From Candidatus Brocadia pituitae (GTDB lineage Bacteria; Planctomycetota; Brocadiia; Brocadiales; Brocadiaceae), in assembly GCA_017347445.1 (NCBI GenBank), contig AP021856.1, positions 2,364,613-2,428,612 on the forward strand: a DNA stretch of 64,000 nt, given 5' to 3'. Below, one piece after another: positions 1 through 64,000 of this stretch. Position 1 is the stretch's first letter. The number at the start of each line of letters is the position of its first letter. The notes beneath the pieces are model-generated. The model ran no database searches. It worked only from the letters and a program-made list of their open reading frames with translations, and was not told where the DNA came from. Both the position numbers and the translations under genes were made by a program.

Positions 1-54
1 CCCATAATGAATCTAACAAAGATATGTATCCGTGTCTTCCATCGCCATACTAAA

Positions 55-1212
55 TCAAACTTTTAATAAAATTTCTTCAAGGGACTTTAAAGGTGAATAA
101 TACTCATGCGCAAAGGTAAATCCTTTTTCACGAAACACAGCCAAACATGCGCACACCACATTGAAATCATACCGAATGCCTCTGTTTTGTAAAATTTCCT
201 GCAGTGCTTCATCCAGAGCAAAGAAATTCCTGTAAGAACGGTAAGAAGTCATAGCATCAACAACATCGGCCACACCAAGAATTTTTGCTTCCAGGAGCAT
301 ATCTTCACCGATAAGTCCGTCAGGATAGCCTGAGCCATCAACCCTTTCATGATGCTGAAGCACGATCTGAGCAATAGGCATAGAGAATTCTATCACCTTC
401 AATATGTCATATCCTGCAACGGAATGCCCTCTCATCATGTCGAGTTCAGATTCGGTAAGCTGTCCGTTCTTACGAAAAATTTCAGGGGACACCGAAACCC
501 GTCCTATATCATGAACCATTGCGGCTAAATAAATACCAGCAATCCTTTCTTTTGAAATGCCCATCTCTTCTGCCATGCAACATGCCAGACTGGCTACCCG
601 TTTCTGGTGATCAGCAAAGTGAGGATCCCTTGCTTCCACTGTCAACGCGAGGGTCTGAATCACTCCCATTAAGGATTTTTTTTGTTTCTCCATACCGTGC
701 TTCAATTCCCTTTTGAGCCGTTCACATTCATTCATTTCCTTCGTCAACTCTTCATTTAACTCCATCAGCCTTGAGGTATGCTCAATTACCCTTTTCTCCA
801 AAGGTTCGTTCAGTGCCTTCAGTTGCTCTTCATCTTGTCTGCGGGCCGTGATGTCCCTGGCTATCCCCATTACGCCAACGAGACTTCCTCTTTGATCCCT
901 TAACGGAAAGTTCTTATATTCACACAGCACCCTTGTATTCCGAAAATAAAGCTTGTATTCCGGACTCTTTCCTTTCAATGTCTCCGCAAAGGCATCCTTT
1001 GCCTTTTTTAAGTTATCTTCATCAAAAAGGGTTGCGAATGACCTTCCATAAAACTCCTCAGGTCTATGACCCGTAAATTTTTCAAATACTTTATTTACAA
1101 ATAAGATATTTCCCTCACAATCATAAATATAGGTAAGGTCAGTTACTCCAGAAAACAGGACCCTCATCAGTTCGTTTTCCATAAATGTATAAACAATTTT
1201 TGACATTTCCAT
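55..1212 (-). CDS. PAS domain HD-GYP phosphodiesterase-like protein
   Basis: Probable cytoplasmic sensor whose output domain hydrolyses cyclic di-GMP. A PAS domain occupies roughly residues 15-130, a charged coiled coil about 130-180, and an HD-GYP domain about 185-365. The metal-binding HDIGR motif and the HHERVDGSGYPDGL signature (the GYP motif) are both visible. There is no membrane segment. I chose the ATG at 1212 because GGAGGAG lies 8 bases before it; an ATG 33 bases further upstream (1245) is open but has no good ribosome site. The length (385 aa) is normal for a single PAS plus HD-GYP protein. It stands alone, 600 bases from the two-component operon that follows on the same strand. 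The family and fold are firm; the input signal is unknown, and activity on c-di-GMP is inferred from the intact motif. Confidence 0.9.
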   Translation of the reverse strand: MEMSKIVYTFMENELMRVLFSGVTDLTYIYDCEGNILFVNKVFEKFTGHRPEEFYGRSFATLFDEDNLKKAKDAFAETLKGKSPEYKLYFRNTRVLCEYKNFPLRDQRGSLVGVMGIARDITARRQDEEQLKALNEPLEKRVIEHTSRLMELNEELTKEMNECERLKRELKHGMEKQKKSLMGVIQTLALTVEARDPHFADHQKRVASLACCMAEEMGISKERIAGIYLAAMVHDIGRVSVSPEIFRKNGQLTESELDMMRGHSVAGYDILKVIEFSMPIAQIVLQHHERVDGSGYPDGLIGEDMLLEAKILGVADVVDAMTSYRSYRNFFALDEALQEILQNRGIRYDFNVVCACLAVFREKGFTFAHEYYSPLKSLEEILLKV

Positions 1213-1348
1213 GCAAGCTACTCCTCCGGTAATAGAAAATTTCAACGTAATTACTGCAGATCAAATAACCCTCAGAGCTTCTTCACATATCTTTATGAGA
1301 AGACTATCATTGTAAGGGTGATCAGTATGTTGATTATTAAAAAGAAAA

Positions 1349-1495
1349 ATATTTGTAACAATTTAGTTTTTTGAAAAATTTCAATAATGACAACGGTAGC
1401 CGTTGTTATGCAGGGGCAGGTTTGAAACCTGCCCCTACCGTAATGTCGATGATACATGGATATTGTTTTTCAAAAAACTAAATTGTTACAAATAT
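1349..1495. repeat. 147-bp element with 30-bp perfect terminal inverted repeats
   Basis: Positions 1349-1378 are the exact reverse complement of 1466-1495 (inner motif TGTAACAATTTAGTTTT). Inside lie two more palindromes: CAACGG/CCGTTG at 1391-1405 and a 25-base one at 1412-1436 with 12-base arms built on AGGGGCAGG. It holds no ORF and looks like a non-autonomous mobile element or a folded intergenic repeat. A half copy of the terminal sequence recurs at 28271-28300. The rest of 1213-1844 shows no gene. Confidence 0.75.
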
Positions 1496-1749
1496 ACCCA
1501 TATTTTTCCGTCTGACTTATCCCTGTTTTTTTCTGCTCCATAATTCTCTTTCTAAAAGGGAATCAAATCATATACCAGAAAATTAAAATATAATTTTATT
1601 ATTCGAAAACAGCGAGACCATTCGTTATTTGTCCCGATTATCGGGAGAAAAACGAACAATCATCTTTCGGGATAAACTCTTTTTGAGATTTTTAATTATG
1701 AAATGTCTAAAAGGAATGCAATAACAGGGTTGAATAGAGCTCTAAAACA

Positions 1750-1815
1750 ATAAAAAAGTGTGCCATGTCACACTTGTGTGACGTCACACAAGTGTGACAT
1801 GGCACACTTTTTTAT
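1750..1815. terminator. 66-bp perfect palindrome, likely bidirectional terminator
   Basis: The two 33-base halves are exact reverse complements with no spacer (centre TGACGTCA between 1782 and 1783). The outer ends are A6 and T6, so RNA from either strand would form a long GC-containing stem followed by U residues. It lies 30 bases past the stop codon of the NtrC-type regulator on the minus strand, the expected place for its terminator. The stem is far longer than an ordinary intrinsic terminator. Confidence 0.75.
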
Positions 1816-1844
1816 AAAAACTTGGGGTAAAATATAAGGAATGC

Positions 1845-3560
1845 CTAATTCTTGTAATCGATTTCCTTCACTTCTATTTTATAATCTTTTATTTTTCGAT
1901 AGAGCGTTCTTCGGCTCATGCCTAACAAACGTGCAGCCCTTACCTTATTCCATGCAGCCTGCTCAAGTGCCCTGCGGATTGAATGCAATTCTTCAACTTT
2001 TGTGTCTTCAGAAGAAGCCCTATGCGGTTCAATATAGTCTTTAAAATTGAGTGGCAGGTGGTCTACCATGATAATGTTTTGGTGGCAGAGGATAAATGCA
2101 TGTTCCATTGTATGTTCCAGTTCCCTGATATTTCCCGGCCACGTGTAGTTCATAAAGATCTTCTGGACATCGGCAGATATCGAGAAAATCTCTTTGTTTA
2201 ACTTTTTATTGAATTTTTTCACAAAGTGCTTTACCAGCAACGGTATGTCTTCCTTCCTGTCTCTTAACGGCGGCAGGCGCATTTCTACTACCTTGAGCCG
2301 GTAATAAAGGTCTTCGCGGAACTCTCCCTGCTTGACCTTTTCGCTAAGGTTTTGATTCGTTGCTGCAATAACGCGGACATCCACCCTGATGGGATTTGAG
2401 TCTCCGACTCGTTCAAACTCCCTTTCCTGCAGCACCCTTAGCAATTGGAGTTGTATCCGGGGAGATATGTCGCCAATCTCATCCAGAAAAATCGTGCCGC
2501 CGTCTGCCTTCTGAAATCTACCAACCCTATTTTGCAGAGCGCCAGTGAATGCGCCCTTTACGTGCCCAAAGAGTTCGCTTTCAAGCAGATTCTCTGATAA
2601 GGCCGAGCAGTTCACCTTGACCATAGGCTTATTACTGCGCGCACCGCTGTAATGGATTGCTTCGGCAACCAGTTCTTTGCCTGTCCCACTCTCCCCCAGC
2701 ACCAGGACTGTCGTCTGGACATCCGCCAAATCTTCTATAAAAGAATAAATCGTCTGTATCTTCTCGCTTTTGCCTATCATATTATAGAATTTTCGCCGTT
2801 CTTTCATATCTCGTTCTAATTCTACCAGATGCGTATCATCTCTTACTACTAAAACGGCTCCTTTAAAGATACCTTTTCTGTTTATAAGCGGACTGGTTGA
2901 AATACTCACAACCTGATGCGGACGATGGGTATGCTTGCACTCCAAACATGACTCTTCAAAAGATTGTTTTTCTTCAATGGTAGTACGAAGTATTTCGAAA
3001 CACCTTCCTCCGCAGTGGGTTTGAAAAGAACCGCGAGGCTTTCCAATAATATTACGTGACAAATCACAGATTTGTTCTGCCGCAGCATTCATCTCAACTA
3101 CCACCAAATCCTCGTCCACCGTAATAATTGCGTCCCTTACACTCCGAAATATAGCGTCAAGATTAGTTTGGTATCTCTCCTTTTCGTCAATCAGGGACTT
3201 ATGCTGTAATGCCACTTTTGCAACGCGCAACAAGGTGCCTTGCAGTACCGGTTTAGGAACGTAGTCAAAGGCGCCCAACCGGAGGGCTTCTGTGGCAGTT
3301 CCCATGCCAGGGATGCCGGTAATCATAACAACAGGACAATTGAGATTCTTTTCCTTAACATATCGCAGGATATCAATACCACTCTTATCGTCCAGGAGAA
3401 TATCGCTAAATATCAGATCAAAATCTGCCTCATCAATCGCAACCAAGGCATCCCCGTAGTCCTTTGCAGACAGTACCGCATATCCCTCATCTGCAAGAAA
3501 GTTCTCAAAGGTATATCTGATGTTCTCTTCATCGTCGATTATAAGGATTTTTTTCTTCAT
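1845..3560 (-). CDS. NtrC-family sigma-54-dependent response regulator with PAS domain
   Basis: Transcription activator for sigma-54 RNA polymerase. Order: receiver domain (residues 1-120, acidic pocket D9/D10, phospho-acceptor D53), PAS domain (about 140-250), AAA+ domain with Walker A GESGTGKE, sigma-54 contact loop GAFTGA and Walker B box GGTIFLDEIGD, then a Fis-type helix-turn-helix at the C-terminus. I start at the ATG at 3560, where GAGGG sits just upstream and the receiver begins directly (MKKKILIIDDEE); an open start 54 bases upstream (3614) adds residues that do not belong to a receiver. It lies 128 bases downstream of the multi-sensor histidine kinase on the same strand and is almost certainly its partner. 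The extra PAS domain between receiver and ATPase is unusual for NtrC itself. Target promoters are unknown. Confidence 0.93.
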   Translation of the reverse strand: MKKKILIIDDEENIRYTFENFLADEGYAVLSAKDYGDALVAIDEADFDLIFSDILLDDKSGIDILRYVKEKNLNCPVVMITGIPGMGTATEALRLGAFDYVPKPVLQGTLLRVAKVALQHKSLIDEKERYQTNLDAIFRSVRDAIITVDEDLVVVEMNAAAEQICDLSRNIIGKPRGSFQTHCGGRCFEILRTTIEEKQSFEESCLECKHTHRPHQVVSISTSPLINRKGIFKGAVLVVRDDTHLVELERDMKERRKFYNMIGKSEKIQTIYSFIEDLADVQTTVLVLGESGTGKELVAEAIHYSGARSNKPMVKVNCSALSENLLESELFGHVKGAFTGALQNRVGRFQKADGGTIFLDEIGDISPRIQLQLLRVLQEREFERVGDSNPIRVDVRVIAATNQNLSEKVKQGEFREDLYYRLKVVEMRLPPLRDRKEDIPLLVKHFVKKFNKKLNKEIFSISADVQKIFMNYTWPGNIRELEHTMEHAFILCHQNIIMVDHLPLNFKDYIEPHRASSEDTKVEELHSIRRALEQAAWNKVRAARLLGMSRRTLYRKIKDYKIEVKEIDYKN

Positions 3561-3688
3561 ATTTCCCTCTTTTCCCATCCTAAAGATAAAAGATAATAGC
3601 AGTTTATTTAGCAATTGCTATTCCATTATCATAAGAAGGAGCAAAGGCAAAGATATCACGGTGAAAATTTACATCAGAAAATACCTCT

Positions 3689-6600
3689 CTAACTACTCGC
3701 CGATGGCAGCACAATCGTAATATCCGTAAATTCTCCTTCAACAGAATCTATCAGAATTTTGCCGCCATGATCATTTACAATGCTGTGGCTGATGCTCAAA
3801 CCAAGTCCCGTACCCTTTCCTCTTGGTTTCGTGGAAAAGAACGGATTTATTACCTTATCAAGAATATCTGAAGGTATGCCAATACCTGTATCATGAAACG
3901 TAACCTTCACCCAGGGGCAATTATCCATGGTTACCGCTTCGCCTAAGATCTCAAGCATTTTATTTTCGTGCCTTCCCTCGTATTTAACATTCAAGGCATA
4001 TCGTGCATTGCTTATTAAATTTAAAAAAACCTGTTGAATTTGCTGATGGTGCGCACGTATCTTTGGTAACTCGCGGGGCATATGTAAAACCAGTTTGATA
4101 TTGTCTTTTTTTAATTGGGAACCCATCAAAACAAGCGTATCAGACATAATTTCAGAGACATGGACTGCAACTTTTTGCTCTTTTCTTTCACCCGGCCTGG
4201 CAAAGGAAAGGAGACTCTTTACGATATCAGCTATCCGGTTACCTTCTTTTACGATTCGATGACCAATGTCCTCCTCTTTGGTGCCCTTTTCACTTTTATT
4301 TACCAACATCTGGGCACAATTGATAATACCTGTTATGGGATTGTTAATTTCGTGAGCCACACCTGCCGCAAGCTCACCTAACGAAGCCAGATGCCGGGAT
4401 CGTATAGCCTCCGTCTGCAAGGCTACTTTCTCGGTCATGTCCCAGAAAATACCCAGCACGCCAATAACACTTCCTTTCTCGTCTTTTATGGGGGTCTTCA
4501 CTGTATGAACAATGAATTCTTGTCCATTGTTAATATATTTCTCTTCTATTTCCTCGGTTTTTTCCAACCTCATGACTCGTTTATCATCCGACCGGTATTT
4601 TTCAGCAAGCGCCTCCGGGTAAAAATTATAATCTGTCTTTCCTAGTATTTCATCGATACGGATCTTCAAATCCCTGGCATAACTCTCATTACACGACACA
4701 TACCTTAAATTTTCATCCTTATAAAATATCTTCTGAGGTAGATTTTCAAGCAACAACCTATACTTTCTTTCGCTTATACGGAGCGCCTCCTCTGCTTGTT
4801 TGCGATCGATACCCAATGCAATAACATCCCCTGCGGCGGCTAAAGCCCTAAAGGCAAATTCCGTAATTGGTTCATGAGCAAACATCGCAATCACCCCCAC
4901 CAGACGATCTTTGACCATCAGAGGGTACCCGGCAAATGCGACAATACCTTCCCGTCTCACCCAATCCTTATCACTGATATGTGGGTCATCAATTACCGAA
5001 TTTATCAGTTGTGGTTGACGGTCCAGGGCAATACGACCGATCTTGTATTTGCCAAGAGGAATCCGGCTACGAGTGCCATCGATATGGGTATATATGCCGG
5101 AACTGGCCTGCAATTCCAGCATCTTTTCCTTTTCGTTAAATGTCCATACACGGACAAAAGATGCATCAAGGTTACCGACTACGGCTTCTGTGCATTGGGA
5201 TAAAATTTCACGTAGATTTTCGCCTGCAGTAAGGGCAATACCGATATCTTTAATGAATGCCGTCAGACGAATGCGTTCCACTAATTCCTTATTTCGCTTT
5301 TGCTCGGTTATGTCGACCCCAAAGGAAATCGCCCCGACAATCTTTCCCTGCTCGTGCACCTCACTGTTCTGCCAGGAAACATACCTCTTTCTCCCCATTT
5401 TTGTGAAAATAGAAGTTTCCATGGCCTTCGGTATTGGGCCGCCTGACTGCCAGAGGCTAAATTCCTCCCAGACATACGGATTTCTCTCTCTTGGCACAAT
5501 CACTTCAAACCAATTCTTACCAATAATTTCGTCTTTCCTGTAACCCGTGACCACCTCAGCAACCTTGTTAAAGATTTGAATATTCCCTATGACATCAATT
5601 CCCACAACCATTACATTGGCTGTCTCGATAAGATTCTCAGCGTAATCCTTTGCCTGCAGTAAGGCATTCATCATTTTCGAAAGTTCCAGGGTGCGTTCTT
5701 CAACGCGCATTTCCAATTCACTGTTTGCCTTTCGCAGCGCCTCTTCCATGCGTTTGTGTTCTAAGGCATTCACAAAGATTTCCGCCACCATTTTTAACAT
5801 TCCAATGTCCTGATGTGTCCAGGTTTTTTCTCTCCACACCGAATCAAACCCTAAAAGTCCAACCAATGATCCGCCATAAATCATGGGAACGATTACACAT
5901 GACTGCACTTTTTGCGATTGCTGCAGAGATCTCTCGGCCACTGCATCATCCGGCAGGTCGTTGATCCTGGGGATATGGATTGTTTCAAATCGCCTGAGTT
6001 TTTCCATGCCCCAGGGGAACTGATCGACAGGTACTCCCTGAAGGTTTTCTTTTTGTGGCTGAATCCCTTTCGCGCACCACTCGTGGGTATTGTCCATTTT
6101 TTTTCCACCCAGGGAGTTAAGAAAGACATAGCTGCGGTCAACATCAGAAAATTCTCCAATCTGTTTCAGTGCGCGATGTATCCCCGCATCAACCTCTGAT
6201 GATGCAAGATTAATAAAGTTTGCCGATATGTCAGCAATAAGTCCTTCGATTTTTACCCGAAACGCTAATAATTCCTCAGCCCTTTTGCGATCTGCAATTT
6301 CTTGCTTCAGATCATCATACGATTTCTTCAGCGATCGTGTCATCTTGTTGAAATTCACCGATAATTGGCCGACTTCATCTTGTGACTGGACATCCACGGT
6401 ACGGGTAAGGTCGCCTTTGGCGATATCAAGAGTGACCTCCGCCATTTGCCGTAATGGTGAAACAAGGTACTTCGTAAGAAAAATGGTAATACTTATTCCT
6501 CCGGAAACAATAATTAAACCCAGAGGAATAACACCCTTCCAAAAAATCTTGTGAATCCTCTTGCTCAATTTATGAGAAGATAAACCGATTTGTATAAAAC

Positions 6601-7114
6601 CCAGAGGATGCTGTTGTGTATTCATGTCGATTTCTTCGAGAACCTGGGCAGCAAATGCTTCTTCGGAAAAAGTTGATTCGGCAGTCACTGCCAGAGAAAA
6701 ATCATAAAATACGTTCCGTGAACAAGCGAGCGTGCAATCGGTAAGACGTACATCCTGGTCTTTTCTCCCCTTTTGGGTGGGAATTTCTTTCATGTCGATA
6801 TTCATCCAGACCGCCTTTTCTTCGATCAGGTTTTTTTGGGTATTAGATATGCGCAGGTATCCGATTTCCTCATCCCGGTCAAGCGCACGTATCCTTTTGA
6901 CTGGGGTATCAAGAAATGCAGGTTGGGTGTGCTTCATAGCATACCTCACTTCATTATCCTGAGCAAGCAGCATAATCAGGGACATGCCAAAATTTTTCAG
7001 AGCCTCCACCTCCTGCCTTTTTGCATGCATTAAAAAGAAGAGGCAACTCAGGGCGCTGATCATAATTACCAGGGAACTCATAAAAAGCATAAGTTTTGTG
7101 CGGATACCAATCAT
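3689..7114 (-). CDS. Multi-sensor histidine kinase (HAMP-GAF-PAS-GAF-PAS-HisKA-HATPase)
   Basis: Inner-membrane sensor kinase, 1141 aa. A first membrane helix (about 10-29) and a second (about 195-215) bracket a periplasmic region of some 165 residues. A HAMP domain follows (about 218-270), then a GAF-like domain, a PAS domain, a second GAF domain and a second PAS domain. The dimerization/phosphorylation box GVAHEINNP has its histidine near residue 918, and the ATPase shows N (NLISNARYAL), G1 (DTGIGI) and G2 (GKGTGLGLS) boxes. The gene starts 24 bases after the substrate-binding protein gene and precedes the NtrC-type regulator, so the three probably form one operon in which the periplasmic binding protein may feed a ligand signal to this kinase. 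The kinase call is firm; the ligand is unknown. Confidence 0.93.
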   Translation of the reverse strand: MIGIRTKLMLFMSSLVIMISALSCLFFLMHAKRQEVEALKNFGMSLIMLLAQDNEVRYAMKHTQPAFLDTPVKRIRALDRDEEIGYLRISNTQKNLIEEKAVWMNIDMKEIPTQKGRKDQDVRLTDCTLACSRNVFYDFSLAVTAESTFSEEAFAAQVLEEIDMNTQQHPLGFIQIGLSSHKLSKRIHKIFWKGVIPLGLIIVSGGISITIFLTKYLVSPLRQMAEVTLDIAKGDLTRTVDVQSQDEVGQLSVNFNKMTRSLKKSYDDLKQEIADRKRAEELLAFRVKIEGLIADISANFINLASSEVDAGIHRALKQIGEFSDVDRSYVFLNSLGGKKMDNTHEWCAKGIQPQKENLQGVPVDQFPWGMEKLRRFETIHIPRINDLPDDAVAERSLQQSQKVQSCVIVPMIYGGSLVGLLGFDSVWREKTWTHQDIGMLKMVAEIFVNALEHKRMEEALRKANSELEMRVEERTLELSKMMNALLQAKDYAENLIETANVMVVGIDVIGNIQIFNKVAEVVTGYRKDEIIGKNWFEVIVPRERNPYVWEEFSLWQSGGPIPKAMETSIFTKMGRKRYVSWQNSEVHEQGKIVGAISFGVDITEQKRNKELVERIRLTAFIKDIGIALTAGENLREILSQCTEAVVGNLDASFVRVWTFNEKEKMLELQASSGIYTHIDGTRSRIPLGKYKIGRIALDRQPQLINSVIDDPHISDKDWVRREGIVAFAGYPLMVKDRLVGVIAMFAHEPITEFAFRALAAAGDVIALGIDRKQAEEALRISERKYRLLLENLPQKIFYKDENLRYVSCNESYARDLKIRIDEILGKTDYNFYPEALAEKYRSDDKRVMRLEKTEEIEEKYINNGQEFIVHTVKTPIKDEKGSVIGVLGIFWDMTEKVALQTEAIRSRHLASLGELAAGVAHEINNPITGIINCAQMLVNKSEKGTKEEDIGHRIVKEGNRIADIVKSLLSFARPGERKEQKVAVHVSEIMSDTLVLMGSQLKKDNIKLVLHMPRELPKIRAHHQQIQQVFLNLISNARYALNVKYEGRHENKMLEILGEAVTMDNCPWVKVTFHDTGIGIPSDILDKVINPFFSTKPRGKGTGLGLSISHSIVNDHGGKILIDSVEGEFTDITIVLPSASS

Positions 7115-7138
7115 ACCATTGCCTAATCGTTTTCTTTT

Positions 7139-8176
7139 TTAGGGATAGAAGACTATATCTGAACGAGATTTGAAAGATGATATATTTATTCCAATCATCT
7201 CTGCTACGGAGGTGTTGAGGGTTATTTTCAATTTTTCCGGTTGTTTCGTACCTAACGATAGCATCGTTGGGTTGTGCAACAGTATTTGTGCCAGACTGGC
7301 TGCCTGTTGACCGGTGTATGCGTAATCCGGAGAAATAGAAACCAATGCCCCTGCCTTAACGATTGCATCTGAAGTGCAAAATGTAGGAATGCGTTCTTTT
7401 AAGGTTTTTTTAAAAATCATATCAAGTGAATCTCTTGTAATTACTGTACCATCAGGTATTATCCAGAAGGCATCGATATCATGGATAATATTTTTCAGTG
7501 CAGCTCCAACCTCTCTTTCCGATAGCACCTCTTTTTTCAAGAGATTGATTTCAAATCGTTTTGCCATGTTTATTGCATCAGAGATAATTTTGCCCGTCTT
7601 TCTTGGGTCATAAATGACTCCGACATTTTTCCGAAAACCAAGAATCTCCTTCAGAATGGTAAACTGATCTTCTAACGATGCCTCGGCAGAAATACCGGTG
7701 ACATTCGCTCCCCGCAAATTAAAACGTTCATGATTAATAACCATACAAAAGATAACCGGAATATCAGGAAATTGATCTTTTGCAACGGTTGCCGCGAGCA
7801 CACCTACCGCCAGAACAAGCTGAGGTTTTTGTTCGCTATTCCTGATGGCACGAATAATCCTTTTACTTTCATCTGCGTCTCCTTTCAGGTCATAAACTGC
7901 GTTAATAGCAATATTCTTTCCTTTGCATGCTTCTTCAAAACCCTTAATTGCTTCATTATAGGCGGCAATTTGCTGGCTTTGTATTACAGTGGCTATATTG
8001 CTATTAATCTTAGCCTGCCGATCAGATGTGATTTTTTGACTGGCAGCTACCATGGGAACGGTTAATAAGAAAGCAGTTGCAAATATGAGCATATACCAAC
8101 AGAACCTGGTGTCCTCATGATTTACTAAAAAACGACCTGAAATTTTTATTCCGTACTGCCGCTTATGATTCGCCAT
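7139..8176 (-). CDS. ABC-type substrate-binding protein (ABC_sub_bind family)
   Basis: Secreted periplasmic binding protein, 345 aa, of the family often described as TrpX/YtrF-like substrate-binding proteins. A hydrophobic export segment (MLIFATAFLLTVPMVAA) sits at residues 28-44, preceded by a long basic N-terminus, so the true start may be at residue 28. The two-lobed fold is indicated by AVGVLAATVAKDQFPDIPVIFC in the first lobe and VGVIYDPRKTGKI in the second. No permease or ATPase gene adjoins it. The next gene, 24 bases downstream, is a membrane histidine kinase with a periplasmic domain, so this protein more likely acts as the ligand-binding part of a signalling system than of a transporter. 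This is inference from gene order; the ligand cannot be read from the sequence. Confidence 0.8.
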   Translation of the reverse strand: MANHKRQYGIKISGRFLVNHEDTRFCWYMLIFATAFLLTVPMVAASQKITSDRQAKINSNIATVIQSQQIAAYNEAIKGFEEACKGKNIAINAVYDLKGDADESKRIIRAIRNSEQKPQLVLAVGVLAATVAKDQFPDIPVIFCMVINHERFNLRGANVTGISAEASLEDQFTILKEILGFRKNVGVIYDPRKTGKIISDAINMAKRFEINLLKKEVLSEREVGAALKNIIHDIDAFWIIPDGTVITRDSLDMIFKKTLKERIPTFCTSDAIVKAGALVSISPDYAYTGQQAASLAQILLHNPTMLSLGTKQPEKLKITLNTSVAEMIGINISSFKSRSDIVFYP

Positions 8177-8603
8177 TTATTTCATGAATACCCTTTTTAT
8201 GAAACAACACCCTCATCCCCGTCTCTCTTCCAGATTCTCAGAATACCCACGTAAGACGCATACCATCCGTCGCACAAATAGTATTGTACCAAGATGTTAG
8301 ATAAAAGTATAATAAGAGAAGTAAAACTCTGATACGATTTGTGTCTTTAGAGATTGACAACTAAAGACAGTATGGCAAAATAGATACCAAAGACAGATTT
8401 TCACCGGCATCTTAGAGGTAATTTATGGAAAACGGAAGGCAGGCAAACAATTTCGCACAAGTCCGACACGGACAAATGGAATTTGTCCGTGCCACCCTGT
8501 TACCAATTTAAAATTCACCTTTTATGGGCATCTTGAGTATTGCATAAACCTTGCTATCATACATAAACCCTTATTTCTTATTGGAAAAATGTGCCTTCTG
8601 CTT
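8177..8603. other. Intergenic region with one small hairpin
   Basis: No gene seen. An inverted repeat with 11-base perfect arms (CACGGACAAAT/ATTTGTCCGTG, spacer GGA) lies at 8467-8491. Closely related CACGGACAAA or TTTGTCCGTG words recur near 34443, 35770 and 47163, so this is part of a dispersed intergenic repeat rather than a gene-specific signal. Confidence 0.5.
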
Positions 8604-11459
8604 CTAATATCCTTCTCTTTCGGTCTTGACTACGCAAAGGTTATCGAGGTAAATTATGCCGGACATATCCGCATTCCCTGCCCAGGGAGCAAATTCGATC
8701 TGGGAGATGCGGCTGAAGTCAAGCTGTATCTTTGATCCATTCTGCCCTTCGGGATAACGCCAATCGTAAAAAACACCATCAAGCGGTATCGTAACCGTCT
8801 GCCACTTCCCATCAATGATTTTTAGCAGATTTTGCCCCTTCCAGTCATCATAGGCCTTATCCCCAACGGCAGGTTTGCCTTTATTGCCTAGTTCGTCGGT
8901 AATTACCATCAAAAGCCTTGTTACCTCACTATTTTTTGTGTCTGTTTTGATGTCAAATTGAAAGCTTGAATATCCGCTCCAGTTTGCCGTTGCATCATAC
9001 GTAATATCCTCTTGCCCATCCTCTCCTGAAATTACGGTTTTGTGGCCATAGGTACCAAATGGCATGGAAATCTTCCCATTGTTCGTGTCGCCATGCGCCC
9101 TGGAAAACTCAACCCTCATCGATGCCTGGCCGCCCATATCAGGGGTTTCGTGTGGATCTAAAAAAAACCGGTAAATGTACGGACTATTGCGGTCATCGGG
9201 AGTGCCGTGTCCATCCCACCATCCTACAGAATACGGCTCAGCCTCGTTCCAGGTATGAGCCAGCGAGCCGGTTTCAAAGTCGCAGATACTCTTCACCCCA
9301 TCTGATTCACGCCACGACACTTCTACCGTCACTGGCAATATCACCGTCCCTTCAGACGTAGCAACGGTCACCTGAGATCTATGCTTTCCATACGATAAGT
9401 TTGTACGATCCACCGTTAAATACACCCGATCCGTAATCTTTACCTCCCCCTCGGTATCACCAACGATGTCAAACCATTCAGCCTCTTTACGAATGACCCA
9501 GGTAGTTGTTCCCTGCCTTCCATTGGTAATGCTTATGGGTACGGTATACTTTTTTTCTCCATCTTCTTCATTCACACCCGTCTCATAGGGACCAAAATCG
9601 ACCCGCCCCGGATGTACCAGAAGGTATCCGTCCGGTTGCTCCGGAAACCCTTTTTCCGAAAGGACAAAAGCGTATATCGCCAGCGGTTGAAATTCGTAAA
9701 GGAACGTGCCGTTGATGAGATCAATGCCATGGGGGTCCATCTCCACCACACCGGGGTCATTCATACCGAACCGGAGCGCTTTTTTCACGTGCAGTTTTTG
9801 CTTTTCCTGGTCACCTAGTCCGTTTATCTGAACTTGTGCAATCTTTGGCGGTTGATGAGAGACAAAGCTCCCTGTGTCTGCATCATAGTCTCCTTTGTTT
9901 GCCACAAGGACCACGATGTCGCTTGACCGGCGGCAGGCATGGACGGTAAAGGCATCCCAGTTGCTCGACTCAGCAGAGACAACGTCACCTCTGAAATAAT
10001 GGCTCATCAGCCAGAATGCCCAATACTTCGGATTCGGTTCACCTCTTTCGTTAAACATAGCCTGCCCGGCACTATCAACCCCCTTCGTGTCTCTCGTGCC
10101 TGATTGATTGGGTTCACCCACATACCAGTTACAGGCAAATTCCACCCCCATCCTGGCAAAAAAACCGAGGAAATCCATCTGCCCGATCGCAGCGATCTGC
10201 GGCAGCGCCGGGTGTCCATTCCAGTAGAAATAGTCGTACTCAGAAAACGACAACCGGGTATGTGGATACCGTGTGTCAACCATATTTTGAAATCGCTTCA
10301 ACAATTTGGTTTCGATCCCGTAAGAACCGGTTTCCATGTCCCAGCTCAGAAAACCATCCTGCCACAATCCCCGAGGTTCCTGGATAGCATCCCTGTCCGT
10401 TGGCGCCCTGATGTAGCGATGCACGTCCATAAAATCAGCCACCCGTATTCCGTGTTTTTCCTCGTATGCCCTTGCCCGAATCAGGTACTGGTTCAGGACG
10501 CGGTTCTGATCCGCCTCCCACCCAGTCACATCAGGATCGTCACCACGATCAGGGAAGATGTCCTGATTCCACTGGTTTTCAATGTCAGACATCATCTTCC
10601 ATCCCTGATTATTTACCTTTGCATCGCTGTTTGCTTCAGTAACAGGACAAAACGGCGAATAATCGTTCGACCAGTACAACCACCAGTTTGCCGATGTAGG
10701 CCCAAAAACTTTTGCCTTTGGGTTTGTTTTTTTAATTCGATGAGCCAGAAACAAGAAGCGATCAAAATAATTATCATACGATGTGTCTTGATTAAGAACC
10801 TGATCACCATGGGCGGCATCATGATAAGGCGCAGGGTAATCACTTCGTTTCCACGCTATCCATGGCTCATTTCCTATTTCCCAGAAAATCACACGATCTC
10901 CTGCCATTGTAATCCAATGTTCAACTTCATCCGCCGTCTGCACGTGATCATAGTCAGGATCCTTGATAGTTTCTCCTTCGCCGGCCACGTGGCCATAACC
11001 CGGCACCTGCAACAAGGGCTCTGCCTTCACCGCCCGCCTGCACCACCGGACAAAACTTTCCCAGCTCATTGGTACATACTGGTTTTCACGTGCAATGACA
11101 TTAAAGATGCGGTTATTTTTGTAATTGTAACGTTCCATGTTCGTTGCGCCCAGGCGCACAACAGAAACCTTTGCATCCCTTAGTTTGGGTGCACACAAAT
11201 TCAGGTAATACCAGGGACACCAGTTTGCGATATTTACGCCGTAAAGATACTTGCTAATCGGCCTTCTGTCGCGCAATATGTCGATAACCAGGACAGCATC
11301 CACCGGCGAATCATCAAAATTAATGGATTTCACCGGCTGTCCAGGAGAACCGGGGACTTCGGCATCAGGTAGAGGAAAGAATGCTACCAGCAGAACAAGG
11401 GGAAGAAACGGTGTGATGCTCCTCTGAATTGAAGTTCGAAGATTCATCCATAAATGCAT
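8604..11459 (-). CDS. Secreted glycoside hydrolase, GH44-like, with C-terminal beta-sandwich domains
   Basis: Probable exported polysaccharide hydrolase, 951 aa. The N-terminus has a signal peptide (hydrophobic PFLPLVLLVAFFPLP). Residues about 60-600 form a TIM-barrel glycosidase: RLGATNMERYNY resembles the strand-1 region of family GH44, WEIGNEP carries the likely acid/base E198, and LSFSEYDYF the likely nucleophile E407. Residues about 620-720 look like a BACON-type domain, and about 730-945 like a carbohydrate-binding jelly-roll (FQFDIKTDT, WQTVTIPLDG, IYLDNLCVVKT). The start has AAGGA 8 bases upstream. It follows ParA by 29 bases, probably by chance. The family is inferred from motifs; GH51 or GH39 are alternatives, and the substrate (beta-glucan or own matrix sugar) is unknown. 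Such an enzyme is unexpected for an autotroph. Confidence 0.75.
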   Translation of the reverse strand: MHLWMNLRTSIQRSITPFLPLVLLVAFFPLPDAEVPGSPGQPVKSINFDDSPVDAVLVIDILRDRRPISKYLYGVNIANWCPWYYLNLCAPKLRDAKVSVVRLGATNMERYNYKNNRIFNVIARENQYVPMSWESFVRWCRRAVKAEPLLQVPGYGHVAGEGETIKDPDYDHVQTADEVEHWITMAGDRVIFWEIGNEPWIAWKRSDYPAPYHDAAHGDQVLNQDTSYDNYFDRFLFLAHRIKKTNPKAKVFGPTSANWWLYWSNDYSPFCPVTEANSDAKVNNQGWKMMSDIENQWNQDIFPDRGDDPDVTGWEADQNRVLNQYLIRARAYEEKHGIRVADFMDVHRYIRAPTDRDAIQEPRGLWQDGFLSWDMETGSYGIETKLLKRFQNMVDTRYPHTRLSFSEYDYFYWNGHPALPQIAAIGQMDFLGFFARMGVEFACNWYVGEPNQSGTRDTKGVDSAGQAMFNERGEPNPKYWAFWLMSHYFRGDVVSAESSNWDAFTVHACRRSSDIVVLVANKGDYDADTGSFVSHQPPKIAQVQINGLGDQEKQKLHVKKALRFGMNDPGVVEMDPHGIDLINGTFLYEFQPLAIYAFVLSEKGFPEQPDGYLLVHPGRVDFGPYETGVNEEDGEKKYTVPISITNGRQGTTTWVIRKEAEWFDIVGDTEGEVKITDRVYLTVDRTNLSYGKHRSQVTVATSEGTVILPVTVEVSWRESDGVKSICDFETGSLAHTWNEAEPYSVGWWDGHGTPDDRNSPYIYRFFLDPHETPDMGGQASMRVEFSRAHGDTNNGKISMPFGTYGHKTVISGEDGQEDITYDATANWSGYSSFQFDIKTDTKNSEVTRLLMVITDELGNKGKPAVGDKAYDDWKGQNLLKIIDGKWQTVTIPLDGVFYDWRYPEGQNGSKIQLDFSRISQIEFAPWAGNADMSGIIYLDNLCVVKTEREGY

Positions 11460-11488
11460 TCTGTGAATCCTTCCGTAATCATGATTTA

Positions 11489-12280
11489 TCAGGTAGGGGG
11501 ATGATGCAGTGATACTCTGTTGTTTTCCCTTTCCAACACCTCTTTCGCTAAATTTGTGTAATCTACGGCACCGGGACTGTCCGGTGCGTACAGGGTAATC
11601 GGCTTACCGGAAATGGGACATTCTGCCAGTCGGGTATTTTCCCTGATAATGGCATCAAATACCTTCTCTTTAAAACGCTCTTTGATCTGGTTATACACCT
11701 CGTTACTGAGATTCGTCCGGCCATCAAACCGGCAGGCAATGATCCCCGTTACCTCAAGATTGTGATTCAACCGTTCTTTCACCACTTGCACTGTATTCAT
11801 CAGGGTTACGAGACCATTTAAGGCCAACACCTTCGTCTCCAGAGGAATAAAGACCTCTTTGACAAAGGTTAGTGCATTAATTGTAATCAGGCCGAGAGAG
11901 GGCGGACAATCCAGCATGATGTAATCGTATTTACTGATAACGGGAGACAACCGCTTGCGCAAAATGAGGTCTCTCCCCTTTTCATGGGCAAGAATCCGTT
12001 CAACACCGGCCAATGCCACATTGGAAGGAGCCAGGGTCAGATTCTCAACGCAGGTCTTTGTAAGAATCTCTTCAAAATAGACCTCTTCCAAAAACACATT
12101 GTACATGGACCGCTCGAGATTATGGATGTCGAGACCTAGCCACGAGCTGAGATTTCCCTGAGGGTCCAGATCAACCAAAAGCACTTTTTTACCCATCTGG
12201 GCAAGGCAAGCACCAAGATTAACGGTGGTCGTTGTCTTTGCTACGCCCCCTTTTTGATTTGTAAGGGCAATACTTCGCAT
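11489..12280 (-). CDS. parA: ParA/Soj family chromosome-partitioning ATPase
   Basis: Cytoplasmic ATPase, 263 aa. The deviant Walker A box KGGVAKTT sits at residues 10-17 with the signature lysine, followed by VLLVDLDPQGN (Walker A') and IMLDCPPSLG (Walker B). Length and motif spacing match Soj-type ParA rather than MinD, because there is no C-terminal amphipathic membrane helix. No parB lies next to it and no parS site (TGTTTCACGTGAAACA) was seen near it, so its exact cargo is open. The start codon lies 1 base after the stop of the KtrA gene, so it is translated from the potassium-uptake transcript or from a promoter inside that gene. Confidence 0.88.
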   Translation of the reverse strand: MRSIALTNQKGGVAKTTTTVNLGACLAQMGKKVLLVDLDPQGNLSSWLGLDIHNLERSMYNVFLEEVYFEEILTKTCVENLTLAPSNVALAGVERILAHEKGRDLILRKRLSPVISKYDYIMLDCPPSLGLITINALTFVKEVFIPLETKVLALNGLVTLMNTVQVVKERLNHNLEVTGIIACRFDGRTNLSNEVYNQIKERFKEKVFDAIIRENTRLAECPISGKPITLYAPDSPGAVDYTNLAKEVLERENNRVSLHHPPT

Positions 12281-12281
12281 A

Positions 12282-12974
12282 TTATTTCATATGTTTCTCA
12301 AAGGCTTCAATGTCTTTGCTGTTGCCAACAACCACGAGAACATCTCCTTCCTGAATTGTATAGTCCGGGCTGGGCAATACTTTGACTTCCTTTTCTATGA
12401 TTTCTTTTGCCTTTTCACCCACTTCAGACACCTTTCTCTTTACAATCAGGACATTGATTCCATACTTAGTCTTTAAATCCATCTCATTCATGGTGCGTCC
12501 GACACTCTCACTTTTTGCCTCAATCTCTGCGAGGGTATACTCGGCTCCCAATTCAATGTATTCCAGCACACCTGGCGAAAGGATGCTATTGGCAACACGA
12601 ATGCCAATATCTTCTTCCGGAAACACAATACGGGTTGCCCCGACCAACTTCAATATCTGGGCATGAAGGGGGGTGGATGCCCGCGCAACAATTTCTTTGA
12701 TATTCAGATTTTTCAGAATTGCCGTCGTGAGGATACTTGACTCAACATCTTCACCCATGCTTACCACCGCTACATCGACATCTTTGACGCCGCTGGCAAT
12801 GAGCGCTTCCTCGTCTGTACTGTCAATTTGAACCGCCTTGGTTACAAGGTCGCTCGCCTTCCCGACTAACTCCGGCTTGCTGTCAATCGCAATAACAGGA
12901 GCTCCTTTTTTCGCCAGAGTTTCCGCTACCTTGCGGCCAAATCTTCCTAATCCAATTACTGCAAACTGTCTCAT
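12282..12974 (-). CDS. ktrA: KtrA/TrkA-type potassium-channel regulatory subunit (RCK)
   Basis: Cytoplasmic gating subunit of a Ktr/Trk potassium transporter, 230 aa. The N-terminal Rossmann domain has GLGRFGRKVAETL (nucleotide-binding GxGxxG) and the acidic end of strand 2 (VIAIDSKPE); ligands are NAD(H) or ADP/ATP. A TrkA-C domain fills about residues 140-220 and ends in a strand typical of the family (GDVLVVVGNSKDIEAFE). A single RCK unit of this size is the KtrA form, not the duplicated TrkA form. Its partner, the KtrB-like membrane subunit, lies 180 bases upstream on the same strand. The spacer 12975-13154 holds no gene. Confidence 0.92.
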   Translation of the reverse strand: MRQFAVIGLGRFGRKVAETLAKKGAPVIAIDSKPELVGKASDLVTKAVQIDSTDEEALIASGVKDVDVAVVSMGEDVESSILTTAILKNLNIKEIVARASTPLHAQILKLVGATRIVFPEEDIGIRVANSILSPGVLEYIELGAEYTLAEIEAKSESVGRTMNEMDLKTKYGINVLIVKRKVSEVGEKAKEIIEKEVKVLPSPDYTIQEGDVLVVVGNSKDIEAFEKHMK

Positions 12975-13154
12975 ACCTCAGCGCTCTACTTTATCCGTGC
13001 CCGCTACTCTCGTAAACATCTTCTTTTTCGCTACAATTGGTTTATGAAAAACCATAAAATTACCATGGCGAAATCAGAAACACTCACTACAACTTCGAAA
13101 GTAAAAATAACAAAATAGCCTTAACTAAGCAAAACAAAAAGGAAGAAACGCTCA

Positions 13155-14498
13155 TTATCCTACCAACATCACACCTTCCGGGTATTTAACCGGAACGACC
13201 CTGCACTTACCTCGGATGGAATATCCTATTGCAAGCGGGCCAACCCTGCCAACAAGCATGGTCGTTATAAGAACTATCTTTCCCGTTGCACTTAAGGTGG
13301 CAGTAATACCGGCCGAGAGCCCTACCGTCCCGAATGCAGATACGGTTTCAAATACTATTTCCATGAAAGATGCCTTTTCTGTTATCGACAGGATCAAGAC
13401 GTCCAGCATGATAAGTAAAATGGCACTGGCACAGATGACGAATGCCTTGTCCTTTGTCCTGGAAGGGATGTGCCTGCCGAATATGATTAATTCATCGCTC
13501 TGAGATATGACGGAGATAATTGACAAGATCGATAAGCCGAATGTCGTGGTTTTTACTCCGCCTCCGGTACCACCCGGAGAAGCGCCAATGTACATCAATA
13601 TTATCATTATAGTTAATCCCAGCGTTCTCATTGCTCCTGTGTTCACGGAATTGAAACCCGTTGTGGTTGATGCGGATATGGCTTGGAATGTAGAAGTCAG
13701 AAACCGGTCTTTCCATGATGGCAAAGGATTAGACCATTCAGAAATGAATACCAGCAAAAATCCTATAATCAGTAGCGTTGGCAGTGTGAGCAATACCAGT
13801 TTCGAATGAACCAAAAGTCGTTTCGGAGGCTCACCTTCCTTCAATTTTCCGAAGATCGCATGATAAATGTCATACATTACAAGGAACCCAATGCTACCTC
13901 CGATACAAAGAATATCTATTACCACATTTACAACAATGCTGTCACGGTATGCACAGAGATTGTCGGGGAAAAGGCTAAAACCGGCAGTACAAAAGGCAGA
14001 GATGGAATGAAATATGCCCAAATAGATTGCATATTGCACAGAAAAATCCTTCATCCAATACAGGCTCAAAACCGCAGCGCCAAAAAATTCGAATAAAAAT
14101 GTAACAAAGACGACCATCTTGCCAAACCGGACAACTTCTTCATAGGGTGGACTGGTCAGCGATTCCTGTAAGATCAATTTTCCGCCCAATGACAGGCGGA
14201 TACCAAGTCCCGATATGACCAAAACGATAAAGATCATGTATCCCAATCCCCCAATCTGAACTAGTATGAGAATAACGATCTGGCCAAAAAGGGAATAATA
14301 ACTACCTACATCCACCAGGGACAACCCTGTAGTGGAGATAGCAGAAGTCGCGGTAAACAGGGCATCAATGAATGACTGCGACTTGCCTATACCCGTTATC
14401 AAAGCAATAGGTAATGTCAGAAGAAAAGAACCTGCCAGGATGATCGTAATAAAACCAATCAGCAGGAGCCGATGAGGGGAAAGGATATAAGAAAACAT
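13155..14498 (-). CDS. ktrB: KtrB/TrkH-type potassium transporter membrane subunit
   Basis: Integral membrane ion-conducting subunit, 447 aa, with about ten hydrophobic helices arranged as four M1-P-M2 repeats. Pore-loop signatures are visible: TATSAISTTGLS (repeat 1), HSISAFCTAGFSL (repeat 2), QAISASTTTGFNSV (repeat 3) and ETVSAFGTVGLSAG (repeat 4), each with the conserved glycine that forms the K+ filter. The intracellular gate loop GASPGGTGGGVKTTT is also present. The C-terminus ends soon after the last helix with GPLAIGYSIRGK. Together with KtrA it should form a Na+- or H+-coupled K+ uptake system. It is divergent from the NnrS-like gene at 14713. Confidence 0.93.
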   Translation of the reverse strand: MFSYILSPHRLLLIGFITIILAGSFLLTLPIALITGIGKSQSFIDALFTATSAISTTGLSLVDVGSYYSLFGQIVILILVQIGGLGYMIFIVLVISGLGIRLSLGGKLILQESLTSPPYEEVVRFGKMVVFVTFLFEFFGAAVLSLYWMKDFSVQYAIYLGIFHSISAFCTAGFSLFPDNLCAYRDSIVVNVVIDILCIGGSIGFLVMYDIYHAIFGKLKEGEPPKRLLVHSKLVLLTLPTLLIIGFLLVFISEWSNPLPSWKDRFLTSTFQAISASTTTGFNSVNTGAMRTLGLTIMIILMYIGASPGGTGGGVKTTTFGLSILSIISVISQSDELIIFGRHIPSRTKDKAFVICASAILLIMLDVLILSITEKASFMEIVFETVSAFGTVGLSAGITATLSATGKIVLITTMLVGRVGPLAIGYSIRGKCRVVPVKYPEGVMLVG

Positions 14499-14557
14499 AT
14501 TTTTTCAGGGACGCTTTTCAAGAAGAAATTTGCAAAAAACCAGATTACAGAAAGTCA

Positions 14558-14586
14558 TTGACACCCTTTTCCTTGTCTGATATAGT
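14558..14586 (+). promoter_or_regulatory. Sigma-70-type promoter for the NnrS-like gene
   Basis: TTGACA (14558-14563), a 17-base spacer and TATAGT (14581-14586) make a near-consensus promoter facing the 14713 gene, leaving a leader of about 120 bases. Just downstream is the palindrome TTGTTAACAA, a possible regulator site. Inferred from sequence only. Confidence 0.6.
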
Positions 14587-14712
14587 ATTTTATTATTTGT
14601 TAACAATTGTTTTATATTATCATGCTGTGCTGAATATATTACAAGATATTTTCTGTGCCTTTATTTTGCAAAGCACAAGAATGTCTCATAAGAAACGCAA
14701 GGAACCACAACT

Positions 14713-16497
14713 ATGGAAAGGATACGGCAAGAGAATACGGTCAAAGAAATTATCGAGAACTTTCCGGTAACCCGCCGTATCTTTGAGACCTATGGGATTA
14801 TGTGCGGCGGTAATATCCTCCCCGACAAGCCCCTCTCATTCTTCGCCAAGATGCACAATATTAGTCCCGTCAAATTGATTGACGACCTTCAAAAACTTAT
14901 CGATGGGACAGTAGATGCAAACGTCGAATCAGCAATCACGAAGCCGCAGACAGAACATGTTTATGAGATCTTCGTAAAGACAGCAATCCTCATTGTGCTT
15001 TCCACGGGATGTCTGTACGGGGCGTCATTATTGGCCTATATGGCATTCCGGAATTCCATGACTTCTGTCTCCTGGATACTAATCGAAACCCATGGAGATA
15101 CGCAGGTCTACGGATGGGTTGGTTTGTTCATCATGGGAATATCCTATTTTGCCTTGCCGAAATTTTGGAATAGCATCCTATATAGCACTCCGCTGGCTTA
15201 CAAATCTTTTTTCCTGATGGTTGCCGGTATGTTCCTCTCCTTTGTCTTTAAAACGGTTTCCTACTATTCGGGTTTTTTCTTCTTTAAACTACCGGTCTTG
15301 TTCGGATGCGTTCTTCAAGCTGCATCAATAGCGATTTTTCTCTATGTTATGTGCCGGACGTTTTTCTCTGCGGAGAAACAGAAATATGAACCTTACGAAT
15401 GGTTTTTTCTGTCCAGCTACCTCTGGTTCATCTTCCAGGCTATTGCCTTCATTGCTTTATATTTTCATTTTGAAGTTGTTTTTGACACGAACATCCCTGA
15501 TGTTTTCAAAAACCCCATCCGGCATATCCAGATCATGGGATTTGCCTGTATGGTTATCATTGGAATCTTTACCAAAACCCTGCCAATTTTCCTGGGGATA
15601 CAGGAGCCCAACCAAAAAGTCAGCAGTTATGTTTTGTATATATTAAACATATCAATTGCATTACGAACCATCTCAGGGTTTTACAAAGAATACACCGATA
15701 ATCTGCATGGTTTTTTCACTACACTATTTTGCATTGCAGGCATCCTTGAGACCTTTGGCGTTTTTTTGTTCATTTATAATCTGAGTTTATTTAACAAAAG
15801 AAAAACGGCAAAAAACCCAACCAACTTACCTACCGGGTTTAGAAAATATATCAGAGCGGCTCTTGTATGGTTATTTGTTTCGGAAAGTGCACTCCTAACT
15901 TTTACGTTTTATGAAGCACTTTCGGGTAAACAGGTTTCTCATGCATTGTTTGGTGCATACCGGCACGCTATTTTTGTTGGATTTATCAGCATGATGATTC
16001 TTGGATGCGCCTCAAAGATGATCCCTTTAAGCAAGGGTGTAAAATTGTGCAGTACACGGCTCCTCAACATGACCTTCGTATTCATCAACATCGGATGCGT
16101 ATGCAGGGTGGTCGCACAACCACTTTCTGCACACTTTTATCCGCAACTATTTGCAATGATGGGAATAAGCGGTTTTCTTGAATACGCAGCCATGTTTTTC
16201 TTTGGCATAAACACATGGAAGACGATGCAGCAAAATATGCAAGAAGAGCCTGCAGAGCAAATTAAACTTGCAACCGCCAATACCAACGTCTACCAACTCA
16301 TCAAACAGCATCCGCAAACGCTGGATATCTTCTTAAAATTCGGGTTTAAACAGCTGAAAAACCCTATCCTGAGAAATACCCTTGCGAGAACGATCAGCCT
16401 GGGTCAGGCGGCACAGATCAATCCCATTAATCTTGAAGACTTATTGAAAGAATTAAACACTGCAATCACAACGCATAGCGAAGTAAATGTAGCGTAA
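14713..16497 (+). CDS. NnrS-like multi-helix membrane protein flanked by two DUF1858 domains
   Basis: 594 aa. Residues 1-70 form a DUF1858/ScdA-N-like domain (ENTVKEIIENFPVTRRIFETYGIMCGG pattern), residues about 85-500 form some 11-12 membrane helices, and residues 515-590 are a second DUF1858-like domain (VYQLIKQHPQTLDIFLKFGF). The membrane part has histidines at helix ends (IETHGDTQVYGWVGLF, IRHIQIMGFACM, FGAYRHAIFVGFI) like NnrS and heme-copper oxidase subunit I, where such histidines bind heme or metal. NnrS proteins are linked to nitric oxide stress, and NO is an intermediate of anammox, so a protective or sensing role fits, but this is inference. AAGGA lies 9 bases before the ATG. A strong promoter lies 127 bases upstream. 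Confidence 0.75.
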   Translation: MERIRQENTVKEIIENFPVTRRIFETYGIMCGGNILPDKPLSFFAKMHNISPVKLIDDLQKLIDGTVDANVESAITKPQTEHVYEIFVKTAILIVLSTGCLYGASLLAYMAFRNSMTSVSWILIETHGDTQVYGWVGLFIMGISYFALPKFWNSILYSTPLAYKSFFLMVAGMFLSFVFKTVSYYSGFFFFKLPVLFGCVLQAASIAIFLYVMCRTFFSAEKQKYEPYEWFFLSSYLWFIFQAIAFIALYFHFEVVFDTNIPDVFKNPIRHIQIMGFACMVIIGIFTKTLPIFLGIQEPNQKVSSYVLYILNISIALRTISGFYKEYTDNLHGFFTTLFCIAGILETFGVFLFIYNLSLFNKRKTAKNPTNLPTGFRKYIRAALVWLFVSESALLTFTFYEALSGKQVSHALFGAYRHAIFVGFISMMILGCASKMIPLSKGVKLCSTRLLNMTFVFINIGCVCRVVAQPLSAHFYPQLFAMMGISGFLEYAAMFFFGINTWKTMQQNMQEEPAEQIKLATANTNVYQLIKQHPQTLDIFLKFGFKQLKNPILRNTLARTISLGQAAQINPINLEDLLKELNTAITTHSEVNVA

Positions 16498-16589
16498 AAA
16501 AATCATATCAGGCACTTTATAAAGTCCTTTAAACTCGCAGTTCAATTCTCTTCGTTGAAGCTTTGCAGCGTCACAAAAGCCGTTTATTA

Positions 16590-16922
16590 TCAGCCTTGCT
16601 TGAACGTCATCAACATCTGGATTACGGTATCTATCCGCTGGTTCATCGCCCCTATTTCAGTTCTCAATTGGCTAATTTCTCCCTTCACCTCGTTTCTTAA
16701 TTGACCAATTTCATTTTTTAACTGACCAATTTCATTTTTAACTTCACTTCTTAACTGACCGATATCGGTATCTATTTTTTGTATCAGATACCGGAAATCA
16801 TCTTCCTGCCGCTTTTTGATTTCTTTTATTTCCGAAACAATCTCCGTGGTTCGTTCATCTACCACCTGATAGACAAGTTCAAGCGTCACCTTTTTCAAGG
16901 TTTGCCTTATCATCCCCTTCAT
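16590..16922 (-). CDS. Small coiled-coil protein
   Basis: 110 aa, no recognised function. The C-terminal half is a regular heptad coiled coil built from repeated units of IGQLRNEV / IGQLKNEI type (about residues 40-100), which also shows in the DNA as short imperfect tandem repeats. The N-terminal 30 residues are basic and hydrophobic (MIRQTLKKVTLELVYQVV) and could bind a membrane or nucleic acid. I chose the ATG at 16922 because AGAGGA precedes it; an upstream in-frame ATG at 16946 is possible. It resembles DUF1640-like and other short coiled-coil proteins that expand by heptad duplication. It is convergent with the NnrS-like gene. Confidence 0.6.
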   Translation of the reverse strand: MKGMIRQTLKKVTLELVYQVVDERTTEIVSEIKEIKKRQEDDFRYLIQKIDTDIGQLRSEVKNEIGQLKNEIGQLRNEVKGEISQLRTEIGAMNQRIDTVIQMLMTFKQG

Positions 16923-17255
16923 ACCTTTTTTCCTCTGAAAGAGCAAAAGGCTGACTGCAGGAGGTTACGGCTTCCACAATTGGCCTTTTTTTCATGGATG
17001 CTGCCATCCCAAACAAAACATCCTTGCCTGCCGACAGGCAGACAGGAACGCCCGTAACGCATTATCTGCCTCTTGCTTCAAAACAATACTATCATCGATT
17101 TTTCATTTGTCAAATAATATCACATTTTCCCTGTGTGTCACTACCAAACGGATTATCAACAGTAATAAATAATTACATCCCAGAAAGGGCTGCTTCGGTG
17201 ATATTTTTTATTCACGTAAATCGTATAAGAAGAGTGAAGTGGCGTCTGTGTCAGG
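16923..17255. other. Intergenic region, no gene seen
   Basis: Holds a short palindromic stretch around 17029-17046 (GCCTGCC-GACA-GGCAG), a kind of hairpin common between genes. No ORF with a ribosome site was found. Confidence 0.4.
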
Positions 17256-19253
17256 CTATGAATGCCTCTGTGCCCAGCGGAGATGCAGGGTATCATGCTT
17301 ATAATGGTGCAAGACCTGTACTTTACGTTCAGGTAACCCGAGGAAGTTGCTGAAATAAAAGAGGACGACCAGAATGGTGTTCAATTTCAGGATAAAAAAT
17401 CCCTTCACGACCGTATGGGGGGCAAGGGGTGCAGCATAATGGACAAGGTGTTCCCAACCCAAAAAGCTGCCAAGCCCCGGCATACCGACAATGGTAAGGC
17501 CGAGGAGAAACAACAGGACGTTTGACAGGGGTGTACGATAGAGGTGTGCGGTAAAGCTCGTCTGTTTCTCGTTGTTATTCGCGGAAATATATGCCGAGTA
17601 GCAGGCGAGCCCCACAAAGACAACGGCAAGGGTAATCACAGACACACAAGACCACAGGTGTTTTGCATCCGCATTTTTTATCAGTTCTAACGCCTGGACA
17701 AGACCAGCCGACCAGGCGGAGCAGGCAAGGGTAACAAAGTACATAGCTATCCTGCGGATATTGTAGAAGGAGAGCACGCAGAAACCTACTGCAAGAACAA
17801 GTATTAACTCTTCGTTAACATTGAAATAATTCCAGTTGATAATAAATGACATGACGGTATTTCCATTGCCCTCGTTGGTATATTCAATATTGAAAAGCCT
17901 CCTATTGAGGACAAACATCACGACGCTAAAGACTACCCATACCACGGATATTGCAATGGTGAAGCGTCGTGCCGTTTTTTTGTCAAAACTTGTGTATTTC
18001 AGACCAAGGAACTGATCTATAAGGTCAAATGACCGTGACAAAAAACCGAACTCGTTGATCGTGAGCGAGTAAAGCCAATTTCTGAATCGTTCGGGAAGAA
18101 TGGATTCAAAGTGTTTCCCGGTACTTGTTTTCCTTGATCGTCGTGTCTCCATGGTGTGGTAGAGGTGGAACAACGATGGAGTACGCATGTACTCATAGGT
18201 ACGATATATTCCGTGTGATATCACATGAATGAGAGCAAGGGTGTAAAATCCCAGGAATATCTCGATATAGATAATGGCTAACTGTGTCGTGATGGCATAA
18301 GCAACGGTATTCTTGGCGTCGGAATGCTGACGGCTCATGTGGGTCGTGACAAAGGCAGAAAAAACACAAATGGCTATCGCAAGGGCAATGGCGTTGGCCG
18401 GATGCGAGATAGTCCATACTTCAGGCCAAAAGGTGGGAAGCGCCCATTCACGGGGCCACATGCGCAGGAGAAGTAAGATGGGCATATGAGTTGACAGTGA
18501 GCCGTAAAAAATCGCACTCGAAGGTGTAGGTCCCTCCATTGCCCGCGGTATCCAAATCCATGGAAAAATACCAGACTTAAAGAAGCATGCCACAATCAAT
18601 AAAAACATTGCCCACTCGCAGCCATGTTTCTGAATCAACGCCATGTCGTTGATATCCTCAATATGGAAATAAAGCAGTAACACCACCAGGGAAAAGAGGA
18701 AGATATCTCCGAAATCATAAATAAACATCACCCGCATGCCGTTTTTAAGCGGATTAGGACGATGCTCATAGAACGCGATAAGAAGCACTGATGAAAGGCC
18801 CAGAAGTTCCCAGCCCATGAACAAATAGGAGGTACTGGAACTGAGAACAAGAAGCCCCAGCGACAGCTGAAAGATAAAATAAAGGGAAAAGAACTTGTGA
18901 TAATAGGCATCGCGGTGCAGATAAAAGAGAGAAAACCGGCCAATGATGGTAACAATTATTGTCGTAAAGGCCAAGAACATAGCCGTATAGAGGTTCCAAT
19001 CCACAATAAAGGGCCAGCCAATCAGGCAGAATGACTCTATGCGAACCGTAGTTGTCTTGAATCCCAGGATGCACAAGGCGATCATGACGTGCACAACATC
19101 GCTCATGCCTCCCCATGTGACCAGTTTACGGACCATGTGTTCTTCAATTTCCCGCTTGCTGGAAAAAAACTGGACGTTGATTGCAAGCACCTTGAGGATG
19201 GGAAATAGTACAAAGTAATGCGCAAGATACGTGATAAGAGAGTACTCCATCAT
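17256..19253 (-). CDS. dabB: DabB-like proton-conducting membrane subunit (NuoL/MrpA family) of inorganic-carbon uptake complex
   Basis: 665 aa integral membrane protein of the proton-translocating antiporter family shared with complex I subunit NuoL. It has about 14-16 hydrophobic helices and keeps the family core: LFMGWELLGLSSVLLIAFYEHR with the conserved glutamate, FFKSGIFPWIWIPRAMEGPTPSSAIFYG with the helix-broken lysine region, and a later HVISHGIYR segment. Only 6 bases upstream on the same strand lies the DUF2309/DabA gene. In DAB systems the B subunit supplies proton motive force while DabA hydrates CO2. Other complex I genes are absent here, which supports the DAB assignment. It has an ATG pair at its start with AGGAG just upstream. 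Confidence 0.88.
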   Translation of the reverse strand: MMEYSLITYLAHYFVLFPILKVLAINVQFFSSKREIEEHMVRKLVTWGGMSDVVHVMIALCILGFKTTTVRIESFCLIGWPFIVDWNLYTAMFLAFTTIIVTIIGRFSLFYLHRDAYYHKFFSLYFIFQLSLGLLVLSSSTSYLFMGWELLGLSSVLLIAFYEHRPNPLKNGMRVMFIYDFGDIFLFSLVVLLLYFHIEDINDMALIQKHGCEWAMFLLIVACFFKSGIFPWIWIPRAMEGPTPSSAIFYGSLSTHMPILLLLRMWPREWALPTFWPEVWTISHPANAIALAIAICVFSAFVTTHMSRQHSDAKNTVAYAITTQLAIIYIEIFLGFYTLALIHVISHGIYRTYEYMRTPSLFHLYHTMETRRSRKTSTGKHFESILPERFRNWLYSLTINEFGFLSRSFDLIDQFLGLKYTSFDKKTARRFTIAISVVWVVFSVVMFVLNRRLFNIEYTNEGNGNTVMSFIINWNYFNVNEELILVLAVGFCVLSFYNIRRIAMYFVTLACSAWSAGLVQALELIKNADAKHLWSCVSVITLAVVFVGLACYSAYISANNNEKQTSFTAHLYRTPLSNVLLFLLGLTIVGMPGLGSFLGWEHLVHYAAPLAPHTVVKGFFILKLNTILVVLFYFSNFLGLPERKVQVLHHYKHDTLHLRWAQRHS

Positions 19254-19259
19254 ATGCTC

Positions 19260-21905
19260 CTACGTAATTTGTCCAAACAAAAGATGACCCTGTTCAAGGA
19301 AAAACCGCGGGTCGTTGCCCTTGTATTCCGGCACATCCGCCGTTTCTTTGAATGGTACAAAACGCCCATTCAACCCACCCTTCCACAAAAACAGCTTTTC
19401 CTGCTCCTGATCGTGAATCACGAGGGTAATCCAATTGTGTTTCACCAGACACTGAAAGTGTCCGGGTTGACCGGTATAACCAAAGGCCTCGCTAAGGATA
19501 GTTTCCATCGTTTTAACCTTGCAGCAGACGAGCAGAATCAATCGGGCAGGTTCGTGCAACTCGACCATCTGCCATGGCAAACCCAACTGCAGGTCGCTGT
19601 AATGCCCGTTCATTACCCCTACCAGTGATGTAACGTTGTGAGGTAGTTTGGTGCCGCAGCCGTAGTGCTCGTTGTCAATAAAGCTGAAATAGTATTCGAG
19701 ATTAATTCCCGCACAAACCGGACCAACTGCGCCAAGTATGCCTCTCAGGTATTTTCCTTCGGGGTCTACTTGATAATTATAGGAAGTCAAAAACGCACGT
19801 CTGTCAAAGAAAAGATTTCGCGTAAGATGCCTCGGACCTACGATAGCAATCGCATTAGTGCAGTGGCCGTATTCGGGACGCGGTTGAGTAATGTCCATCG
19901 AGCGTCCTTGCGCATAATCAGCAAATGACTTTTCCGACCTGTTCGCCTTAACCTCATCAAAGCGACGGCAACGCTCTTTCGCATCCAGCGCCGCAGCACG
20001 ACGAATCGTGTCAATATGCTTTTGCAGGAGCGGTTCAATGGTGTCGGGAAGGTCGAAAAAAAGCACCTCATCGCTGCAGGTGTTATGATACCCGCCAATG
20101 AACCTTGTGTAATCAGGAATAATTATGCCATTTTTAGCCAGCCCTGCACGCACTTCGGGTTCGTTGCAAATAGCTGCAAAAATGCGTGCATTAGGAGCGC
20201 CGCGCCCACCCGCGCAAGCCCCACAATCGTGGGCGGCTTCATGGGGGTTGTTCAGGCTGCTCGACCCGTGACCCAGAACGAATACATAAGGTGAAAAGTT
20301 GTCAGAAAACCCGGCACCCTTGAGTATACCTGTAGCACGGGCGATACGGCCTTGCAGGTCCCATCCTTTTTCATTTTCATGAGTTTCTTTCTTGTAGACC
20401 AGGCTGGTCTTTGGTTTATAAGTTGCCAGATACCGCCTCAGCTTGGAACTGTACTTTGGGGAAAGCACGTCCAGGATAAACGGCGGAAAATCCAAAATCC
20501 CGCTGAAAATCGTGTGTGCAAAGCCCCCCAAAAGGGTCTTGGATGCCTGCGTAATTGCCCACTGCGCCTCCCCGTAAAGTTGCAGCTTTTTTGGCATCGC
20601 ATCCTCAAGCTTCGCTGCTTTTTCGTTAATTTGTACCGACGGTGCCACTAACGGATGGGGGCACATCTTGCGGTAATGTTTATCCGGTACCGCCTTAAAT
20701 TTCATATCAAGACCGTAATGTCCGGCGGCTGCCAGGGTTTCTGCGCCAGCATCTATTCGCTCCAGGTGGCGGCGGAAAGATTCCTCTCGTTCATCTATGC
20801 AGCAAAAGACTTGATAATTCGGAAGCTTGTATTTTGGTTTTGACTCGATAGCTCCCTTACGGTATGTTGAAAGAAATTGATTGTAAAAGGTGTCTTCGTA
20901 GGAGCACTGCCATATCTCCAGGCGATTTTCGTCGGTAAGTTGGGTTATTTCCCTGGGAAAGGTATCGCTATTTTTAATGTCTAAGGCTTTTACGATAGAT
21001 GCGACAAAAGAGGGGTCGTACAATGGTATCGGTTTGTAAACCGGTATCCTCAGACTGATAAGCTCACATACGGATTCAATCGCCGCAAGCTCAACAACGA
21101 GAATTACTGGGACAACCTCGTAAAATGACGCCTTAATATCGTGATCAGGAATCCAATCAGGCACCTCTTCCAGTGATTTGACAGTGCCCACCCAACCCTT
21201 GTAACGATACAGGGTGTGGAACAGGTAGTCATCCAAATGTTCGTCAGGAATGGCCAGACGTTTCAGCAAAAGCCCGGTGGCTTCATCGTAGGAATATCGT
21301 TTTGCTTCGGAGACTATCCGGTTCAAAGTCCTGAGAAATTTCGGCCTGAGAAAACCGCTCTTTGAGTAAATTTCACAAAAGCAATGCCATAGCCCTTTCT
21401 CGCGATTCGGCATGGGCCAATAGGCAAGGCCAAAGTCGAAATAAGAGGGAAAAAAACGAAAGAGAACTGGTTCCATCAGCTCATCGATGTTTTGATTGTG
21501 TGTTAATTGAACAGCTTCTTTATAATATCCCGGTCGCTGGTACGCAGTGTTTTCTATAAACTGATGAATCCTCTCGTCAGGCGCCGGACGTGTATGAGGC
21601 TTTGCTGTCATGAGTTTAAACAGAATATCCGGTTGAATGGCGAGCTTATATCTTTTGATATATTCTTCGATATTCTTTTGAAGAACATCCGCCGTAATGC
21701 GCCCCCGTTCATACGCCAGGAGAAACTCCTCTTCGGACATAAAGGCATTGGCGCCATACAAACGCCCCGCCTGCTTAACACCTTCAAAAAAATCGTATGT
21801 CTCGAAGTGGTGGATGGTGTTGTGATGAACAAAGAAGGGAAGCGGGCCCTGATCAGGTATCAGGTGCTTAGCGTGTTCGATTGCATGATTAATCTTGTCA
21901 GACAT
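19260..21905 (-). CDS. dabA: DabA (DUF2309) zinc subunit of the DAB inorganic-carbon accumulation complex
   Basis: 881 aa cytoplasmic, membrane-associated protein related to beta-carbonic anhydrases. The predicted zinc site is intact: C369 and D371 in CCIDERE, H546 in VLGHGSSS and C561 in HDCGACAGG, matching the C-x-D...H-x14-C pattern known from Halothiobacillus DabA. The N-terminus carries the family motif FFVHHNTIHHFE. With DabB it should convert CO2 to bicarbonate in the cell, driven by the ion gradient, feeding CO2 fixation (the acetyl-CoA route in anammox bacteria). The two genes are 6 bases apart. The family call is firm; activity is inferred from the conserved ligands. Confidence 0.93.
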   Translation of the reverse strand: MSDKINHAIEHAKHLIPDQGPLPFFVHHNTIHHFETYDFFEGVKQAGRLYGANAFMSEEEFLLAYERGRITADVLQKNIEEYIKRYKLAIQPDILFKLMTAKPHTRPAPDERIHQFIENTAYQRPGYYKEAVQLTHNQNIDELMEPVLFRFFPSYFDFGLAYWPMPNREKGLWHCFCEIYSKSGFLRPKFLRTLNRIVSEAKRYSYDEATGLLLKRLAIPDEHLDDYLFHTLYRYKGWVGTVKSLEEVPDWIPDHDIKASFYEVVPVILVVELAAIESVCELISLRIPVYKPIPLYDPSFVASIVKALDIKNSDTFPREITQLTDENRLEIWQCSYEDTFYNQFLSTYRKGAIESKPKYKLPNYQVFCCIDEREESFRRHLERIDAGAETLAAAGHYGLDMKFKAVPDKHYRKMCPHPLVAPSVQINEKAAKLEDAMPKKLQLYGEAQWAITQASKTLLGGFAHTIFSGILDFPPFILDVLSPKYSSKLRRYLATYKPKTSLVYKKETHENEKGWDLQGRIARATGILKGAGFSDNFSPYVFVLGHGSSSLNNPHEAAHDCGACAGGRGAPNARIFAAICNEPEVRAGLAKNGIIIPDYTRFIGGYHNTCSDEVLFFDLPDTIEPLLQKHIDTIRRAAALDAKERCRRFDEVKANRSEKSFADYAQGRSMDITQPRPEYGHCTNAIAIVGPRHLTRNLFFDRRAFLTSYNYQVDPEGKYLRGILGAVGPVCAGINLEYYFSFIDNEHYGCGTKLPHNVTSLVGVMNGHYSDLQLGLPWQMVELHEPARLILLVCCKVKTMETILSEAFGYTGQPGHFQCLVKHNWITLVIHDQEQEKLFLWKGGLNGRFVPFKETADVPEYKGNDPRFFLEQGHLLFGQIT

Positions 21906-22673
21906 TATCCCTGCTGATGAGAAAAAAGGCCCGGATTCATGTAAGGAACTTCAAGCTGTTGAGAAGGGCGTAACGCACACCAGATACCGCAAGCTCTTCG
22001 CATGATGTTTACGGAAGGCAATTGCATCGGTGGAAAACAGCATATAATCCCGCTACTATTTATCATAATCCCCCGGCGGCATTATTTACGGCTGGCCGAG
22101 AGGGAGAAGTATCTATCTGCTGATCAATAATGTGCTAACTCTAAAACGGTAAATTATAAACATGAATAAATTTAAAATGCAAGAATTATTTAAAAACTTG
22201 TAATTGTTTTTTGTTTTTGCTATAGTAACAAACTTCGTTTGATGAACGGCAGTTAAAGCGATATTGTTGTTGCTGGAATCGCTAGGATTCCAGCATACTC
22301 TGGTGACTACAGTCTCACGAAGACAGCACGAACACAGATTCGTGGTCATTCGTACTGCCTCCGAAATTTGACTTTGTTTTTCTGCTGGCATGCTTAAGGG
22401 GTATCAGGTTTCTCCATCTCTCCATCTCACCGGTCTTTATGGGAGGAGGCCTGATCTTTATCCACATTCACGATGATCAGGTCGTATTGACCATCTTGGT
22501 TTCGCTGAGCAGTGTCATTGACGGCCTTTCCCTCATCCGGATGTACGCGCGTGTTTTTCTGACCACATTCAAATTACCAGAACAGGTAAAGTTGTAGCCC
22601 TGGGCAACCAGTTCTCTGATTGAAATCCTTTTTATTGTGTCATCTTCGTCCATCAATTTTGAGGTGAACACTC
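21906..22673. other. Intergenic region with one hairpin, no clear gene
   Basis: An inverted repeat with 10-base arms (TGCTGGAATC/GATTCCAGCA, loop GCTAG) lies at 22271-22295 without a T tract. A minus-strand open frame at 22477-22743 (88 codons) has no family resemblance and overlaps the better-supported plus-strand ORF at 22674. I see nothing else. Confidence 0.4.
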
Positions 22674-22868
22674 GTGTTTGAGCCAATAATATATTGTTCT
22701 TGCGGAAATCTAAAGGAATATGGCGGCAATTGGCAAATAACATCTCGTTCTTTTAAGGAGGCATTCATGCTGCTGATAGAGCGTGGGTCACTTCTTCCAA
22801 AAGAAACATGTCCTATCTGCAGATGCATAAATGCGGGAGAAATTTTGATATCTCTTAAAAATCTTTAA
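22674..22868 (+). CDS. Possible small zinc-binding protein
   Basis: 64-codon ORF starting at GTG with an excellent ribosome site (GAGGTG, 7 bases upstream). Four cysteines are arranged as CSC near the N-terminus (residues 8-10) and CPICRC near residue 46, plausible ligands for one zinc ion. I do not recognise the family. The evidence for reality is the ribosome site and cysteine pattern only; it stands alone and overlaps an antisense ORF. Confidence 0.35.
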   Translation: MFEPIIYCSCGNLKEYGGNWQITSRSFKEAFMLLIERGSLLPKETCPICRCINAGEILISLKNL

Positions 22869-22949
22869 TAAAGGTTGACGTTGCATGAATACCGCACATC
22901 CCTCTTTATGCTTAACAAAATGATTTTTGATTATTATTGAACTTCCCGT

Positions 22950-23996
22950 TCATTTGAAACAGTTCTGACAACGGATGCCGGAGCGGAGGAAATTGAGGGC
23001 ATAGCTGTTACTTTTGCAGGCGGGACACACCAGCGGCTCAAAACGTTTAAAGAGCGGGTTCCAGATAATATCGTACTCCATTGTTTGGATGGATAATGGA
23101 ATACTTACCTTCGAGACATAGCAGGGATAGTTCGTGACCAGCACTGACACCAAGGACATGCCTGCACCCATTCGGTAACGGAATTCTATATCACTCATGG
23201 CCGATTGCCGCTGTACAAGCATGGCTTTTTGCTTTGCCTGGATGTTTGTCACCGCCTCACGGTCTTCAGCCTTCTTTTCCAGCGCTTCTTCCATTTCTGC
23301 ATTCAGGGTGTCGTAGTACTTTTTCATGCGCCCAGCTTCCTTATTCTTTAAATCTGTTGCTTCCTGTTTTTTCCTGGCAATCAGACCCGTCAACTTTTGC
23401 TTTACACAGTCAAGGGCAGTCAGATAACATCCCTGAAAATCCTGAAGGTGGTAATCTGGCATGCCTTCCTCATACTGGGGAAGATGCGGATATTTGCCAA
23501 GATATTCCATGAAATTTTTGAGTATCTTTGATGTTCTGGCATCTATGGATACGGTGTATAAATGATCTTCAATGATATCCGTAGTCATTCGCACCTTAAA
23601 GGCAAACGTCCACACCTTGACGTTGTAAGGCTGAAAAGATGACATCTTTGGTTCTCTTTTCTTTACCCCTTCCTTCCCGTGTTCTGCAAAGGAGAAGGTT
23701 TTCATTGCCTCAGCCTGGATTATTTTTGTGACAACTTGAAATCCTGATAACCAGGTTGCACTTACGCAACCCCTTGACGTTACATCCTTAATAATGGCAT
23801 CGAAGAATATGCTGCCGGGCAGGAATAGCTCAATCCGGTGATTTTCCTTTGCAGCCTCAATTTCGAAGGTAACGGTTTTCATCGTTGGTTCAGAGCCGTA
23901 CAGGATGGTATACGTCCCCGCATCAACGAGTTCCGCTTCTCCTTCTTTCGCTTCTACATAATCAATAAGAAATTTTTCAAGAATTGCGGTACTCAT
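22950..23996 (-). CDS. Zinc-ribbon protein partnered with SNF2 helicase
   Basis: 348 aa, no named family recognised. A C-terminal zinc ribbon is clear: CPACKSN then CQNC, 19 residues apart. The middle (about residues 190-270) is a long charged coiled coil (KKQEATDLKNKEAGRMKKYYDTL region). The N-terminal half appears beta-rich (TYTILYGSEPTMKTVTFEIEA). The chosen ATG at 23996 lies inside the last codons of the SNF2 gene, a 20-base overlap that implies translational coupling; an in-frame start at 24050 would overlap further. The strict coupling suggests the product works with the helicase, perhaps as a nucleic-acid or RNA-polymerase-binding partner. This is inference. Confidence 0.7.
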   Translation of the reverse strand: MSTAILEKFLIDYVEAKEGEAELVDAGTYTILYGSEPTMKTVTFEIEAAKENHRIELFLPGSIFFDAIIKDVTSRGCVSATWLSGFQVVTKIIQAEAMKTFSFAEHGKEGVKKREPKMSSFQPYNVKVWTFAFKVRMTTDIIEDHLYTVSIDARTSKILKNFMEYLGKYPHLPQYEEGMPDYHLQDFQGCYLTALDCVKQKLTGLIARKKQEATDLKNKEAGRMKKYYDTLNAEMEEALEKKAEDREAVTNIQAKQKAMLVQRQSAMSDIEFRYRMGAGMSLVSVLVTNYPCYVSKVSIPLSIQTMEYDIIWNPLFKRFEPLVCPACKSNSYALNFLRSGIRCQNCFK

Positions 23997-25773
23997 CTTC
24001 GCCGTCCTCTGTACCTTTTGTCTCTGCAACTGCGGTATTAAACTGGTCACCGAATATCTTGTCTTCCGTATCCTTTAACGAGGAGTATTTTTGTTTTGCA
24101 GCCAGCAGGTCTTCCCCCAGTTGATTAATTTGGCTCTCGAATTGCTTTGTATCAGGGGATTTTGTCCAGGCATCCATAATAAGGGCATCAAAATCCGTCT
24201 CTTCGTCCAGCCTTCCCAGGATAACGTCGATTTCTCCAATGACGAGTTCAAACATATTTATCTTGGCATCGAGCAGGTACAAGATGTAGTCTTCAATCGT
24301 ATCTTTTGCGGACAAGTTGGTAACGTGCACTTCCTTTTCCTGGCCAATCCTGGAAATCCTGCCGATCCGCTGCTCTATCTTCATGGGATTCCAGGGGAGA
24401 TCGAAGTTAACAATATGATTACAAAACTGGAGGTTTCTCCCTTCACTGCCCACATCCGTCGCAACCAGCACCTTTGAGGAATGCTGAAATTCCTTAATGG
24501 ACTTCTCTTTTTCATGCCGGGTGAGTCCGCCATGTAAGGGTGAATAGGGGATGCAGCATTTTTCCATGGCTGTCGTTATTGCAGCATGGGAAGCCCTGAA
24601 TTTGGTAAAAACAATCGCCTTATCGGGTGTTTTGTTGATGACATCAATCAACACCTTAACCTTTTCTGAAAAGGCAAGAAAATTGCACTGTCTGATAAGA
24701 TCAGAGATTGCAGCGCTGTCAGGAAGTTTATCTTTCAGGCTTTCCAGGGTAGAAACGGCGGCAGGCGGTATACTTCCAATCTCCTCCTGAAGGATGCGCA
24801 ATGCCATTTTGACCTGCTGGGGAGAACCCGCATACTGATTTCTCACGATGTTGGATACCGATTCATACAATTCCTTCTCGCTTTTACTCAACTGAATCCG
24901 TATCGTTTTGGCATATCGTTTCGTAAATTTAACGTCGCTCGTTGCACGCCGGTTGCGTATGATGAGTTCTCCGAGAAGAGACCTCAACTGTTCGTAGTTT
25001 TTCGGAGTCAGACGGTCACCCGCAGAAACGAAGTTTTTCTTGAAGGATTTTAAGGTACCCAATTCACCAGGATATACCAGGGTTACCAGATTAAACAACT
25101 CCTCCAGATTATTCTGCACCGGGGTGGCGGTGAGGAGAAAGATGTACTTCTTCTTGAGAGCATTCAGAAATTTCCAGCCAACGGTATTGGCATTCTTGAG
25201 GTGATGCGCCTCATCTACAATAATCAGGTCGAAGTTCTCCTGTTGAATCGCATCTGAGTGTGGCGACTTCTTGGCGGTGTGGATTGACGCAATAATACGG
25301 TCAAATTTCCCCCATGCCGCGCTTCCTTGTGATTTGAATTCCTTCTCGTCTGAGGTAATAAACTCAAGATTGCACTTGAAAAATGTCTCTTCCTTCCATT
25401 GTTGAACGAGTGAGGGTGGGACCAGGACAAGGACCCGATTGATCAGCCCTCTCGTAATCAGCTCGAGCATTGCAAGGGACGCCTCGATGGTCTTGCCGAG
25501 CCCTACCTCATCGCAGAGCATCCCCCTGCCCCTGAACCTGCCCAGCAGTTTTTTTACCGAATTTATCTGGTGTTCAAAGGGAATAACTCCCCGCGAAAGG
25601 TTGAGGGAGAGCAGGGTATCAAATGCCGGAAGGAGCGATAATGTATGCGCATCGAGATTTAACCGGAAGAGTTGGTAAGTCTCATACGTATCGGCATGGT
25701 CAAGTTTCTTTACATCAATATCGCTGGAAAAAGAAACCGGTATGCCAGCGATCTGAAAGACTTCAACGCTCAT
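23977..25773 (-). CDS. SNF2-family DEAD/DEAH ATPase (helicase-like)
   Basis: 598 aa, a compact Swi2/Snf2 motor with both RecA lobes and little else. Lobe 1: DEVGLGKT (Walker A), LVLVPPSLVQQW (Ia), DEAHH (Walker B) and LLTATPVQN (III). Lobe 2: KAIVFTKFRASH (IV), VLVATDVGSEGRNLQ (V) and QRIGRISRIGQ (VI). The family translocates on double-stranded DNA and remodels protein-DNA complexes; the short bacterial forms include RapA-like RNA-polymerase recyclers and defence-associated helicases. The next gene overlaps it by 20 bases and encodes a zinc-ribbon protein. No restriction, methylase or nuclease gene adjoins, so a defence role is not supported here. Confidence 0.9.
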   Translation of the reverse strand: MSVEVFQIAGIPVSFSSDIDVKKLDHADTYETYQLFRLNLDAHTLSLLPAFDTLLSLNLSRGVIPFEHQINSVKKLLGRFRGRGMLCDEVGLGKTIEASLAMLELITRGLINRVLVLVPPSLVQQWKEETFFKCNLEFITSDEKEFKSQGSAAWGKFDRIIASIHTAKKSPHSDAIQQENFDLIIVDEAHHLKNANTVGWKFLNALKKKYIFLLTATPVQNNLEELFNLVTLVYPGELGTLKSFKKNFVSAGDRLTPKNYEQLRSLLGELIIRNRRATSDVKFTKRYAKTIRIQLSKSEKELYESVSNIVRNQYAGSPQQVKMALRILQEEIGSIPPAAVSTLESLKDKLPDSAAISDLIRQCNFLAFSEKVKVLIDVINKTPDKAIVFTKFRASHAAITTAMEKCCIPYSPLHGGLTRHEKEKSIKEFQHSSKVLVATDVGSEGRNLQFCNHIVNFDLPWNPMKIEQRIGRISRIGQEKEVHVTNLSAKDTIEDYILYLLDAKINMFELVIGEIDVILGRLDEETDFDALIMDAWTKSPDTKQFESQINQLGEDLLAAKQKYSSLKDTEDKIFGDQFNTAVAETKGTEDGEDEYRNS

Positions 25774-26198
25774 TCGCCTTGCAGGGAAATAAATTTCGAT
25801 TAATGATCAAACGGAAGGGTTCATTAATTTAACAGAATTTACAGGATAATCAGGATTGCATGAAAGTCAAGATAGAAAATACGGATATTTTTTGAAGTTC
25901 ATCAGGTTAGTGGATTAATAAGGAGAAGAAGTTCACATTAAAGTTTTATAATATTGTTAATGCCCCGCATAAGGAAAAAGCATTCTCAGATTAGCAAAAG
26001 AGTTGAAGCAGATGTATCAATAATATTTGACCCACAATTCTAGACCTAAAACAAGCGAGGTTTTAAAACCTCGCCTGCAACCGTAATTTTTGATCTATTT
26101 CTAGTACTATTTTGAAGCACTTTTTCTTGGCAAAGGCGTTTTTTTGCTCTCTCATCTGGAGAAATAATCCATTTATGTGGGAAACAACACTTTTGCAG
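25774..26198. other. Intergenic region with 20-bp perfect palindrome
   Basis: GCGAGGTTTTAAAACCTCGC at 26055-26074 is a perfect palindrome without spacer. No gene is seen. The left end of the IS1380-like element follows at 26199. Confidence 0.45.
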
Positions 26199-27317
26199 TT
26201 GAAATTCACGAAAAATCACAGACTCAGGACATACCTTCCCCTTATCTGCATCCCGTGTGCTTCGTCTCCTGCCTCTTGCAGACAGACCAGATTATTTTAA
26301 TCCTCAATTACGCACATTTAAGTCGTCGGATTCGTTCCCACGTCTCAAAAAAATCTTTCAGCCAATCATTGTATCCAAGCACACGATACACAATCTTTCT
26401 GCCTGTCCTGAGTATCTGACAGGGCAAGAATATCAGAGAGTTCAGGAACCGCCTGAACTCCATTTTCACTACCTGTGTTCCCCTCCCTTCGTTCGGCATC
26501 AAGAGCCCAAACCACGCCTTCAAATTCCACGCCAACGCAGCCATCACCATATATGCCCAGTTGCTTTCCAAATCCCTTACCGGCATCCTCATCGCATTTA
26601 CCCCATTCTTCAATTGCTCTATCACATTCTCCTGATTGCATCGTTCATTCGCCAATTCCACTACCTCTTGTGCCGTTACATCTCTCAGTGTTGTTATATA
26701 AAAAAAGTATCGAATATCGTCTATCAACGCCACTTTAAACTTCTCTTTCCTTCCTTCTTTCCACACCCGACTCCTCACCGTGTTTATGCTTTCCATGAGA
26801 TTCCCGATATCCTCCGGCGTAAACCGCCTCGTAAAATCACCCGCCGTTGTCGGATCCGGTATCCTTTGCGCTCCCACCGCATTCAGATACCCCTCATTAC
26901 TCCTGTTCAACTCTCTATCCTCCAATCTCACCCCACCAGCAAGGATATTGTACGCTATATTCAACACATGGTCTGATTCATGGTATGGCACATGTGCCTT
27001 CAGTAGCTTTACCTTTGCATTTATCTCCTCTACCAACCCACACCTCTGCACCATCTGATGGATCGCTCCTATACCCCCACAATTGACCGCCTGACTCTTC
27101 TCCGCCACCTCGTAATGGATGTTTCTCCCCTTCAACATCGGACTCTCTTGATCTTCCCACTGCTTCCTCTTCAGCCTCCCCTTGATTTCCTGTTTCCTTC
27201 TCTTCAGTATTCTGCTATACTGACGTTTTGATTTTTTGCTCATCTGAAATGCCCCTTTTTCTGGTTAGTAAGATTTTCACGTATCCTTATTTTAACCAGT
27301 AAATTCGGGCATTTCAA
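26199..27317 (-). mobile_element. IS1380-family element, internally deleted
   Basis: Candidate terminal inverted repeats are 26199-26212 (TTGAAATTCACGAA) and the complement of 27304-27317 (TTGAAATGCCCGAA), 12 of 14 identical. They bracket one transposase gene with about 107 and 74 bases outside it. The total of about 1.1 kb is some 0.5 kb shorter than usual for this family, in line with the shortened transposase. No target duplication was recognised. The right end also folds: GAAATGCCC (27246) pairs with GGGCATTTC (27307) and CTGGTTA (27261) with TAACCAG (27293). Confidence 0.6.
26308..27243 (-). pseudogene. IS1380-family transposase with in-frame loss of the catalytic core
   Basis: 311 aa. 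The N-terminus (EVAEKSQAVNCGGIGAIH, LNRSNEGYLNAVGAQRIPDPTTAGDFTRRF) and the C-terminus (ERCNQENVIEQLKNGVNAMR, NWAYMVMAALAWNLKAWF) are typical of IS1380 transposases, which are usually 430-500 aa. The join FKVALID-DIRYFFYITT connects the region just before the first catalytic aspartate directly to the segment after the second, so about 150 residues of the DDE core are missing without loss of frame. The product is predicted to be inactive. The last catalytic glutamate region (NQENVIEQLK) remains. Confidence 0.75.
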
Positions 27318-28270
27318 CCATCTTCACCTCTCTCTGCAAAATTATCACGCTTGTGTTAGGGCTAGCTTCTCCCATCAAAGGGTGAGAATATAGTATTCCC
27401 GTATAAAATCTTTCCTTTTAAACAAGTTTTTTACAATCCCCCTACACTCATGAGGTAGGTCAACCGTCCCGGTCGACTTCATAATAACAAGCACGGACGC
27501 TTGTCCTACCGATAAAGGTGACTTGAGGAAACCCCACTTACAAAAGGGGGCGATGGGTTTGTTACTAACCGGTATTTGCCATGTATCTAAAAATCCCTGC
27601 CGAAGGCAGCTTAAATAAATGAATAACGAACAAGGAATTTAACATTATGAAGTTTTCTTATTCTCCCTATGTTTTGCGGTATTTACACTTTTTACAAAAA
27701 GAGAAATAGTCTGTACAAATACTTCTCACGGCAAAATCTACTAAGCGTTCTTCAAGATCACATATCCTCCTATCCTTCGATATTCATTATTCCTTGTTCG
27801 ATATTCGATGTTGCACTCCATGTAAAAAATATCAAAGATAACTCAGCACTTATGGAGATTTGCCCCCTGCTATATACTAACGGCCCTTCATGCCCAACAT
27901 GAAATTTTGTAATAATCAAGGTCAAGATGCTCGGTCGTATTCAATCCCTTTAGTATTGATACGAAACACCCTTCACCCAGACTCTTTCCTACAAGGGGCC
28001 AGGGAACTTTCCCTCCCTTAATGGGAGGGATCAAGGGAGGGTGGAGTATTTTCATGTCCTTTTGTGAACCTTCGGCTCATGGATGTTTGCTCAAAACAAG
28101 TGTTTAAAATGACATCCTTTGTCATACCAAACGGTATTAAAGAGTCTGAAAATCTAAGGTTATCTTCAATACGTTCTTTAAATTATTGAATATCCTGTTT
28201 AAAGTCAATCCTTTTTTAGAAAGCCAAAAATACAAACGTAAATATGCAAATAGGCACTGATTTGCGCAGA
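27318..28270. other. Intergenic repeat-rich stretch
   Basis: No convincing gene. A hairpin CCCTCCC-TTAAT-GGGAGGG lies at 28011-28029, and a similar one recurs near 49577-49600. An open frame at 27669-27902 has no ribosome site or family resemblance. Confidence 0.4.
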
Positions 28271-28300
28271 TTGTAACAATTTAGTTTTATGAAATATTCA
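28271..28300. repeat. Half copy of the 1349-1495 element
   Basis: TTGTAACAATTTAGTTTTAT and the following AAATATTCAAATAATG match the left arm of the element at 1351-1390 with few changes. The other arm is missing and a group II intron fragment follows at once. Confidence 0.5.
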
Positions 28301-28317
28301 AATAATGGTGATGTTTA

Positions 28318-28424
28318 CAGCAGGTAATGTTTCCATATCCCCCCTGCCATCCTCACTACATGGCTCTGGCTTCTACCATGACGGGACTTTCGCCCGTTAG
28401 AAAGCAGTACCCTTCTCTGGGCAC
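28318..28424 (-). mobile_element. Group II intron 5' fragment
   Basis: Read on the minus strand from 28424 it begins GTGCCCAGAG and continues with GGGTGGAAGTCCCGTCATGG-like sequence (here GGGCGAAAGTCCCG), the conserved start of domain I. It is about 75-80 percent identical by eye to 29485-29594. No downstream domains or reverse transcriptase are attached, so it is a truncated relic. The upstream flank (AATCAAGGTGACACC on the plus strand) is the same hairpin word as at the other fragment. Confidence 0.6.
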
Positions 28425-28618
28425 GCCACAAATCAAGGTGACACCAAGCCCCCCCTCAAGTTGGTTTACCAGATTATGTATTCTATTTTCAAGGTCAGAC
28501 CACAAACCATTCTCCATGTATTTTCCATTGATTTAAGATATAGTTTTGTCCATAATAAGAAAACCTATATCATACGTAAGACATTTAATGCATTTCGTTA
28601 ACGAGGAGGAGAAACAAA

Positions 28619-28801
28619 ATGATTATAAAAGAGATAGCCAAACAGGTAATCGACAATTTACCAAATGAGGTAACAATGGATGATATTATGCATGCATTAT
28701 ATATAAGAACAAAGTTTGATCGCGGTGAACGTGAGATAAGAGAAGGGAAAGGTATTTCACACGAAGAGGTAAAGCGGACATTACAAGAATGGCTAAAATA
28801 A
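28619..28801 (+). CDS. ParE-associated antitoxin, small
   Basis: 60 aa, alpha-helical and charged, of a small antitoxin type commonly found just before ParE/RelE toxins (features: KEIAKQVIDNLP, GEREIREGKGISHEEVKRTL). A strong ribosome site (GAGGAGGAG, 7 bases) precedes the ATG. Its stop overlaps the toxin start by 13 bases, the usual translational coupling. It is related to the minus-strand antitoxin at 30879 (both share IKEIA, LP and EGKGI..H). It should bind and neutralise the toxin and repress the operon. Confidence 0.85.
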   Translation: MIIKEIAKQVIDNLPNEVTMDDIMHALYIRTKFDRGEREIREGKGISHEEVKRTLQEWLK

Positions 28802-29097
28802 TTTGGTCGCCCTCTGCATTAGACGATGTCAATTCAATTGCCGAGTTTATTGCAAGAGACTCGGTTGACCAAGCAGCTCTTTTCGTTACCCGCCTGCTTG
28901 ACGCAACGGATCGCTTACAGGATTATCCTCGTTCTGGTCGTATTATACCTGAAATTGGTGACCCTTCACGCCGTGAAATCATTTGTAGTTCTTATCGTAT
29001 TATGTATCGACTTGAAATTGAGGAAATATGGATTACTGGAGTTGTACACGGTGCACGCAACTGGAATCCTTCACAAAACACAATCGATAAGGAATAA
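28789..29097 (+). CDS. parE: ParE/RelE-superfamily toxin
   Basis: 102 aa. The fold of ParE toxins is recognisable: IIWSPSALDDVNSIAEFIA (helix pair), PRSGRIIPEI and the C-terminal strand pair YRIMYRLEIEEIWITGVVHGARN. ParE proteins poison DNA gyrase, RelE proteins cut ribosome-bound mRNA; the sequence is closer to ParE. It overlaps the antitoxin gene by 13 bases. The reading frame is intact. Confidence 0.88.
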   Translation: MAKIIWSPSALDDVNSIAEFIARDSVDQAALFVTRLLDATDRLQDYPRSGRIIPEIGDPSRREIICSSYRIMYRLEIEEIWITGVVHGARNWNPSQNTIDKE

Positions 29098-29159
29098 CCT
29101 CGGTAATCTACCAGCGTTTATACTGAAATTTCTTGCTTACCATTCGTCTTTTAATGAAT

Positions 29160-29594
29160 GACTACTACAAACTCATCCGCCACCTTCTTGTCTGTCAGCC
29201 CATTTCGCCGTGTGACTTATAGGGCTTACCTTCGTTCCTGATATTTCTATCAGGAACAAGGAGGGCTTCCCCAGTTGATACCGCTCCTTTCTACCCGTGT
29301 CGCCGCTGATACCCCGCCACCGTCCTTTTCCCTTTTAGCCAGTTTAGGTGAATGAATTCCACCTTCGCCTATAAATAGACAGGCTCGACCAGTGGTTCTT
29401 GACTTTTACGAGGCTACCTCTACGTTCACGTAAATTACGGCACGGTTAGTTGCTCGCCTGCTTTATCGCAGACTTTGTCGCTGGGCTTCAGAAGGCAACG
29501 TTTCCATCACCCCCTGCCATCCATGCTACATGGCTCTGGCTTCTACCATGACGGGACTTCCACCCGTAAGAAGCGCTACCCTGCGCTGGGCACG
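29160..29594 (-). mobile_element. Group II intron 5' fragment (ribozyme domain I region)
   Basis: Read on the minus strand from 29594: GTGCCCAGCGCAGGG, then CGGGTGGAAGTCCCG, GGTAGAAGCC and further structured sequence with several short stems. These are features of the 5' part of bacterial group II introns. No reverse transcriptase ORF, domain V or 3' end was found before 29098, so it is truncated; the lower boundary is uncertain. It differs from the full intron at 32149-33993, so a second intron family is represented. Confidence 0.6.
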
Positions 29595-29894
29595 CCACTA
29601 ATCAAGGTGTGACACCAAGTCCCCAAGTCCCACCACCACCAAGACCCAAGTCCACCAAGTCCCCATTTCAAAGAATCTAGTATATAGACACGTTAGTTAC
29701 GATTCATATCGTGTTAATTAATATGGAATTATTATGTCATAAAACAACACTTATATGTATCGTTATTAATGTGTTAGTATACTAGGTGCCGTCATAACTT
29801 TATACCGACACCATTTCCCCTGCTAATTCGCTCTTGATTTTACCAAAATTAGGTGATACACTATTCATTAAAGGCATTGTTTAAAGGAGGAGTC
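29595..29894. other. Repeat words and spacer before the Phd/ParE pair
   Basis: Contains the hairpin word GGTGTGACACC (29606-29616) and a low-complexity run of CACCAAGTCC repeats (29620-29672), then an AT-rich stretch that probably holds the promoter of the following toxin-antitoxin operon. No gene seen. Confidence 0.4.
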
Positions 29895-30164
29895 ATGCCA
29901 ATTATAAAACCCATATCAAGCTTACGTAATCAAACAAGAGACATTGTGACTTTGTGTCATGAGCAAGATGAACCAGTTTATCTGACCACGAACGGCGAGG
30001 GCAACCTCGTTGTTATGAGCATCGAACACTATGAAAGACTCAAAGCCAAGTTAGAGCTTTTCGGAAAACTTGCTGTAGCTCAAGCGCAAGCTGTAGCAGG
30101 AGAGAAAGGTGCTACCCATTCCCAAGTAACGAAAAAACTTCGGCTGCGCTTACATGGCAAATAA
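29895..30164 (+). CDS. Phd/YefM-family antitoxin
   Basis: 89 aa. The N-terminal DNA-binding part (MPIIKPISSLRNQTRDIV, then EPVYLTTNGEGNLVVMSIEHYERLKAK) is the Phd/YefM fold, which represses its own operon. The C-terminal tail should wrap the toxin. AAAGGAGG precedes the chosen ATG (29895); an in-frame start 42 bases upstream is weaker. The gene overlaps the toxin start by 11 bases. Confidence 0.9.
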   Translation: MPIIKPISSLRNQTRDIVTLCHEQDEPVYLTTNGEGNLVVMSIEHYERLKAKLELFGKLAVAQAQAVAGEKGATHSQVTKKLRLRLHGK

Positions 30165-30459
30165 ACACATCGTCCGTTACCTCCCCGTCGCTATTGATGA
30201 TCTTGTCTCAATCTTTGACTGGATTGCGCTTGATAGTACAGCTAACGCGGCGGCCTTTATTGATAAACTAGACCAACGAATAGGCAATCTGAAAACCCAT
30301 CCATTTCTTGGACACATACCAAAAGATGACAAACTCAAAATTTTTGGCTATCGTGTCCTTGTTCTTGAATCCTATCTGGTATTCTACATTGTCCATGGCA
30401 AAACTGTTGAGATTCATCGCATTGTTCACGGTTCACGCAATTTGGATGACATAATATAA
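30154..30459 (+). CDS. ParE/RelE-superfamily toxin
   Basis: 101 aa, paired with the Phd/YefM antitoxin just upstream. ParE-type features: YLPVAIDDLVSIFDWIALDS, HPFLGHIPKD and the closing strands VLVLESYLVFYIVHGKTVEIHRIVHGSRN. The frame is intact and overlaps the antitoxin gene by 11 bases. ParE toxins usually pair with ParD-type antitoxins; here the antitoxin is Phd/YefM-like, a combination also seen elsewhere. Confidence 0.87.
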   Translation: MANKHIVRYLPVAIDDLVSIFDWIALDSTANAAAFIDKLDQRIGNLKTHPFLGHIPKDDKLKIFGYRVLVLESYLVFYIVHGKTVEIHRIVHGSRNLDDII

Positions 30460-30548
30460 GGTTGGGTTGAACGTCAGTGAAACCCAACACCAACCATTCG
30501 TAGCGTTGAAAAATCCGGTGGGTTTCATTTCATCCTATCCAACCTACC
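30459..30548. repeat. Dispersed AGGTTGGGTTGAA hairpin repeat, copy 1
   Basis: About 90 bases beginning AGGTTGGGTTGAA and ending CCAACCTACC; inner words AAACCCAACACCAA and GGTGGGTTTCATTTCA. Related copies lie at 35175-35266, 35935-36003 and 45356-45448. It starts exactly at the stop codon of the ParE toxin. Confidence 0.6.
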
Positions 30549-30597
30549 TGACTACCTGGCTACCTGGCTACCATCTTCCAAATCCAGAGAGTAGTAT

Positions 30598-30894
30598 TTA
30601 TAAATCAGGCTTCCCCCTTGCAGCATGCCATATCCTTACAATTTCTATTACCTTTTTGTGCCTTTTGATCCGATAGACAATCCGATAAGGAGTTTGAATT
30701 ATTTCTCGAATGTTTTCATCTCGAAATTCTGGAACAACTCTGCCTGACGTGGGAAATTTTGGGAGTTGTTTTATATGGTTTAGTATTTTGTTTCGAAATT
30801 GATTTGCAGCAAGAGGATTATTTTCCGCAATGAAAAGAATGATGTCTCGAAAGTCCAACCTGGCAATGGGTGACCATTCTATTTCGAGATCCAT
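30598..30894 (-). CDS. parE: ParE/RelE-superfamily toxin
   Basis: 98 aa with ParE features: IEWSPIARLDFRDIILFIAEN, FPTSGRVVPEF and PYRIVYRIKRHKKVIEIVRIWHAARG. It lies downstream of its antitoxin on the minus strand and overlaps it by 16 bases. It is the third ParE-type toxin within 2.3 kb, and its orientation is opposite to the other two. The frame is intact. Confidence 0.88.
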   Translation of the reverse strand: MDLEIEWSPIARLDFRDIILFIAENNPLAANQFRNKILNHIKQLPKFPTSGRVVPEFRDENIREIIQTPYRIVYRIKRHKKVIEIVRIWHAARGKPDL

Positions 30895-31064
30895 GATGAA
30901 GATTCATCCTCAATTTGATTATGAGGAATTCCTTTCCCTTCATCCAATTCTTTTAATGCCATTCGGATTCCAGCAACAAACTCTATTCGTTCTTTGACGT
31001 CTTCCCATGTAGCATTATCAGGGAGGCTTTTTATGGTATCTATAGCTATTTCTTTTATTTTCAT
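30879..31064 (-). CDS. ParE-associated antitoxin, small
   Basis: 61 aa, paired with the toxin at 30598. It shares the pattern of the antitoxin at 28619: IKEIA near the start, SLPDNATWEDVKERI, then KELDEGKGIPHNQI. The stop overlaps the toxin start by 16 bases. No strong ribosome site is seen. It should neutralise the ParE toxin. Confidence 0.82.
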   Translation of the reverse strand: MKIKEIAIDTIKSLPDNATWEDVKERIEFVAGIRMALKELDEGKGIPHNQIEDESSSWISK

Positions 31065-31430
31065 AGAGCGTACATTAGCAGATTTATTATCAAAATCAAG
31101 TCAAATATATTTTCGAAAAGAGGTTGTCCTGAGGACATTTCATAATATCAACCTACCCCACTAAGTCCCTCCCTGGAAAAAATTGAGAGAAGGGTATTGT
31201 GAAGGTGGGCTTAGTCGTGAGCGCTCGACCGGGCTCATGCCGTAGTCTCTGTCGAACGATTCGGCGTAAAAAAACACACGCATTAATCTACCCTACCCGG
31301 TTGAAAGTAGCCGCATCCCTTTAGGGTGCGTTTCAACCCAAGGATAAACATGGCGGCTACCAATTGCAAAAGTGTGTATTTGTTGAAAAGCACGCAGGCT
31401 AAAGCCGTGCGGCTACACGTTACCCATGGA

Positions 31431-31559
31431 GGGCATGGCACCGCCTGCCACATCAACCACACAAACATGATGCAAGACATCGTTTCATCCATTTCATTCA
31501 TCCCACATCCTCATAAATTACCCAACATGCGTCCGAAAAAATGGTAGGCGATGCCTACC
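31431..31559. repeat. REP/BIME-like unit, copy 1 (next to the RayT gene)
   Basis: Two hairpin words, GGGCATGGCACCGCCTGCC (31431-31449) and GGTAGGCGATGCCTACC (31543-31559), are joined by about 95 bases with ATTTCATTCATCC and CAACATGCG words. The second hairpin overlaps the last codons of the RayT gene. Further units lie at 33996-34123 and 35305-35473. Association of such pairs of REP hairpins with a RayT gene is typical of REP-associated tyrosine transposases. The rest of 31065-31430 holds no gene. Confidence 0.65.
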
Positions 31560-32121
31560 CTACCCCGGTTCGTTCACCAAAATCGGTGTCGGTTATCTCA
31601 TCCATTCCATCCCCACCCCAATCTGACGGATATAGCCCGTTTTTCACAAACCGTTGAAATGTCGAATACGGCCAATCCTTGACACATTTCACCAATCCAT
31701 GTTTTACCGGATTAAAATGCAGATAGTCCAGGTGTCGCCTGAGATCGTTTTCATCACGAATCATATGTTCCCAAAAACGCCGTTGCCAGATCGTTTCTTC
31801 CCGGTATTTTTGTTTTGAATCGGTCATCCATTCGTCACGGTGAAACAGGTTTTTAGCCCTTTTTGAAAATCCCGCCTTAATCAAGCCCCAGCGTTTGGAG
31901 TAATCGCAGTCGTTTTCCGGAAGTGTCCATATACCATGGATATGTTCAGGCAGCAACACCCATCCACAAATCGTGAATGGATATTGTTGACGCACCTCGT
32001 TCATTACGGCACGCAGAATTTGTCGGCTCTCCGGAATCGTCAGGATTTTTCGCCGTTTGTAGGTAACAACCGTAAAGAAATAGGTTACACCAGGTAGCCG
32101 TACCCTCCGATAGTTAGGCAT
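31555..32121 (-). CDS. REP-associated tyrosine transposase (RayT, Y1/HUH family)
   Basis: 188 aa single-strand DNA transposase of the IS200-like Y1 superfamily. The HUH motif is PEHIHGIW and the catalytic tyrosine lies in HLDYLHFNPVKHGLV. The start I use is the ATG at 32121 (MPNYRRVRLPG), a common start for this family; a TTG 24 bases upstream is open. RayT proteins are domesticated and act on REP hairpins, and REP-like units are present on both sides here (31431, 33996, 35305). A group II intron is inserted directly upstream (3' end about 32149), which separates the gene from one REP hairpin and probably from its promoter. Confidence 0.88.
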   Translation of the reverse strand: MPNYRRVRLPGVTYFFTVVTYKRRKILTIPESRQILRAVMNEVRQQYPFTICGWVLLPEHIHGIWTLPENDCDYSKRWGLIKAGFSKRAKNLFHRDEWMTDSKQKYREETIWQRRFWEHMIRDENDLRRHLDYLHFNPVKHGLVKCVKDWPYSTFQRFVKNGLYPSDWGGDGMDEITDTDFGERTGVG

Positions 32122-32184
32122 ATTTATATATTTCCACCCATACAAATGATAGGGGTAGGAAAGGCTTTCGCCTCCCCTCCCTCC

Positions 32185-32217
32185 GAACCGTACAGGCGGG
32201 TCTCCCGCATACGGCTC
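32185..32217 (-). ncRNA. Group II intron domain V
   Basis: Minus-strand sequence GAGCCGTATGCGGG, then GAGA loop, then CCCGCCTGTACGGTTC. It folds into the short 34-nt-type hairpin with the AGC-like triad (AGCCGU) and a two-base bulge that forms the ribozyme active site. It lies 6 bases past the reverse-transcriptase stop. Confidence 0.75.
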
Positions 32218-32222
32218 TCCAG

Positions 32223-33572
32223 TCAGTGGTTACCCCTTCGGGATTGACAGACTAATGCATGGGTTGTGGTTAATGTGAACAACCCAAGATTAGCAAAGTA
32301 CGCATTTGGCCATCTCTGATGGTCTGCACCTCGGCCTCTTCCTTTCCCTCCCCGACGCTTTCTCAGGATGCTCCTCAGTCTCATTCGTATCCAACCGTCT
32401 ATTCTTGGAAATGTCGTTTTGTGGCTGTGTTTAAAGTATTCATACCAGCCTCTAAGACTTTGGTTGAGTTCTCCTGTTATACCTTTCATGCTCTCTCCTG
32501 ATGTTCGTCTTGTCGTGTGGCGGATAGTCTCTTTGAACTTATTCATACTCTTTTTGCGTGGCCATCTCATCCCCCGCTCAAAGTGGTACCCCAGAAAGTC
32601 AAATCCTCCCTCCTGGGTTGCATCTACTATTTTGGTCTTCTCTGGATGCAGTGTCAGTCCTCTTGCTGCGAGCATTCCCTTCATTTCTTCCCATGCCCTC
32701 TTTGCTTCTTCTTCATTTCTGCATAGGATAACGCTATCATCCGCATACCTGACCATCTCATGCCCCAGCCTTGCCATTTCGTGGTCTATCTTACTCAGAT
32801 ATATGTTCGCTAATAATGGACTTATTACTGCCCCCTGTGGTGTCCCCTTCTCTGCTTCCCATTCTTTGAGTCCGTCCATTATCCCCTGCTTCAGATATCC
32901 CTCTATCGTCTCCAGTATCCTTCCGTCTGCTATCTGTTCCTCCACCTCTTTCATCAGCTTGTCGTGGGGGATGCTGTCAAAGTAGCTCTTGATGTCTGCA
33001 TCTACTACCCATGAGTGTCCATTCTTCAAGAGTTCTTTCACTCGCCTCAGCGCGTCTTTACATCCTCGTCCTGGCCGAAAGCCGTAACTCTGTTCCGCAA
33101 ATGTCTTCTCAAATATCGGCTCCATTACATTCCTCATCGCCGTTTGCACGATTCGGTCGGTGACCACGGGTACTCCTAATGGCCTCTTTTCTTTGCTTCC
33201 TATCTTCGGTATCCACACCCTCTTGACGGGTTTTGCCCTGTAGCTTCCCCCTCTGAGTATCTTCTCTAATTCCACAAGATTCTTTTCCGCTTCCTTCTCA
33301 TACGCCTCGATGCTCTGTCGGTCTACTCCCGCTGCCCCTCCATTACTCCTCACCTTCTCCCATGACGCTCTCAGGTTCTCGCTTGAGTACACCTTATCCA
33401 CCAGACTAAACCATTTGCCTCCTTTCACTCCTTTCTCCAAAGCCGTCAACATCCGTTCCGTCCATACTGAAGGTTCTGTCCATCTCCACCTTTCCCGGAT
33501 TTGGACTTCTCCATCTTGCTTAGGGGTTTCTCCCACTTCCGATGGTCTTTCTTCCTTCTCTATAGTCTTCAC
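32223..33572 (-). CDS. ltrA: Group II intron reverse transcriptase/maturase
   Basis: 449 aa. Reverse transcriptase blocks are in order: GVDRQSIEAYE (block 0/1), KRPLGVPVVTDRIVQ (2), YGFRPGRGCKDAL (2a), WVVDADIKSYFDSIPH (3), GTPQGAVISPLLANIYL (4), MVRYADDSVILC (5, catalytic YADD), and GFDFLGYHF (7). A maturase X domain follows (SLRGWYEYFKHSHKTTF, IDGWIRMRLRSILRKR). There is no HNH endonuclease domain, so the intron should use single-stranded DNA or nicked targets. The start is GTG with GGAAGG upstream. The frame is intact, so the intron may still be mobile. Confidence 0.93.
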   Translation of the reverse strand: MKTIEKEERPSEVGETPKQDGEVQIRERWRWTEPSVWTERMLTALEKGVKGGKWFSLVDKVYSSENLRASWEKVRSNGGAAGVDRQSIEAYEKEAEKNLVELEKILRGGSYRAKPVKRVWIPKIGSKEKRPLGVPVVTDRIVQTAMRNVMEPIFEKTFAEQSYGFRPGRGCKDALRRVKELLKNGHSWVVDADIKSYFDSIPHDKLMKEVEEQIADGRILETIEGYLKQGIMDGLKEWEAEKGTPQGAVISPLLANIYLSKIDHEMARLGHEMVRYADDSVILCRNEEEAKRAWEEMKGMLAARGLTLHPEKTKIVDATQEGGFDFLGYHFERGMRWPRKKSMNKFKETIRHTTRRTSGESMKGITGELNQSLRGWYEYFKHSHKTTFPRIDGWIRMRLRSILRKRRGGKGRGRGADHQRWPNAYFANLGLFTLTTTHALVCQSRRGNH

Positions 33573-33995
33573 TCATCCACCTTCCTGCCTCCCTTTGCTC
33601 CACATCCGTTACGATGTTTCTTCGCTCCTATGGAGGCTCTGACTCCTGATACAGTCACTTCCTCTATCAGGTATCCCTGATTCATGCACCTTGCCTTCTA
33701 GCCATTCCGTCTCCAACCACCCATTGCTCCCTACCACCGCTTTATCACGCTACCCCTCAGCTTGATAGGCTTCCTTCTTTTTCTTTTCCCAAAGGTCTGG
33801 GCTTCGCCATTCCCTAGCAGGCTCACCGTTACAACAGGCCGAATCGAGTTTGTTATCCTACGGACTAGCTTTTTACCTCCCGTTGCTCCCCACTACACCT
33901 CACGGTGTCGCAGTTACGGTCGGTTACAGGGCGGAAAGCGTTTTCCCTGAAGGGGACTTTCACCCCTCTGGCATCGCGCACTTTCAGGCGCACTA

Positions 33996-34123
33996 GGGCA
34001 TGGCACCGCCTGCCACATCAACCCCACAAACATGACACAAGACGTTGTTTCATCCATTTCATTCATCCCACATCCACAAAATTATCCACCATGAGCCAGA
34101 AAAAATGGTAGGCGATGCCTAGC
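33996..34123. repeat. REP/BIME-like unit, copy 2
   Basis: GGGCATGGCACCGCCTGCC at 33996-34014 and GGTAGGCGATGCCTAGCC at 34107-34124, joined by ATTTCATTCATCCCACATCC words as in the unit at 31431. The group II intron abuts its first hairpin with only two bases between. Confidence 0.65.
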
Positions 34124-34174
34124 CGGCTGAGCAAAGCAAATGTGTTCGCGATGACAAGGCAAAGATGCCCCCAC

Positions 34175-34590
34175 GGTAATGGATGAAATGAAGTTTGGAA
34201 TGCGAAAGAAAAAATCCCGAAGGGATGCTATGATTATAGAAAAAAAACGTTACACGCCATTAAACCCTGAAGGGGTGAAATAGAAAGGCAATAACGAGCA
34301 TATATCACCCCTTCAGGGTTAGAAAACAATAGCGTAATGATATAGGCTACAATAATGCCATCCCTTCGGGATTAAAGATCATTGGTCAATGAACGAAATG
34401 AAGATCCTTTATTTATTAAAGGATCTTCATCGCGTAAGATGAGCACGGACAAACCCTTTGTCAGTACCATCCATAAAACCAGCTTAAACAAAAGAAATAA
34501 ATTGTCCCCATCAAGAAACACATGATGGACAATGCCCCTCCTACCCAGCTTCATCCAGCGACAACCATAATCCAAATCAAGGGTGACACC
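34175..34590. repeat. 416-bp direct repeat, copy 1, with nested inverted repeats
   Basis: More than 90 percent identical by eye to 35503-35919. Inside lie nested inverted repeats: AATCCCGAAGGGATG (34213-34227) with CATCCCTTCGGGATT (34359-34373), and AACCCTGAAGGGGTGA (34263-34278) with TCACCCCTTCAGGGTT (34305-34320). A third palindrome, AAGATCCTTTATTTATTAAAGGATCTT, lies near 34402-34428. No ORF. The pair flanks the RelE toxin-antitoxin operon. Confidence 0.8.
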
Positions 34591-34703
34591 AAGCCACACA
34601 CGAAAAAATGGTGGACAATATCCACCCGGCTACCCGGCTCTATTCTTTTATCTTGACAGTCTATTATTTTTTTATTAAAGTGGTTATCATCATGAGGGAA
34701 ACT

Positions 34704-34919
34704 ATGGCACAAAAAACAATTTCAATGCATCCCATTACTATTAACAAACCGATGGTTTTAATTCCTGCAGAAGAATATCTTGCCCTGCTTGAAGAAGCTG
34801 GGTATACACCAACGCCAAAGTTGGACCGTGAGATTGCTCAGGCCAGGGAACGTTTCTCCAAGGGCAAGACCATATCTTGGGAAACATTGAAGCGTGAACT
34901 CAAGCAAATTCGAAATTAA
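34704..34919 (+). CDS. RelB/StbD-like antitoxin
   Basis: 71 aa. The pattern NKPMVLIPAEEYLALLEEAG followed by a charged helix (LDREIAQARERFSKGKTISWETLKRELKQI) is that of small antitoxins paired with RelE/ParE toxins. I chose the ATG at 34704 because GAGGG precedes it by five bases; starts at 34692 and 34608 are open. It overlaps the toxin gene by 26 bases. The operon sits between two copies of a 416-bp repeat. Confidence 0.8.
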   Translation: MAQKTISMHPITINKPMVLIPAEEYLALLEEAGYTPTPKLDREIAQARERFSKGKTISWETLKRELKQIRN

Positions 34920-35166
34920 GGTTGACCCAAAAGCGAGCCGTGACATCCAAAAACTTCAGCATGCGAATCCTGCCATTACCAAACGCATCGTTAAGCTTAT
35001 TGACTTCCTCTCACTTAATCCCTATTCGGGTAAACATCTTAAAGGTGAAAAACAAGGTTGCCATTCCTTACGAAGTGGTGATTATCGTATTATCTACGAA
35101 GTGCATTCTTCACAAAAAATAGTTCACATAATACGAGTAGGCCGTCGTAAGGATATATACCGCTAG
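34894..35166 (+). CDS. relE: RelE-family toxin
   Basis: 90 aa. RelE features: KVDPKASRDIQKLQHANPAITKRIVKLIDFLS, HLKGEKQGCHSLRSGDYRIIYEVHSSQKIVHIIRVGRRKDIY. The C-terminal basic residues (R in GDYRIIY, RRKDIYR) match the mRNA-cleaving interface of RelE. It overlaps its antitoxin by 26 bases. The frame is intact. Confidence 0.88.
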   Translation: MNSSKFEIKVDPKASRDIQKLQHANPAITKRIVKLIDFLSLNPYSGKHLKGEKQGCHSLRSGDYRIIYEVHSSQKIVHIIRVGRRKDIYR

Positions 35167-35174
35167 TTAGGTAT

Positions 35175-35266
35175 AAAGTTGGGTAGAACATAATTGCAGC
35201 CAAACATTAACCAATTACGGCGATGAAAAATCCGTTGGGTTTCATTTCATTCAACCCAACCTACCT
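35175..35266. repeat. Dispersed AGGTTGGGTTGAA hairpin repeat, copy 2
   Basis: AAAGTTGGGTAGAAC ... GTTGGGTTTCATTTCATTCAACCCAACCTACC. It begins 6 bases past the RelE stop, as copy 1 begins at the stop of another toxin gene. Confidence 0.55.
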
Positions 35267-35304
35267 GGCTGTTTGTATATTTCCGTCCAAGCAATCTTTA
35301 CGTA

Positions 35305-35473
35305 GGGCATGGCACCGCCTGCCAAGTTAATTCCATCAATTATGATGCAAGGCAAGCTAGCCCACCATTACCACAATCCGCTCAATGCCAAATCGTTCCA
35401 ATTCATGTCATTCGTTCCATATCCGCACAAGTTTCCCAACATGCGCCCGAAAAAATGGTAGGCGATGCCTACC
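35305..35473. repeat. REP/BIME-like unit, copy 3
   Basis: GGGCATGGCACCGCCTGCC (35305-35323) and GGTAGGCGATGCCTACC (35457-35473), with a longer linker than in the other two units. Confidence 0.65.
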
Positions 35474-35502
35474 CTACCCGGCTACCTGGCTACCCGGCTT
35501 AT

Positions 35503-35919
35503 GGTAATGGATGAAATGAAGGTTGGAATGCGAAAGAAAAAATCCCGAAGGGATGCTATGATTATAGAAAAAAAACGCAACACGCCATTAAACCCTGAAG
35601 GGGTGAAATAGAAAGGCAATAACGAGCATATATCACCCCTTCGGGGTTAGAAAACAATAGCGTAATGTATACTACAATAATACCATCCCTTCGGGATTAA
35701 AGACCATTGGTCAATGAACGAAATGAAGATCCTTTCTTTATTAAAGGATCTTCATCGCGTAAGATGAGCACGGACAAACCCTTTGTCTGTGCCATCCATA
35801 AAACCAGCTTAAACAAAATAAATAAATTGTCCCCTTAAAGAAACACATGGTGGACAATGCCCCTCCTACCCAGCCTCATCCAGCGACAACCATAATCACA
35901 AATCAAGGTTTGCCACCAA
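35503..35919. repeat. 416-bp direct repeat, copy 2
   Basis: Same order of parts as copy 1 at 34175: AATCCCGAAGGGATG, AACCCTGAAGGGGTGA and their inverted partners, the AAAGGATCTT palindrome, the CACGGACAAA word, and the AATCAAGG end. No gene. Between 35920 and 36132 only the next hairpin repeat was seen. Confidence 0.8.
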
Positions 35920-35934
35920 CCCCCTCCCCTTCAA

Positions 35935-36003
35935 GTAGGATGGGTTGAGTAGACGAAACCCATCGTTCATGTTGGGTTTCATTTCATTCAACCCAACCTA
36001 CCT
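35935..36003. repeat. Dispersed AGGTTGGGTTGAA hairpin repeat, copy 3 (short)
   Basis: GTAGGATGGGTTGAG ... GAAACCCATCGTT ... GTTGGGTTTCATTTCATTC then AACCCAACCTACC. It lies between the direct repeat and the 3' end of the RHS gene, where an immunity gene would be expected but is absent. Confidence 0.55.
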
Positions 36004-36132
36004 GGCTAAAAATCGATCTCGAAGGACCTACCTTCATCTCTTGTACAGCATCAAGCAACTTTTTTTCCCTGTGCTTTGCACTCAATTGCTTGTTCTTGGC
36101 ACAAAATGGGGGACCCCTTCTTAATAGGCATG

Positions 36133-39100
36133 CTACTTCCAAGAGATCCATTCACTTTCGGGAATATCGCCGACTCTACCCCCTGGGGCACCTGGGTAGT
36201 CCAAGCCTGCTTGTTCGATTGCATCCTGAACAGCATTATGACAATCATTTATCACTGGGAACCAAATCCCATTATCAGCATTCTCTTCCAAGAAATCCAT
36301 TATTTCATCTTCAAGCCCTACACTTCCTTCTACAAATCTACACGAATCTACGGCAGGTCCTAGCTCTGCAGTATGGTTATTCCAACTTGTTGAGCTTCCT
36401 TGCGTACCATATCCTTTTGGTCTATTCGGACTCCAAGCATACGCATGGTTGCCTACACCCCAACTTGTAGGTCTATTACAAACAAAAACTTGTAACCCCT
36501 GTGGATCATTCCATTTAATAGGATTATTTCCCACATATCTAAAAAGATTACTATCCCCACCAGTAAACCCGATTGGATCTTTTGCCGTCCACCGTCCGCT
36601 TTCAGAATCATAATCACGTGAGCCAAAACGGACGAGGCCGGTATCGGCGTCATACAAACCGCCTGCAAAGCTAAAGGGCTGGAAGCCTGGGTTGGTGTCA
36701 CTGATGACGTTGCCAAATTCGTCGTAGTCCATCCGCTGAACGATTTGTCCGGTGGATGAGTTGACCACAAGGCGCGGACTGCCCAGGTGGTCGGTAATGA
36801 TACGATAGGTCACACCACCCCTGATCATATAATCAGGCACATTGATATGGTTGGCATAGACAAAGCGGCTGACGATAGCGCCGGTATTGTCTAATTCTGC
36901 AATGGGCTTGAGTTGATCCTGATACAGGAATCCCTGTACCAACGCCCCATTGACCTTCTTCCCAATACGCCTGCTTTGACCATCAATGACATACTCAAGC
37001 TGCCTGCCGTCTGGTAAGTTCACAGAGACCAGGTTACCCAGGACATCATACCCATACGAGGTAGTCTCGCTCGTTGAAGTATTCGTTTTCGTAAGTAATT
37101 CACCATGTAAAGTATAGGTGTATGAATTGCTGCCGTACGTGATTAACCGGTCCTGCGCATCGTACGTACCTGTGGTGGTGTTATGGCTGAGCCTGTTGCC
37201 GTTGCTATCATAGGTATATTGGGAGATAAGCGCCCCATCCCTTTCCACGGTGGTCAACCTCCCTGTCAGGTCATACCCGTATTGGTACACATGGGTAATG
37301 CCATCCACCGTCTCTGTCTTTGTGATAATCCTCCCCAGTTTATCCCGTTCAAACAGCGTGGAAAAGATTTCGTTGGTGTCATAGGACGCGGTGTAATCTA
37401 TCACCTCACCAAAGCCGTTATACCCCAATATGTCACTTACGCTGCCCAAGGTGGTGCCGGTAATCATGCCATTCTGCGCATTTCTGCTAATGGTAAGATT
37501 TCCCGCCGCAGTGAGAAATCCATCATTGTCGTACTGGTAGGTAATTGCTGAACCACCATTTACCCTATTTGACGTAATCCAGAAATTGTTATTATACGTC
37601 TGGCTTACGCTGCCATTTATGGTGCCTGCCCACGTAGTACTTAAGGGTAATGAGCCGTCGTAGCTATAGGATAATGTTTCTCCACCCGGTGCTGCTATTG
37701 TGGTAAGCTGTCCTGTTGTATCATCATACGTAAATGCAATGGTCTGATTATCAGGCAAGGTGAAAAGTTCCAGCTTCCCTTTACTGTTGTAATCTAACCG
37801 GATAGTCTTCCCATCTGGCCTTATCATCGTGGATAATCGCTTATCAAGATTATACTCACGCAAGATAGGTGTGGTCACCAGACCAAGTGCAGGCGGGTTA
37901 TAAGCATCTTCCAGGTTCACTTTCGTGAATGAGAAGGTGTGGTCAGGTTTCCCCGGCGGCGTAATGGATGTCACATTCCCATTGGCATCGTAACCAAAAC
38001 CAATCTCTCTTGAATCTGGTAAAGTGAGCTGTGTCCTACGCCCTGCCTGATCGTATTCAAAGCGGGTATCCTGTGAGAGTGGATTACCCTGGGTATCAAG
38101 ATAACCACCGCTGTTGTAGCTAAACGAGGTAATACGCGCATCGGCACCCGTACTCATCGTAGTTGTTATCAAACGGCCTCGTGCATCGTACTCTAAGGTT
38201 ACCGGTTCGAGTTCAGGTACCACGACTTTTGTTACGCGTCCCTGACTATCTATCGTCGACGTGACCACCCTGCCCATGGGTGAGGTAGAGGTGCGCGTCT
38301 TTGTCGCTGCATCATATACATCCTTATATACCCGGCCGTTTATGGTACGGGTATCCGTTTGGGTCTGAAGGCTGAATGGGTCATCCTCGTCAGAAAGCGT
38401 TACCGTCCGTGCGCCGATGGTGGATTGCACAAGGCCACCGGGTGTTGTTGTCGTTCCGCTCAGGAGTACGGGCGATTGCATGCTGAACCTGGGGTCAGGA
38501 CCCATAAGGGCGCTTACGATCGTGCCATCAGGGTAGGTGGTCTCTGTCGAGCCGTCTGTACCTGTAATGGTCACGACGGAATTACCGCAGCAGAGGCTGT
38601 TCGTGCGCCTCTCCGCTCCGGTGGATAGGTGTTCTACCCTATACGTTTTTACCACGCCCTCTGCTGAGGTCGTTGTCACCTCGTAATCATTTCCGTCATT
38701 GGTGCGGTTCAGGGCAGTGAAACCACCTAAGGGGTCAACATCCTTAATCAACCTTCCTAGGGAGTCGTACGTATAGTTCTTGGTATTTCCCCGTGGATCG
38801 GTAAGGCTTGTGAGGAGGCCGTCAGCGGTGTAGCCCAGTTGTATGGACTCACCGGCAGGGTTCGTGACCCTTTCGAGGTATCCGTCGGCATTGAGCGCCA
38901 GGGTGGTGCGCTGACCAAAGGGCGCTACAATTGCCATGGGATTGCCGTCACCGTTGCGTTCAATGGTGGTGACGTTGCCGTAGCCATCCGTGATGCTTGT
39001 GAGGTATCCGTTGCTATCGTATTGAAATTCATAGATTACTGCATTGGTAAGGGCATTCAGGGTACGCAGGTGCCGGCCAGAAAGGGTAAAAACGTAAACC

Positions 39101-40041
39101 TCACTGGCATCTTCTGAGGGAACGGCAATTTCATGAGCCGAATTTATAGATGAAGGCAAAGATACCTTTCTGATGCGATCGTTGAAAGCATCGGCAATAT
39201 AGATACTGCCGTCATTCCCGATCGCTATTTCTTCTGGATTATTAAGCATTGCCGCTGTCGCCAAGCCACCGTCTCCGCCAAAACCCCATTCTCCGTTTCC
39301 CGCCACGGTGGTGATGATGCCGTCTGGGCCTACACGGCGGATGCGACTGTTACCACTATCGGCAATATAGATGCTGCCGTCACCCCCTATCGCTATTCCC
39401 CTGGTAACATTTAAACTTGCTTCTGTCGCCCGACCACCGTCTCCACCAAAATCGCGGTTGCCATTTCCTGCTACGGTAGTGATAATACCGTCTGGGCCTA
39501 CACGGCGGATGCGATAATTCCAAGCATCAGCGATATAGATACTGCCATCATTCCCGATCACTATCCCTTCAGGAGCTGATAGCATTGCTACTGTTGCCTG
39601 ATCACCGTCTCCGCTAAAACCCCATTGTCCATTTCCCGCCACCGTGGTAATGATGCCGTCTGTTCCTACACGGCGGATGCGATGGTTAAAAGTATCGGCG
39701 ATATAGATGCTGCCGTCATTCCCGATCGCTACTCTTCCTGGATAGTTAAGCATTGCCTCTGTCGCTTGACCACCGTCTCCGCCAAAACCACCGTTACCAT
39801 TTCCCGCCACGGTGGTGATAATGCCGGCTGTATCTACGCGGCGGATACGATGATTATCGGTATCAGCGATATAGATGCTGCCGTCACTCCTGATCGCTAC
39901 TCCTCTGGGTTTATATAGACTTACTGCTGTCGCAAGATCACCGTCTCCGCTAAAACCACCGTTACCATTTCCCGCCACGGTGGTGATGATGCCGGCTGTA
40001 TCTATACGGCGGATACGATTGTTATTCATATCAGCGATCAC
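36133..40041 (-). CDS. C-terminal fragment: NHL repeats, RHS repeats, RHS core and variable tip
   Basis: 1302-codon open piece after the IS4 element; its GTG start is formed by the insertion, so it is unlikely to be expressed as a proper secreted protein. Residues 1-290 hold five NHL repeats (IADTFNHRIRRVG type), about 300-1140 YD/RHS repeats (YDSLGRLIKDVDPLGG type), then the RHS core with DYDEFGNVISDTNPGFQPFSFAGGLYD split into YDEFG and PFSFAGGLYD motifs. After DPQGL, the usual self-cleavage boundary, comes a tip with VGNHAYAW and INDCHNAVQDAI: a His and a Cys in the order seen in some papain-like or permuted NlpC/P60-type effectors. A toxin role is inference. No immunity-type gene follows. 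Confidence 0.75.
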   Translation of the reverse strand: MIADMNNNRIRRIDTAGIITTVAGNGNGGFSGDGDLATAVSLYKPRGVAIRSDGSIYIADTDNHRIRRVDTAGIITTVAGNGNGGFGGDGGQATEAMLNYPGRVAIGNDGSIYIADTFNHRIRRVGTDGIITTVAGNGQWGFSGDGDQATVAMLSAPEGIVIGNDGSIYIADAWNYRIRRVGPDGIITTVAGNGNRDFGGDGGRATEASLNVTRGIAIGGDGSIYIADSGNSRIRRVGPDGIITTVAGNGEWGFGGDGGLATAAMLNNPEEIAIGNDGSIYIADAFNDRIRKVSLPSSINSAHEIAVPSEDASEVYVFTLSGRHLRTLNALTNAVIYEFQYDSNGYLTSITDGYGNVTTIERNGDGNPMAIVAPFGQRTTLALNADGYLERVTNPAGESIQLGYTADGLLTSLTDPRGNTKNYTYDSLGRLIKDVDPLGGFTALNRTNDGNDYEVTTTSAEGVVKTYRVEHLSTGAERRTNSLCCGNSVVTITGTDGSTETTYPDGTIVSALMGPDPRFSMQSPVLLSGTTTTPGGLVQSTIGARTVTLSDEDDPFSLQTQTDTRTINGRVYKDVYDAATKTRTSTSPMGRVVTSTIDSQGRVTKVVVPELEPVTLEYDARGRLITTTMSTGADARITSFSYNSGGYLDTQGNPLSQDTRFEYDQAGRRTQLTLPDSREIGFGYDANGNVTSITPPGKPDHTFSFTKVNLEDAYNPPALGLVTTPILREYNLDKRLSTMIRPDGKTIRLDYNSKGKLELFTLPDNQTIAFTYDDTTGQLTTIAAPGGETLSYSYDGSLPLSTTWAGTINGSVSQTYNNNFWITSNRVNGGSAITYQYDNDGFLTAAGNLTISRNAQNGMITGTTLGSVSDILGYNGFGEVIDYTASYDTNEIFSTLFERDKLGRIITKTETVDGITHVYQYGYDLTGRLTTVERDGALISQYTYDSNGNRLSHNTTTGTYDAQDRLITYGSNSYTYTLHGELLTKTNTSTSETTSYGYDVLGNLVSVNLPDGRQLEYVIDGQSRRIGKKVNGALVQGFLYQDQLKPIAELDNTGAIVSRFVYANHINVPDYMIRGGVTYRIITDHLGSPRLVVNSSTGQIVQRMDYDEFGNVISDTNPGFQPFSFAGGLYDADTGLVRFGSRDYDSESGRWTAKDPIGFTGGDSNLFRYVGNNPIKWNDPQGLQVFVCNRPTSWGVGNHAYAWSPNRPKGYGTQGSSTSWNNHTAELGPAVDSCRFVEGSVGLEDEIMDFLEENADNGIWFPVINDCHNAVQDAIEQAGLDYPGAPGGRVGDIPESEWISWK

Positions 40042-41366
40042 TAGTGTCCGGTTATAAGTTTAACAAAGACAATTGTTTATAAAGAACGCGCGGTTCGCTT
40101 TTGTAATCAGAATTTGTAAGTACTTGCAAAATAGGGACTTTCTCAAATAGGGTAATACTCAAAATTTGTAAAATTGTGTAGAGACTCATGTCTAAATTGA
40201 GGCGCTTTTTGATGATTGCAACAAGCACGTAAACGGAGATTGCAATCCATATTTGAGTTTTTACCGAGTTTTCAGAAGTACCGTAAAATGCTTTTATTCT
40301 CAAGTGTTGTTTTATCCACTTGAAAAATAATTCAATCTGCCAGCGAGATTTATAAATAAGAGCAATGGTAATGGCGGGAAGGGAAAAGTTGTTTGTCAGG
40401 AAAGTAAGATTTTTTTGATTTTCAGCATCGTAATAGCCCACTCGTCGTAACTTTTCCGGATAATCTTTCGCTGAGTCAGCATTTGAAAGAACTATGGTTT
40501 GATCGCATATCAGGCCAAGAGATTTATCAATCGGGTGTGAGTAGATTCTCCGAAATTTGAGATTTGTTTTAGAACGAATAACAAAGAATGCCAAGCACAA
40601 GGTGAGGTTATACAACCGTGCAAAGTCGAGATACCCACGATCCATTACGTAGAAAGAACCAGGCTCTGGAATAAGGTCGTCAAGAACGTTTATATCATGA
40701 ACCTTACCGTCGGTAATTTTGATAAACGAAGGAATGCTGCCGCGCAAATCCATGAGAGTATGCAGTTTTATAGCTCCTTTATACTTTCTAAATTTTGCCC
40801 AAGGAAAAAGGGAAAGGCATAAGTCAATCGTTGTGGAATCCAGGGCATAAACGGTCTGATCAAGGTCTATACAAAATTCATCATTACTGTAGAGGTCTCT
40901 TGCTCTATGAATCAATACTTGAGCAAAATCAGCATAAATATGCCAGTCTCTGTTCTCATTTGCATCCGCTAGAGTACTGCGAGAAACCTTACCACGAATT
41001 CCCATATGGTAGAGTTTCTCTTGCATCGAGCGCAGGCAGGCTTCAATATCCCGGAGGCTTTCTCTGTAGGTTAATTGAGCAAATGCCATACAGAGAAATT
41101 GATCAAAGCATGAAAAGCTTTTTACTTTGTGATTGCCTTCGTAACGCTGAACACATTTGCGAAATTCATGCATGGGTAAAAAATCGATTACTTGTGCGAA
41201 AACAGTTTTTCCTATATTCATGAGCCATTCCTTTCTGTTTGTTATGAAGAATAGAATGGCTATAGTATACGTTGAATTTCAAATCGATTACGACCTTTTT
41301 TGCTTGTATCTCTCTTGAATCATAGTATTTACAACAGATATTTATTTAAACATCCGGACAGTAGTG
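40039..41366 (-). mobile_element. Complete IS4-family insertion sequence with 9-bp target duplication
   Basis: 1328 bases. The ends CACTAGTGTCCGG (40039-40051) and the complement of 41354-41366 (CACTACTGTCCGG) match in 12 of 13 positions. ATCAGCGAT is present at 40030-40038 and again at 41367-41375, a 9-base duplication; removing the element and one copy rebuilds an intact NHL repeat (YIADMNNNRI). The insertion is thus recent and exact. Confidence 0.92.
40052..41221 (-). CDS. IS4-family transposase (DUF4372 N-terminus)
   Basis: 389 aa DDE transposase. The N-terminus NIGKTVFAQVIDFLP is the DUF4372 domain of one IS4 subgroup (ISPepr1-like, from memory). The catalytic residues are visible: ALDSTTIDLCL (first D), FYVMDRGYLDF (second D) and the Y-(2)-R-(3)-E-(6)-K signature as YKSRWQIELFFKWIK (glutamate). 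The frame is intact and the element has both ends, so it is probably active. Confidence 0.93.
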   Translation of the reverse strand: MNIGKTVFAQVIDFLPMHEFRKCVQRYEGNHKVKSFSCFDQFLCMAFAQLTYRESLRDIEACLRSMQEKLYHMGIRGKVSRSTLADANENRDWHIYADFAQVLIHRARDLYSNDEFCIDLDQTVYALDSTTIDLCLSLFPWAKFRKYKGAIKLHTLMDLRGSIPSFIKITDGKVHDINVLDDLIPEPGSFYVMDRGYLDFARLYNLTLCLAFFVIRSKTNLKFRRIYSHPIDKSLGLICDQTIVLSNADSAKDYPEKLRRVGYYDAENQKNLTFLTNNFSLPAITIALIYKSRWQIELFFKWIKQHLRIKAFYGTSENSVKTQIWIAISVYVLVAIIKKRLNLDMSLYTILQILSITLFEKVPILQVLTNSDYKSEPRVLYKQLSLLNL

Positions 41367-42797
41367 ATCAGCGATATAGATACTGCCATCATTCCCGATC
41401 GCTATCCCTACGGGCCAAGTTAGCATTGCCCCTATCGCCAGATCACCATCTCCGCCAAAATAAATACCGCCATTTCCCACCACGGTGGTGATGATGCCGT
41501 CTGTGCCTACCAGGCGGATACGATGGTTATTCATATCAGCGATATAGATACTGCCGTCACTCCTGATCGCTATTCCTGCGGGATTAGAAAACATCGCAGC
41601 TGTCGCTTGGCCACCGTCTCCACTAAAACCCTGATTGCCATTTCCCGCCACGGTGGTGATAATGCCGTCTGTGCCTACCAGGCGGATACGATGGTTATCA
41701 CTATCGGCAATATAGATACTGCCGTCACCCCCGATCGCTATTTCCATAGGAGTATTTAGCATTGCCTCTGTCGCCTGACCACCGTCTCCGCTAAAATCCT
41801 GATCGCCAGTTCCCGCCACAGTGGTAATGATGCCGTCTAGGCCTACACGGCGGATGCGATGGTTGAAAGTATCGGCGATATAGATGCTGCCGTCACTCCC
41901 TATCACTACTCCTTCAGGAAGTGAAAGCCTCGCTGTTCTCGCCTGCCTACCGTCTCCGTTAAAACCAGCCAATCCAGTTCCAGCTACAGTGGTGATGATG
42001 CCGTCTGTGCCTACACGGCGGATGCGACTGTTACCACTATCGGCAATATAGATAGTGCCATCACTACCTAATGCTATTCCTCTAGTAACATTTAGACTTG
42101 CTGCTGTTGCTTGACCACCGTCCCCACTAAAACCACGGCTGCCATTTCCCGCGACAGTGGTAATGATACCGTCAGTGCCTACACGACGGATGCGATGGTT
42201 CCAAGTATCAGCGAAATAGACGCTGCCATCATTTCCGATAACTATCCCTTCAGGAGCTAGTAGCTTTGCTGCTGTTGCCTGACCACCATCTCCAACACCC
42301 CCTGAAATGCTACTGATAGTGTCTCCGTATTTGTTTTTTGTTTTGCTGCTTGTCCCGTTACCGTAATAAACCGACCCGTCTGAAGGGTTGTAGCTATGAT
42401 TGACATCCAGGCACCAATGTCCCAGTCCGTTAGAAAGATTATTCCATATGCCAATTGCTACCTTCCATTCCTGCCATAGGGTAACCTCCTCGCGGGTTTG
42501 ATCACCAGTAATGGGAATACCATTACCGTTGTATCCAAAACGTTCTACCTGCTGATAAACCCCCTGATATGTATATCCAATACGCACCGTGACGGGTTGA
42601 GTTCCCTGTACGGTACGCCCATAGGCATCGTTACCGTCCCAGGTAAAGAGGTGCGTCAGGTTTGGCGCAGGCGCGAAGCTCTCGGTAAATATCCGTCCCG
42701 CAACAGTAACCTCAAGCTCGATACTTTTGAGGCTTGCAGGGATACTCGTTCCACTGAGCGGGATATTCAAAGAATAGGCAGTTTTACGGCCTGGCAC
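41346..42797 (-). CDS. Middle fragment of the broken RHS gene: entry segment and six NHL repeats
   Basis: 483 codons from a GTG; the frame is open up to the amber codon at 43008, so the natural protein includes about 70 more residues upstream (TPWDANWPFGPP, an acidic proline-rich run, GTPFNLHYQSDRVPG). Six NHL repeats (DGSIYIADTFNHRIRRVG type) follow residues 1-180. The last is cut by the IS4 element, after which the frame ends at HYCPDV inside the element. NHL repeats form beta-propellers, which usually bind proteins or sugars outside the cell. It is unlikely to be expressed by itself. Confidence 0.7.
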   Translation of the reverse strand: MPGRKTAYSLNIPLSGTSIPASLKSIELEVTVAGRIFTESFAPAPNLTHLFTWDGNDAYGRTVQGTQPVTVRIGYTYQGVYQQVERFGYNGNGIPITGDQTREEVTLWQEWKVAIGIWNNLSNGLGHWCLDVNHSYNPSDGSVYYGNGTSSKTKNKYGDTISSISGGVGDGGQATAAKLLAPEGIVIGNDGSVYFADTWNHRIRRVGTDGIITTVAGNGSRGFSGDGGQATAASLNVTRGIALGSDGTIYIADSGNSRIRRVGTDGIITTVAGTGLAGFNGDGRQARTARLSLPEGVVIGSDGSIYIADTFNHRIRRVGLDGIITTVAGTGDQDFSGDGGQATEAMLNTPMEIAIGGDGSIYIADSDNHRIRLVGTDGIITTVAGNGNQGFSGDGGQATAAMFSNPAGIAIRSDGSIYIADMNNHRIRLVGTDGIITTVVGNGGIYFGGDGDLAIGAMLTWPVGIAIGNDGSIYIADHYCPDV

Positions 42798-43007
42798 ACG
42801 GTCACTCTGGTAGTGAAGGTTAAAGGGCGTACCAGTAATACCAGTCTCTTCACCCAGTGTTTGTTTCTGAACCCCGATGATGGAACCTGGCAGCAGGCAT
42901 TGATTCTCGTCTTCCTCAGGCGGCTCCTCTTCTGGCGGTACCGCGTCATCAGGAGGGCCAAACGGCCAGTTAGCGTCCCAGGGGGTGAAGTGTTTTATGG
43001 GTACACG

Positions 43008-44990
43008 CTATAGGCTTTGACCAGTGGTATAGAGCGACCCAAGCCGCCCACGCTCTTCATCGGTAATCCCCAGGCTGCCGTCGTTATCTGCTGCATCATC
43101 GCCATCGGTGTCTATGTCTGCCCTGCCGCCGGTGATGCTTACGATCTTGATGATACGTCCGTTATCGGAGGGTATCCATTGCCCTTTTCCCCGGTCGTAA
43201 TACCCTGACGGCACCGAGATACCCACAGGGAAATTAAGAAAATTGTCCACGTAAAAGTACAGGGGCTGGTTGAACTGTACATCGGTAGCACCGGCGGATA
43301 ACGCCTCGTCCACACTCATCTCTACACAGTAGGTGTAACCGACCTGGGGCGGTAGTGGTGCAGGCATATTTTCCGGCCCATTCTCTCCCACCGTGTATTC
43401 CGTTGCCCTGACGTTCAGGGAGGTTAATGGTTGCGTCGTGCCGTCAGGGAGCACCATCTCGGCGCTCGTTCCCGCCGGGAAGAGTATCGTGGCGGTGCGT
43501 ATGCCGTCGTCATCTTCCACCGTACTACCTTGCGCCACCTGCATTTCGACGCTTGCAGAAAGGTCAATGGTGGCGACCTGCGGGTCTACCGGGATCATAA
43601 CCACGTCCGGCAGCCATGCATAATCCTCCCACGGGGCATCCACCTGGCGTTGGGCCGGTAAATACCCCTCTTTCTTATAGTTGACGGTAAGTAATCCACC
43701 GCCGTTGACGGCCATATCAAACATCCCATCCGCACGGCTCAGGGTCTGGCCAAATTCAGGGTGGCTCAGGATGGTCATGGTAACACCCCTGAGCGGCTGA
43801 TTTTCTTTATCCAAAACCTTGCCACGCAACACGGCGCACCGGTATGCCTTGATGGTATCCGTACCCACACCGGTCTGGATGGGATTTTCACCCGTGTAAA
43901 GAAACGCCGTGGCAGAGCCCATTGTGGTTGCAATGGTTAAATCCAGTTCCGGCGCCACATCAGCGGGATCGGGTGGCAGAGTTGGTGTTGGCGTGTGCGT
44001 TGGGGTTACCTCTGGTGTAGGCGTTGGCGAAGGTGACGGCGTTGGTAGCACAGTGGGTGTTGGTGTTGGTGTAGCGGTCGGTGTTGGTAACAGAGTCGGC
44101 GTTGAAGTAGGAGATGGTGCTCCTGTCGGTGTCGGTTCAACGGTTGGACTCGGTGTCGAATTCGGGGTCGGTGTTGGGGTGTCGACCGGCGTAGGGCTTG
44201 GCAACGGAGTATTACATGGCGTGGGACTTGGCTCCGCAATTTCCTCAACCACGGCGTTTGCGTCCACAAGGAAACTAAACTTCTTCCCCTTGTGCTTTAC
44301 CCTGAAGGTAAGAACGGTCGTTGTCTCGCCAGGATGCAAAACCACGTCAGCGCCAAAGGTATTAGAAAGCGATTCGGGAGTTGGCAATGTAATGATCTCT
44401 ATCTGCCCCAGAGTCGTCTCCTCATTCACCGTGAAACAAAAAGGCTGGTGAAAGGTCTTGTCGTTTGTTACGTTCTTGAATGATGCCCTGATTTCCAAAG
44501 AGTTATTGCTTTGAAGTTCATAGGCATAGCTCGCCTGCCACAGTTCCGCATCTTCACTACATCCGGACTCTGTATCCTCTGTACAGGGTACCAGCATCCG
44601 CGCCTGACCTTCAGGCAGACACTGGTTCTCGATTGTACCTGCATCTAAGGAAGAAGCGGATCGGATGGCGGATTTGCTGACGCTTGTGCGTCTTTTCTTT
44701 ACTGCCTTGACCGTTCTCTTTGTTGGGTCTATGGTAAAACCAAAAGAAGGGGCAGTAACGGCGGACGGAGCGGCAGATATCCGTTGTTTCTTTATCGCAT
44801 GCGCTAGTATTTTTTGGGGATTACCTTGAAATCCCCGATCACTTTCCCCCGAAACTCGCTTTCCATAGCCGGTTGCCCTTGCGGTATTTGCCTGGACAAA
44901 AGGAAGGAAAAACATCGAATAAAAAAGGGATATGATAAGCAGGATAGAAACGTATTTTACATTTTCACGGACATACCAGTTGCGGAGCAT
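43008..44990 (-). CDS. N-terminal fragment of the broken RHS gene (secreted, Pro/Thr-linker)
   Basis: 660 codons ending at the amber stop. The ATG at 44990 has GGGGGA upstream and begins a signal peptide ([22 protein letters not shown]); an in-frame upstream start is less likely. About residues 260-355 are a Pro/Thr/Ser linker of PTPTPT type, visible in the DNA as a GT-rich run at 43970-44225. Next are a carboxypeptidase-regulatory-like beta-sandwich ([20 protein letters not shown]) and a segment resembling the teneurin/RHS N-terminal region ([34 protein letters not shown]). It could still be made and secreted as a truncated protein lacking the propeller and RHS shell. Confidence 0.75.
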
Positions 44991-45089
44991 GAAGGTTCCC
45001 CCTTTCTGACGTTTGTGGATAGGTGTGCAATGCCCACCCTTTCGATTCCATTTCTGAAAACAAAAAAAGCCTGTCTTTTTACGGCTCAA

Positions 45090-45355
45090 TACAAAGATAG
45101 AGTTATCTTCCCTTAAACCACATCCTTGTATTAAGAAGACCCTGTTACTTTGCGTCCTCTGATCATTCAGGGTCTGCCCTTGTTGTTATTCATTTGTATT
45201 GGCGAGAATTGCGATAATAGCGACAATAACTTAGCGATTTATTTTTCTGTGTCAAGGAAAAAATATCATTCACGAGAAATATTTAAGCTTATAGTATTGG
45301 AATGAAAAGGGGGGATTGGGGTCTGGCCTTGAAAACAGAATTTGCTGGAGCGGGG
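45090..45355. other. Upstream region of the RHS gene
   Basis: No gene seen. It should hold the promoter of the RHS gene. Confidence 0.35.
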
Positions 45356-45448
45356 TAAGGTTGGGTTGAATGAAACAAAAACCCAACAGATTTTTCAATG
45401 TTATGCATAGTTGGTGTTGGGTTTCGCTCACGTTCTACCCAACCTTAC
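45356..45448. repeat. Dispersed AGGTTGGGTTGAA hairpin repeat, copy 4
   Basis: The ends GTAAGGTTGGGT (45355-45366) and ACCCAACCTTAC (45437-45448) are exact inverted repeats, with AAACCCAACA and TGTTGGGTTTCG inside. It begins 5 bases past the stop of the DUF5615 toxin gene, so three of four copies touch the 3' end of a toxin gene. Confidence 0.65.
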
Positions 45449-45452
45449 ACAA

Positions 45453-45803
45453 CTACCTTATTCTATATCCCTGCTTAGATAATACGACAAGCCTTCCCTT
45501 GAATGTATAGGCATGGTAGTTCTTAAAGAGGTTATTTACGGCAAAAAAGATGTCTTCTAACAAAGGCGGGTGAATCCGGATAAGGACGATACCGAATAAA
45601 TTCTGTGGAGGATACCTGAGAATATCACCAAAATGTTTATCAAAGGTGATGATGGTTCTTTCTTCTTTTATTGCCAAATCAACAATCGTATCATCTGTTG
45701 CCCCTGGAAGACCGTATTTCTGAATAGCTTTAACATCGTGTCCGGATTTGAGAAGATGCGATATAAGAGGGGGAAATATATTCTCGTCCGCAAGGAATCT
45801 CAA
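45453..45803 (-). CDS. DUF5615 PIN-like toxin (VapC45-like)
   Basis: 116 aa of the DUF5615 family of PIN-like ribonucleases. Acidic metal ligands are visible: FLADENIFP (D5/E6), GATDDTIVDLA, and TIITFDKHFGDI. It starts with TTG, and the sequence CATTGAG overlaps the place where the antitoxin frame would end (TGA) if the antitoxin were full length. The partner is the DUF433 gene directly upstream. The toxin frame is intact. Confidence 0.85.
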   Translation of the reverse strand: MRFLADENIFPPLISHLLKSGHDVKAIQKYGLPGATDDTIVDLAIKEERTIITFDKHFGDILRYPPQNLFGIVLIRIHPPLLEDIFFAVNNLFKNYHAYTFKGRLVVLSKQGYRIR

Positions 45804-45859
45804 TGTTGTGTTGCCTCTTCAAATGGAATATATTCTTGATCCTTAATAAGTGAAGCGGC

Positions 45860-46039
45860 TTAATGCAAACATTGTTTTATATCGTCCTTTGTTATCTGCG
45901 GGTAATAATCCTTTATAATGTCATCAGGTGTTAAACCAGCTTCGAGAAGTTCGATAATGATATATACCATAATCCTCGTCCCTTTTATACATGGTTGACC
46001 ATGACATATATCCGGATTCACTTCTATACGGTTGTCCAT
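45860..46039 (-). pseudogene. DUF433 antitoxin with premature stop codon
   Basis: 59 codons: it begins MDNRIEVNPDICHGQPCIKG, with the DUF433 core CHGQPCIKGTRIMV and AGLTPDDIIKDYYPQIT, and stops at TAA (45860-45862) after QCLH. Beyond the stop the same frame continues for 19 codons (AASLIKDQEYIPFEEATQH) to a TGA that overlaps the TTG start of the toxin. DUF433 proteins usually have LxYAA at this place, so TAA probably replaced a tyrosine codon. The missing part is the C-terminal toxin-binding tail. A truncated antitoxin with an intact toxin should be unstable unless the toxin is silent or the stop is read through. Confidence 0.8.
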
Positions 46040-46432
46040 AAAAGATATTTTCTTTCTTGTTTAAAAAAGATGCGGAGAAATGCTTTTTTCAAAAATATAG
46101 CATAGAAAAAGGCAAAAAACCAAGAGATTTTTTAGGGAACAGAAGACGTTAGGGGGTAAATCTTTTAGATAATCTGTGAAAGAGCTTGTCGCCTTATCAA
46201 AATAATATTGGTGGATCCGGCGTTACAAGACGAACGCCTTGATCCACCCTACCTGTTGTGATGATTTTACATCGCGGGGAAAACATGGTACACTTCCCAT
46301 CTTTCCATTCAACATGAAAATTTCGATGCTTTCAAATGCCTTGGTTCAAGCTGAAATCCCGAACCATCAATGAGGTACGAAACCCAACAGATAAAGTTCT
46401 TCGGCTTCGCTTCAAAAAGAAAGGTAATTGAG
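46040..46432. other. Intergenic region with a hairpin
   Basis: GGTGGATCCGGCGTT (46210-46224) pairs with AACGCCTTGATCCACC (46233-46248), a hairpin of the REP-like kind. No gene seen. Confidence 0.45.
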
Positions 46433-46671
46433 TTACGCTATTAATCCGAGCCTTTTGAGGTTGTCTTCATTCCACTGTGTCCCATTGAGAAAATTTTTGA
46501 GTGTGCCAGGAGGAAGGGTATCTTTCGCGTGATGATAATGGATAACAACGCGTCTACCATCAGTACGCCGATAAACTCGCTGGCTGCCTTTACGTCTTGT
46601 ATACTGGAATCCATCTTTTTCGACCACCCTGATGAGTTCTCTAACGGAAGTGTTTTAAGCCTGTGAATCAT
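46433..46671 (-). pseudogene. hicA: hicA toxin gene with frameshift
   Basis: The ATG at 46671 overlaps the stop of hicB (ATGA), the normal coupling, and reads MIHRLKTLPL. The HicA body then continues in another frame: RELIRVVEKDGF, RKGSQRVYRR and the catalytic-histidine region VIHYHHAKDTLPPGTL, to a stop at 46433. The two parts fit together if one base was lost around 46643. The downstream piece alone (64 codons from a GTG at 46627) lacks the first helix. HicA normally binds and cuts mRNA; this copy should be inactive. Confidence 0.82.
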
Positions 46672-46907
46672 AGAGAAATTGCTATGGCAGGTTCATTTAT
46701 AACTTCTATGGCATCTGATAGCGTTGGCAAGTTCTCACCGGCGGCTAACATGTCTTCAATGTATATTTCAGCGGCATCTTTTATATTTTCCAGGGCTTCT
46801 TGTTTGGAATATCCCCAACTGGAACAACCAGGCAGGACCGGAATTGAAGCGCTCCATCGGCCATCCTCTTCTTCGGTTAAAGTAACTTTTAAAACCAATG
46901 TCTTCAT
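46668..46907 (-). CDS. hicB: HicB-family antitoxin
   Basis: 79 aa. Typical HicB: LTEEEDGRWSASIPVLPGCSSWGYSKQEALENIKDAAEIYIEDM, the degenerate RNase H fold that covers HicA. AGGAGG precedes two adjacent ATG codons (46910 and 46907); I chose the second for spacing. The gene lies upstream of its toxin on the minus strand (the hicBA order). The frame is intact while its toxin is broken. There is no obvious C-terminal DNA-binding domain. Confidence 0.88.
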   Translation of the reverse strand: MKTLVLKVTLTEEEDGRWSASIPVLPGCSSWGYSKQEALENIKDAAEIYIEDMLAAGENLPTLSDAIEVINEPAIAISL

Positions 46908-47297
46908 CATAAACCTCCTGTTTAAAAAATTTAAATTCCTCCTTATTTGGCAATTTTATTGTGAATTGTTTTATAAATCAAGATATATCCGTTAAACTTA
47001 CGTAGGTAAAAAATACGCAGGTTTAGACACAGATAAACAAACAGGCAACGATTTTTTCGTTCACCGCAGAGGACGCTGAGACCGCAGAGAAATTAACGTG
47101 GGATGGAACCACAGAGGGCACTGAGACAGAGTGCAGACAGGTGGGAGGCATGGACAAACTTGTTTGTCCGTGTGCCATTGCCTTATTAACAATTAAGGGG
47201 TTAAGGAAAGACAACAGATGGCAGACGACTGTAACTATCTGTGGACTCTGTAACTAAATTTTGATAGTATTCAATTTTAAGAAAGGAGGTGAGAAAA
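46908..47297. other. Intergenic region before the RiPP cluster
   Basis: Contains ACCGCAGAGGACGCTGAG-type words (47078-47095) and TTTGTCCGTG (47161-47170), both common dispersed repeats. The promoter of the peptide cluster should lie after 47200, but I cannot point to a clear one. Confidence 0.4.
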
Positions 47298-47480
47298 ATG
47301 TCAGAAAAGATTTCAGCAGGAGACATTGGTCAGGCGGAACATGGTTTACCTGCTTCCCACACCAGGAAGCCTTTTGCGGAGCCCAAATTAACCTTCATTG
47401 AGCCAAAGCTTACAAAGCATGGCGATGCAACCAGGATTACGCATCAGAGCAATGGGTTTTTTAGTGCATTTGTACCGTAG
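47298..47480 (+). CDS. RiPP precursor peptide with lasso-type leader motif
   Basis: 60 aa. The ATG at 47298 has the strong ribosome site AAAGGAGG 7 bases upstream. Residues 33-48 (FIEPKLTKHGDATRIT) match the lasso leader signature YxxPxLxxxGxxxxxT exactly, with F for Y; a second partial copy lies just before (FAEPKLT, 26-32). In lasso peptides the conserved Thr is the second-last leader residue, so cleavage is expected after H49, giving the core QSNGFFSAFVP. That core has no Asp or Glu and cannot form a lasso ring. The peptide lies 17 bases upstream of an HPr-kinase-like gene, followed by radical SAM, PqqD-like and B2 protease genes. I infer that it is the substrate of this set. Confidence 0.75.
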   Translation: MSEKISAGDIGQAEHGLPASHTRKPFAEPKLTFIEPKLTKHGDATRITHQSNGFFSAFVP

Positions 47481-47497
47481 TCAAAATAAGGGATCTC

Positions 47498-48523
47498 ATG
47501 AAAAAAGAGGACGAGAAGTTGGGAGGATGGGAAGCTGAGATGGCCGAAACAGGGGTTGATTTCTACTCTTTGTACGAATTGATCATTGAGGTTCGATGGG
47601 AAGGGGAAGGAATCGAGGATGAGCTTGAACAGTTCTTCTCTTCCTTTCCCTTTACCCAGGTAGGAGGGAGCGGGCATGCTGCTGATGTTACCTTACATTT
47701 TGCAGCTACGGATACCCCGCTAAAAACCCCTTATTCACAGGTAACGCCTCTTTCTTTCTATGATTTATCGATTTATGAAATGGGGGGGTCTGTTTATATT
47801 TCTGACGGGTTATCCAGTTTTTATGCACAGCCTCAGGCAGGTATGGGGCAGATAACTCTCTATGGCAGGGGTAAGGAATCGCATCGTGTATCGAAGCACA
47901 ACCTTTTTCTCGTTGGTCTCTTTCATCTCTTGCCTTACCAAAATCTCTATCACCTCCATGCTGCCGGACTCGTGAGAGATGAGAAAGGGTATTTGTTTAT
48001 TGGTGAATCAGGGAGCGGCAAGTCAAGTCTTTCCCTGAGTCTCGTCCGTCAGGGCTGGCGCTACCTTTCAGACGATGTGCTTTTGTTTCGACCATCAATG
48101 AACGGTGTTGAGGCGCTGTCCTTTCGCAAGCAGTTTTTTCTGGATCCAGCTTTGTCCCGTCATTACCACGAGATATCTGCCCACCTTGAGGAAACTCCTT
48201 ATGGTGACGATACGAAACAGCTTTTCGATGTGGAATCAGTCTATCCGGACCAATTCAGTTCAAACTGTTTCCCCAGGATATTAATTTTTACCCGTATTGT
48301 GCCTCATGCTGAAAGCGCACTGGTTCCTATAGACCGGGCATCCGTCATGGTCAGACTGATGCAACAGAGCGCCACCCTGTTCTTTAACCGTCAGGTAGTC
48401 AGGGCACATGCGGATGCTTTAAAACGGCTTCTGTATCAGACCACGCATTATCAATTGTTTGCCGGCGTTGATTTACGGGAAGATCCAGCAAAAATTTCTG
48501 AGATCTTAGGATGTCATGAATGA
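47498..48523 (+). CDS. HPr-kinase-like P-loop protein of RiPP cluster
   Basis: 341 aa. The C-terminal half is the HPr kinase/phosphorylase fold: YHLHAAGLV, the P-loop GESGSGKSSLSLS and the SDDVLLFR motif, whose aspartates serve catalysis. The N-terminal 150 residues are less clear. Proteins of this type occur in lasso-peptide clusters, where some phosphorylate the C-terminal serine of the precursor (paeninodin type). The core peptide here has serines (S51, S56) that could be targets. It starts 17 bases after the peptide gene and overlaps the radical SAM gene by 8 bases (ATGAATGA). The role in this pathway is inferred. Confidence 0.82.
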   Translation: MKKEDEKLGGWEAEMAETGVDFYSLYELIIEVRWEGEGIEDELEQFFSSFPFTQVGGSGHAADVTLHFAATDTPLKTPYSQVTPLSFYDLSIYEMGGSVYISDGLSSFYAQPQAGMGQITLYGRGKESHRVSKHNLFLVGLFHLLPYQNLYHLHAAGLVRDEKGYLFIGESGSGKSSLSLSLVRQGWRYLSDDVLLFRPSMNGVEALSFRKQFFLDPALSRHYHEISAHLEETPYGDDTKQLFDVESVYPDQFSSNCFPRILIFTRIVPHAESALVPIDRASVMVRLMQQSATLFFNRQVVRAHADALKRLLYQTTHYQLFAGVDLREDPAKISEILGCHE

Positions 48524-49511
48524 CGTTCACATCATTTTTGAACTTACCAATGACTGCAATCTGCGCTGCGCGCACTGCCTGAGGGACAAATCGTCTCCGC
48601 ATGGATACCTGTCTTTAGAGGTCATCGAACAGGTTTTAAGGGAAATGCAATCTTTCCATCGCATCAACATGGTCTCTTTCACCGGCGGTGAACCTACCTT
48701 GCACCCACAATTCCCGGAGATCATTAGGATAGTCGCCCACGGAGGGCACCGTTTTGGTTTTGTGACCAATGGCTGGCATTTTTCTGGCACCTACCATGCG
48801 CTCTTACCGTACAAGTCTCTGCTGAAAGCGGTCACTTTCAGTCTGGATGGCGCGCGGGAAGAGACGCACGACGCCCTTCGCGGAAGAGGCTCATACCGCA
48901 AACTCATGCAGGCCATGAGTATTTGTGTGGTAAAGGACATTCCCTTTACCCTGAACACAACCGTTACCGCTCATAACTGCGATGAGTTACAGGAAATGGC
49001 AGAGTTTGCGACGAAACTGGGAAGCCAGGGGCTGAGGTTCGGTCATCTCTTACCCACTCCTTTGACGGCAACGCAGAGGCTGGATGTATCACCTGATAAA
49101 CGAAGAGAGGTGGAAAATACCGTCTCACGGCTTCAATGCGTCTTTCCTTTACGAATTTCCATGGCTCCAAGGGACTATATTGCACCGAATATCCCATGCG
49201 CCCCGTTGCGGATGGAGGAATTCAATATCGACTGGCGCGGCAATCTCACCCTGTGCTGTAATTTGTCCGGGCATGGAGATGGTGTGGGAAACGGAGATAT
49301 CATAGGCAATTTGCATGAGATGAGTTTTTCTGAGGCTTATAAACGCCTGGTTAAATTGAATAGGAAGTTTTTTCATGATAAGAGCCGGGACATGAGAGAT
49401 GAGGACGTAGATTCCTTTCCTTGCTGGTATTGCCTGAATCATTTTAAGAAAGTAGATTGGCTTAAGTATTATCTTGAAAATCCGTGGTCAAGCCTTGTCG
49501 GGACGAAATAG
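48516..49511 (+). CDS. Radical SAM enzyme with C-terminal cysteine-rich (SPASM/twitch-like) region
   Basis: 331 aa. The cluster-binding motif CNLRCAHC (C14, C18, C21) is near the N-terminus, followed by the SAM-binding VSFTGGEPTLHP and the strand motif FSLDGAREETHDALRG. Near the C-terminus are further cysteines (IPCAPL, LTLCCNLSG, FPCWYCLNHF) in the style of SPASM or twitch domains that bind auxiliary Fe-S clusters, as in peptide-modifying enzymes. The gene overlaps the kinase gene and is followed by PqqD-like and B2 genes. Location strongly suggests the precursor at 47298 is the substrate. The bond formed cannot be read from the sequence. Confidence 0.85.
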   Translation: MNDVHIIFELTNDCNLRCAHCLRDKSSPHGYLSLEVIEQVLREMQSFHRINMVSFTGGEPTLHPQFPEIIRIVAHGGHRFGFVTNGWHFSGTYHALLPYKSLLKAVTFSLDGAREETHDALRGRGSYRKLMQAMSICVVKDIPFTLNTTVTAHNCDELQEMAEFATKLGSQGLRFGHLLPTPLTATQRLDVSPDKRREVENTVSRLQCVFPLRISMAPRDYIAPNIPCAPLRMEEFNIDWRGNLTLCCNLSGHGDGVGNGDIIGNLHEMSFSEAYKRLVKLNRKFFHDKSRDMRDEDVDSFPCWYCLNHFKKVDWLKYYLENPWSSLVGTK

Positions 49512-49707
49512 TATGCGTTGTAAAGTATAGATCGTGAACTATAAATCAGGCTGCCTTCGGTAGCAACACAAATTACCCCTCCCTTGACGGGAGGGGCGAG
49601 GGGAGGGTGATACGCTATTTCCCTTCACCCCCACCCAACCTCCCCCATCGAGGGGGAAGAACTCATTGTTTGAAATTTCTTGTACATTAAATGGGCAGAG
49701 GGAATCG
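49512..49707. repeat. Spacer with GC-rich hairpins inside the RiPP cluster
   Basis: CCCCTCCCTTGACGGGAGGGG (about 49576-49596) is a hairpin related to the one at 28011; a second run, CCTCCCCCATCGAGGGGGA, follows at 49650-49668. This 196-base spacer splits the cluster into two parts. Confidence 0.45.
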
Positions 49708-49992
49708 ATGATCCAGTTAAACCAGCATATTACACCGGATCCAGAGGTTATTGTCACGGAACTGGAGGGCAAAGAGGCCGTTCTTCTCCATCTGGGCACA
49801 AGGATGTATTTTACCTTAAACGAGACAGGGCTGCGGATCTGGCAGATGTTGAGTAGCGGTCTTACGCCCGGAGAGATAAGCGAACGGCTTTTAAAAGAAT
49901 TCGATATTTCCCCTGAGAAGGCCAGGGAAAGTGCACTCAATCTCATTCATGAACTTATTCAAGAGAAATTAGTAAAGATTTCTGATGGGTAG
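49708..49992 (+). CDS. PqqD-like RiPP recognition element (lasso B1-like)
   Basis: 94 aa. The PqqD fold is recognisable: EGKEAVLLHLGTRMYFTLNETGLRIWQML, then SPEKARESALNLIHELIQEKLV. Such winged-helix proteins grip the leader peptide through the YxxP region and hand it to the enzymes. I chose the ATG at 49708 with GAGGG 5 bases upstream over an upstream start at 49666. It overlaps the B2 gene by 8 bases, so the two are coupled, as lasso B1 and B2 are. Confidence 0.87.
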   Translation: MIQLNQHITPDPEVIVTELEGKEAVLLHLGTRMYFTLNETGLRIWQMLSSGLTPGEISERLLKEFDISPEKARESALNLIHELIQEKLVKISDG

Positions 49993-50482
49993 TCAAACAG
50001 GGATCATGCAGAAATTCAGGGTAAATTTCACCTCTTTCCGGGAGGTGTGGCTTTTTATCCAAATCTTCTTCCTGGTTACTCTATCACCGGTAGCGCTCAG
50101 GCTATTCTCCATTCCAAGGCTTATGAGGATATGTACCCCCCGGTATTTGAAGGTTTATGAAGGCAGGAACCGGGAGAATTTAAGAGCAAAGGCCGTGAAG
50201 TTCACGGACTATATCCTGGGCTGGAATGCCTTGAGATGTAGAAATACCTGTCTCAAACGCGCGCTGGTGCTCTATTATTTTTTGAGGAAATGGGGGATGG
50301 ATGTGCGGGTATGCTTTGGGGTAAGATATGCGGCGCACAAGAGGCTTGACGGCCATGCCTGGCTGCTTTACCAGGGCGACATTTTTCTGGAAAGAAACAC
50401 CGAACGGACAAAGGCCTACACGCAGACGTATTGTTTTCCTGATACGATGGAGCAAATTAAACAAAATTATCACCATGGCTGA
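49985..50482 (+). CDS. Lasso-type B2 leader peptidase (transglutaminase-like)
   Basis: 165 aa, Transglut_core3 family. The catalytic cysteine is in CRNTCLKRALVLYYFLR and the histidine in LDGHAWLLYQGDIFLE, with an aspartate nearby. An N-terminal hydrophobic stretch (VWLFIQIFFLVTLSPVALRLF) may attach it to the membrane, as in other B2 proteins. The start may be at 49985 (ATG overlapping the B1 stop) or at 50006, where AGGGATC precedes the ATG. B2 proteins cut lasso leaders after the residue following the conserved Thr. Confidence 0.88.
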   Translation: MGSQTGIMQKFRVNFTSFREVWLFIQIFFLVTLSPVALRLFSIPRLMRICTPRYLKVYEGRNRENLRAKAVKFTDYILGWNALRCRNTCLKRALVLYYFLRKWGMDVRVCFGVRYAAHKRLDGHAWLLYQGDIFLERNTERTKAYTQTYCFPDTMEQIKQNYHHG

Positions 50483-50914
50483 TCGTATAAATTAGTTATT
50501 AAGTGGGGCTTCTCGGTCCCCCGCTGTCGGGGGTAAGGGGGTGGAACAAACACATGAAAGCCAACTCAAAAAGCAATTATGCCTATAACTGCAAATTACA
50601 GCCCCTTGCAAATAAGGTGCGTGGTTGAAGAAAGAGAAAAGTCCACCCCCTTCACCCCCGCCAGCGGGGGACAAACAAAAATCCCCCTTTGAAAAGGGGG
50701 ATTCAGTGGGTTGTCTGGTATGCTATGATACAACGTTGAAATTCCAATACATAAATTAGGTCTTCAGCGACTTTCCCCCCCTGTTTCCCCCCGTAAACTG
50801 GGGGATTATGGGGGGTAATTGAAATTCCTAAACCTTAATTGGCCTTCGGCAACTTTTTCAATGTAGAGAGACGAGGCTCGTCGCTCTGCAACCGCGGCTT
50901 TGAAATTCGAGAAC
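50483..50914. other. Intergenic spacer full of G/C-run repeats
   Basis: Hairpins built from CCCCC/GGGGG runs lie around 50515-50540, 50640-50665, 50680-50702 (AATCCCCCTTT-GA-AAAGGGGGATT) and 50778-50815. They resemble dispersed intergenic repeats. No gene seen. Confidence 0.4.
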
Positions 50915-52213
50915 ATGAACATATCACACAAAAACAGACTCTTACTCCATTGCCTTCAGGCAGGTATCTCCGGGGATAGAGAAGATACCATTCGGGACAT
51001 CATAAGCCCTGCCTTAAACTGGGAAGAGGTCTTAGCGTCTGCTTCTCACCATGATGTTGCACCATTACTGTATCGCAGTCTAACGAATATCGGCAAGGGC
51101 AATGGCATCCCCCAGGAAGTCATGGACCGGCTCAGGACCGCCTATCTCGATAATTTAGCCAGAAATATGTACCTGTATGCCGAACTCAGGAGGATTTTGG
51201 AGACGCTTTATAGAAAAGACGTACAAGTGATTTTTCTCAAGGGCGCTGCCCTGGCGAAAATGGTTTACGGGGATATTGGTTTAAGACCGATGAGTGACGT
51301 TGATATCTTAGTCAGAAGGGGAGATTTATCAAAGGCAGTGGAATTGTTATTTCACATGGGGTATGGTTTATACAATGATCAGGAGGCGCAGAACCGAAAT
51401 ATTAATGTGAAAGAACTGATTAACACCTATAATCGTCATGTACCTGCTTTGAGCCATCCAAGAGGAATACAAAAACTGGATATACATTGGACAATACCAG
51501 ACAGCCCATTCACTATAGCGGGTTTATGGGAAAGGGCAAAAACGATAAAAATTGACAAGGCAGATGTCCTGGTACTCTCCTTAGAAGACCTTCTGCTGCA
51601 TCTGTCTTTACATACTTCCGTTCATCACAAATTTCATGATCACGGGCTAAAACAACTCTATGATATTGCGATAACGATTCATCAGTATCTTAAGGAAATC
51701 GATTGGGATCAACTTCGACTTCGTGCTTATGAGTGGAGAACAGGGAAATACCTGTATCTTACCTTACGCCTTTCCCGGGAGATTCTCGGAGCAATTGTGC
51801 CAGAAAGAATTTTATCTGCCCTTAAACCAAAGGCATTCAATGAAAAATTACTTATGGAAGCCAAAAGGCGTATCCTTTTTCAGAATGGAGGGAAATCCGA
51901 TCAGAAATCTTCTTTTGAAGACATTCCTCATCTTGATAAATTTCATCCCGACAACAACCTTTTGAAAAGAGCCTCGTTTATTTTCAAGAGAATATTTATT
52001 CCTCCTGCAGAACTGGCATCTCTCTACTCGCTGCCGGCATCTTCCAGGCATATTTACCTTTATTATTTTCTCCGATTTATCTCACAACTACACCGTAACA
52101 TCCCCAGATATCTTCCTTTTTTTCTTTACCTGTTAAGACAGAGAAAAGAATCTCCCTACATTCATAATCTGGACTTATGGCTAAATACCCAGGACTTTAA
52201 CACAAGGTTGTGA
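50915..52213 (+). CDS. Nucleotidyltransferase family protein (NTP_transf_5) of RiPP cluster
   Basis: 432 aa. The fold is marked by VIFLKGAALAKMVYGDIGLRPMSDVDILV, where GDIGLRPMSDVDI carries the metal-binding D-x-D pair. Members of this family accompany lasso and related peptide clusters and are thought to modify the peptide or a carrier; their reaction is not settled. I chose the ATG at 50915; a TTG at 50900 is in frame. The C-terminal region (about residues 330-430) is basic and hydrophobic. It is 430 bases from the B2 gene, so it could have its own promoter, but the direction and family suggest it is the last gene of the cluster. Confidence 0.82.
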   Translation: MNISHKNRLLLHCLQAGISGDREDTIRDIISPALNWEEVLASASHHDVAPLLYRSLTNIGKGNGIPQEVMDRLRTAYLDNLARNMYLYAELRRILETLYRKDVQVIFLKGAALAKMVYGDIGLRPMSDVDILVRRGDLSKAVELLFHMGYGLYNDQEAQNRNINVKELINTYNRHVPALSHPRGIQKLDIHWTIPDSPFTIAGLWERAKTIKIDKADVLVLSLEDLLLHLSLHTSVHHKFHDHGLKQLYDIAITIHQYLKEIDWDQLRLRAYEWRTGKYLYLTLRLSREILGAIVPERILSALKPKAFNEKLLMEAKRRILFQNGGKSDQKSSFEDIPHLDKFHPDNNLLKRASFIFKRIFIPPAELASLYSLPASSRHIYLYYFLRFISQLHRNIPRYLPFFLYLLRQRKESPYIHNLDLWLNTQDFNTRL

Positions 52214-52300
52214 TTCAGCCATCTGCAAAGAGCATAAAGTTAATGATGTATTTGTGTCTCCTTGCCCACAATCATATGTCAAAAAAGCCGTAAATTTATT

Positions 52301-52329
52301 TTGTAATTACCAGAATATTTCATTATAAT
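52301..52329 (+). promoter_or_regulatory. Sigma-70-type promoter for bacterioferritin
   Basis: TTGTAA (52301-52306), 17 bases, TATAAT (52324-52329). Transcription would start about 45 bases before the bfr ATG. No clear Fur box was recognised. Confidence 0.6.
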
Positions 52330-52380
52330 CCGGTCTTAAGAAAACCGAAAAATTCTTATGAAAGAAAAGGAGAATGTTCT

Positions 52381-52863
52381 ATGAAGGGAAGCGCAAAAGT
52401 TATCGAAGTATTGAATGAGGTACTTACGGCAGAGATTACTGCTATTAATCAATATTTTATCCACGCCAAGATGTGTGAAAACTGGGGATATTTACTCCTG
52501 TATGACGATACCGAAAAAAGGGCAATAGAAGAGATGAAGCATGCGGAAAACCTGATTGAGCGTATCTTATATTTAGAAGGCATCCCTATTATCACCAAGC
52601 TCGATAAAATCAATGTAGGAAATGCGGTAAAAGAACAAACTGAGAATGACTATGGACTCGAAAAGGTTGCCATTCAAAGGCTCCAAAGGGCTATCAAACT
52701 GTGCATTGATGAAGCCGATGGCGGCTCACGCGAGTTGCTTGAGCATATCCTTGTTGATGAGGAACGGCATGCGAACGACCTGGAGGCATACCTCCAGCAA
52801 ATTCAGGACATGGGTATTCAGAATTTCCTGGTCACCCAGGTGCACAAAAAGGAAAAATCTTAA
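52381..52863 (+). CDS. bfr: Bacterioferritin
   Basis: 160 aa four-helix protein that stores iron as a 24-mer with ferroxidase centres and binds heme between subunits. The ferroxidase ligands are in place: E18 ([11 protein letters not shown]), E51/H54 (EEMKHAEN), E94 (QTENDYG region), E127/H130 ([10 protein letters not shown]). The heme-ligating methionine M52 is present in EMKHAEN. AAGGAGAA precedes the ATG. For an anammox cell with many hemes, iron storage is expected. It has its own promoter. Confidence 0.95.
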
Positions 52864-52896
52864 CCCGTTCTTTCTAGAGTAAATCTATCAGTACTT

Positions 52897-52967
52897 GTAG
52901 GGGCGAAGCATTTGCTAATATTAATACGGATACATTTTATTTACATAAGTAAATGCTTCGCCCCTAC
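52897..52967. repeat. Inverted repeat with 17-bp perfect arms downstream of bfr
   Basis: GTAGGGGCGAAGCATTT (52897-52913) and AAATGCTTCGCCCCTAC (52951-52967), separated by 37 AT-rich bases. It may end bfr transcription, or be a small mobile repeat. The remainder of 52864-53188 holds no gene. Confidence 0.6.
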
Positions 52968-53188
52968 CTTTAATTTTTAAAAATTATCTATCAATCTTCT
53001 CCTTGTATGCCTTAGCAATATCATTTATTTCCTCTTTTCCGGGAAGAGCGGCAAAAAGTTTGGTTTTTTAGAATATCATAAATTTCATCCGATGAACCGC
53101 TTACCGGTTAAACTACCAATGCAAAGCGGTATACTTCGCCTTCCAGATTAGAAATGGATGTTTCATGCAAACTAATCACCGTCTTTTA

Positions 53189-53764
53189 TTACCAATCGCC
53201 TGACTCAAACTCGTAGGCACGATGAGAGGCATCCTTGGTCATCCCATGCTCGATCAATTTCCAGTAGTTTTGTTCTTTTTCATAGGTGATCTTGTAGGAA
53301 TAGTCCACCATCCTCCACCGCCAGAAAAAAAAATGTGATATGCCCGTTACAAATATATCAAGACGCCGGGCTTTCTGGTCTATATCTTCAAACATGGCCA
53401 CATAATGTCTGGTCGTCTTAGGGGGCAACTCCCCCCTTGTAATAGTCGCATTCTGATATTTTTTTCCTTCCTTATTATCATCATCTAATTTAGCAACGTG
53501 CTCCATCATTTCCGGATAATAGGAGTCCAGATATTTCTCTCCTGTATCCGTCATCATAAACACTTCTAATGGCACTGATATTGGTTTTTCTATGGTATTC
53601 CCTAAATTATAGAACCATATAATATACATCACTTCTCCACCCGTATCTTTATTATGAATATAGGTCTTTGGTGCGCTCCACGAAAAATCGAGTTGAGAAG
53701 CATTCGTTAAACGGATAATACCTAAAACAAACAGCATCACAGAGAGAAATATGCTAAGCTTCAT
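53189..53764 (-). CDS. Secreted protein of unknown function
   Basis: 191 aa with a clear signal peptide (KLSIFLSVMLFVLGIIRLTNA). The rest appears to be a beta-sandwich with many aromatic residues (VMYIIWFYNLGNT, TTRHYVAMFEDID, ISHFFFWRWRMVDYSYKI). No family recognised. It follows the Reeler-like protein by 3 bases, so the two are made together and may interact outside the membrane (periplasm or anammoxosome). There are no cysteines for heme. Confidence 0.65.
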   Translation of the reverse strand: MKLSIFLSVMLFVLGIIRLTNASQLDFSWSAPKTYIHNKDTGGEVMYIIWFYNLGNTIEKPISVPLEVFMMTDTGEKYLDSYYPEMMEHVAKLDDDNKEGKKYQNATITRGELPPKTTRHYVAMFEDIDQKARRLDIFVTGISHFFFWRWRMVDYSYKITYEKEQNYWKLIEHGMTKDASHRAYEFESGDW

Positions 53765-53767
53765 GAC

Positions 53768-54409
53768 TCACTCTTTCTTAATAACATGGACTTGCTCTTT
53801 TTTACCCTTCTTTCGTTCAACGACAAGAAGCCTTGTTGCCTTGTATATATAATCACCTATGGCAGTACCATCATTGTTAGATTCGACTCCCATAGCATAC
53901 AACCTTACAGGATTAGCCACAAAAAAATCTTTGGGAGGAGCCTGCCATTTTACATGCCAAAATTTTTGTTTTGTCCCTTTCTTCGTATGTGTTGCAAAGC
54001 GTCCACCAGCTTCTACCTGTGTGTCTGCATCATCACCAACATTGATGAAAGTACCTACCAGGCGATTGCCGTAATAGTTATCCTGTGCGGTAATTTGGAA
54101 TCCGTGAAATTCCGTATCCGTCTGTTTAAATGATACTAAAATATCAACAATCTCCCCTGGTTCACATTTATCAAGCACAAATAGCATAAACTTACCCTTA
54201 CCTGAATTAATGGGATATTGGTAGTGACATCCTAAATTGCCGCAGGTAAACGTACCGGGAGCAGCAAACCGCCAACTTAATCTGTCGTGTCCACTACCAA
54301 GACAACTTATAGGTGCGCCGTCAGAGTGTGCATATAATGCGTTGCAAAACAGGCCAGATACAAATATGCATATAATTATATAAAAATTTCTTTTTAATCC
54401 ACTTTTCAT
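53768..54409 (-). CDS. Secreted Reeler-like protein with CX4CH motif
   Basis: 213 aa. I chose the ATG at 54409 (AAGGAAGG upstream). A signal peptide (IIICIFVSGLFCNALYA) is followed by HSDGAPISCLGSGHDRL and TCGNLGCHYQYP: the second contains C-x4-C-H, a rare heme-attachment spacing, where related proteins carry CxxCH. A beta-sandwich follows (GEIVDILVSFKQTDTEFHGFQITA, GGRFATHTKKGTKQKFWHVKWQAP), resembling Reeler/choice-of-anchor V domains that occur with c-type cytochromes. Heme binding is possible but unproven; the two cysteines could also form a disulfide. It leads a two-gene operon with the secreted protein at 53189. Confidence 0.65.
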   Translation of the reverse strand: MKSGLKRNFYIIICIFVSGLFCNALYAHSDGAPISCLGSGHDRLSWRFAAPGTFTCGNLGCHYQYPINSGKGKFMLFVLDKCEPGEIVDILVSFKQTDTEFHGFQITAQDNYYGNRLVGTFINVGDDADTQVEAGGRFATHTKKGTKQKFWHVKWQAPPKDFFVANPVRLYAMGVESNNDGTAIGDYIYKATRLLVVERKKGKKEQVHVIKKE

Positions 54410-54531
54410 AAAACCTTCCTTATCCACCCCTTTGTTTTCTTCTTTTTGATGGTAACTAATCAGAAATTAAAAATTACAAATGAACTTTACACCTATAAGA
54501 TCAAAATAAAAAAATGAATGGAAAGCATTTC

Positions 54532-55896
54532 TTATTTATCCGTTTTCCGCGCAGATGCTGCCTTAATCAGATCTAAACCATACCTGATCGGAACGCCAAA
54601 ATTAGAACCCCGAAAGCCAGGAAAGATTCCATAACTAATCCCAATTACCTTCCCTTTATTATTAAAAATAGGGCCCCCACTACCACCGGCAGTTGTTTGA
54701 GCATCGTAAACAATCCTGTTATACATAATATCGCTTAAGTGCCCTTGTGTCGAGAGCGGTCGTATTAACCCCCAATTGGAAAGTTCTTGTAACAATGGTA
54801 TAAAAGACAGGCTAAAAAGTTGTTTTACAATTGCAGGGTCAGTCTTTGCGAAAATGGCATTAACACCTGCCGGATACCCTAACAATATCATAGGTTCGCC
54901 TGCTACTGCCCCTTTACCGGCGGCATCTAATTCAAGGATAGGAATCCTCGTCCCGCGGGTATCAATGCGGAGCAGCGCCACATCTGCCTCTTCAGAAATC
55001 ATTTCCACCTTCAATGAAAATGGTTCTTTGATGCCAGGAAAAAATGCCCGAAACACTTCAAACCTTGGTTTAATCGTGGGCTCGATATGGATATAAGGAG
55101 ACATTTCCATTTCCCACCATGGTTCTGCAATATGACGATTGGTCAGCATCAGCCCATCCGCACTCACCACAAAACCAGTACCCGTATATTCATTAATCCC
55201 TCGCTGGCCTTTCCCCATCAGCATAAGTGGTTCGCCGGTCTCTTCGTCAAGGAAATAAAATGCACCCTGAATCAAACAAACCCCGCCGCTGCAGGTCTTG
55301 ATGATATGCTCAGCAACTGAGTGTTCAATCTCAAGAAGTCTCACCTTTTCTGCAGTCTTTGTCAACCTGGCATATTGTATGTAAAAAAACGATATAAGAC
55401 CACTGAATATAAGAAAAAGAATGAGAAAAGCCACGGCTTTAAAGGTACGAGAGGTTTGAGTAAATGCCTCCCACAGCAATTGCTTAAAGAATGCTGTTGC
55501 CGTTGTAATTCTTCCTCTATGTGATATACTTGCTATACCTAATGAGTCTTCTACAATCTGCGTCCATGGCTTACAGGTACCGGCATCATCCGTCTTAACA
55601 CGAAATCGCACCTTAGGACCACCGGCGCCAAACTCTATTAAATCACCATCTTTCAAAACGGTTTTGCTCACCAACCGATTGTTTACCAGTGTTCCCTTTA
55701 CACTTCCCAGATCTTCTATTACATAATCGCACTCCAGTAGCTGTATTCTAGCATGATATTTTGACGTGTTTCTATCTATCTCGGGATCGAAACGCAGGCT
55801 GGCTTCATCAGCAGTGCCAATTGCTATCATGTCAGAAACAAATACCTCTGTGTTTCCCCTGCGACTCCCTGTTAAATGGACAAAAATAGCCTTCAA
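54532..55896 (-). CDS. Membrane protein with cytoplasmic FHA domain and extracytoplasmic trypsin-like protease
   Basis: 454 aa. Residues 1-100 are an FHA domain (SLRFDPEIDRNTSKYHARI with the phosphothreonine-binding S and H; LGSVKGTLVNNRLV), one membrane helix lies at about 155-178 (FLILFLIFSGLISFFYIQY), and a DegP/trypsin fold follows. The catalytic triad is visible: TNRHIAEPW (His), EADVALLRIDTRG (Asp) and TAGGSGGPIF (Ser). The start is TTG with AGG upstream. Such a design would let a phosphorylated partner inside the cell control proteolysis outside it. A cysteine pair (CSGGVC) lies between helix and protease. Ser/Thr kinases are common in planctomycetes. Confidence 0.85.
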   Translation of the reverse strand: MKAIFVHLTGSRRGNTEVFVSDMIAIGTADEASLRFDPEIDRNTSKYHARIQLLECDYVIEDLGSVKGTLVNNRLVSKTVLKDGDLIEFGAGGPKVRFRVKTDDAGTCKPWTQIVEDSLGIASISHRGRITTATAFFKQLLWEAFTQTSRTFKAVAFLILFLIFSGLISFFYIQYARLTKTAEKVRLLEIEHSVAEHIIKTCSGGVCLIQGAFYFLDEETGEPLMLMGKGQRGINEYTGTGFVVSADGLMLTNRHIAEPWWEMEMSPYIHIEPTIKPRFEVFRAFFPGIKEPFSLKVEMISEEADVALLRIDTRGTRIPILELDAAGKGAVAGEPMILLGYPAGVNAIFAKTDPAIVKQLFSLSFIPLLQELSNWGLIRPLSTQGHLSDIMYNRIVYDAQTTAGGSGGPIFNNKGKVIGISYGIFPGFRGSNFGVPIRYGLDLIKAASARKTDK

Positions 55897-55923
55897 AGAG
55901 ATACCTGCCCCCGTTTCTCTTTA

Positions 55924-56475
55924 TCAGATAACAGCGTTACGATGATAACATTCGTCTTTCAACACTCCAATAAAGGGCAGATTCCTATATTTGTTATTGT
56001 AATCCAACCCATAACCAACAACATAATCATCTCCAATATCAAAACAGCAATATTCCGGACGGACATGATGCCGCCTCCTGCTGCTCCGATTTAAAAGAAC
56101 ACAACTCTTCAGTGTCCTGGGAGAGTATTTTTTGATGTCTTCCAGCACCCTTTTTAAAGTGCTCCCTGTATCGACAATGTCGTCAACTACCAATACGTGC
56201 TTTCCTTCTATATCTGTTTTAAACTGACGAATAACCTTGGTCTCTCCTTGGGGCAAAGTCGATTCCCCATAGGTAGCTGCATCGATAGTATCCAATCTGA
56301 TGGGAAAAGGAATTAAGCGAATCAAATCAGCAAGAAAGATAAGGCTGCCGTTCAAGATCGCAATGACCGTCCACTCCTTGTCCTGATAGTCATGGATCAA
56401 TATCTTTGACAATTCCAAAAGTTTCTCTTGAATCTGTTTTTCATTAATGATTACCCGCGCAATATCCCTCTCCAC
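55924..56475 (-). CDS. hpt: Hypoxanthine phosphoribosyltransferase
   Basis: 183 aa cytoplasmic purine-salvage enzyme: hypoxanthine or guanine plus PRPP gives IMP or GMP. The PRPP-binding loop is HVLVVDDIVDTGSTLKRVL, and the purine end shows DYVVGYGLDYNNKYRNLPFIG. I chose GTG at 56475 because GGGGAGGA lies 8 bases upstream and the protein then has normal length; a longer open frame from 56526 adds a non-homologous N-terminus. It sits between the TPR lipoprotein and the FHA protease on the same strand. Confidence 0.93.
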   Translation of the reverse strand: MERDIARVIINEKQIQEKLLELSKILIHDYQDKEWTVIAILNGSLIFLADLIRLIPFPIRLDTIDAATYGESTLPQGETKVIRQFKTDIEGKHVLVVDDIVDTGSTLKRVLEDIKKYSPRTLKSCVLLNRSSRRRHHVRPEYCCFDIGDDYVVGYGLDYNNKYRNLPFIGVLKDECYHRNAVI

Positions 56476-56540
56476 TGCTTTATTCCTCCCCTTTTCATTT
56501 CTTTGCAGAATTATATTTTTCAACAATCAGATTCTTTTGC

Positions 56541-57266
56541 CTATCTTTGCTCCCTCCGTTCCCTTGTAAGTTGCTTCAAGATGCGGTCTTCTTCGACGGC
56601 TTCTTCTGTTCTTCCATGTTTATCGTAAATCGCGAAAAGGAGATTATGCGCATTTTCGGATTTAGGATTCAACTGAACAACCTTTTTGAACTTAGCAATA
56701 GCCTCATCAATCATCCCTTTTTTGTAATAACAAACCCCTAAAAAATAATGAGCATCCTCCATGTCAGGATTAATTTCTATTGCCTTTTGGCATGCCGCTA
56801 TCGCTTCATCCTGTTTTTCAATCAAACTATAGGCCACCGCCAGATAAAGGTGTCCATCCGCCTCTTTCTTATCTTTTCTTGCTGCGTACAGCTCGATCGC
56901 CTTTTGATACTCTCCCAACGCTTTCACAACGTCCTCTCTGGCTACATATGCGAAGGCAATGTTATAATGAGCTTTCGGTTCATTCGGATTTACGTCAATT
57001 GCTTTTTTTAATTCCGATATAGATTCGTCAACCATACCCTTTGCATAATATACAATTCCCAAATGATAATGAGCATCATAATGGTCGGGGTTTAATTCTA
57101 ATGCCTTTTTAAATTCTCCAATTGCCTCAGTGTATTTCCCTTTGTTATAAAGCAAAAGCCCTTCTTTGTTGTAATGGTTTGCCTTATTACCGCACCCGGC
57201 GATAATATAAAACAACAGAAACAATATCCATTTTGTATATTTTGGAATTCTGCGCTGTCTGAACAT
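56541..57266 (-). CDS. TPR-repeat lipoprotein
   Basis: 241 aa. The ATG at 57266 gives a lipoprotein signal peptide with lipobox IAGC; an ATG 39 bases upstream is weaker. About six TPR units follow (YTEAIGEFKKALELNPDHYDAH, VDESISELKKAIDVNPNEPKAH, MIDEAIAKFKKVVQLNPKSENAH types). TPR proteins are scaffolds for protein complexes; this one should be lipid-anchored and face the periplasm or anammoxosome. Function otherwise unknown. Confidence 0.85.
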   Translation of the reverse strand: MFRQRRIPKYTKWILFLLFYIIAGCGNKANHYNKEGLLLYNKGKYTEAIGEFKKALELNPDHYDAHYHLGIVYYAKGMVDESISELKKAIDVNPNEPKAHYNIAFAYVAREDVVKALGEYQKAIELYAARKDKKEADGHLYLAVAYSLIEKQDEAIAACQKAIEINPDMEDAHYFLGVCYYKKGMIDEAIAKFKKVVQLNPKSENAHNLLFAIYDKHGRTEEAVEEDRILKQLTRERREQR

Positions 57267-57334
57267 TACATTGTCCCTTATCAAGCAAAACAAACATTGC
57301 CTCATTAAATCTAAAGCGGGTATTTTATCCTCTT

Positions 57335-58261
57335 CTAGGAGCGAAGCGTATATTTCTTATAAAAACCGATATTTTTATATACCAGATTTGCTACCAAAAA
57401 ATTTGGGGCTTCGTTTCCCGGATTCGGTTTTAATTCAACAACATCGAAACCAACCACCGTCTTGTCTTTATATACTTTACGCAAGAAGTCAATTGTTCGG
57501 TACCAACTCAAGCCACCCGGTACTGGTGTTCCGGTCGCTGGCATGATAGAAGTATCAAATCCATCGACATCCAAGGTAATATATACATGGTCCTCCAAAG
57601 TTTCTAATGCCTGGTCATGCCAATCATCGTTATCATGTATGTCTTTCGCATAGAATACCGCGACTGCATCTTTCTTCTTCCGGGCAAACAACAATTCTTC
57701 CCGAGACACCACCCTGACACCAAAACTGGTTACCCTGCATTTCAAATCCTCAACGACCCGTCTCGATACACTTGCATGACTGAACCGGGTACCACCAAAT
57801 TGCTCCATCAGGTCAAGATGTGCATCCAATTGAAGCACGGATAATTTTCGATACTTTTCTTTATATGCCCTGATTACCCCCTGTGATATCGAATGTTCTC
57901 CACCCAATGTTACCATAAATTTATTATCTTTTACGATACCCCTACTAACATGATACAAGGCATCAACTACTTTTTTAGCATCCGTGTGTATCTCTTCGAT
58001 ATTGAGAGTGCCGATGGTAAAAATTCCTACGGTATATATTTCTCCCAACTCATCGTCATAAGGCTCCACATTAACAGAAGCATTCAAAATTGAATTGGGA
58101 CCTGTTTTCGCTCCTGTTTGATAGGTAGCAGTTCCATCAAATGGAACACCAAGGATTACAACCCTGGAATTCTTGTATGCCTCATTATCGTCCTGGTAAT
58201 CATGAGGAAACGCACCAAATTGTAATGAGTTTAACGTATGTTCTTTTACACCCCTCAACAT
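57335..58261 (-). CDS. speB: Agmatinase (ureohydrolase family)
   Basis: 308 aa. The Mn2+ ligands are all present: GGEHS, LQLDAHLDL, RFSHASV and TLDVDGFDTS, typical of agmatinase and related arginase-fold enzymes. It should hydrolyse agmatine to putrescine and urea for polyamine synthesis, though guanidinobutyrase or formiminoglutamase activity cannot be excluded by sequence alone. No arginine decarboxylase lies nearby. Urea produced could feed ammonium supply if a urease is present elsewhere. Confidence 0.88.
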   Translation of the reverse strand: MLRGVKEHTLNSLQFGAFPHDYQDDNEAYKNSRVVILGVPFDGTATYQTGAKTGPNSILNASVNVEPYDDELGEIYTVGIFTIGTLNIEEIHTDAKKVVDALYHVSRGIVKDNKFMVTLGGEHSISQGVIRAYKEKYRKLSVLQLDAHLDLMEQFGGTRFSHASVSRRVVEDLKCRVTSFGVRVVSREELLFARKKKDAVAVFYAKDIHDNDDWHDQALETLEDHVYITLDVDGFDTSIMPATGTPVPGGLSWYRTIDFLRKVYKDKTVVGFDVVELKPNPGNEAPNFLVANLVYKNIGFYKKYTLRS

Positions 58262-58451
58262 TATTATCTCCGGTATTCAGCAAAACCTTAAATTCATCTG
58301 AAAATAGCAAACCGCGGTTATTCTGAGCCCTTCCGTTTCGTCCTTCTGAGGAAAGCTAAGAATTTTGTCTTAACGAGACCCATCACCCTCAGCTTAGGAT
58401 GACATTTTTATTATCTCTTGTGAACAAGAGGAACATGTCAGTTTCGTAAAC

Positions 58452-58482
58452 AAAAAAGGCATCTCAATAAGATGCCTTTTTT
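58452..58482 (-). terminator. Intrinsic terminator of the cytochrome operon
   Basis: AAAAAAGGCATCT, loop CAATA, AGATGCCTTTTTT: a stem with T6 at its end, 29 bases past the stop of the octaheme cytochrome gene. The A run on the other side could also make it work in the opposite direction. Confidence 0.8.
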
Positions 58483-58510
58483 GTTTTTCAGCTTGTAAAA
58501 TATAGAATCA

Positions 58511-60256
58511 TTATGAGTGATGAGTCTCGCGCCGCTTCTTCCATAAAGACGCACCAAACACAAGCACAGCAACGATACCGACGATACTTCCAACGATACC
58601 AGCCACATTTTTTCTCCCTTTTGCCTCTAACATCTTATCAACTGCTTTCCCTCGCTTCAATGCTATTGCCTGGCTTTCCAGAATGTTAATCTTCTGATAC
58701 ATTTTTGCAGCACCATACCACCAGGCAATATCCTGCTGGCCGTGAGCAACACCTTTGTAGGCATGAGCTTTATCACCAAACCACATGTCAGCATAGGTAA
58801 TCTCTATCTCGGATGGATTGTTTCTCCCCGTTGCAAACAAGCCATGCAAACCAAGAATCGGACCAATAACAGGAACCTTACCTGCTTTAGTTTTAAATGC
58901 ATTATAGACAGCGTCTCCCAACAGCCCTGGCCCAAGTGCATCGGCAAGGATGTCACCAAGAGGGAATATGTCTCTTTCTCTTATTGGCACTTCAAAGGCA
59001 TCATTTGCCACAATATCATCCAAAATAGCCTGAGCCCTATCCTGCAATCTCCACATTTCAAACATAAAATCATTCAAGTTTTCACGGTATAATCTGGCAA
59101 ATCTTGGACTATGACATTTGCTACAAACGGACACCCATTGCTCCGACCTCTTTTTATTTTCTGGAGAATAGATATCCAGATTATAATTTAACGGTGGTAG
59201 ATTGATACCGTGTGGATAATCCTTTAAAGATGATTTGTAATTAATCCCTTTGGGCGGCACCGTTCCCATTCTCCAAACACCCTTGGTAACAGGATTATGA
59301 GCAAACTTCCCATTCCCCTGGTCGAAATGACAAAACTGACAGGTGGGTGTTCTGTAATCCTTTCCCGGGACGATTTCTGCCAACGGTTTCTCCCAGTCCC
59401 AGTGTTCACCTTCCAGATGATATATATACCCCATTTTTGATTCGCCATACGTCTCTGCATCGGGGTGATCAAAACCCATGTGACAACTCATGCAGGCCTC
59501 AGGTCTTCTACCCTCCGCCGCTGAAAACTTATGCCTTGTGTGACAAATATTACATCTGTCTGTAGCATGACATAAATCACAACCAAACTGAGCTGCTGGA
59601 TATCCCCTCCTAAACATTTCCGGGTACCACGGTGGAATCACATTCGCGGCTAAACCATCAATATGATTAGGGCGACCGCGTTCAGCTTCACTCATAAATT
59701 CCGTTGTTTGCTGTGGATGACATTCACCACACACCTGGGGGGTAGGCATACGAAGTTCCTTGTGATCTTTTCCGTGACAATCACTACAGGTTACCTCCTT
59801 AATCTCCCTCCCTATCAGCTTTTCTATTTGTTGTGTTTTTTCAGCAAACCGTGGGGTTTTCCTAGGTTTTGCATGGGTTGACTCCTCCCAATCCCGTACA
59901 AACCCAGGGGTAACTTCTTCGTGGCATTTGACACAATCAGTTGGTTTGTATTTTTCCAGTAACTGATCATAATACGTCCCATCGGGTTTAACATAGTGAC
60001 GAACCGGAAACCAATACATTTGCAGCGGTACTGGTTTATAGATATTTTGCCATGGACCAGCGCCTTTCTCCAGCCCGACATTATTAGTAAACCAATCCTT
60101 TAACGTATCATTGGGATACAAGACGTCATAATAGCTGGTGGCCTTCTTTTGCATTTCTTTCAACTCTGCTTCAGACTGCGCCTTTAAGTTACCAGTCTGC
60201 AAACTCCACATCAATGGGGCAGCTATTAAAACCGCGCCCAATTTTAACAACTTCAT
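58511..60256 (-). CDS. Octaheme c-type cytochrome, hydroxylamine-oxidoreductase-like, membrane-anchored
   Basis: 581 aa. Eight CxxCH motifs: CVKCH, CSDCH, CGECH, CDLCH, CNICH, CMSCH, CQFCH and CSKCH. The spacing and the C-terminal helical region match the HAO family. A signal peptide starts it (MKLLKLGAVLIAAPLMWSLQ) and a membrane helix near the end (AGIVGSIVGIVAVLVFGASLW) anchors it. I chose the ATG at 60256 with GGGAGGAG upstream. In anammox bacteria a close relative is part of a bc-type complex, where it probably passes electrons between the quinol-oxidising core and soluble carriers or reduces/oxidises a nitrogen compound. Whether it has a catalytic heme cannot be told here. It is the last gene of the operon. 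Confidence 0.9.
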   Translation of the reverse strand: MKLLKLGAVLIAAPLMWSLQTGNLKAQSEAELKEMQKKATSYYDVLYPNDTLKDWFTNNVGLEKGAGPWQNIYKPVPLQMYWFPVRHYVKPDGTYYDQLLEKYKPTDCVKCHEEVTPGFVRDWEESTHAKPRKTPRFAEKTQQIEKLIGREIKEVTCSDCHGKDHKELRMPTPQVCGECHPQQTTEFMSEAERGRPNHIDGLAANVIPPWYPEMFRRGYPAAQFGCDLCHATDRCNICHTRHKFSAAEGRRPEACMSCHMGFDHPDAETYGESKMGYIYHLEGEHWDWEKPLAEIVPGKDYRTPTCQFCHFDQGNGKFAHNPVTKGVWRMGTVPPKGINYKSSLKDYPHGINLPPLNYNLDIYSPENKKRSEQWVSVCSKCHSPRFARLYRENLNDFMFEMWRLQDRAQAILDDIVANDAFEVPIRERDIFPLGDILADALGPGLLGDAVYNAFKTKAGKVPVIGPILGLHGLFATGRNNPSEIEITYADMWFGDKAHAYKGVAHGQQDIAWWYGAAKMYQKINILESQAIALKRGKAVDKMLEAKGRKNVAGIVGSIVGIVAVLVFGASLWKKRRETHHS

Positions 60257-60324
60257 AATTAATTCTCCTCCCCTCAAAACCAGCGTTTTTTAGATACTAT
60301 ACAATCTCAGTTAAAAAAATTGTT

Positions 60325-61413
60325 TCATTGTATTTTTGGCATTGGCACAACGATTTCGCCTTTTTCAGAAAAACCAGTCTTGTAAGGTGTTGTGTGTTGC
60401 GGGAAAAACCATTCATCAGAGCCTCCCCTTTCCTGAAAAAATTTCAGTCGCATCTCATGATTTCGTGTATGATGACACGGCCCGCATATGTTATAAGGAG
60501 TTCCAAATGTCCCTACTTTCGCAATCTTTTGTCCTTCAGGTGCCTTACCGATCTCCATAAAATAGCTGAACACTTCACCAGCACCATGACACGCCTCACA
60601 GGTAACACCTTCTTCCGAATATTTTCCTGTCGTTTCGTCATACCCCGTCGTATGACATTTCAAACAGGTCTTCCGGTATACCTCGTTACCGGCAATATAA
60701 TCAGGGGCATTCTTTACATGTTCAAACGTCTTGAACTTGATCCTTTGCCATCTTTCTACATGCGGAGAGGTCAAGCCTTTGTGACACTTGAGACATTTTT
60801 GACTGCCAACATACACTGCTTTATCTCCGGTAATACTGTATTTCTTAAAATCTCCCATTTCCAGCCGCAGACTTGGGTCACTTTCTTCCGGCGTCAAAGT
60901 TGCCAATTCGCTCCAAAATTCAAACATCGTTTCTGCAGAAGCCACCCTCAGTTCCATCTGCCGTTTGTGATATCGCATACCCTCATGGGCAACCTCTTCG
61001 TTCAGCGCCCTTCCGATGCCACCGTGGCAGACGGTACACCCATAGATATCAAACGGAAATTCCTTTACGCTGGGATGTACAGACTTTAATTTTTCATCAT
61101 CGATGTGACAAGTCATACATCGATCAACTTTATCTCCATTTTGTTGCTTACTCCAGCTGTAATCACCCTTTAATAGAATCTGCTTAATCTCATATACTGG
61201 ATTCTCCAGGGAAGTCAGCCGCCTGCCCAATAACTCCTTGTCTTTTGCAACAGTGGCTGCCAAAAATTCTTTTTCAACTTTTACAGCTTGTTCTTCATAA
61301 TACTTCTTTTGATGCTCAATCCATTTTGGCCTAAGTTCATCTTTAAGCCACATCGAAGTTGCAATAAAAAACAAGGCACTTAAAACAAAAAAGATCAATC
61401 TTTGTAAGCTCAT
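60325..61413 (-). CDS. Hexaheme c-type cytochrome, membrane-anchored subunit of bc-type complex
   Basis: 362 aa. One N-terminal membrane helix (LIFFVLSALFFIATSMWL) is followed by a coiled region (KYYEEQAVKVEKEFLAATV) and six CxxCH motifs: CMTCH, CTVCH, CLKCH, CLKCH, CEACH, CGPCH. It lies between the cytochrome b subunit IV gene and the octaheme gene, so it probably connects the membrane quinol site to the octaheme subunit, replacing cytochrome c1/f. The frame is complete. Confidence 0.9.
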   Translation of the reverse strand: MSLQRLIFFVLSALFFIATSMWLKDELRPKWIEHQKKYYEEQAVKVEKEFLAATVAKDKELLGRRLTSLENPVYEIKQILLKGDYSWSKQQNGDKVDRCMTCHIDDEKLKSVHPSVKEFPFDIYGCTVCHGGIGRALNEEVAHEGMRYHKRQMELRVASAETMFEFWSELATLTPEESDPSLRLEMGDFKKYSITGDKAVYVGSQKCLKCHKGLTSPHVERWQRIKFKTFEHVKNAPDYIAGNEVYRKTCLKCHTTGYDETTGKYSEEGVTCEACHGAGEVFSYFMEIGKAPEGQKIAKVGTFGTPYNICGPCHHTRNHEMRLKFFQERGGSDEWFFPQHTTPYKTGFSEKGEIVVPMPKIQ

Positions 61414-61459
61414 ATTTCACCTATTCTGGAAATACCTAAATGTAGCTATCTACGGTAAC

Positions 61460-62182
61460 TCATATGTTAATCCAAGGCGTCGCAATAATATACTTCACAT
61501 TAAACGCCAGACGAAACACCATTTTAATCACAGTACCAACCATCGTCAGAAGCAAACCCATCGTAAGTGCATACCGTATAACGCCTAACTTCATGAAAAA
61601 ATCCCGTTTTACCAATGCAGGAAGCGCTAATCCAACGACATAAAAGCCTCCCATAAGAATTACTCCTAGCGGCAATGGTAAATCATGCATTGGCGCCGGC
61701 GTTGGAAAATCATGTGTCCACGGCTCCCATGGCCAAAAAAAGGCCCAAAAAGGCCCTCTCAGCGCAGTGCCAATGTAGATCAGCACATACCAAAAAACGT
61801 ATCCAAAAACAAACGTCGATACGGCGAACTTTCTTTCCTTAAAGGTGTAATAACCATTCCCCTTCGGGTTATTATCCAGATATGGAATAAGAATCAGCCC
61901 TATAATGATAATGCTTGGGAGTACAACACCGGCATACCATGGATCAAAATAGACCAACGCCTCCTGCAGACCCAAAAAATACCACGGTGCCTTAGCCGGA
62001 TTTTCTGCCTGCCCAGGATTTGACAACTCTCTGAGAGGCGCATCTACAAAATACGAATAAAACAATAACCCAACCGTAACAAAAATAGCAGCTAAAAATT
62101 CTTTAGCAACCAGGGTGGGCCATGTAAACACCTTATCGTCTTTAAATTCGACTAATCCTTTCTTTTCCTGCCTAACTTCCAT
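61460..62182 (-). CDS. Cytochrome b/b6 C-terminal subunit (subunit IV-like)
   Basis: 240 aa integral membrane protein with about five helices. The quinol-site motif appears as NPAKAPWYFLGLQEALVYF, the counterpart of the PEWY region (PDPAFEWYF-type in b6f), followed by VVLPSIIIIGLILIPYLDNNPKGNGYY. The first residues are cytoplasmic. It lies 51 bases after the cytochrome b6-type gene. Together they form the split cytochrome b of a bc-type complex. Confidence 0.9.
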   Translation of the reverse strand: MEVRQEKKGLVEFKDDKVFTWPTLVAKEFLAAIFVTVGLLFYSYFVDAPLRELSNPGQAENPAKAPWYFLGLQEALVYFDPWYAGVVLPSIIIIGLILIPYLDNNPKGNGYYTFKERKFAVSTFVFGYVFWYVLIYIGTALRGPFWAFFWPWEPWTHDFPTPAPMHDLPLPLGVILMGGFYVVGLALPALVKRDFFMKLGVIRYALTMGLLLTMVGTVIKMVFRLAFNVKYIIATPWINI

Positions 62183-62233
62183 GGAACCACTCCTCAGAAA
62201 TATCTCCCATAAATTATTCTAAATTCCGCTCCA

Positions 62234-63004
62234 TTATAAAGGACCAGAAATCCCACCGTCCTTGCGAACCCTCCAGAAATGTACCATCATAAGCGCAGAC
62301 GCTATTACAGGTATTGCAATGCAGTGCCAGACGTATGCCCGGAGCAATGCAGGGGCATCAATCGTCGTCCCGCCTAATAATGCGAAACGGACATCATTAT
62401 CGGCCCTCATACCCAAAATATACGCAAACGGACCTTCATGGCCTAAAAAAGGTGTTGCACGCGCCATATTGGTACCTACGGTAATCGCCCAATACCCTAA
62501 CTGATCCCATGGCAGCAAGTAACCGGTAAAACTTAACAAAAATGTGAGAACCAGCAAGATAACGCCAACCACCCAGTTGAACTGTCTCGGCGGTTTGTAC
62601 GAACCAGTTAAAAACACCCTGAACATATGGATGCTTACGGTAATGACCATTGCGTGCGCACCCCACCGGTGTGAATTTCTCAAAAATCTGCCAAACGGTA
62701 CTACATACATTAAATCCACAATATCTGCATATGCCCTGTTCACATCCGGGACGTAATAAAACATTAAAAGAATACCTGTTATTGTTTCAAACAGAAATAT
62801 AAAAAATGTTATCCCTCCCATACACCAGGTAAAACGGAGCTTCGTACCATGTTCCCGCACTTTCGCAGGGTGTAAATGCAACCATACGTTGCTTATGATT
62901 TGAAGAGCCCTGTTCCTCGGAGTATCTGTGTAACCATGGCGAAATACAGACTTCCAAATTTCATTGTCTGTAATTTTTTTTAATAAATCAGGAACTAGCT
63001 TCAT
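62234..63004 (-). CDS. Cytochrome b6-type subunit of the bc-type complex
   Basis: 256 aa with four membrane helices. Two heme b groups are bound by His pairs: [19 protein letters not shown] (13 residues between) and [19 protein letters not shown] (14 between), matching the cytochrome b6 spacing. The C-terminus [12 protein letters not shown] is close to the b6 ending (RKQGISGPL). This subunit oxidises quinol in the membrane, here probably the anammoxosome membrane. The Rieske gene is not in this window; it should lie beyond 64000. Order on the strand: oxidoreductase, cytochrome b6, subunit IV, hexaheme, octaheme. Confidence 0.93.
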
Positions 63005-63069
63005 GTAAACATTCCTTTCTCCACCATTTTTTCGTACTTTTTCCTCCCCCCATAATAAGAATTATCCTC

Positions 63070-64000
63070 CTATTCCTCCGTTTCTTCGATCGTTTTATTT
63101 ATTTCCTCATTCGGCTTCCAAAGCACACGCTTTAAGGTTATTACGTTCACCGGACAATCTTTACAATTACCGCACCGAATACATACATCGGTATATTTTA
63201 TTACTATTCCGTCCTTACTAACAAACGGTCGATAGTCTTTGCCTTCGTTGCTTACGTCCACTTGCTTTAGAGCGCCGACCGGACACACCAGGCTGCAACG
63301 TCCACAAAGGATACACTCATTGGTTTCCACATTGATACTGAGATCACACTTTAAGCAGCGCAGGGCTTCTATCTTTGCCTGAGATTCGGTAAGACCCAGT
63401 TCAACTAAATCAAAAGTGGACTCTCTCTTCTCAACGGGCAATAACCCCATTTGCTGACGAGGTACAGCATCATAATTTCCTTCCCGTTCGTCAAATTCAT
63501 TCTCTAAAAGGGTAACCCAGACCTTTTCCGCAGGTTTCTTAATTACTTCCCCTCTGATATATTTGTCGATAGAATTTGCTGCGGTATGCCCCTGCGCTAT
63601 GCATTCAATAATGGTACTCGGACCAAGGGTTACGTCTCCCCCGGCAAAAACACCTTGTTTATTGGTCAGGAGATTATCATCCACCGCAATCGTTCCCCAC
63701 TTGGTAACACCCAATCCGTAATTATCTCCCAGGAATGCCAAGTCGGCTTCCTGACTAATTGCGGTGATAATACAATCTGTCTCGATAGTAAATGCAGAAT
63801 CAGGAACTGGCTCAGGCCGCCTCCGTCCACTGCTGTCTGGTTTACCAAGCCTCATTTTAATGCACTCCAGGGCCTTTACCTTTCCATTTTCAGTAACGAC
63901 CCTGACAGGCGCTGACAAGAAATGAAATTGTACCCCTTCATGCTCTGCCTCCTCGATCTCCCACGGCAAAGCCGGCATTTCCTCTCTCGTCCTTCTATAT
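63070..64000 (-). CDS. NAD(P) oxidoreductase, GltD-like, with C-terminal [4Fe-4S] domains (partial)
   Basis: The last 309 codons of a gene that continues past the window edge: the frame is open at the end, reading TREEMPALPWEIEEAEHEGV, a segment of GltD-type flavoproteins. The FAD-binding end motif is GVFAGGDVTLGPSTIIECIAQGHTAA. The C-terminus carries two [4Fe-4S] ferredoxin-like motifs: CILCGRCSLVCP and CIRCGNCKDCP, with an extra CLKCD upstream. It should pass electrons between NAD(P)H and the quinol/cytochrome chain and sits at the head of the cytochrome operon, as in other anammox bc-type clusters. Confidence 0.9.
   Translation of the reverse strand, partial: YRRTREEMPALPWEIEEAEHEGVQFHFLSAPVRVVTENGKVKALECIKMRLGKPDSSGRRRPEPVPDSAFTIETDCIITAISQEADLAFLGDNYGLGVTKWGTIAVDDNLLTNKQGVFAGGDVTLGPSTIIECIAQGHTAANSIDKYIRGEVIKKPAEKVWVTLLENEFDEREGNYDAVPRQQMGLLPVEKRESTFDLVELGLTESQAKIEALRCLKCDLSINVETNECILCGRCSLVCPVGALKQVDVSNEGKDYRPFVSKDGIVIKYTDVCIRCGNCKDCPVNVITLKRVLWKPNEEINKTIEETEE

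What the first reader, a model, noticed from the sequence alone, without database searches (positions are those of the whole stretch)
47298..52213. RiPP cluster with lasso-type leader and leader-processing proteins but a radical SAM enzyme instead of the lasso cyclase
Gene order: precursor, HPr-kinase-like, radical SAM, PqqD-like (B1), B2 protease, nucleotidyltransferase. Kinase, B1, B2 and nucleotidyltransferase are established companions of lasso peptides (paeninodin type). The asparagine-synthetase-like cyclase is missing and a radical SAM protein with C-terminal cysteines takes its place. The first three genes, and then B1 and B2, are tightly spaced or overlapping. I infer a leader-guided pathway whose product is a radical-modified, possibly phosphorylated or nucleotidylated peptide. 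To my knowledge this combination has no named class.
Basis: partly seen in the sequence, partly recalled or inferred. Interest (0 to 1): 0.88.

Follow-up and report, generated by a model that had tools for sequence, protein, structure and literature searches.

The report
Cyclase-free radical-SAM lasso-leader peptide cluster
A bacterial gene cluster makes a small peptide with the address tag of lasso peptides, but a radical enzyme stands where the ring-closing enzyme should be; relatives in two phyla keep the same genes beside large secreted proteins, some of which end in the same few residues as the peptide.

Summary
Confirmed and extended. The six genes are at the stated coordinates: 60-aa precursor, HprK-like kinase, radical SAM/Twitch enzyme, PqqD-type RRE (B1), B2 leader peptidase, PF14907 nucleotidyltransferase. 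No lasso cyclase lies in the cluster; complete relative G033 carries the cassette and its only Asn_synthase match is a 277-aa frame.

In 37 loci (anammox order and Acidobacteriota) the order precursor-kinase-rSAM-B1 recurs without a cyclase. Precursors share an F-x-E-P leader with Thr in the lasso -2 register, a Phe-rich core without Cys and, in the anammox set, no ring-forming Asp/Glu.

In one family many of them end in FFGRFRP, echoing the peptide core GFFGxFxP. The window's genome has no detectable CTD protein; a retained spacer suggests loss.

Closest published relative: LPPs of Bacillota (linear, kinase-modified, cyclase-free), which use another peptidase and have no reported radical SAM enzyme. 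All reactions here are inferred.

The parts
47022..47278 (+). Spacer upstream of the precursor; in relative G017 the homologous spacer begins 9 nt after the stop codon of a CTD surface-protein gene, so it probably marks a lost CTD gene
   Evidence: 77% identity to L169 8290-8564, CTD gene L169 4766-8281
47283..47289 (+). Shine-Dalgarno sequence of the precursor gene
   Evidence: read directly
47298..47480 (+). Precursor peptide gene, 60 aa
   Evidence: orthologues in 12 of 61 genomes of the order
47394..47441 (+). Leader motif FIEPKLTKHGDATRIT (residues 33-48), lasso register with Phe in place of Tyr
   Evidence: register holds in 15/15 anammox and 19/25 acidobacterial precursors
47445..47477 (+). 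Predicted core QSNGFFSAFVP (residues 50-60), if B2 cuts two residues after the Thr
   Evidence: inference from the lasso leader rule; Phe-rich core conserved in relatives
47498..48523 (+). HprK-like kinase, 341 aa
   Evidence: HprK/PEPCK fold; H154, G169-K175 and D192-D193 invariant
48516..49511 (+). Radical SAM enzyme with Twitch-type C-terminal cysteines (C228, C247/C248, C303, C306), 331 aa, no fused RRE
49708..49992 (+). PqqD-like RRE (B1), 94 aa from the ATG
49985..50482 (+). B2 transglutaminase-like leader peptidase, 165 aa; Cys and His conserved
   Evidence: above the NCBIfam cut-off; alignment
50915..52213 (+). PF14907 nucleotidyltransferase, 432 aa from the ATG

Best explanation
A cyclase-free, leader-guided RiPP-type pathway. 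B1 binds the F-x-E-P-x-L leader and presents the precursor to an HprK-like kinase, which phosphorylates a Ser/Thr of the short core, and to a Twitch-type radical SAM enzyme, which acts on the Phe-rich core. B2 removes the leader two residues after the conserved Thr, and the nucleotidyltransferase adds a nucleotidyl or sugar group to the phosphate. The product is a short linear or Phe-crosslinked peptide, not a lasso. In relatives the pathway is tied to secreted proteins that share a C-terminal domain; in one family those proteins carry the core motif as their own C-terminal tail (FFGRFRP). Shown: gene content and order, intact enzyme motifs, leader register, absence of a cyclase, co-occurrence with CTD proteins, shared tail/core motif. 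Inferred: every enzyme reaction, the modified residues (Phe-centred crosslink most likely, about 0.4; epimerisation 0.25; other 0.35) and how peptide and surface proteins interact.
For: Genes and domains; kinase model of HprK/PEPCK fold, rSAM model closest to BlsE, SkfB, DesII, SuiB. Order precursor-kinase-rSAM-B1 in loci of two phyla. Leader register and Phe-rich, Cys-free cores. No cyclase in the cluster or in complete genome G033. Purifying selection. CTD in 10/11 cassette genomes and 0/51 others; CTD homologous across phyla. FFGRF(R/Y)P tails only in cassette genomes. Kinase and NT precedents: paeninodin, pseudomycoidin (PMC8498205), LPP (PMC13381572).
Against: No reaction has been tested. 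The kinase's preferred Ser is not at a fixed place in the core, and some cores have only Thr. The window's genome lacks CTD proteins and STN-like genes near the cluster, so the surface link cannot be essential there, or its pathway is a remnant. No transporter gene was seen in the window's cluster. The CTD test is not corrected for phylogeny.
Confidence: 0.7

Rival explanations
1. The cluster is a remodelled phosphopeptide pathway of LPP type in which kinase and NT do the main chemistry and the rSAM only fine-tunes the core, for example by epimerising a Phe (no mass change).
For: LPP shares RRE, HprK-like kinase and NTP-transferase without cyclase (PMC13381572). rSAM epimerase YydG is among the profile hits of the rSAM alignment, and a Twitch domain is compatible with epimerases (background knowledge). 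An anammox-order locus has B1, B2, kinase, NT and a Tyr-type leader peptide with neither rSAM nor cyclase (L088).
Against: The rSAM is the most constant partner of this cassette; the core is Phe-rich rather than Ser-rich. The extra invariant Cys that could donate a hydrogen atom (C137) is also present in an unlinked paralogue, so it is no epimerase signature.
Confidence: 0.2
2. A degraded lasso-peptide cluster whose cyclase was lost in this strain.
For: Lasso-type leader, B1, B2, kinase and NT; real lasso-type clusters exist in the order (L084 with a 606-aa Asn_synthase protein).
Against: No cyclase in any of the 37 loci or in complete genome G033; anammox cores have no Asp/Glu at positions 7-9 and are often too short; an rSAM of one clade stands in the same place in two phyla.
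Confidence: 0.03
3. A peptide-derived redox cofactor pathway of PQQ or mycofactocin type.
For: rSAM + PqqD-like protein + small peptide; mycofactocin maturase is the top NCBIfam match of the rSAM.
Against: Scores far below cut-offs (88.7 vs 265 bits); no Tyr in the window's core; patchy distribution (10 of 62 genomes of the order); variable core ends.
Confidence: 0.04

Closest known systems
Linear polyphosphorylated peptides (LPPs), PMC13381572
   Same: Discrete RRE with an aromatic-x-x-P leader, HprK-like kinase, NTP-transferase, no macrolactam cyclase; associated with cell-surface loci.
   Different: LPPs use an SpI-like signal peptidase and an MsbA-like transporter, a YxxPxVLxHQxIxFETxxS leader, and are reported from Bacillota; no rSAM is described. 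Here: B2 peptidase, F-x-E-P leader, rSAM, no transporter seen in the window's cluster, anammox order and Acidobacteriota.
Paeninodin/pseudomycoidin-type lasso peptides
   Same: B1, B2, HprK-like kinase, nucleotidyltransferase, leader with Thr at -2.
   Different: No cyclase, no ring acid in anammox cores, Phe instead of Trp/Tyr in the leader, rSAM added.
SPASM/Twitch RiPP maturases (SkfB, SuiB, PqqE, YydG)
   Same: rSAM core plus C-terminal cysteines.
   Different: No fused RRE (SkfB and SuiB have one, background knowledge); Cys-free core rules out thioethers; low identity (13-22%).
SynChlorMet cassette (ScmC-F; NCBIfam)
   Same: Combines an HprK-like protein, a PqqD-like protein and rSAM/SPASM enzymes (model names; details from background knowledge).
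   Different: All matches far below cut-off; one rSAM here, plus B2, NT and a lasso-type leader.
C-terminal sorting systems such as PEP-CTERM/exosortase
   Same: Short shared C-terminal tail on otherwise unrelated secreted proteins, confined to genomes with a dedicated enzyme cassette.
   Different: Tail is basic linker + FFGRFRP without a hydrophobic helix; no exosortase seen; tail found in only one family of the order.

Membership tests
Lasso peptides | Asn_synthase-type macrolactam cyclase | tested here: not met
   absent from cluster and loci; complete genome G033 has only a 277-aa match
Lasso peptides | Asp/Glu at core position 7-9 as ring acceptor | tested here: not met
   none in 15/15 anammox cores; a few acidobacterial cores have one
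Lasso peptides | Discrete RRE, B2 peptidase, leader with Thr at -2 | tested here: met
LPP (linear polyphosphorylated peptides) | RRE + HprK-like kinase + NTP-transferase, no cyclase | tested here: met
   definition from PMC13381572
LPP (linear polyphosphorylated peptides) | SpI-like leader peptidase and YxxPxVLxHQxIxFETxxS motif | tested here: not met
   the peptidase is B2, leader is F-x-E-P
LPP (linear polyphosphorylated peptides) | Polyphosphorylated intermediate | not testable with these tools
   needs mass spectrometry
Sactipeptides/ranthipeptides | Cys in the core for thioether bonds | tested here: not met
   no Cys in the window precursor or in the clean cores of relatives
Radical SAM cyclophane (triceptide) peptides | Aromatic-x-x crosslink motif at a fixed place | tested here: inconclusive
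   FFQ in acidobacterial cores would fit, FFG in anammox cores would not for the first Phe
SPASM/Twitch radical SAM enzymes | CX3CX2C plus C-terminal auxiliary-cluster cysteines | tested here: met
   invariant C14, C18, C21, C228, C247, C248, C303, C306
SynChlorMet cassette | NCBIfam ScmC/D/E/F models above cut-off | tested here: not met
   all below cut-off
Mycofactocin/PQQ cofactor pathways | NCBIfam maturase above cut-off, C-terminal or Glu/Tyr core | tested here: not met
   88.7 bits vs cut-off 265, no Tyr in core
PEP-CTERM/exosortase sorting (for CTD proteins of relatives) | C-terminal motif + hydrophobic helix + basic end | tested here: not met
   tail is basic linker + FFGRFRP without hydrophobic helix, read from the alignment

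The most novel reading that the evidence does not exclude
A peptide-maturation cassette of lasso ancestry has become the processing arm of a surface-protein system: the same radical and kinase enzymes act on a leader-bearing small peptide and on the matching FFGRFRP tails of large secreted CTD proteins, so that a RiPP-type modification is placed on, or docks with, cell-surface proteins in anammox-order bacteria and Acidobacteriota.
Probability: 0.27. Interest if true: 0.93.

Novelty: new variant of a known kind. Interest (0 to 1): 0.8.

Why it matters
It gives a defined, testable RiPP-type family in which lasso-type leader recognition is uncoupled from lasso cyclisation and coupled to radical chemistry on a Cys-free, Phe-rich core. 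It may explain part of the roughly 300 rSAM-linked lasso-type RREs that RRE-Finder set aside as false positives. The genome-level link to CTD surface proteins, and the protein tail that echoes the peptide core, make an open question directly testable: what HprK/RRE/nucleotidyltransferase cassettes of the paeninodin and LPP kind do for the cell surface. Biofilm-forming anammox enrichments, widely used in wastewater treatment, would be the test bed.

Tried and rejected
Cyclase in trans: rejected from complete genome G033 and the Asn_synthase maps. rSAM as an unrelated neighbour: rejected by synteny in two phyla; an unlinked acidobacterial paralogue forms its own clade. FFGxFxP-stop as a general signal: the loose pattern gave mainly cluster sites and short noise ORFs. 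A tail variant in the own genome: FFxxFxP-stop gave 14 matches against 5 for the control; of the 12 loci read, only the precursor and two short spurious ORFs have the motif in frame. A CTD in the window: best E 0.038 for 43008-45089, not accepted. Extra conserved Cys as an epimerase signature: also in the paralogue. HTTM-like identity for a recurrent membrane protein in acidobacterial loci: no Pfam match. Paper searches for rSAM with lasso/HprK/PqqD/NT, PF13471 with rSAM, anammox RiPPs, rSAM+PqqD+exosortase and anammox surface proteins found no description of this combination.
Full report
WHAT IS THERE. The genes were read and translated and are at the stated places. The precursor has 60 residues, a strong ribosome-binding site and the leader FIEPKLTKHGDATRIT, which matches the lasso consensus YxxPxLxxxGxxxxxT at every fixed position except Phe for Tyr; the FxxPxL part is duplicated (FAEPKL, FIEPKL). 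Family searches support an HprK-type kinase (sub-cut-off), a radical SAM enzyme with a weak SPASM match, a PqqD-like RRE, a B2 peptidase above its curated cut-off and an NTP_transf_5 protein. Structure models agree: the kinase matches HprK and PEP carboxykinase; the rSAM is closest to BlsE, SkfB, DesII and SuiB, with viperin, anSME and PqqE also among the top matches. Motifs are intact: CX3CX2C, GGE and Twitch cysteines in the rSAM; His, Walker A and Asp-Asp in the kinase; Cys and His in B2. dN/dS against the relative L039 is 0.09-0.27 for all six genes.

NO CYCLASE. The own genome is a single 4.08-Mb contig. Its Asn_synthase-type matches are LarE-like, QueC-like and one AsnB-like protein beside a glycosyltransferase-like gene about 240 kb from the cluster. 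The complete relative genome G033, which has the cassette, has only a 277-aa match; in the other cassette genomes the listed matches lie on other contigs or far from the cluster. True lasso-type clusters exist in the order: L084 has an Asn_synthase protein, B1, kinase, NT and a Tyr-type leader precursor. The rSAM cassette is therefore not simply a broken lasso cluster.

CONSERVATION. Orthologues of the rSAM were found in 10 of 62 genomes of the order (11 sites at 54-100% identity, one genome with a second, decayed copy; a twelfth hit at 27% has no cassette). A precursor lies upstream of the rSAM in each of these genomes; kinase, B1, B2 and NT follow, except where contigs break (G001 and G023 have parts on other contigs). 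One genome-contig scan brought 23 acidobacterial loci at 34-40% identity, again with the kinase directly before the rSAM and B1, NT and B2 within a few kb. A search of 392 genomes of the phylum found no member outside the order, and 22 of 98 genomes of the acidobacterial class have a match; the matches near E 1e-86 are a distinct paralogue without cassette that forms its own clade. Over 37 loci the scan found kinase in 35, B1 in 34, NT in 31, B2 in 21, in the order (STN) (CTD) precursor-kinase-rSAM-B1.

PRECURSORS. In nearly every acidobacterial locus an ORF of about 50-90 residues lies just before the kinase, with K(K/R)xF(V/I/L)EPx... and ...EATTFFQ.... The register F-x-x-P-x-aliphatic-x9-Thr holds in 15/15 anammox and 19/25 acidobacterial precursors; the Chloracidobacterium type deviates. 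With the lasso rule (core starts two residues after the Thr) the acidobacterial cores start FFQ or FLQ and the anammox cores contain GFFGxFxP or close variants. Clean cores have no Cys, and anammox cores have no acid at positions 7-9, which excludes thioether and lasso chemistry and points to Phe as the rSAM target (inference).

A SECOND LAYER. In 12 of 15 anammox precursor loci the gene just upstream on the same strand encodes a large, mostly signal-peptide-bearing protein. These proteins differ in their main domains (beta-helix, VWA/PKD, NHL, CBM9, M36 protease) but most share a C-terminal domain, CTD (alignment A3). A genome search found CTD in 10 of 62 genomes, all with the cassette; the 51 genomes without cassette have none (Fisher p = 1e-10). 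This is not corrected for phylogeny, and G017 is counted as a cassette genome because its precursor, B2 and NT are present although no rSAM is assembled. Two genomes carry 15 and 21 copies, so CTD proteins also lie far from the cassette. Large proteins in the acidobacterial clusters have a homologous CTD (hhalign 96%, E 4.8e-9). Control stretches (113 kb and 96 kb) had neither CTD nor STN-like hits. A small STN-like protein accompanies CTD or precursor in both phyla (cross-phylum hhalign 93%).

TAIL AND CORE. In the window's own family many CTD proteins end in a basic linker plus FFGRFRP, FFGRFYP or FFRRFHP. A pattern search found 11 FFGRF(R/Y)P sites, all in six cassette genomes, some away from the cluster; its other matches read FFGSF and are taken as noise. 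This is the core motif of the peptide; L039 has ATRISGNGFFGRFRP on the protein and ATKITGNNGFFSIFKP on the peptide. Codons differ between the two in the same genome (G023), so the likeness is at protein level.

THE WINDOW. The own genome has no CTD match at 1e-5 and no FFGxFxP tail. The spacer before its precursor (47022-47278) is 77% identical to sequence that in G017 begins 9 nt after the stop of a CTD gene; HicAB-like genes now lie beyond it. The simplest reading is that this strain lost its CTD gene and kept an intact peptide pathway.

MECHANISM. B1 presents the precursor; kinase and rSAM modify the core; B2 cuts after Thr-x; NT decorates the phosphate. Precedents for kinase and NT are paeninodin, pseudomycoidin (PMC8498205) and LPP (PMC13381572). 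The rSAM outcome is undecided between a Phe-centred crosslink, epimerisation and other changes. What CTD proteins have to do with the peptide is unknown; common modification or docking are the leading ideas.

LIMITS. Other phyla were not searched exhaustively. The base rate of CTD in Acidobacteriota was not measured. No reaction was tested.

Noticed in passing
L088 (G052:C80:50500-69500) 8042-11585: A cluster in the same order with a Tyr-type leader peptide (YEKPELEKKGSLKDIT), B1, B2, kinase and NT but neither rSAM nor cyclase: an LPP-like linear system outside Bacillota that uses B2.
   Followed up: partly
L084 (G042) and L085 (G051): Lasso-type clusters in relatives: L084 has an Asn_synthase protein, ABC transporter, NT, B1, kinase and precursor; L085 has B1, B2, ABC transporter and NT at a contig end.
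   Followed up: partly
L046 8216-8758, L047 5409-5969, L048 10381-10908: A GNAT acetyltransferase gene lies between kinase (or precursor) and rSAM in three clusters of other families of the order, a possible further tailoring enzyme.
   Followed up: partly
L043 1979-2282 and 10296-10484; L093 10222-10449; L094 9110-9286: Several precursor copies per genome with constant leader and variable core, some next to CTD genes but away from the modifying enzymes.
   Followed up: partly
L044 (G031:C1:47000-65500): A second rSAM + B1 copy in G031 with truncated B1 next to transposition genes: a decaying duplicate.
   Followed up: no
L114-L117, L123-L126: A sister clade of the rSAM in Acidobacteriota without precursor, kinase or B1 nearby, in a recurrent neighbourhood with RNA polymerase sigma-like and zinc-finger-like genes; function unknown.
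   Followed up: partly
L036 11343-12775, L122 6752-8226, also L019, L021, L022, L033, L037: A recurrent membrane-protein gene (start like M.RG.V.R.VP...A.G..R) lies after B1 in acidobacterial loci; the two checked have no Pfam match.
   Followed up: partly
window 45453-46910: Toxin-antitoxin-like genes (a 116-aa protein of the MRFLADENIF type, a DUF433-like partner, HicA- and HicB-like genes) lie between the cluster and 43008-45089; part of this stretch is 94% identical to sequence after a CTD gene in G017.
   Followed up: partly
window 49540-49650 and 50500-50830: GC-rich palindromic intergenic repeats fill the two longer gaps of the cluster (rSAM-B1 and B2-NT).
   Followed up: no

Follow-up and report, generated by a model that had tools for sequence, protein, structure and literature searches.

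A probable RiPP precursor with a lasso-type leader beside a radical SAM enzyme in the anammox bacterium Candidatus Brocadia pituitae

What becomes of a small peptide whose leader is of the lasso type and whose core has no acidic residue? The question is raised by an open reading frame of 60 aa at 47298..47480 (+) of the window, the 64,000-nucleotide stretch of the Candidatus Brocadia pituitae genome (4.08 Mb, one contig) analysed here. Its translation is MSEKISAGDIGQAEHGLPASHTRKPFAEPKLTFIEPKLTKHGDATRITHQSNGFFSAFVP. The ATG start is directly preceded by AGAAAGGAGGTGAGAAAAATG, a near-perfect Shine-Dalgarno sequence (AAGGAGGTG, 47284..47292, +, five bases ahead of the start codon region); a promoter scan upstream of the gene found none on the + strand. 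Residues 33-48 (FIEPKLTKHGDATRIT, 47394..47441, +) form an exact F-x-x-P-x-L-x-x-x-G-x-x-x-x-x-T, the lasso leader motif YxxPxLxxxGxxxxxT with F for Y and Thr at -2, and its first half is repeated at residues 26-32 (FAEPKLT, 47373..47393, +). Neither the single nor the doubled motif recurs anywhere else among the 127,996 residues obtained by translating the window in all six frames. P36, L38, G42, and T48 are invariant in a diverse alignment, and the half-motif at 26-32 is kept in 15 of 15 anammox copies and in most of the distant copies with a duplicated leader. Translation and motif scan thus confirm the reading frame and the duplicated F-x-E-P-K-L-T leader of the original prediction, which had taken the gene for a RiPP precursor. 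That assignment is borne out by the conserved reading frame and leader and by same-strand genes for a maturase, an RRE, and a leader peptidase in one cluster. Judging from the sequences, the core is probably modified by the adjacent radical SAM enzyme, working with leader machinery of the lasso type.

Five genes follow the precursor on the same strand. The first encodes an HPr-kinase-like peptide kinase (341 aa, 47498..48523, +; HprK_rel_A 52.8 bits, below the cut-off of 200). Its residues H154, K175, D192, and D193 are invariant in 11 of 11 aligned homologues and presumably correspond to those of PadeK, lasso kinases having His-Lys-Asp-Asp catalytic residues (PMC9266682). The radical SAM/SPASM-type enzyme, the candidate core maturase, is encoded two genes downstream of the precursor (331 aa, 48516..49511, +; PF04055 1.4e-23). 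Next comes a separate, B1-like RRE of the PqqD type (94 aa, 49708..49992, +), nearest to lasso B1 proteins (TbiB1, 5v1u, E 1.2e-7) and to lasso PqqD models, though below their cut-offs (lasso_PqqD_Bac 50.7 bits, cut-off 80). A lasso B2-type leader peptidase (165 aa, 49985..50482, +) scores above the cut-off of its family (NF033537 49.4 bits, cut-off 33; PF13471 2.1e-13), and its C89 and H124 are invariant in 11 homologues. The fifth gene encodes an NTP_transf_5 protein (50915..52213, +; PF14907 2.2e-60), whose ATG at 50915 agrees with the MNISHENRLLL start of the homologues; such proteins close most clusters. The gene after it is a bacterioferritin.

The kinase and radical SAM genes overlap by 8 bases, as do the RRE and B2 genes, as in translationally coupled genes. 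Gaps of 196 bases and about 430 bases lie ahead of the RRE and NTP_transf_5 genes, respectively. The inserts in these gaps, at 49512-49707 and 50483-50899, are repeat-like and of low complexity, with runs such as CCCCCGCTGTCGGGGG. The order precursor, HprK, (GNAT), radical SAM, RRE, B2, and NTP_transf_5 recurs around most of the anammox copies and in Myxococcota, Nitrospiraceae, and Nitrospira, a GNAT gene standing between HprK and radical SAM in three loci (L032, L033, and L035). In one Anammoxibacter genome (G001), the GNAT gene is present and there is no HprK gene beside the precursor; thus, the kinase is not obligatory.

The radical SAM enzyme has the CxxxCxxC motif, followed by C228-x13-G242-x4-C247 and C303-x2-C306. 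This C-terminal Cys set looks like a reduced SPASM domain with one auxiliary cluster. Cys137 is invariant in the alignment of homologues. The predicted structure (mean pLDDT 84.8) has its closest folds in BlsE, SkfB, SuiB, the viperins, PqqE, and CteB. The enzyme scores far under the cut-off of every named maturase family, and its reaction therefore cannot be read off from them; the nearest catalytic-domain model is that of the mycofactocin maturase MftC, at 88.7 bits against a cut-off of 265, and assignment to mycofactocin was rejected. On the radical SAM tree, for which a midpoint root served for drawing only, the enzymes of the window and of one relative (G033) stand apart from the other anammox enzymes. 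The NTP_transf_5 protein shows the same split, with 74% identity to that of G033 and 33-39% to the others.

By the lasso T-x rule, the predicted core comprises residues 50-60, QSNGFFSAFVP (47445..47477, +), which contain F-F-x-x-F-x-P. Of these last 11 residues, three are Phe and two are Ser; Asp, Glu, and Cys are absent, in agreement with the composition originally given. F55 and F58 are invariant in 15 of 15 anammox copies. Among the cores compared are FFSAFVP, FFGTFVP, FFSIFKP, LFGTFTP, FFGTFVS, FFGTF, FFGSFAP, FFNVFTP, FFGSFTP, FFGPFSP, FFGAFSP, FFGQFSP, AFGSFS, FSAPFSP, and FSIPFSP; those of the FSAPFSP type lack F55. Phe58 is invariant outside Acidobacteria, whose cores have FFQA in the same Thr register and retain the Phe pair alone. 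The FFS cores (window and G033) pair with a radical SAM lineage separate from that of the FFG cores.

The leader motif and its register to the core are preserved across phyla. The Phe pair of the relatives starts 2-6 residues past the same Thr, with one to five residues between, and this segment looks like a spacer; the spacing agrees with the core boundary after T-x as first predicted. The C-terminal F-x-x-F-V-P pattern proposed along with it stood in part: its two Phe residues are those invariant in the anammox copies, but the terminal Pro, although common, is not universal, since one core stops at the last Phe (G032) and another ends in Ser (G020). Overall, the C-terminal residue may be P, F, S, A, E, D, N, or V, and several cores are 6-9 residues long.

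What, then, would the radical SAM enzyme do to such a core? The triceptide motif is an aromatic-x-x pattern. F55-x-x57 fits it, and the enzyme next to it has the reduced SPASM set. The triplet F54-F-G56 usually ends in Gly, which has no beta carbon, and F58-x-P60 is unconserved at its last position; therefore, F55-x-x57 is the only candidate triceptide site in FF-type cores. A Phe-centred side-chain crosslink, with F55-x-x57 as the favoured site, is our first choice of chemistry, and we offer it tentatively. It may be instead that the enzyme makes another change to the core, such as epimerisation, C-methylation, hydroxylation, or a C-terminal decarboxylation like that of mycofactocin, and this too is a possibility of some weight. 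MftC is the closest catalytic-domain model, the invariant Cys137 could serve as a hydrogen donor, and radical SAM epimerases such as YydG are RiPP enzymes (PMC9266682), with a weak match here. However, the varying last residue speaks against a fixed C-terminal reaction, and the strict aromatics with free variation between them would seem to fit a reaction at side chains better.

All 23 cores compared have a Ser or Thr at some variable position, and the position moves. Shuffling of the alignment columns gives an expectation of 3.8 cores without Ser or Thr, every core having one in 0.23% of trials (p 0.002), and in 3% (p 0.03) when 16 distinct cores are used, statistics that are inflated by related sequences. 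A kinase target whose place in the core may shift would match this pattern.

The best reading of these genes is a RiPP family with lasso-type leader binding, cleavage, and phosphate tailoring, in which the radical SAM enzyme would replace the cyclase. We infer every catalytic step, and the order of the steps, from the sequences. The separate RRE would first bind the F-x-x-P-x-L segments of the leader, and their doubling might let it bind in two registers or allow two partners to bind. The radical SAM enzyme would then modify the core before cleavage, the likeliest product being an oxidative crosslink from the conserved Phe pair. The HPr-type kinase, like PadeK, would phosphorylate a core Ser or Thr, and the NTP_transf_5 protein might elaborate the phosphate, as PsmK and PsmN do in pseudomycoidin (PMC9266682). 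Finally, B2 would cut one residue past the conserved Thr (Thr at -2) and, in most members, release a product of 6-14 residues.

It is tempting to go further and see here a distinct RiPP class spanning several phyla, with lasso-type recognition and cleavage and an F-F-x-x-F core that is crosslinked by a radical SAM enzyme, phosphorylated, and decorated; we regard this as somewhat doubtful. If it is correct, a core that varies so little would be more in keeping with a signal or cofactor than with an antibiotic. That the product is a conserved signal or a small cofactor-like molecule made by the logic of PQQ and mycofactocin is a speculation of its own, rather unlikely as matters stand. In its favour, the core is nearly identical across phyla, unlike those of fast-changing bacteriocins, and the clusters contain no recognisable gene for immunity or for a dedicated ABC exporter. 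Its distribution is patchy (12 of 62 genomes of the order), however, no dedicated user protein was found, and the core varies at four positions.

Whatever the product, a lasso leader, RRE, B2, and kinase module without a cyclase, coupled to a radical SAM maturase, is present in anammox bacteria. Such loci may be mislabelled by genome-mining tools that rely on the lasso leader or the lasso RRE. The defined core motif, small gene set, and many natural variants make the chemistry directly testable in E. coli. We found no anammox RiPP product described in the open-licence literature searched, nor any description there of the precursor, core, or gene set, which may have been reported elsewhere.

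Several known systems resemble parts of the cluster. The kinase-bearing lasso clusters of paeninodin (PadeK) and pseudomycoidin (PsmK/PsmN) share with it the leader motif, a separate PqqD-type RRE, B2, an HPr-type kinase with His-Lys-Asp-Asp, and a nucleotidyltransferase-type protein (PMC9266682). The present clusters differ in having a radical SAM enzyme instead of a cyclase, a core without a ring acceptor, a doubled leader half-motif, and Ser or Thr that is not fixed C-terminally; the window precursor ends in Pro, with its Ser/Thr inside the core rather than in a C-terminal Ser. The available text of the RRE-Finder study (2020) notes some 300 RREs of the lasso type adjacent to radical SAM enzymes and describes no precursor, core motif, or product for them (PMC7470986). 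The present family plausibly belongs among those loci and, given the number noted in that text, is a variant on a known pairing of lasso RRE and radical SAM enzyme, not a new kind.

Triceptides and other cyclophane RiPPs likewise combine a short aromatic core with a radical SAM/SPASM-type maturase; unlike them, the present clusters have a lasso-type RRE and B2, a reduced SPASM Cys set, and a radical SAM enzyme outside the named subfamilies. SynChlorMet has the same three kinds of protein (ScmC, kinase-like; ScmD, PqqD-like; ScmE and ScmF, radical SAM), and the models for ScmE, ScmF, and ScmD rank with the better-scoring ones, though far below cut-off. Here, by contrast, there is one radical SAM gene, and B2 and NTP_transf_5 are present; SynChlorMet was rejected on scores of 81.8 of 400 (ScmE), 25.5 of 100 (ScmD), and 15.3 of 125 (ScmC). 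PQQ and mycofactocin also have a separate PqqD-type chaperone, a radical SAM-SPASM enzyme, and a near-invariant core, and PqqE and MftC are among the nearest relatives of the window enzyme. Their leader, protease, and core are unrelated to those found here, where there is no Glu-Tyr or Val-Tyr pair.

Might the peptide be a lasso after all? The original prediction had excluded both lasso and thioether chemistry, and both exclusions held. No Cys occurs in the core of any aligned precursor, and sactipeptides and ranthipeptides were rejected on that ground. Asp and Glu are absent from core positions 7-9 in the window and its relatives, save for an Asp at 8 in one distant Acidobacteria locus (L050). 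No lasso cyclase lies near the cluster, and in the complete host genome PF00733 has three weak partial matches, the best at 25.9 bits over 195 bases and the nearest about 150 kb away. Together with the lack of any strong cyclase match, short cores that have no ring acceptor make a lasso ring very unlikely. The locus could be a decayed lasso cluster that has retained some of its genes, and the inserts between the radical SAM and RRE genes and ahead of NTP_transf_5, along with the decayed copies known in two relatives (G022 and G023), would suit this; it is highly improbable, since all five genes in the window are open with intact motifs and the leader has a pN/pS of 0.115. Equally, leader, B1-like RRE, B2, kinase, and NTP_transf_5 are all components of lasso clusters, and a lasso peptide closed by a cyclase whose gene lies elsewhere, and only tailored additionally by the radical SAM enzyme, would account for them. 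We give that explanation hardly any credence in view of the PF00733 matches in a one-contig genome, the missing Asp or Glu at 7-9, and the several cores that, at 6-9 residues, could not accommodate both a ring and a threaded tail.

The possibility that the precursor is a chance reading frame, to which its shortness and lack of a Pfam match might point, can be set aside with near certainty because third codon positions diverge while the amino acids stay conserved, a ribosome-binding site is present, and the frame keeps a constant position ahead of the same genes in relatives. The substitution pattern of the leader block (23 codons) refutes it: over all pairs, pS is 0.699 and pN 0.080, for the pN/pS of 0.115, and the window differs from one relative (G017) by 8 synonymous differences in 15.7 sites and by 0 non-synonymous in 53.3. 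The precursor is a real gene whose leader is under strong purifying selection. Lack of conservation or a non-coding pattern, which had been named in advance as grounds for abandoning the gene, is thus countered by the homologues and this ratio.

A clear precursor is present in 12 of the 62 genomes of the anammox order, and all 10 genomes with the radical SAM enzyme also hold it (Fisher p 6e-10, without correction for relatedness). Of the remaining two, G017 has its precursor at the end of a contig and G022 next to a decayed cluster. Solitary precursors also occur, e.g., at G044:C10. A Planctomycetota-wide search found none convincing outside the order; the single weak match there (G164, E 0.006) is not a small ORF. 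Homologues are nevertheless found beyond the order, in Myxococcota, Nitrospirota, and Chromatiaceae. Scanning a collection of species genomes with the radical SAM alignment turned up the cassette again in a MAG of Deltaproteobacteria/Myxococcota (L037), two Nitrospiraceae (L044 and L047), a Nitrospira (L046), and a Thiohalocapsa (L053), and more distant gene sets in KSB1 (L048) and Acidobacteria (L049-L051). Searches for the precursor found one Myxococcota genome only (G418) and a genome of the same order as L053 with GFFSPSFNP (G878). In the phylum to which L044 belongs, they added two genomes whose precursors adjoin the same genes and have one leader motif but an unchanged type of core, DFFGTFSP and AFFGSFRP.

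Conservation of the leader motif, which the original check asked for, is qualified: near relatives keep the duplication, every anammox copy among them, and it is present also in L037, L044, L046, L047, L053, and G878, but the homologues with a single motif, in Nitrospirota, KSB1, and Acidobacteria, lack it. G630 and G684 combine an FFGxF core with one leader motif; duplication is thus characteristic of lineages and is not needed for that core. The single and doubled states cluster on the tree, whose inner branches are weakly supported.

Some copies are damaged. A partial second copy of the 3′ part of the precursor, in another reading frame, lies at L025:2154-2219 in G023 and resembles a tandem duplication with a frameshift. 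HprK is split between frames at L028:7839-8847 (G020) and at L025:10689-11679 (the second G023 cluster), as a result of decay or of sequencing errors in the MAGs. The radical SAM genes at L032:9996-11003 (Scalindua, G045) and L035:6614-7618 (Anammoxibacter, G001) have an in-frame TAG where a Trp is otherwise conserved, and the tail that follows (..NPW..) can still be recognised; the two enzymes are not sisters on the tree. Pyrrolysine was rejected because no PylS scored above cut-off, and these codons were treated as early stops. G031 has two radical SAM copies of equal score (C1:55489-56469 and 4188483-4189463); at the second of these (L128), the RRE is partial and the precursor search gave no match.

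An exported protein of ~190 aa, secretin/STN-like by eye, with no Pfam match and ending in F-K-F-E-F-D-P, is encoded near many clusters (L037:3349-3924, L032:2329-2892, L035:8934-9509, L047:517-972, L126:9067-9648, L030:13893-14408, and three copies in L033). Within the anammox order, only precursor-bearing genomes (5 of 12) match it strongly; it was rejected as an obligate member because the host genome lacks any match and 7 of the 12 have no strong one. Upstream of the precursor in the window, two overlapping small ORFs (46441-46910, -) resemble a HicA/HicB toxin-antitoxin pair by eye, with no NCBIfam match. Further upstream (36133-45089, -) are large secreted proteins with teneurin-like NHL, TTR-like, and RHS-type regions, and large beta-propeller, beta-helix, or VWA proteins likewise adjoin the cluster in relatives.
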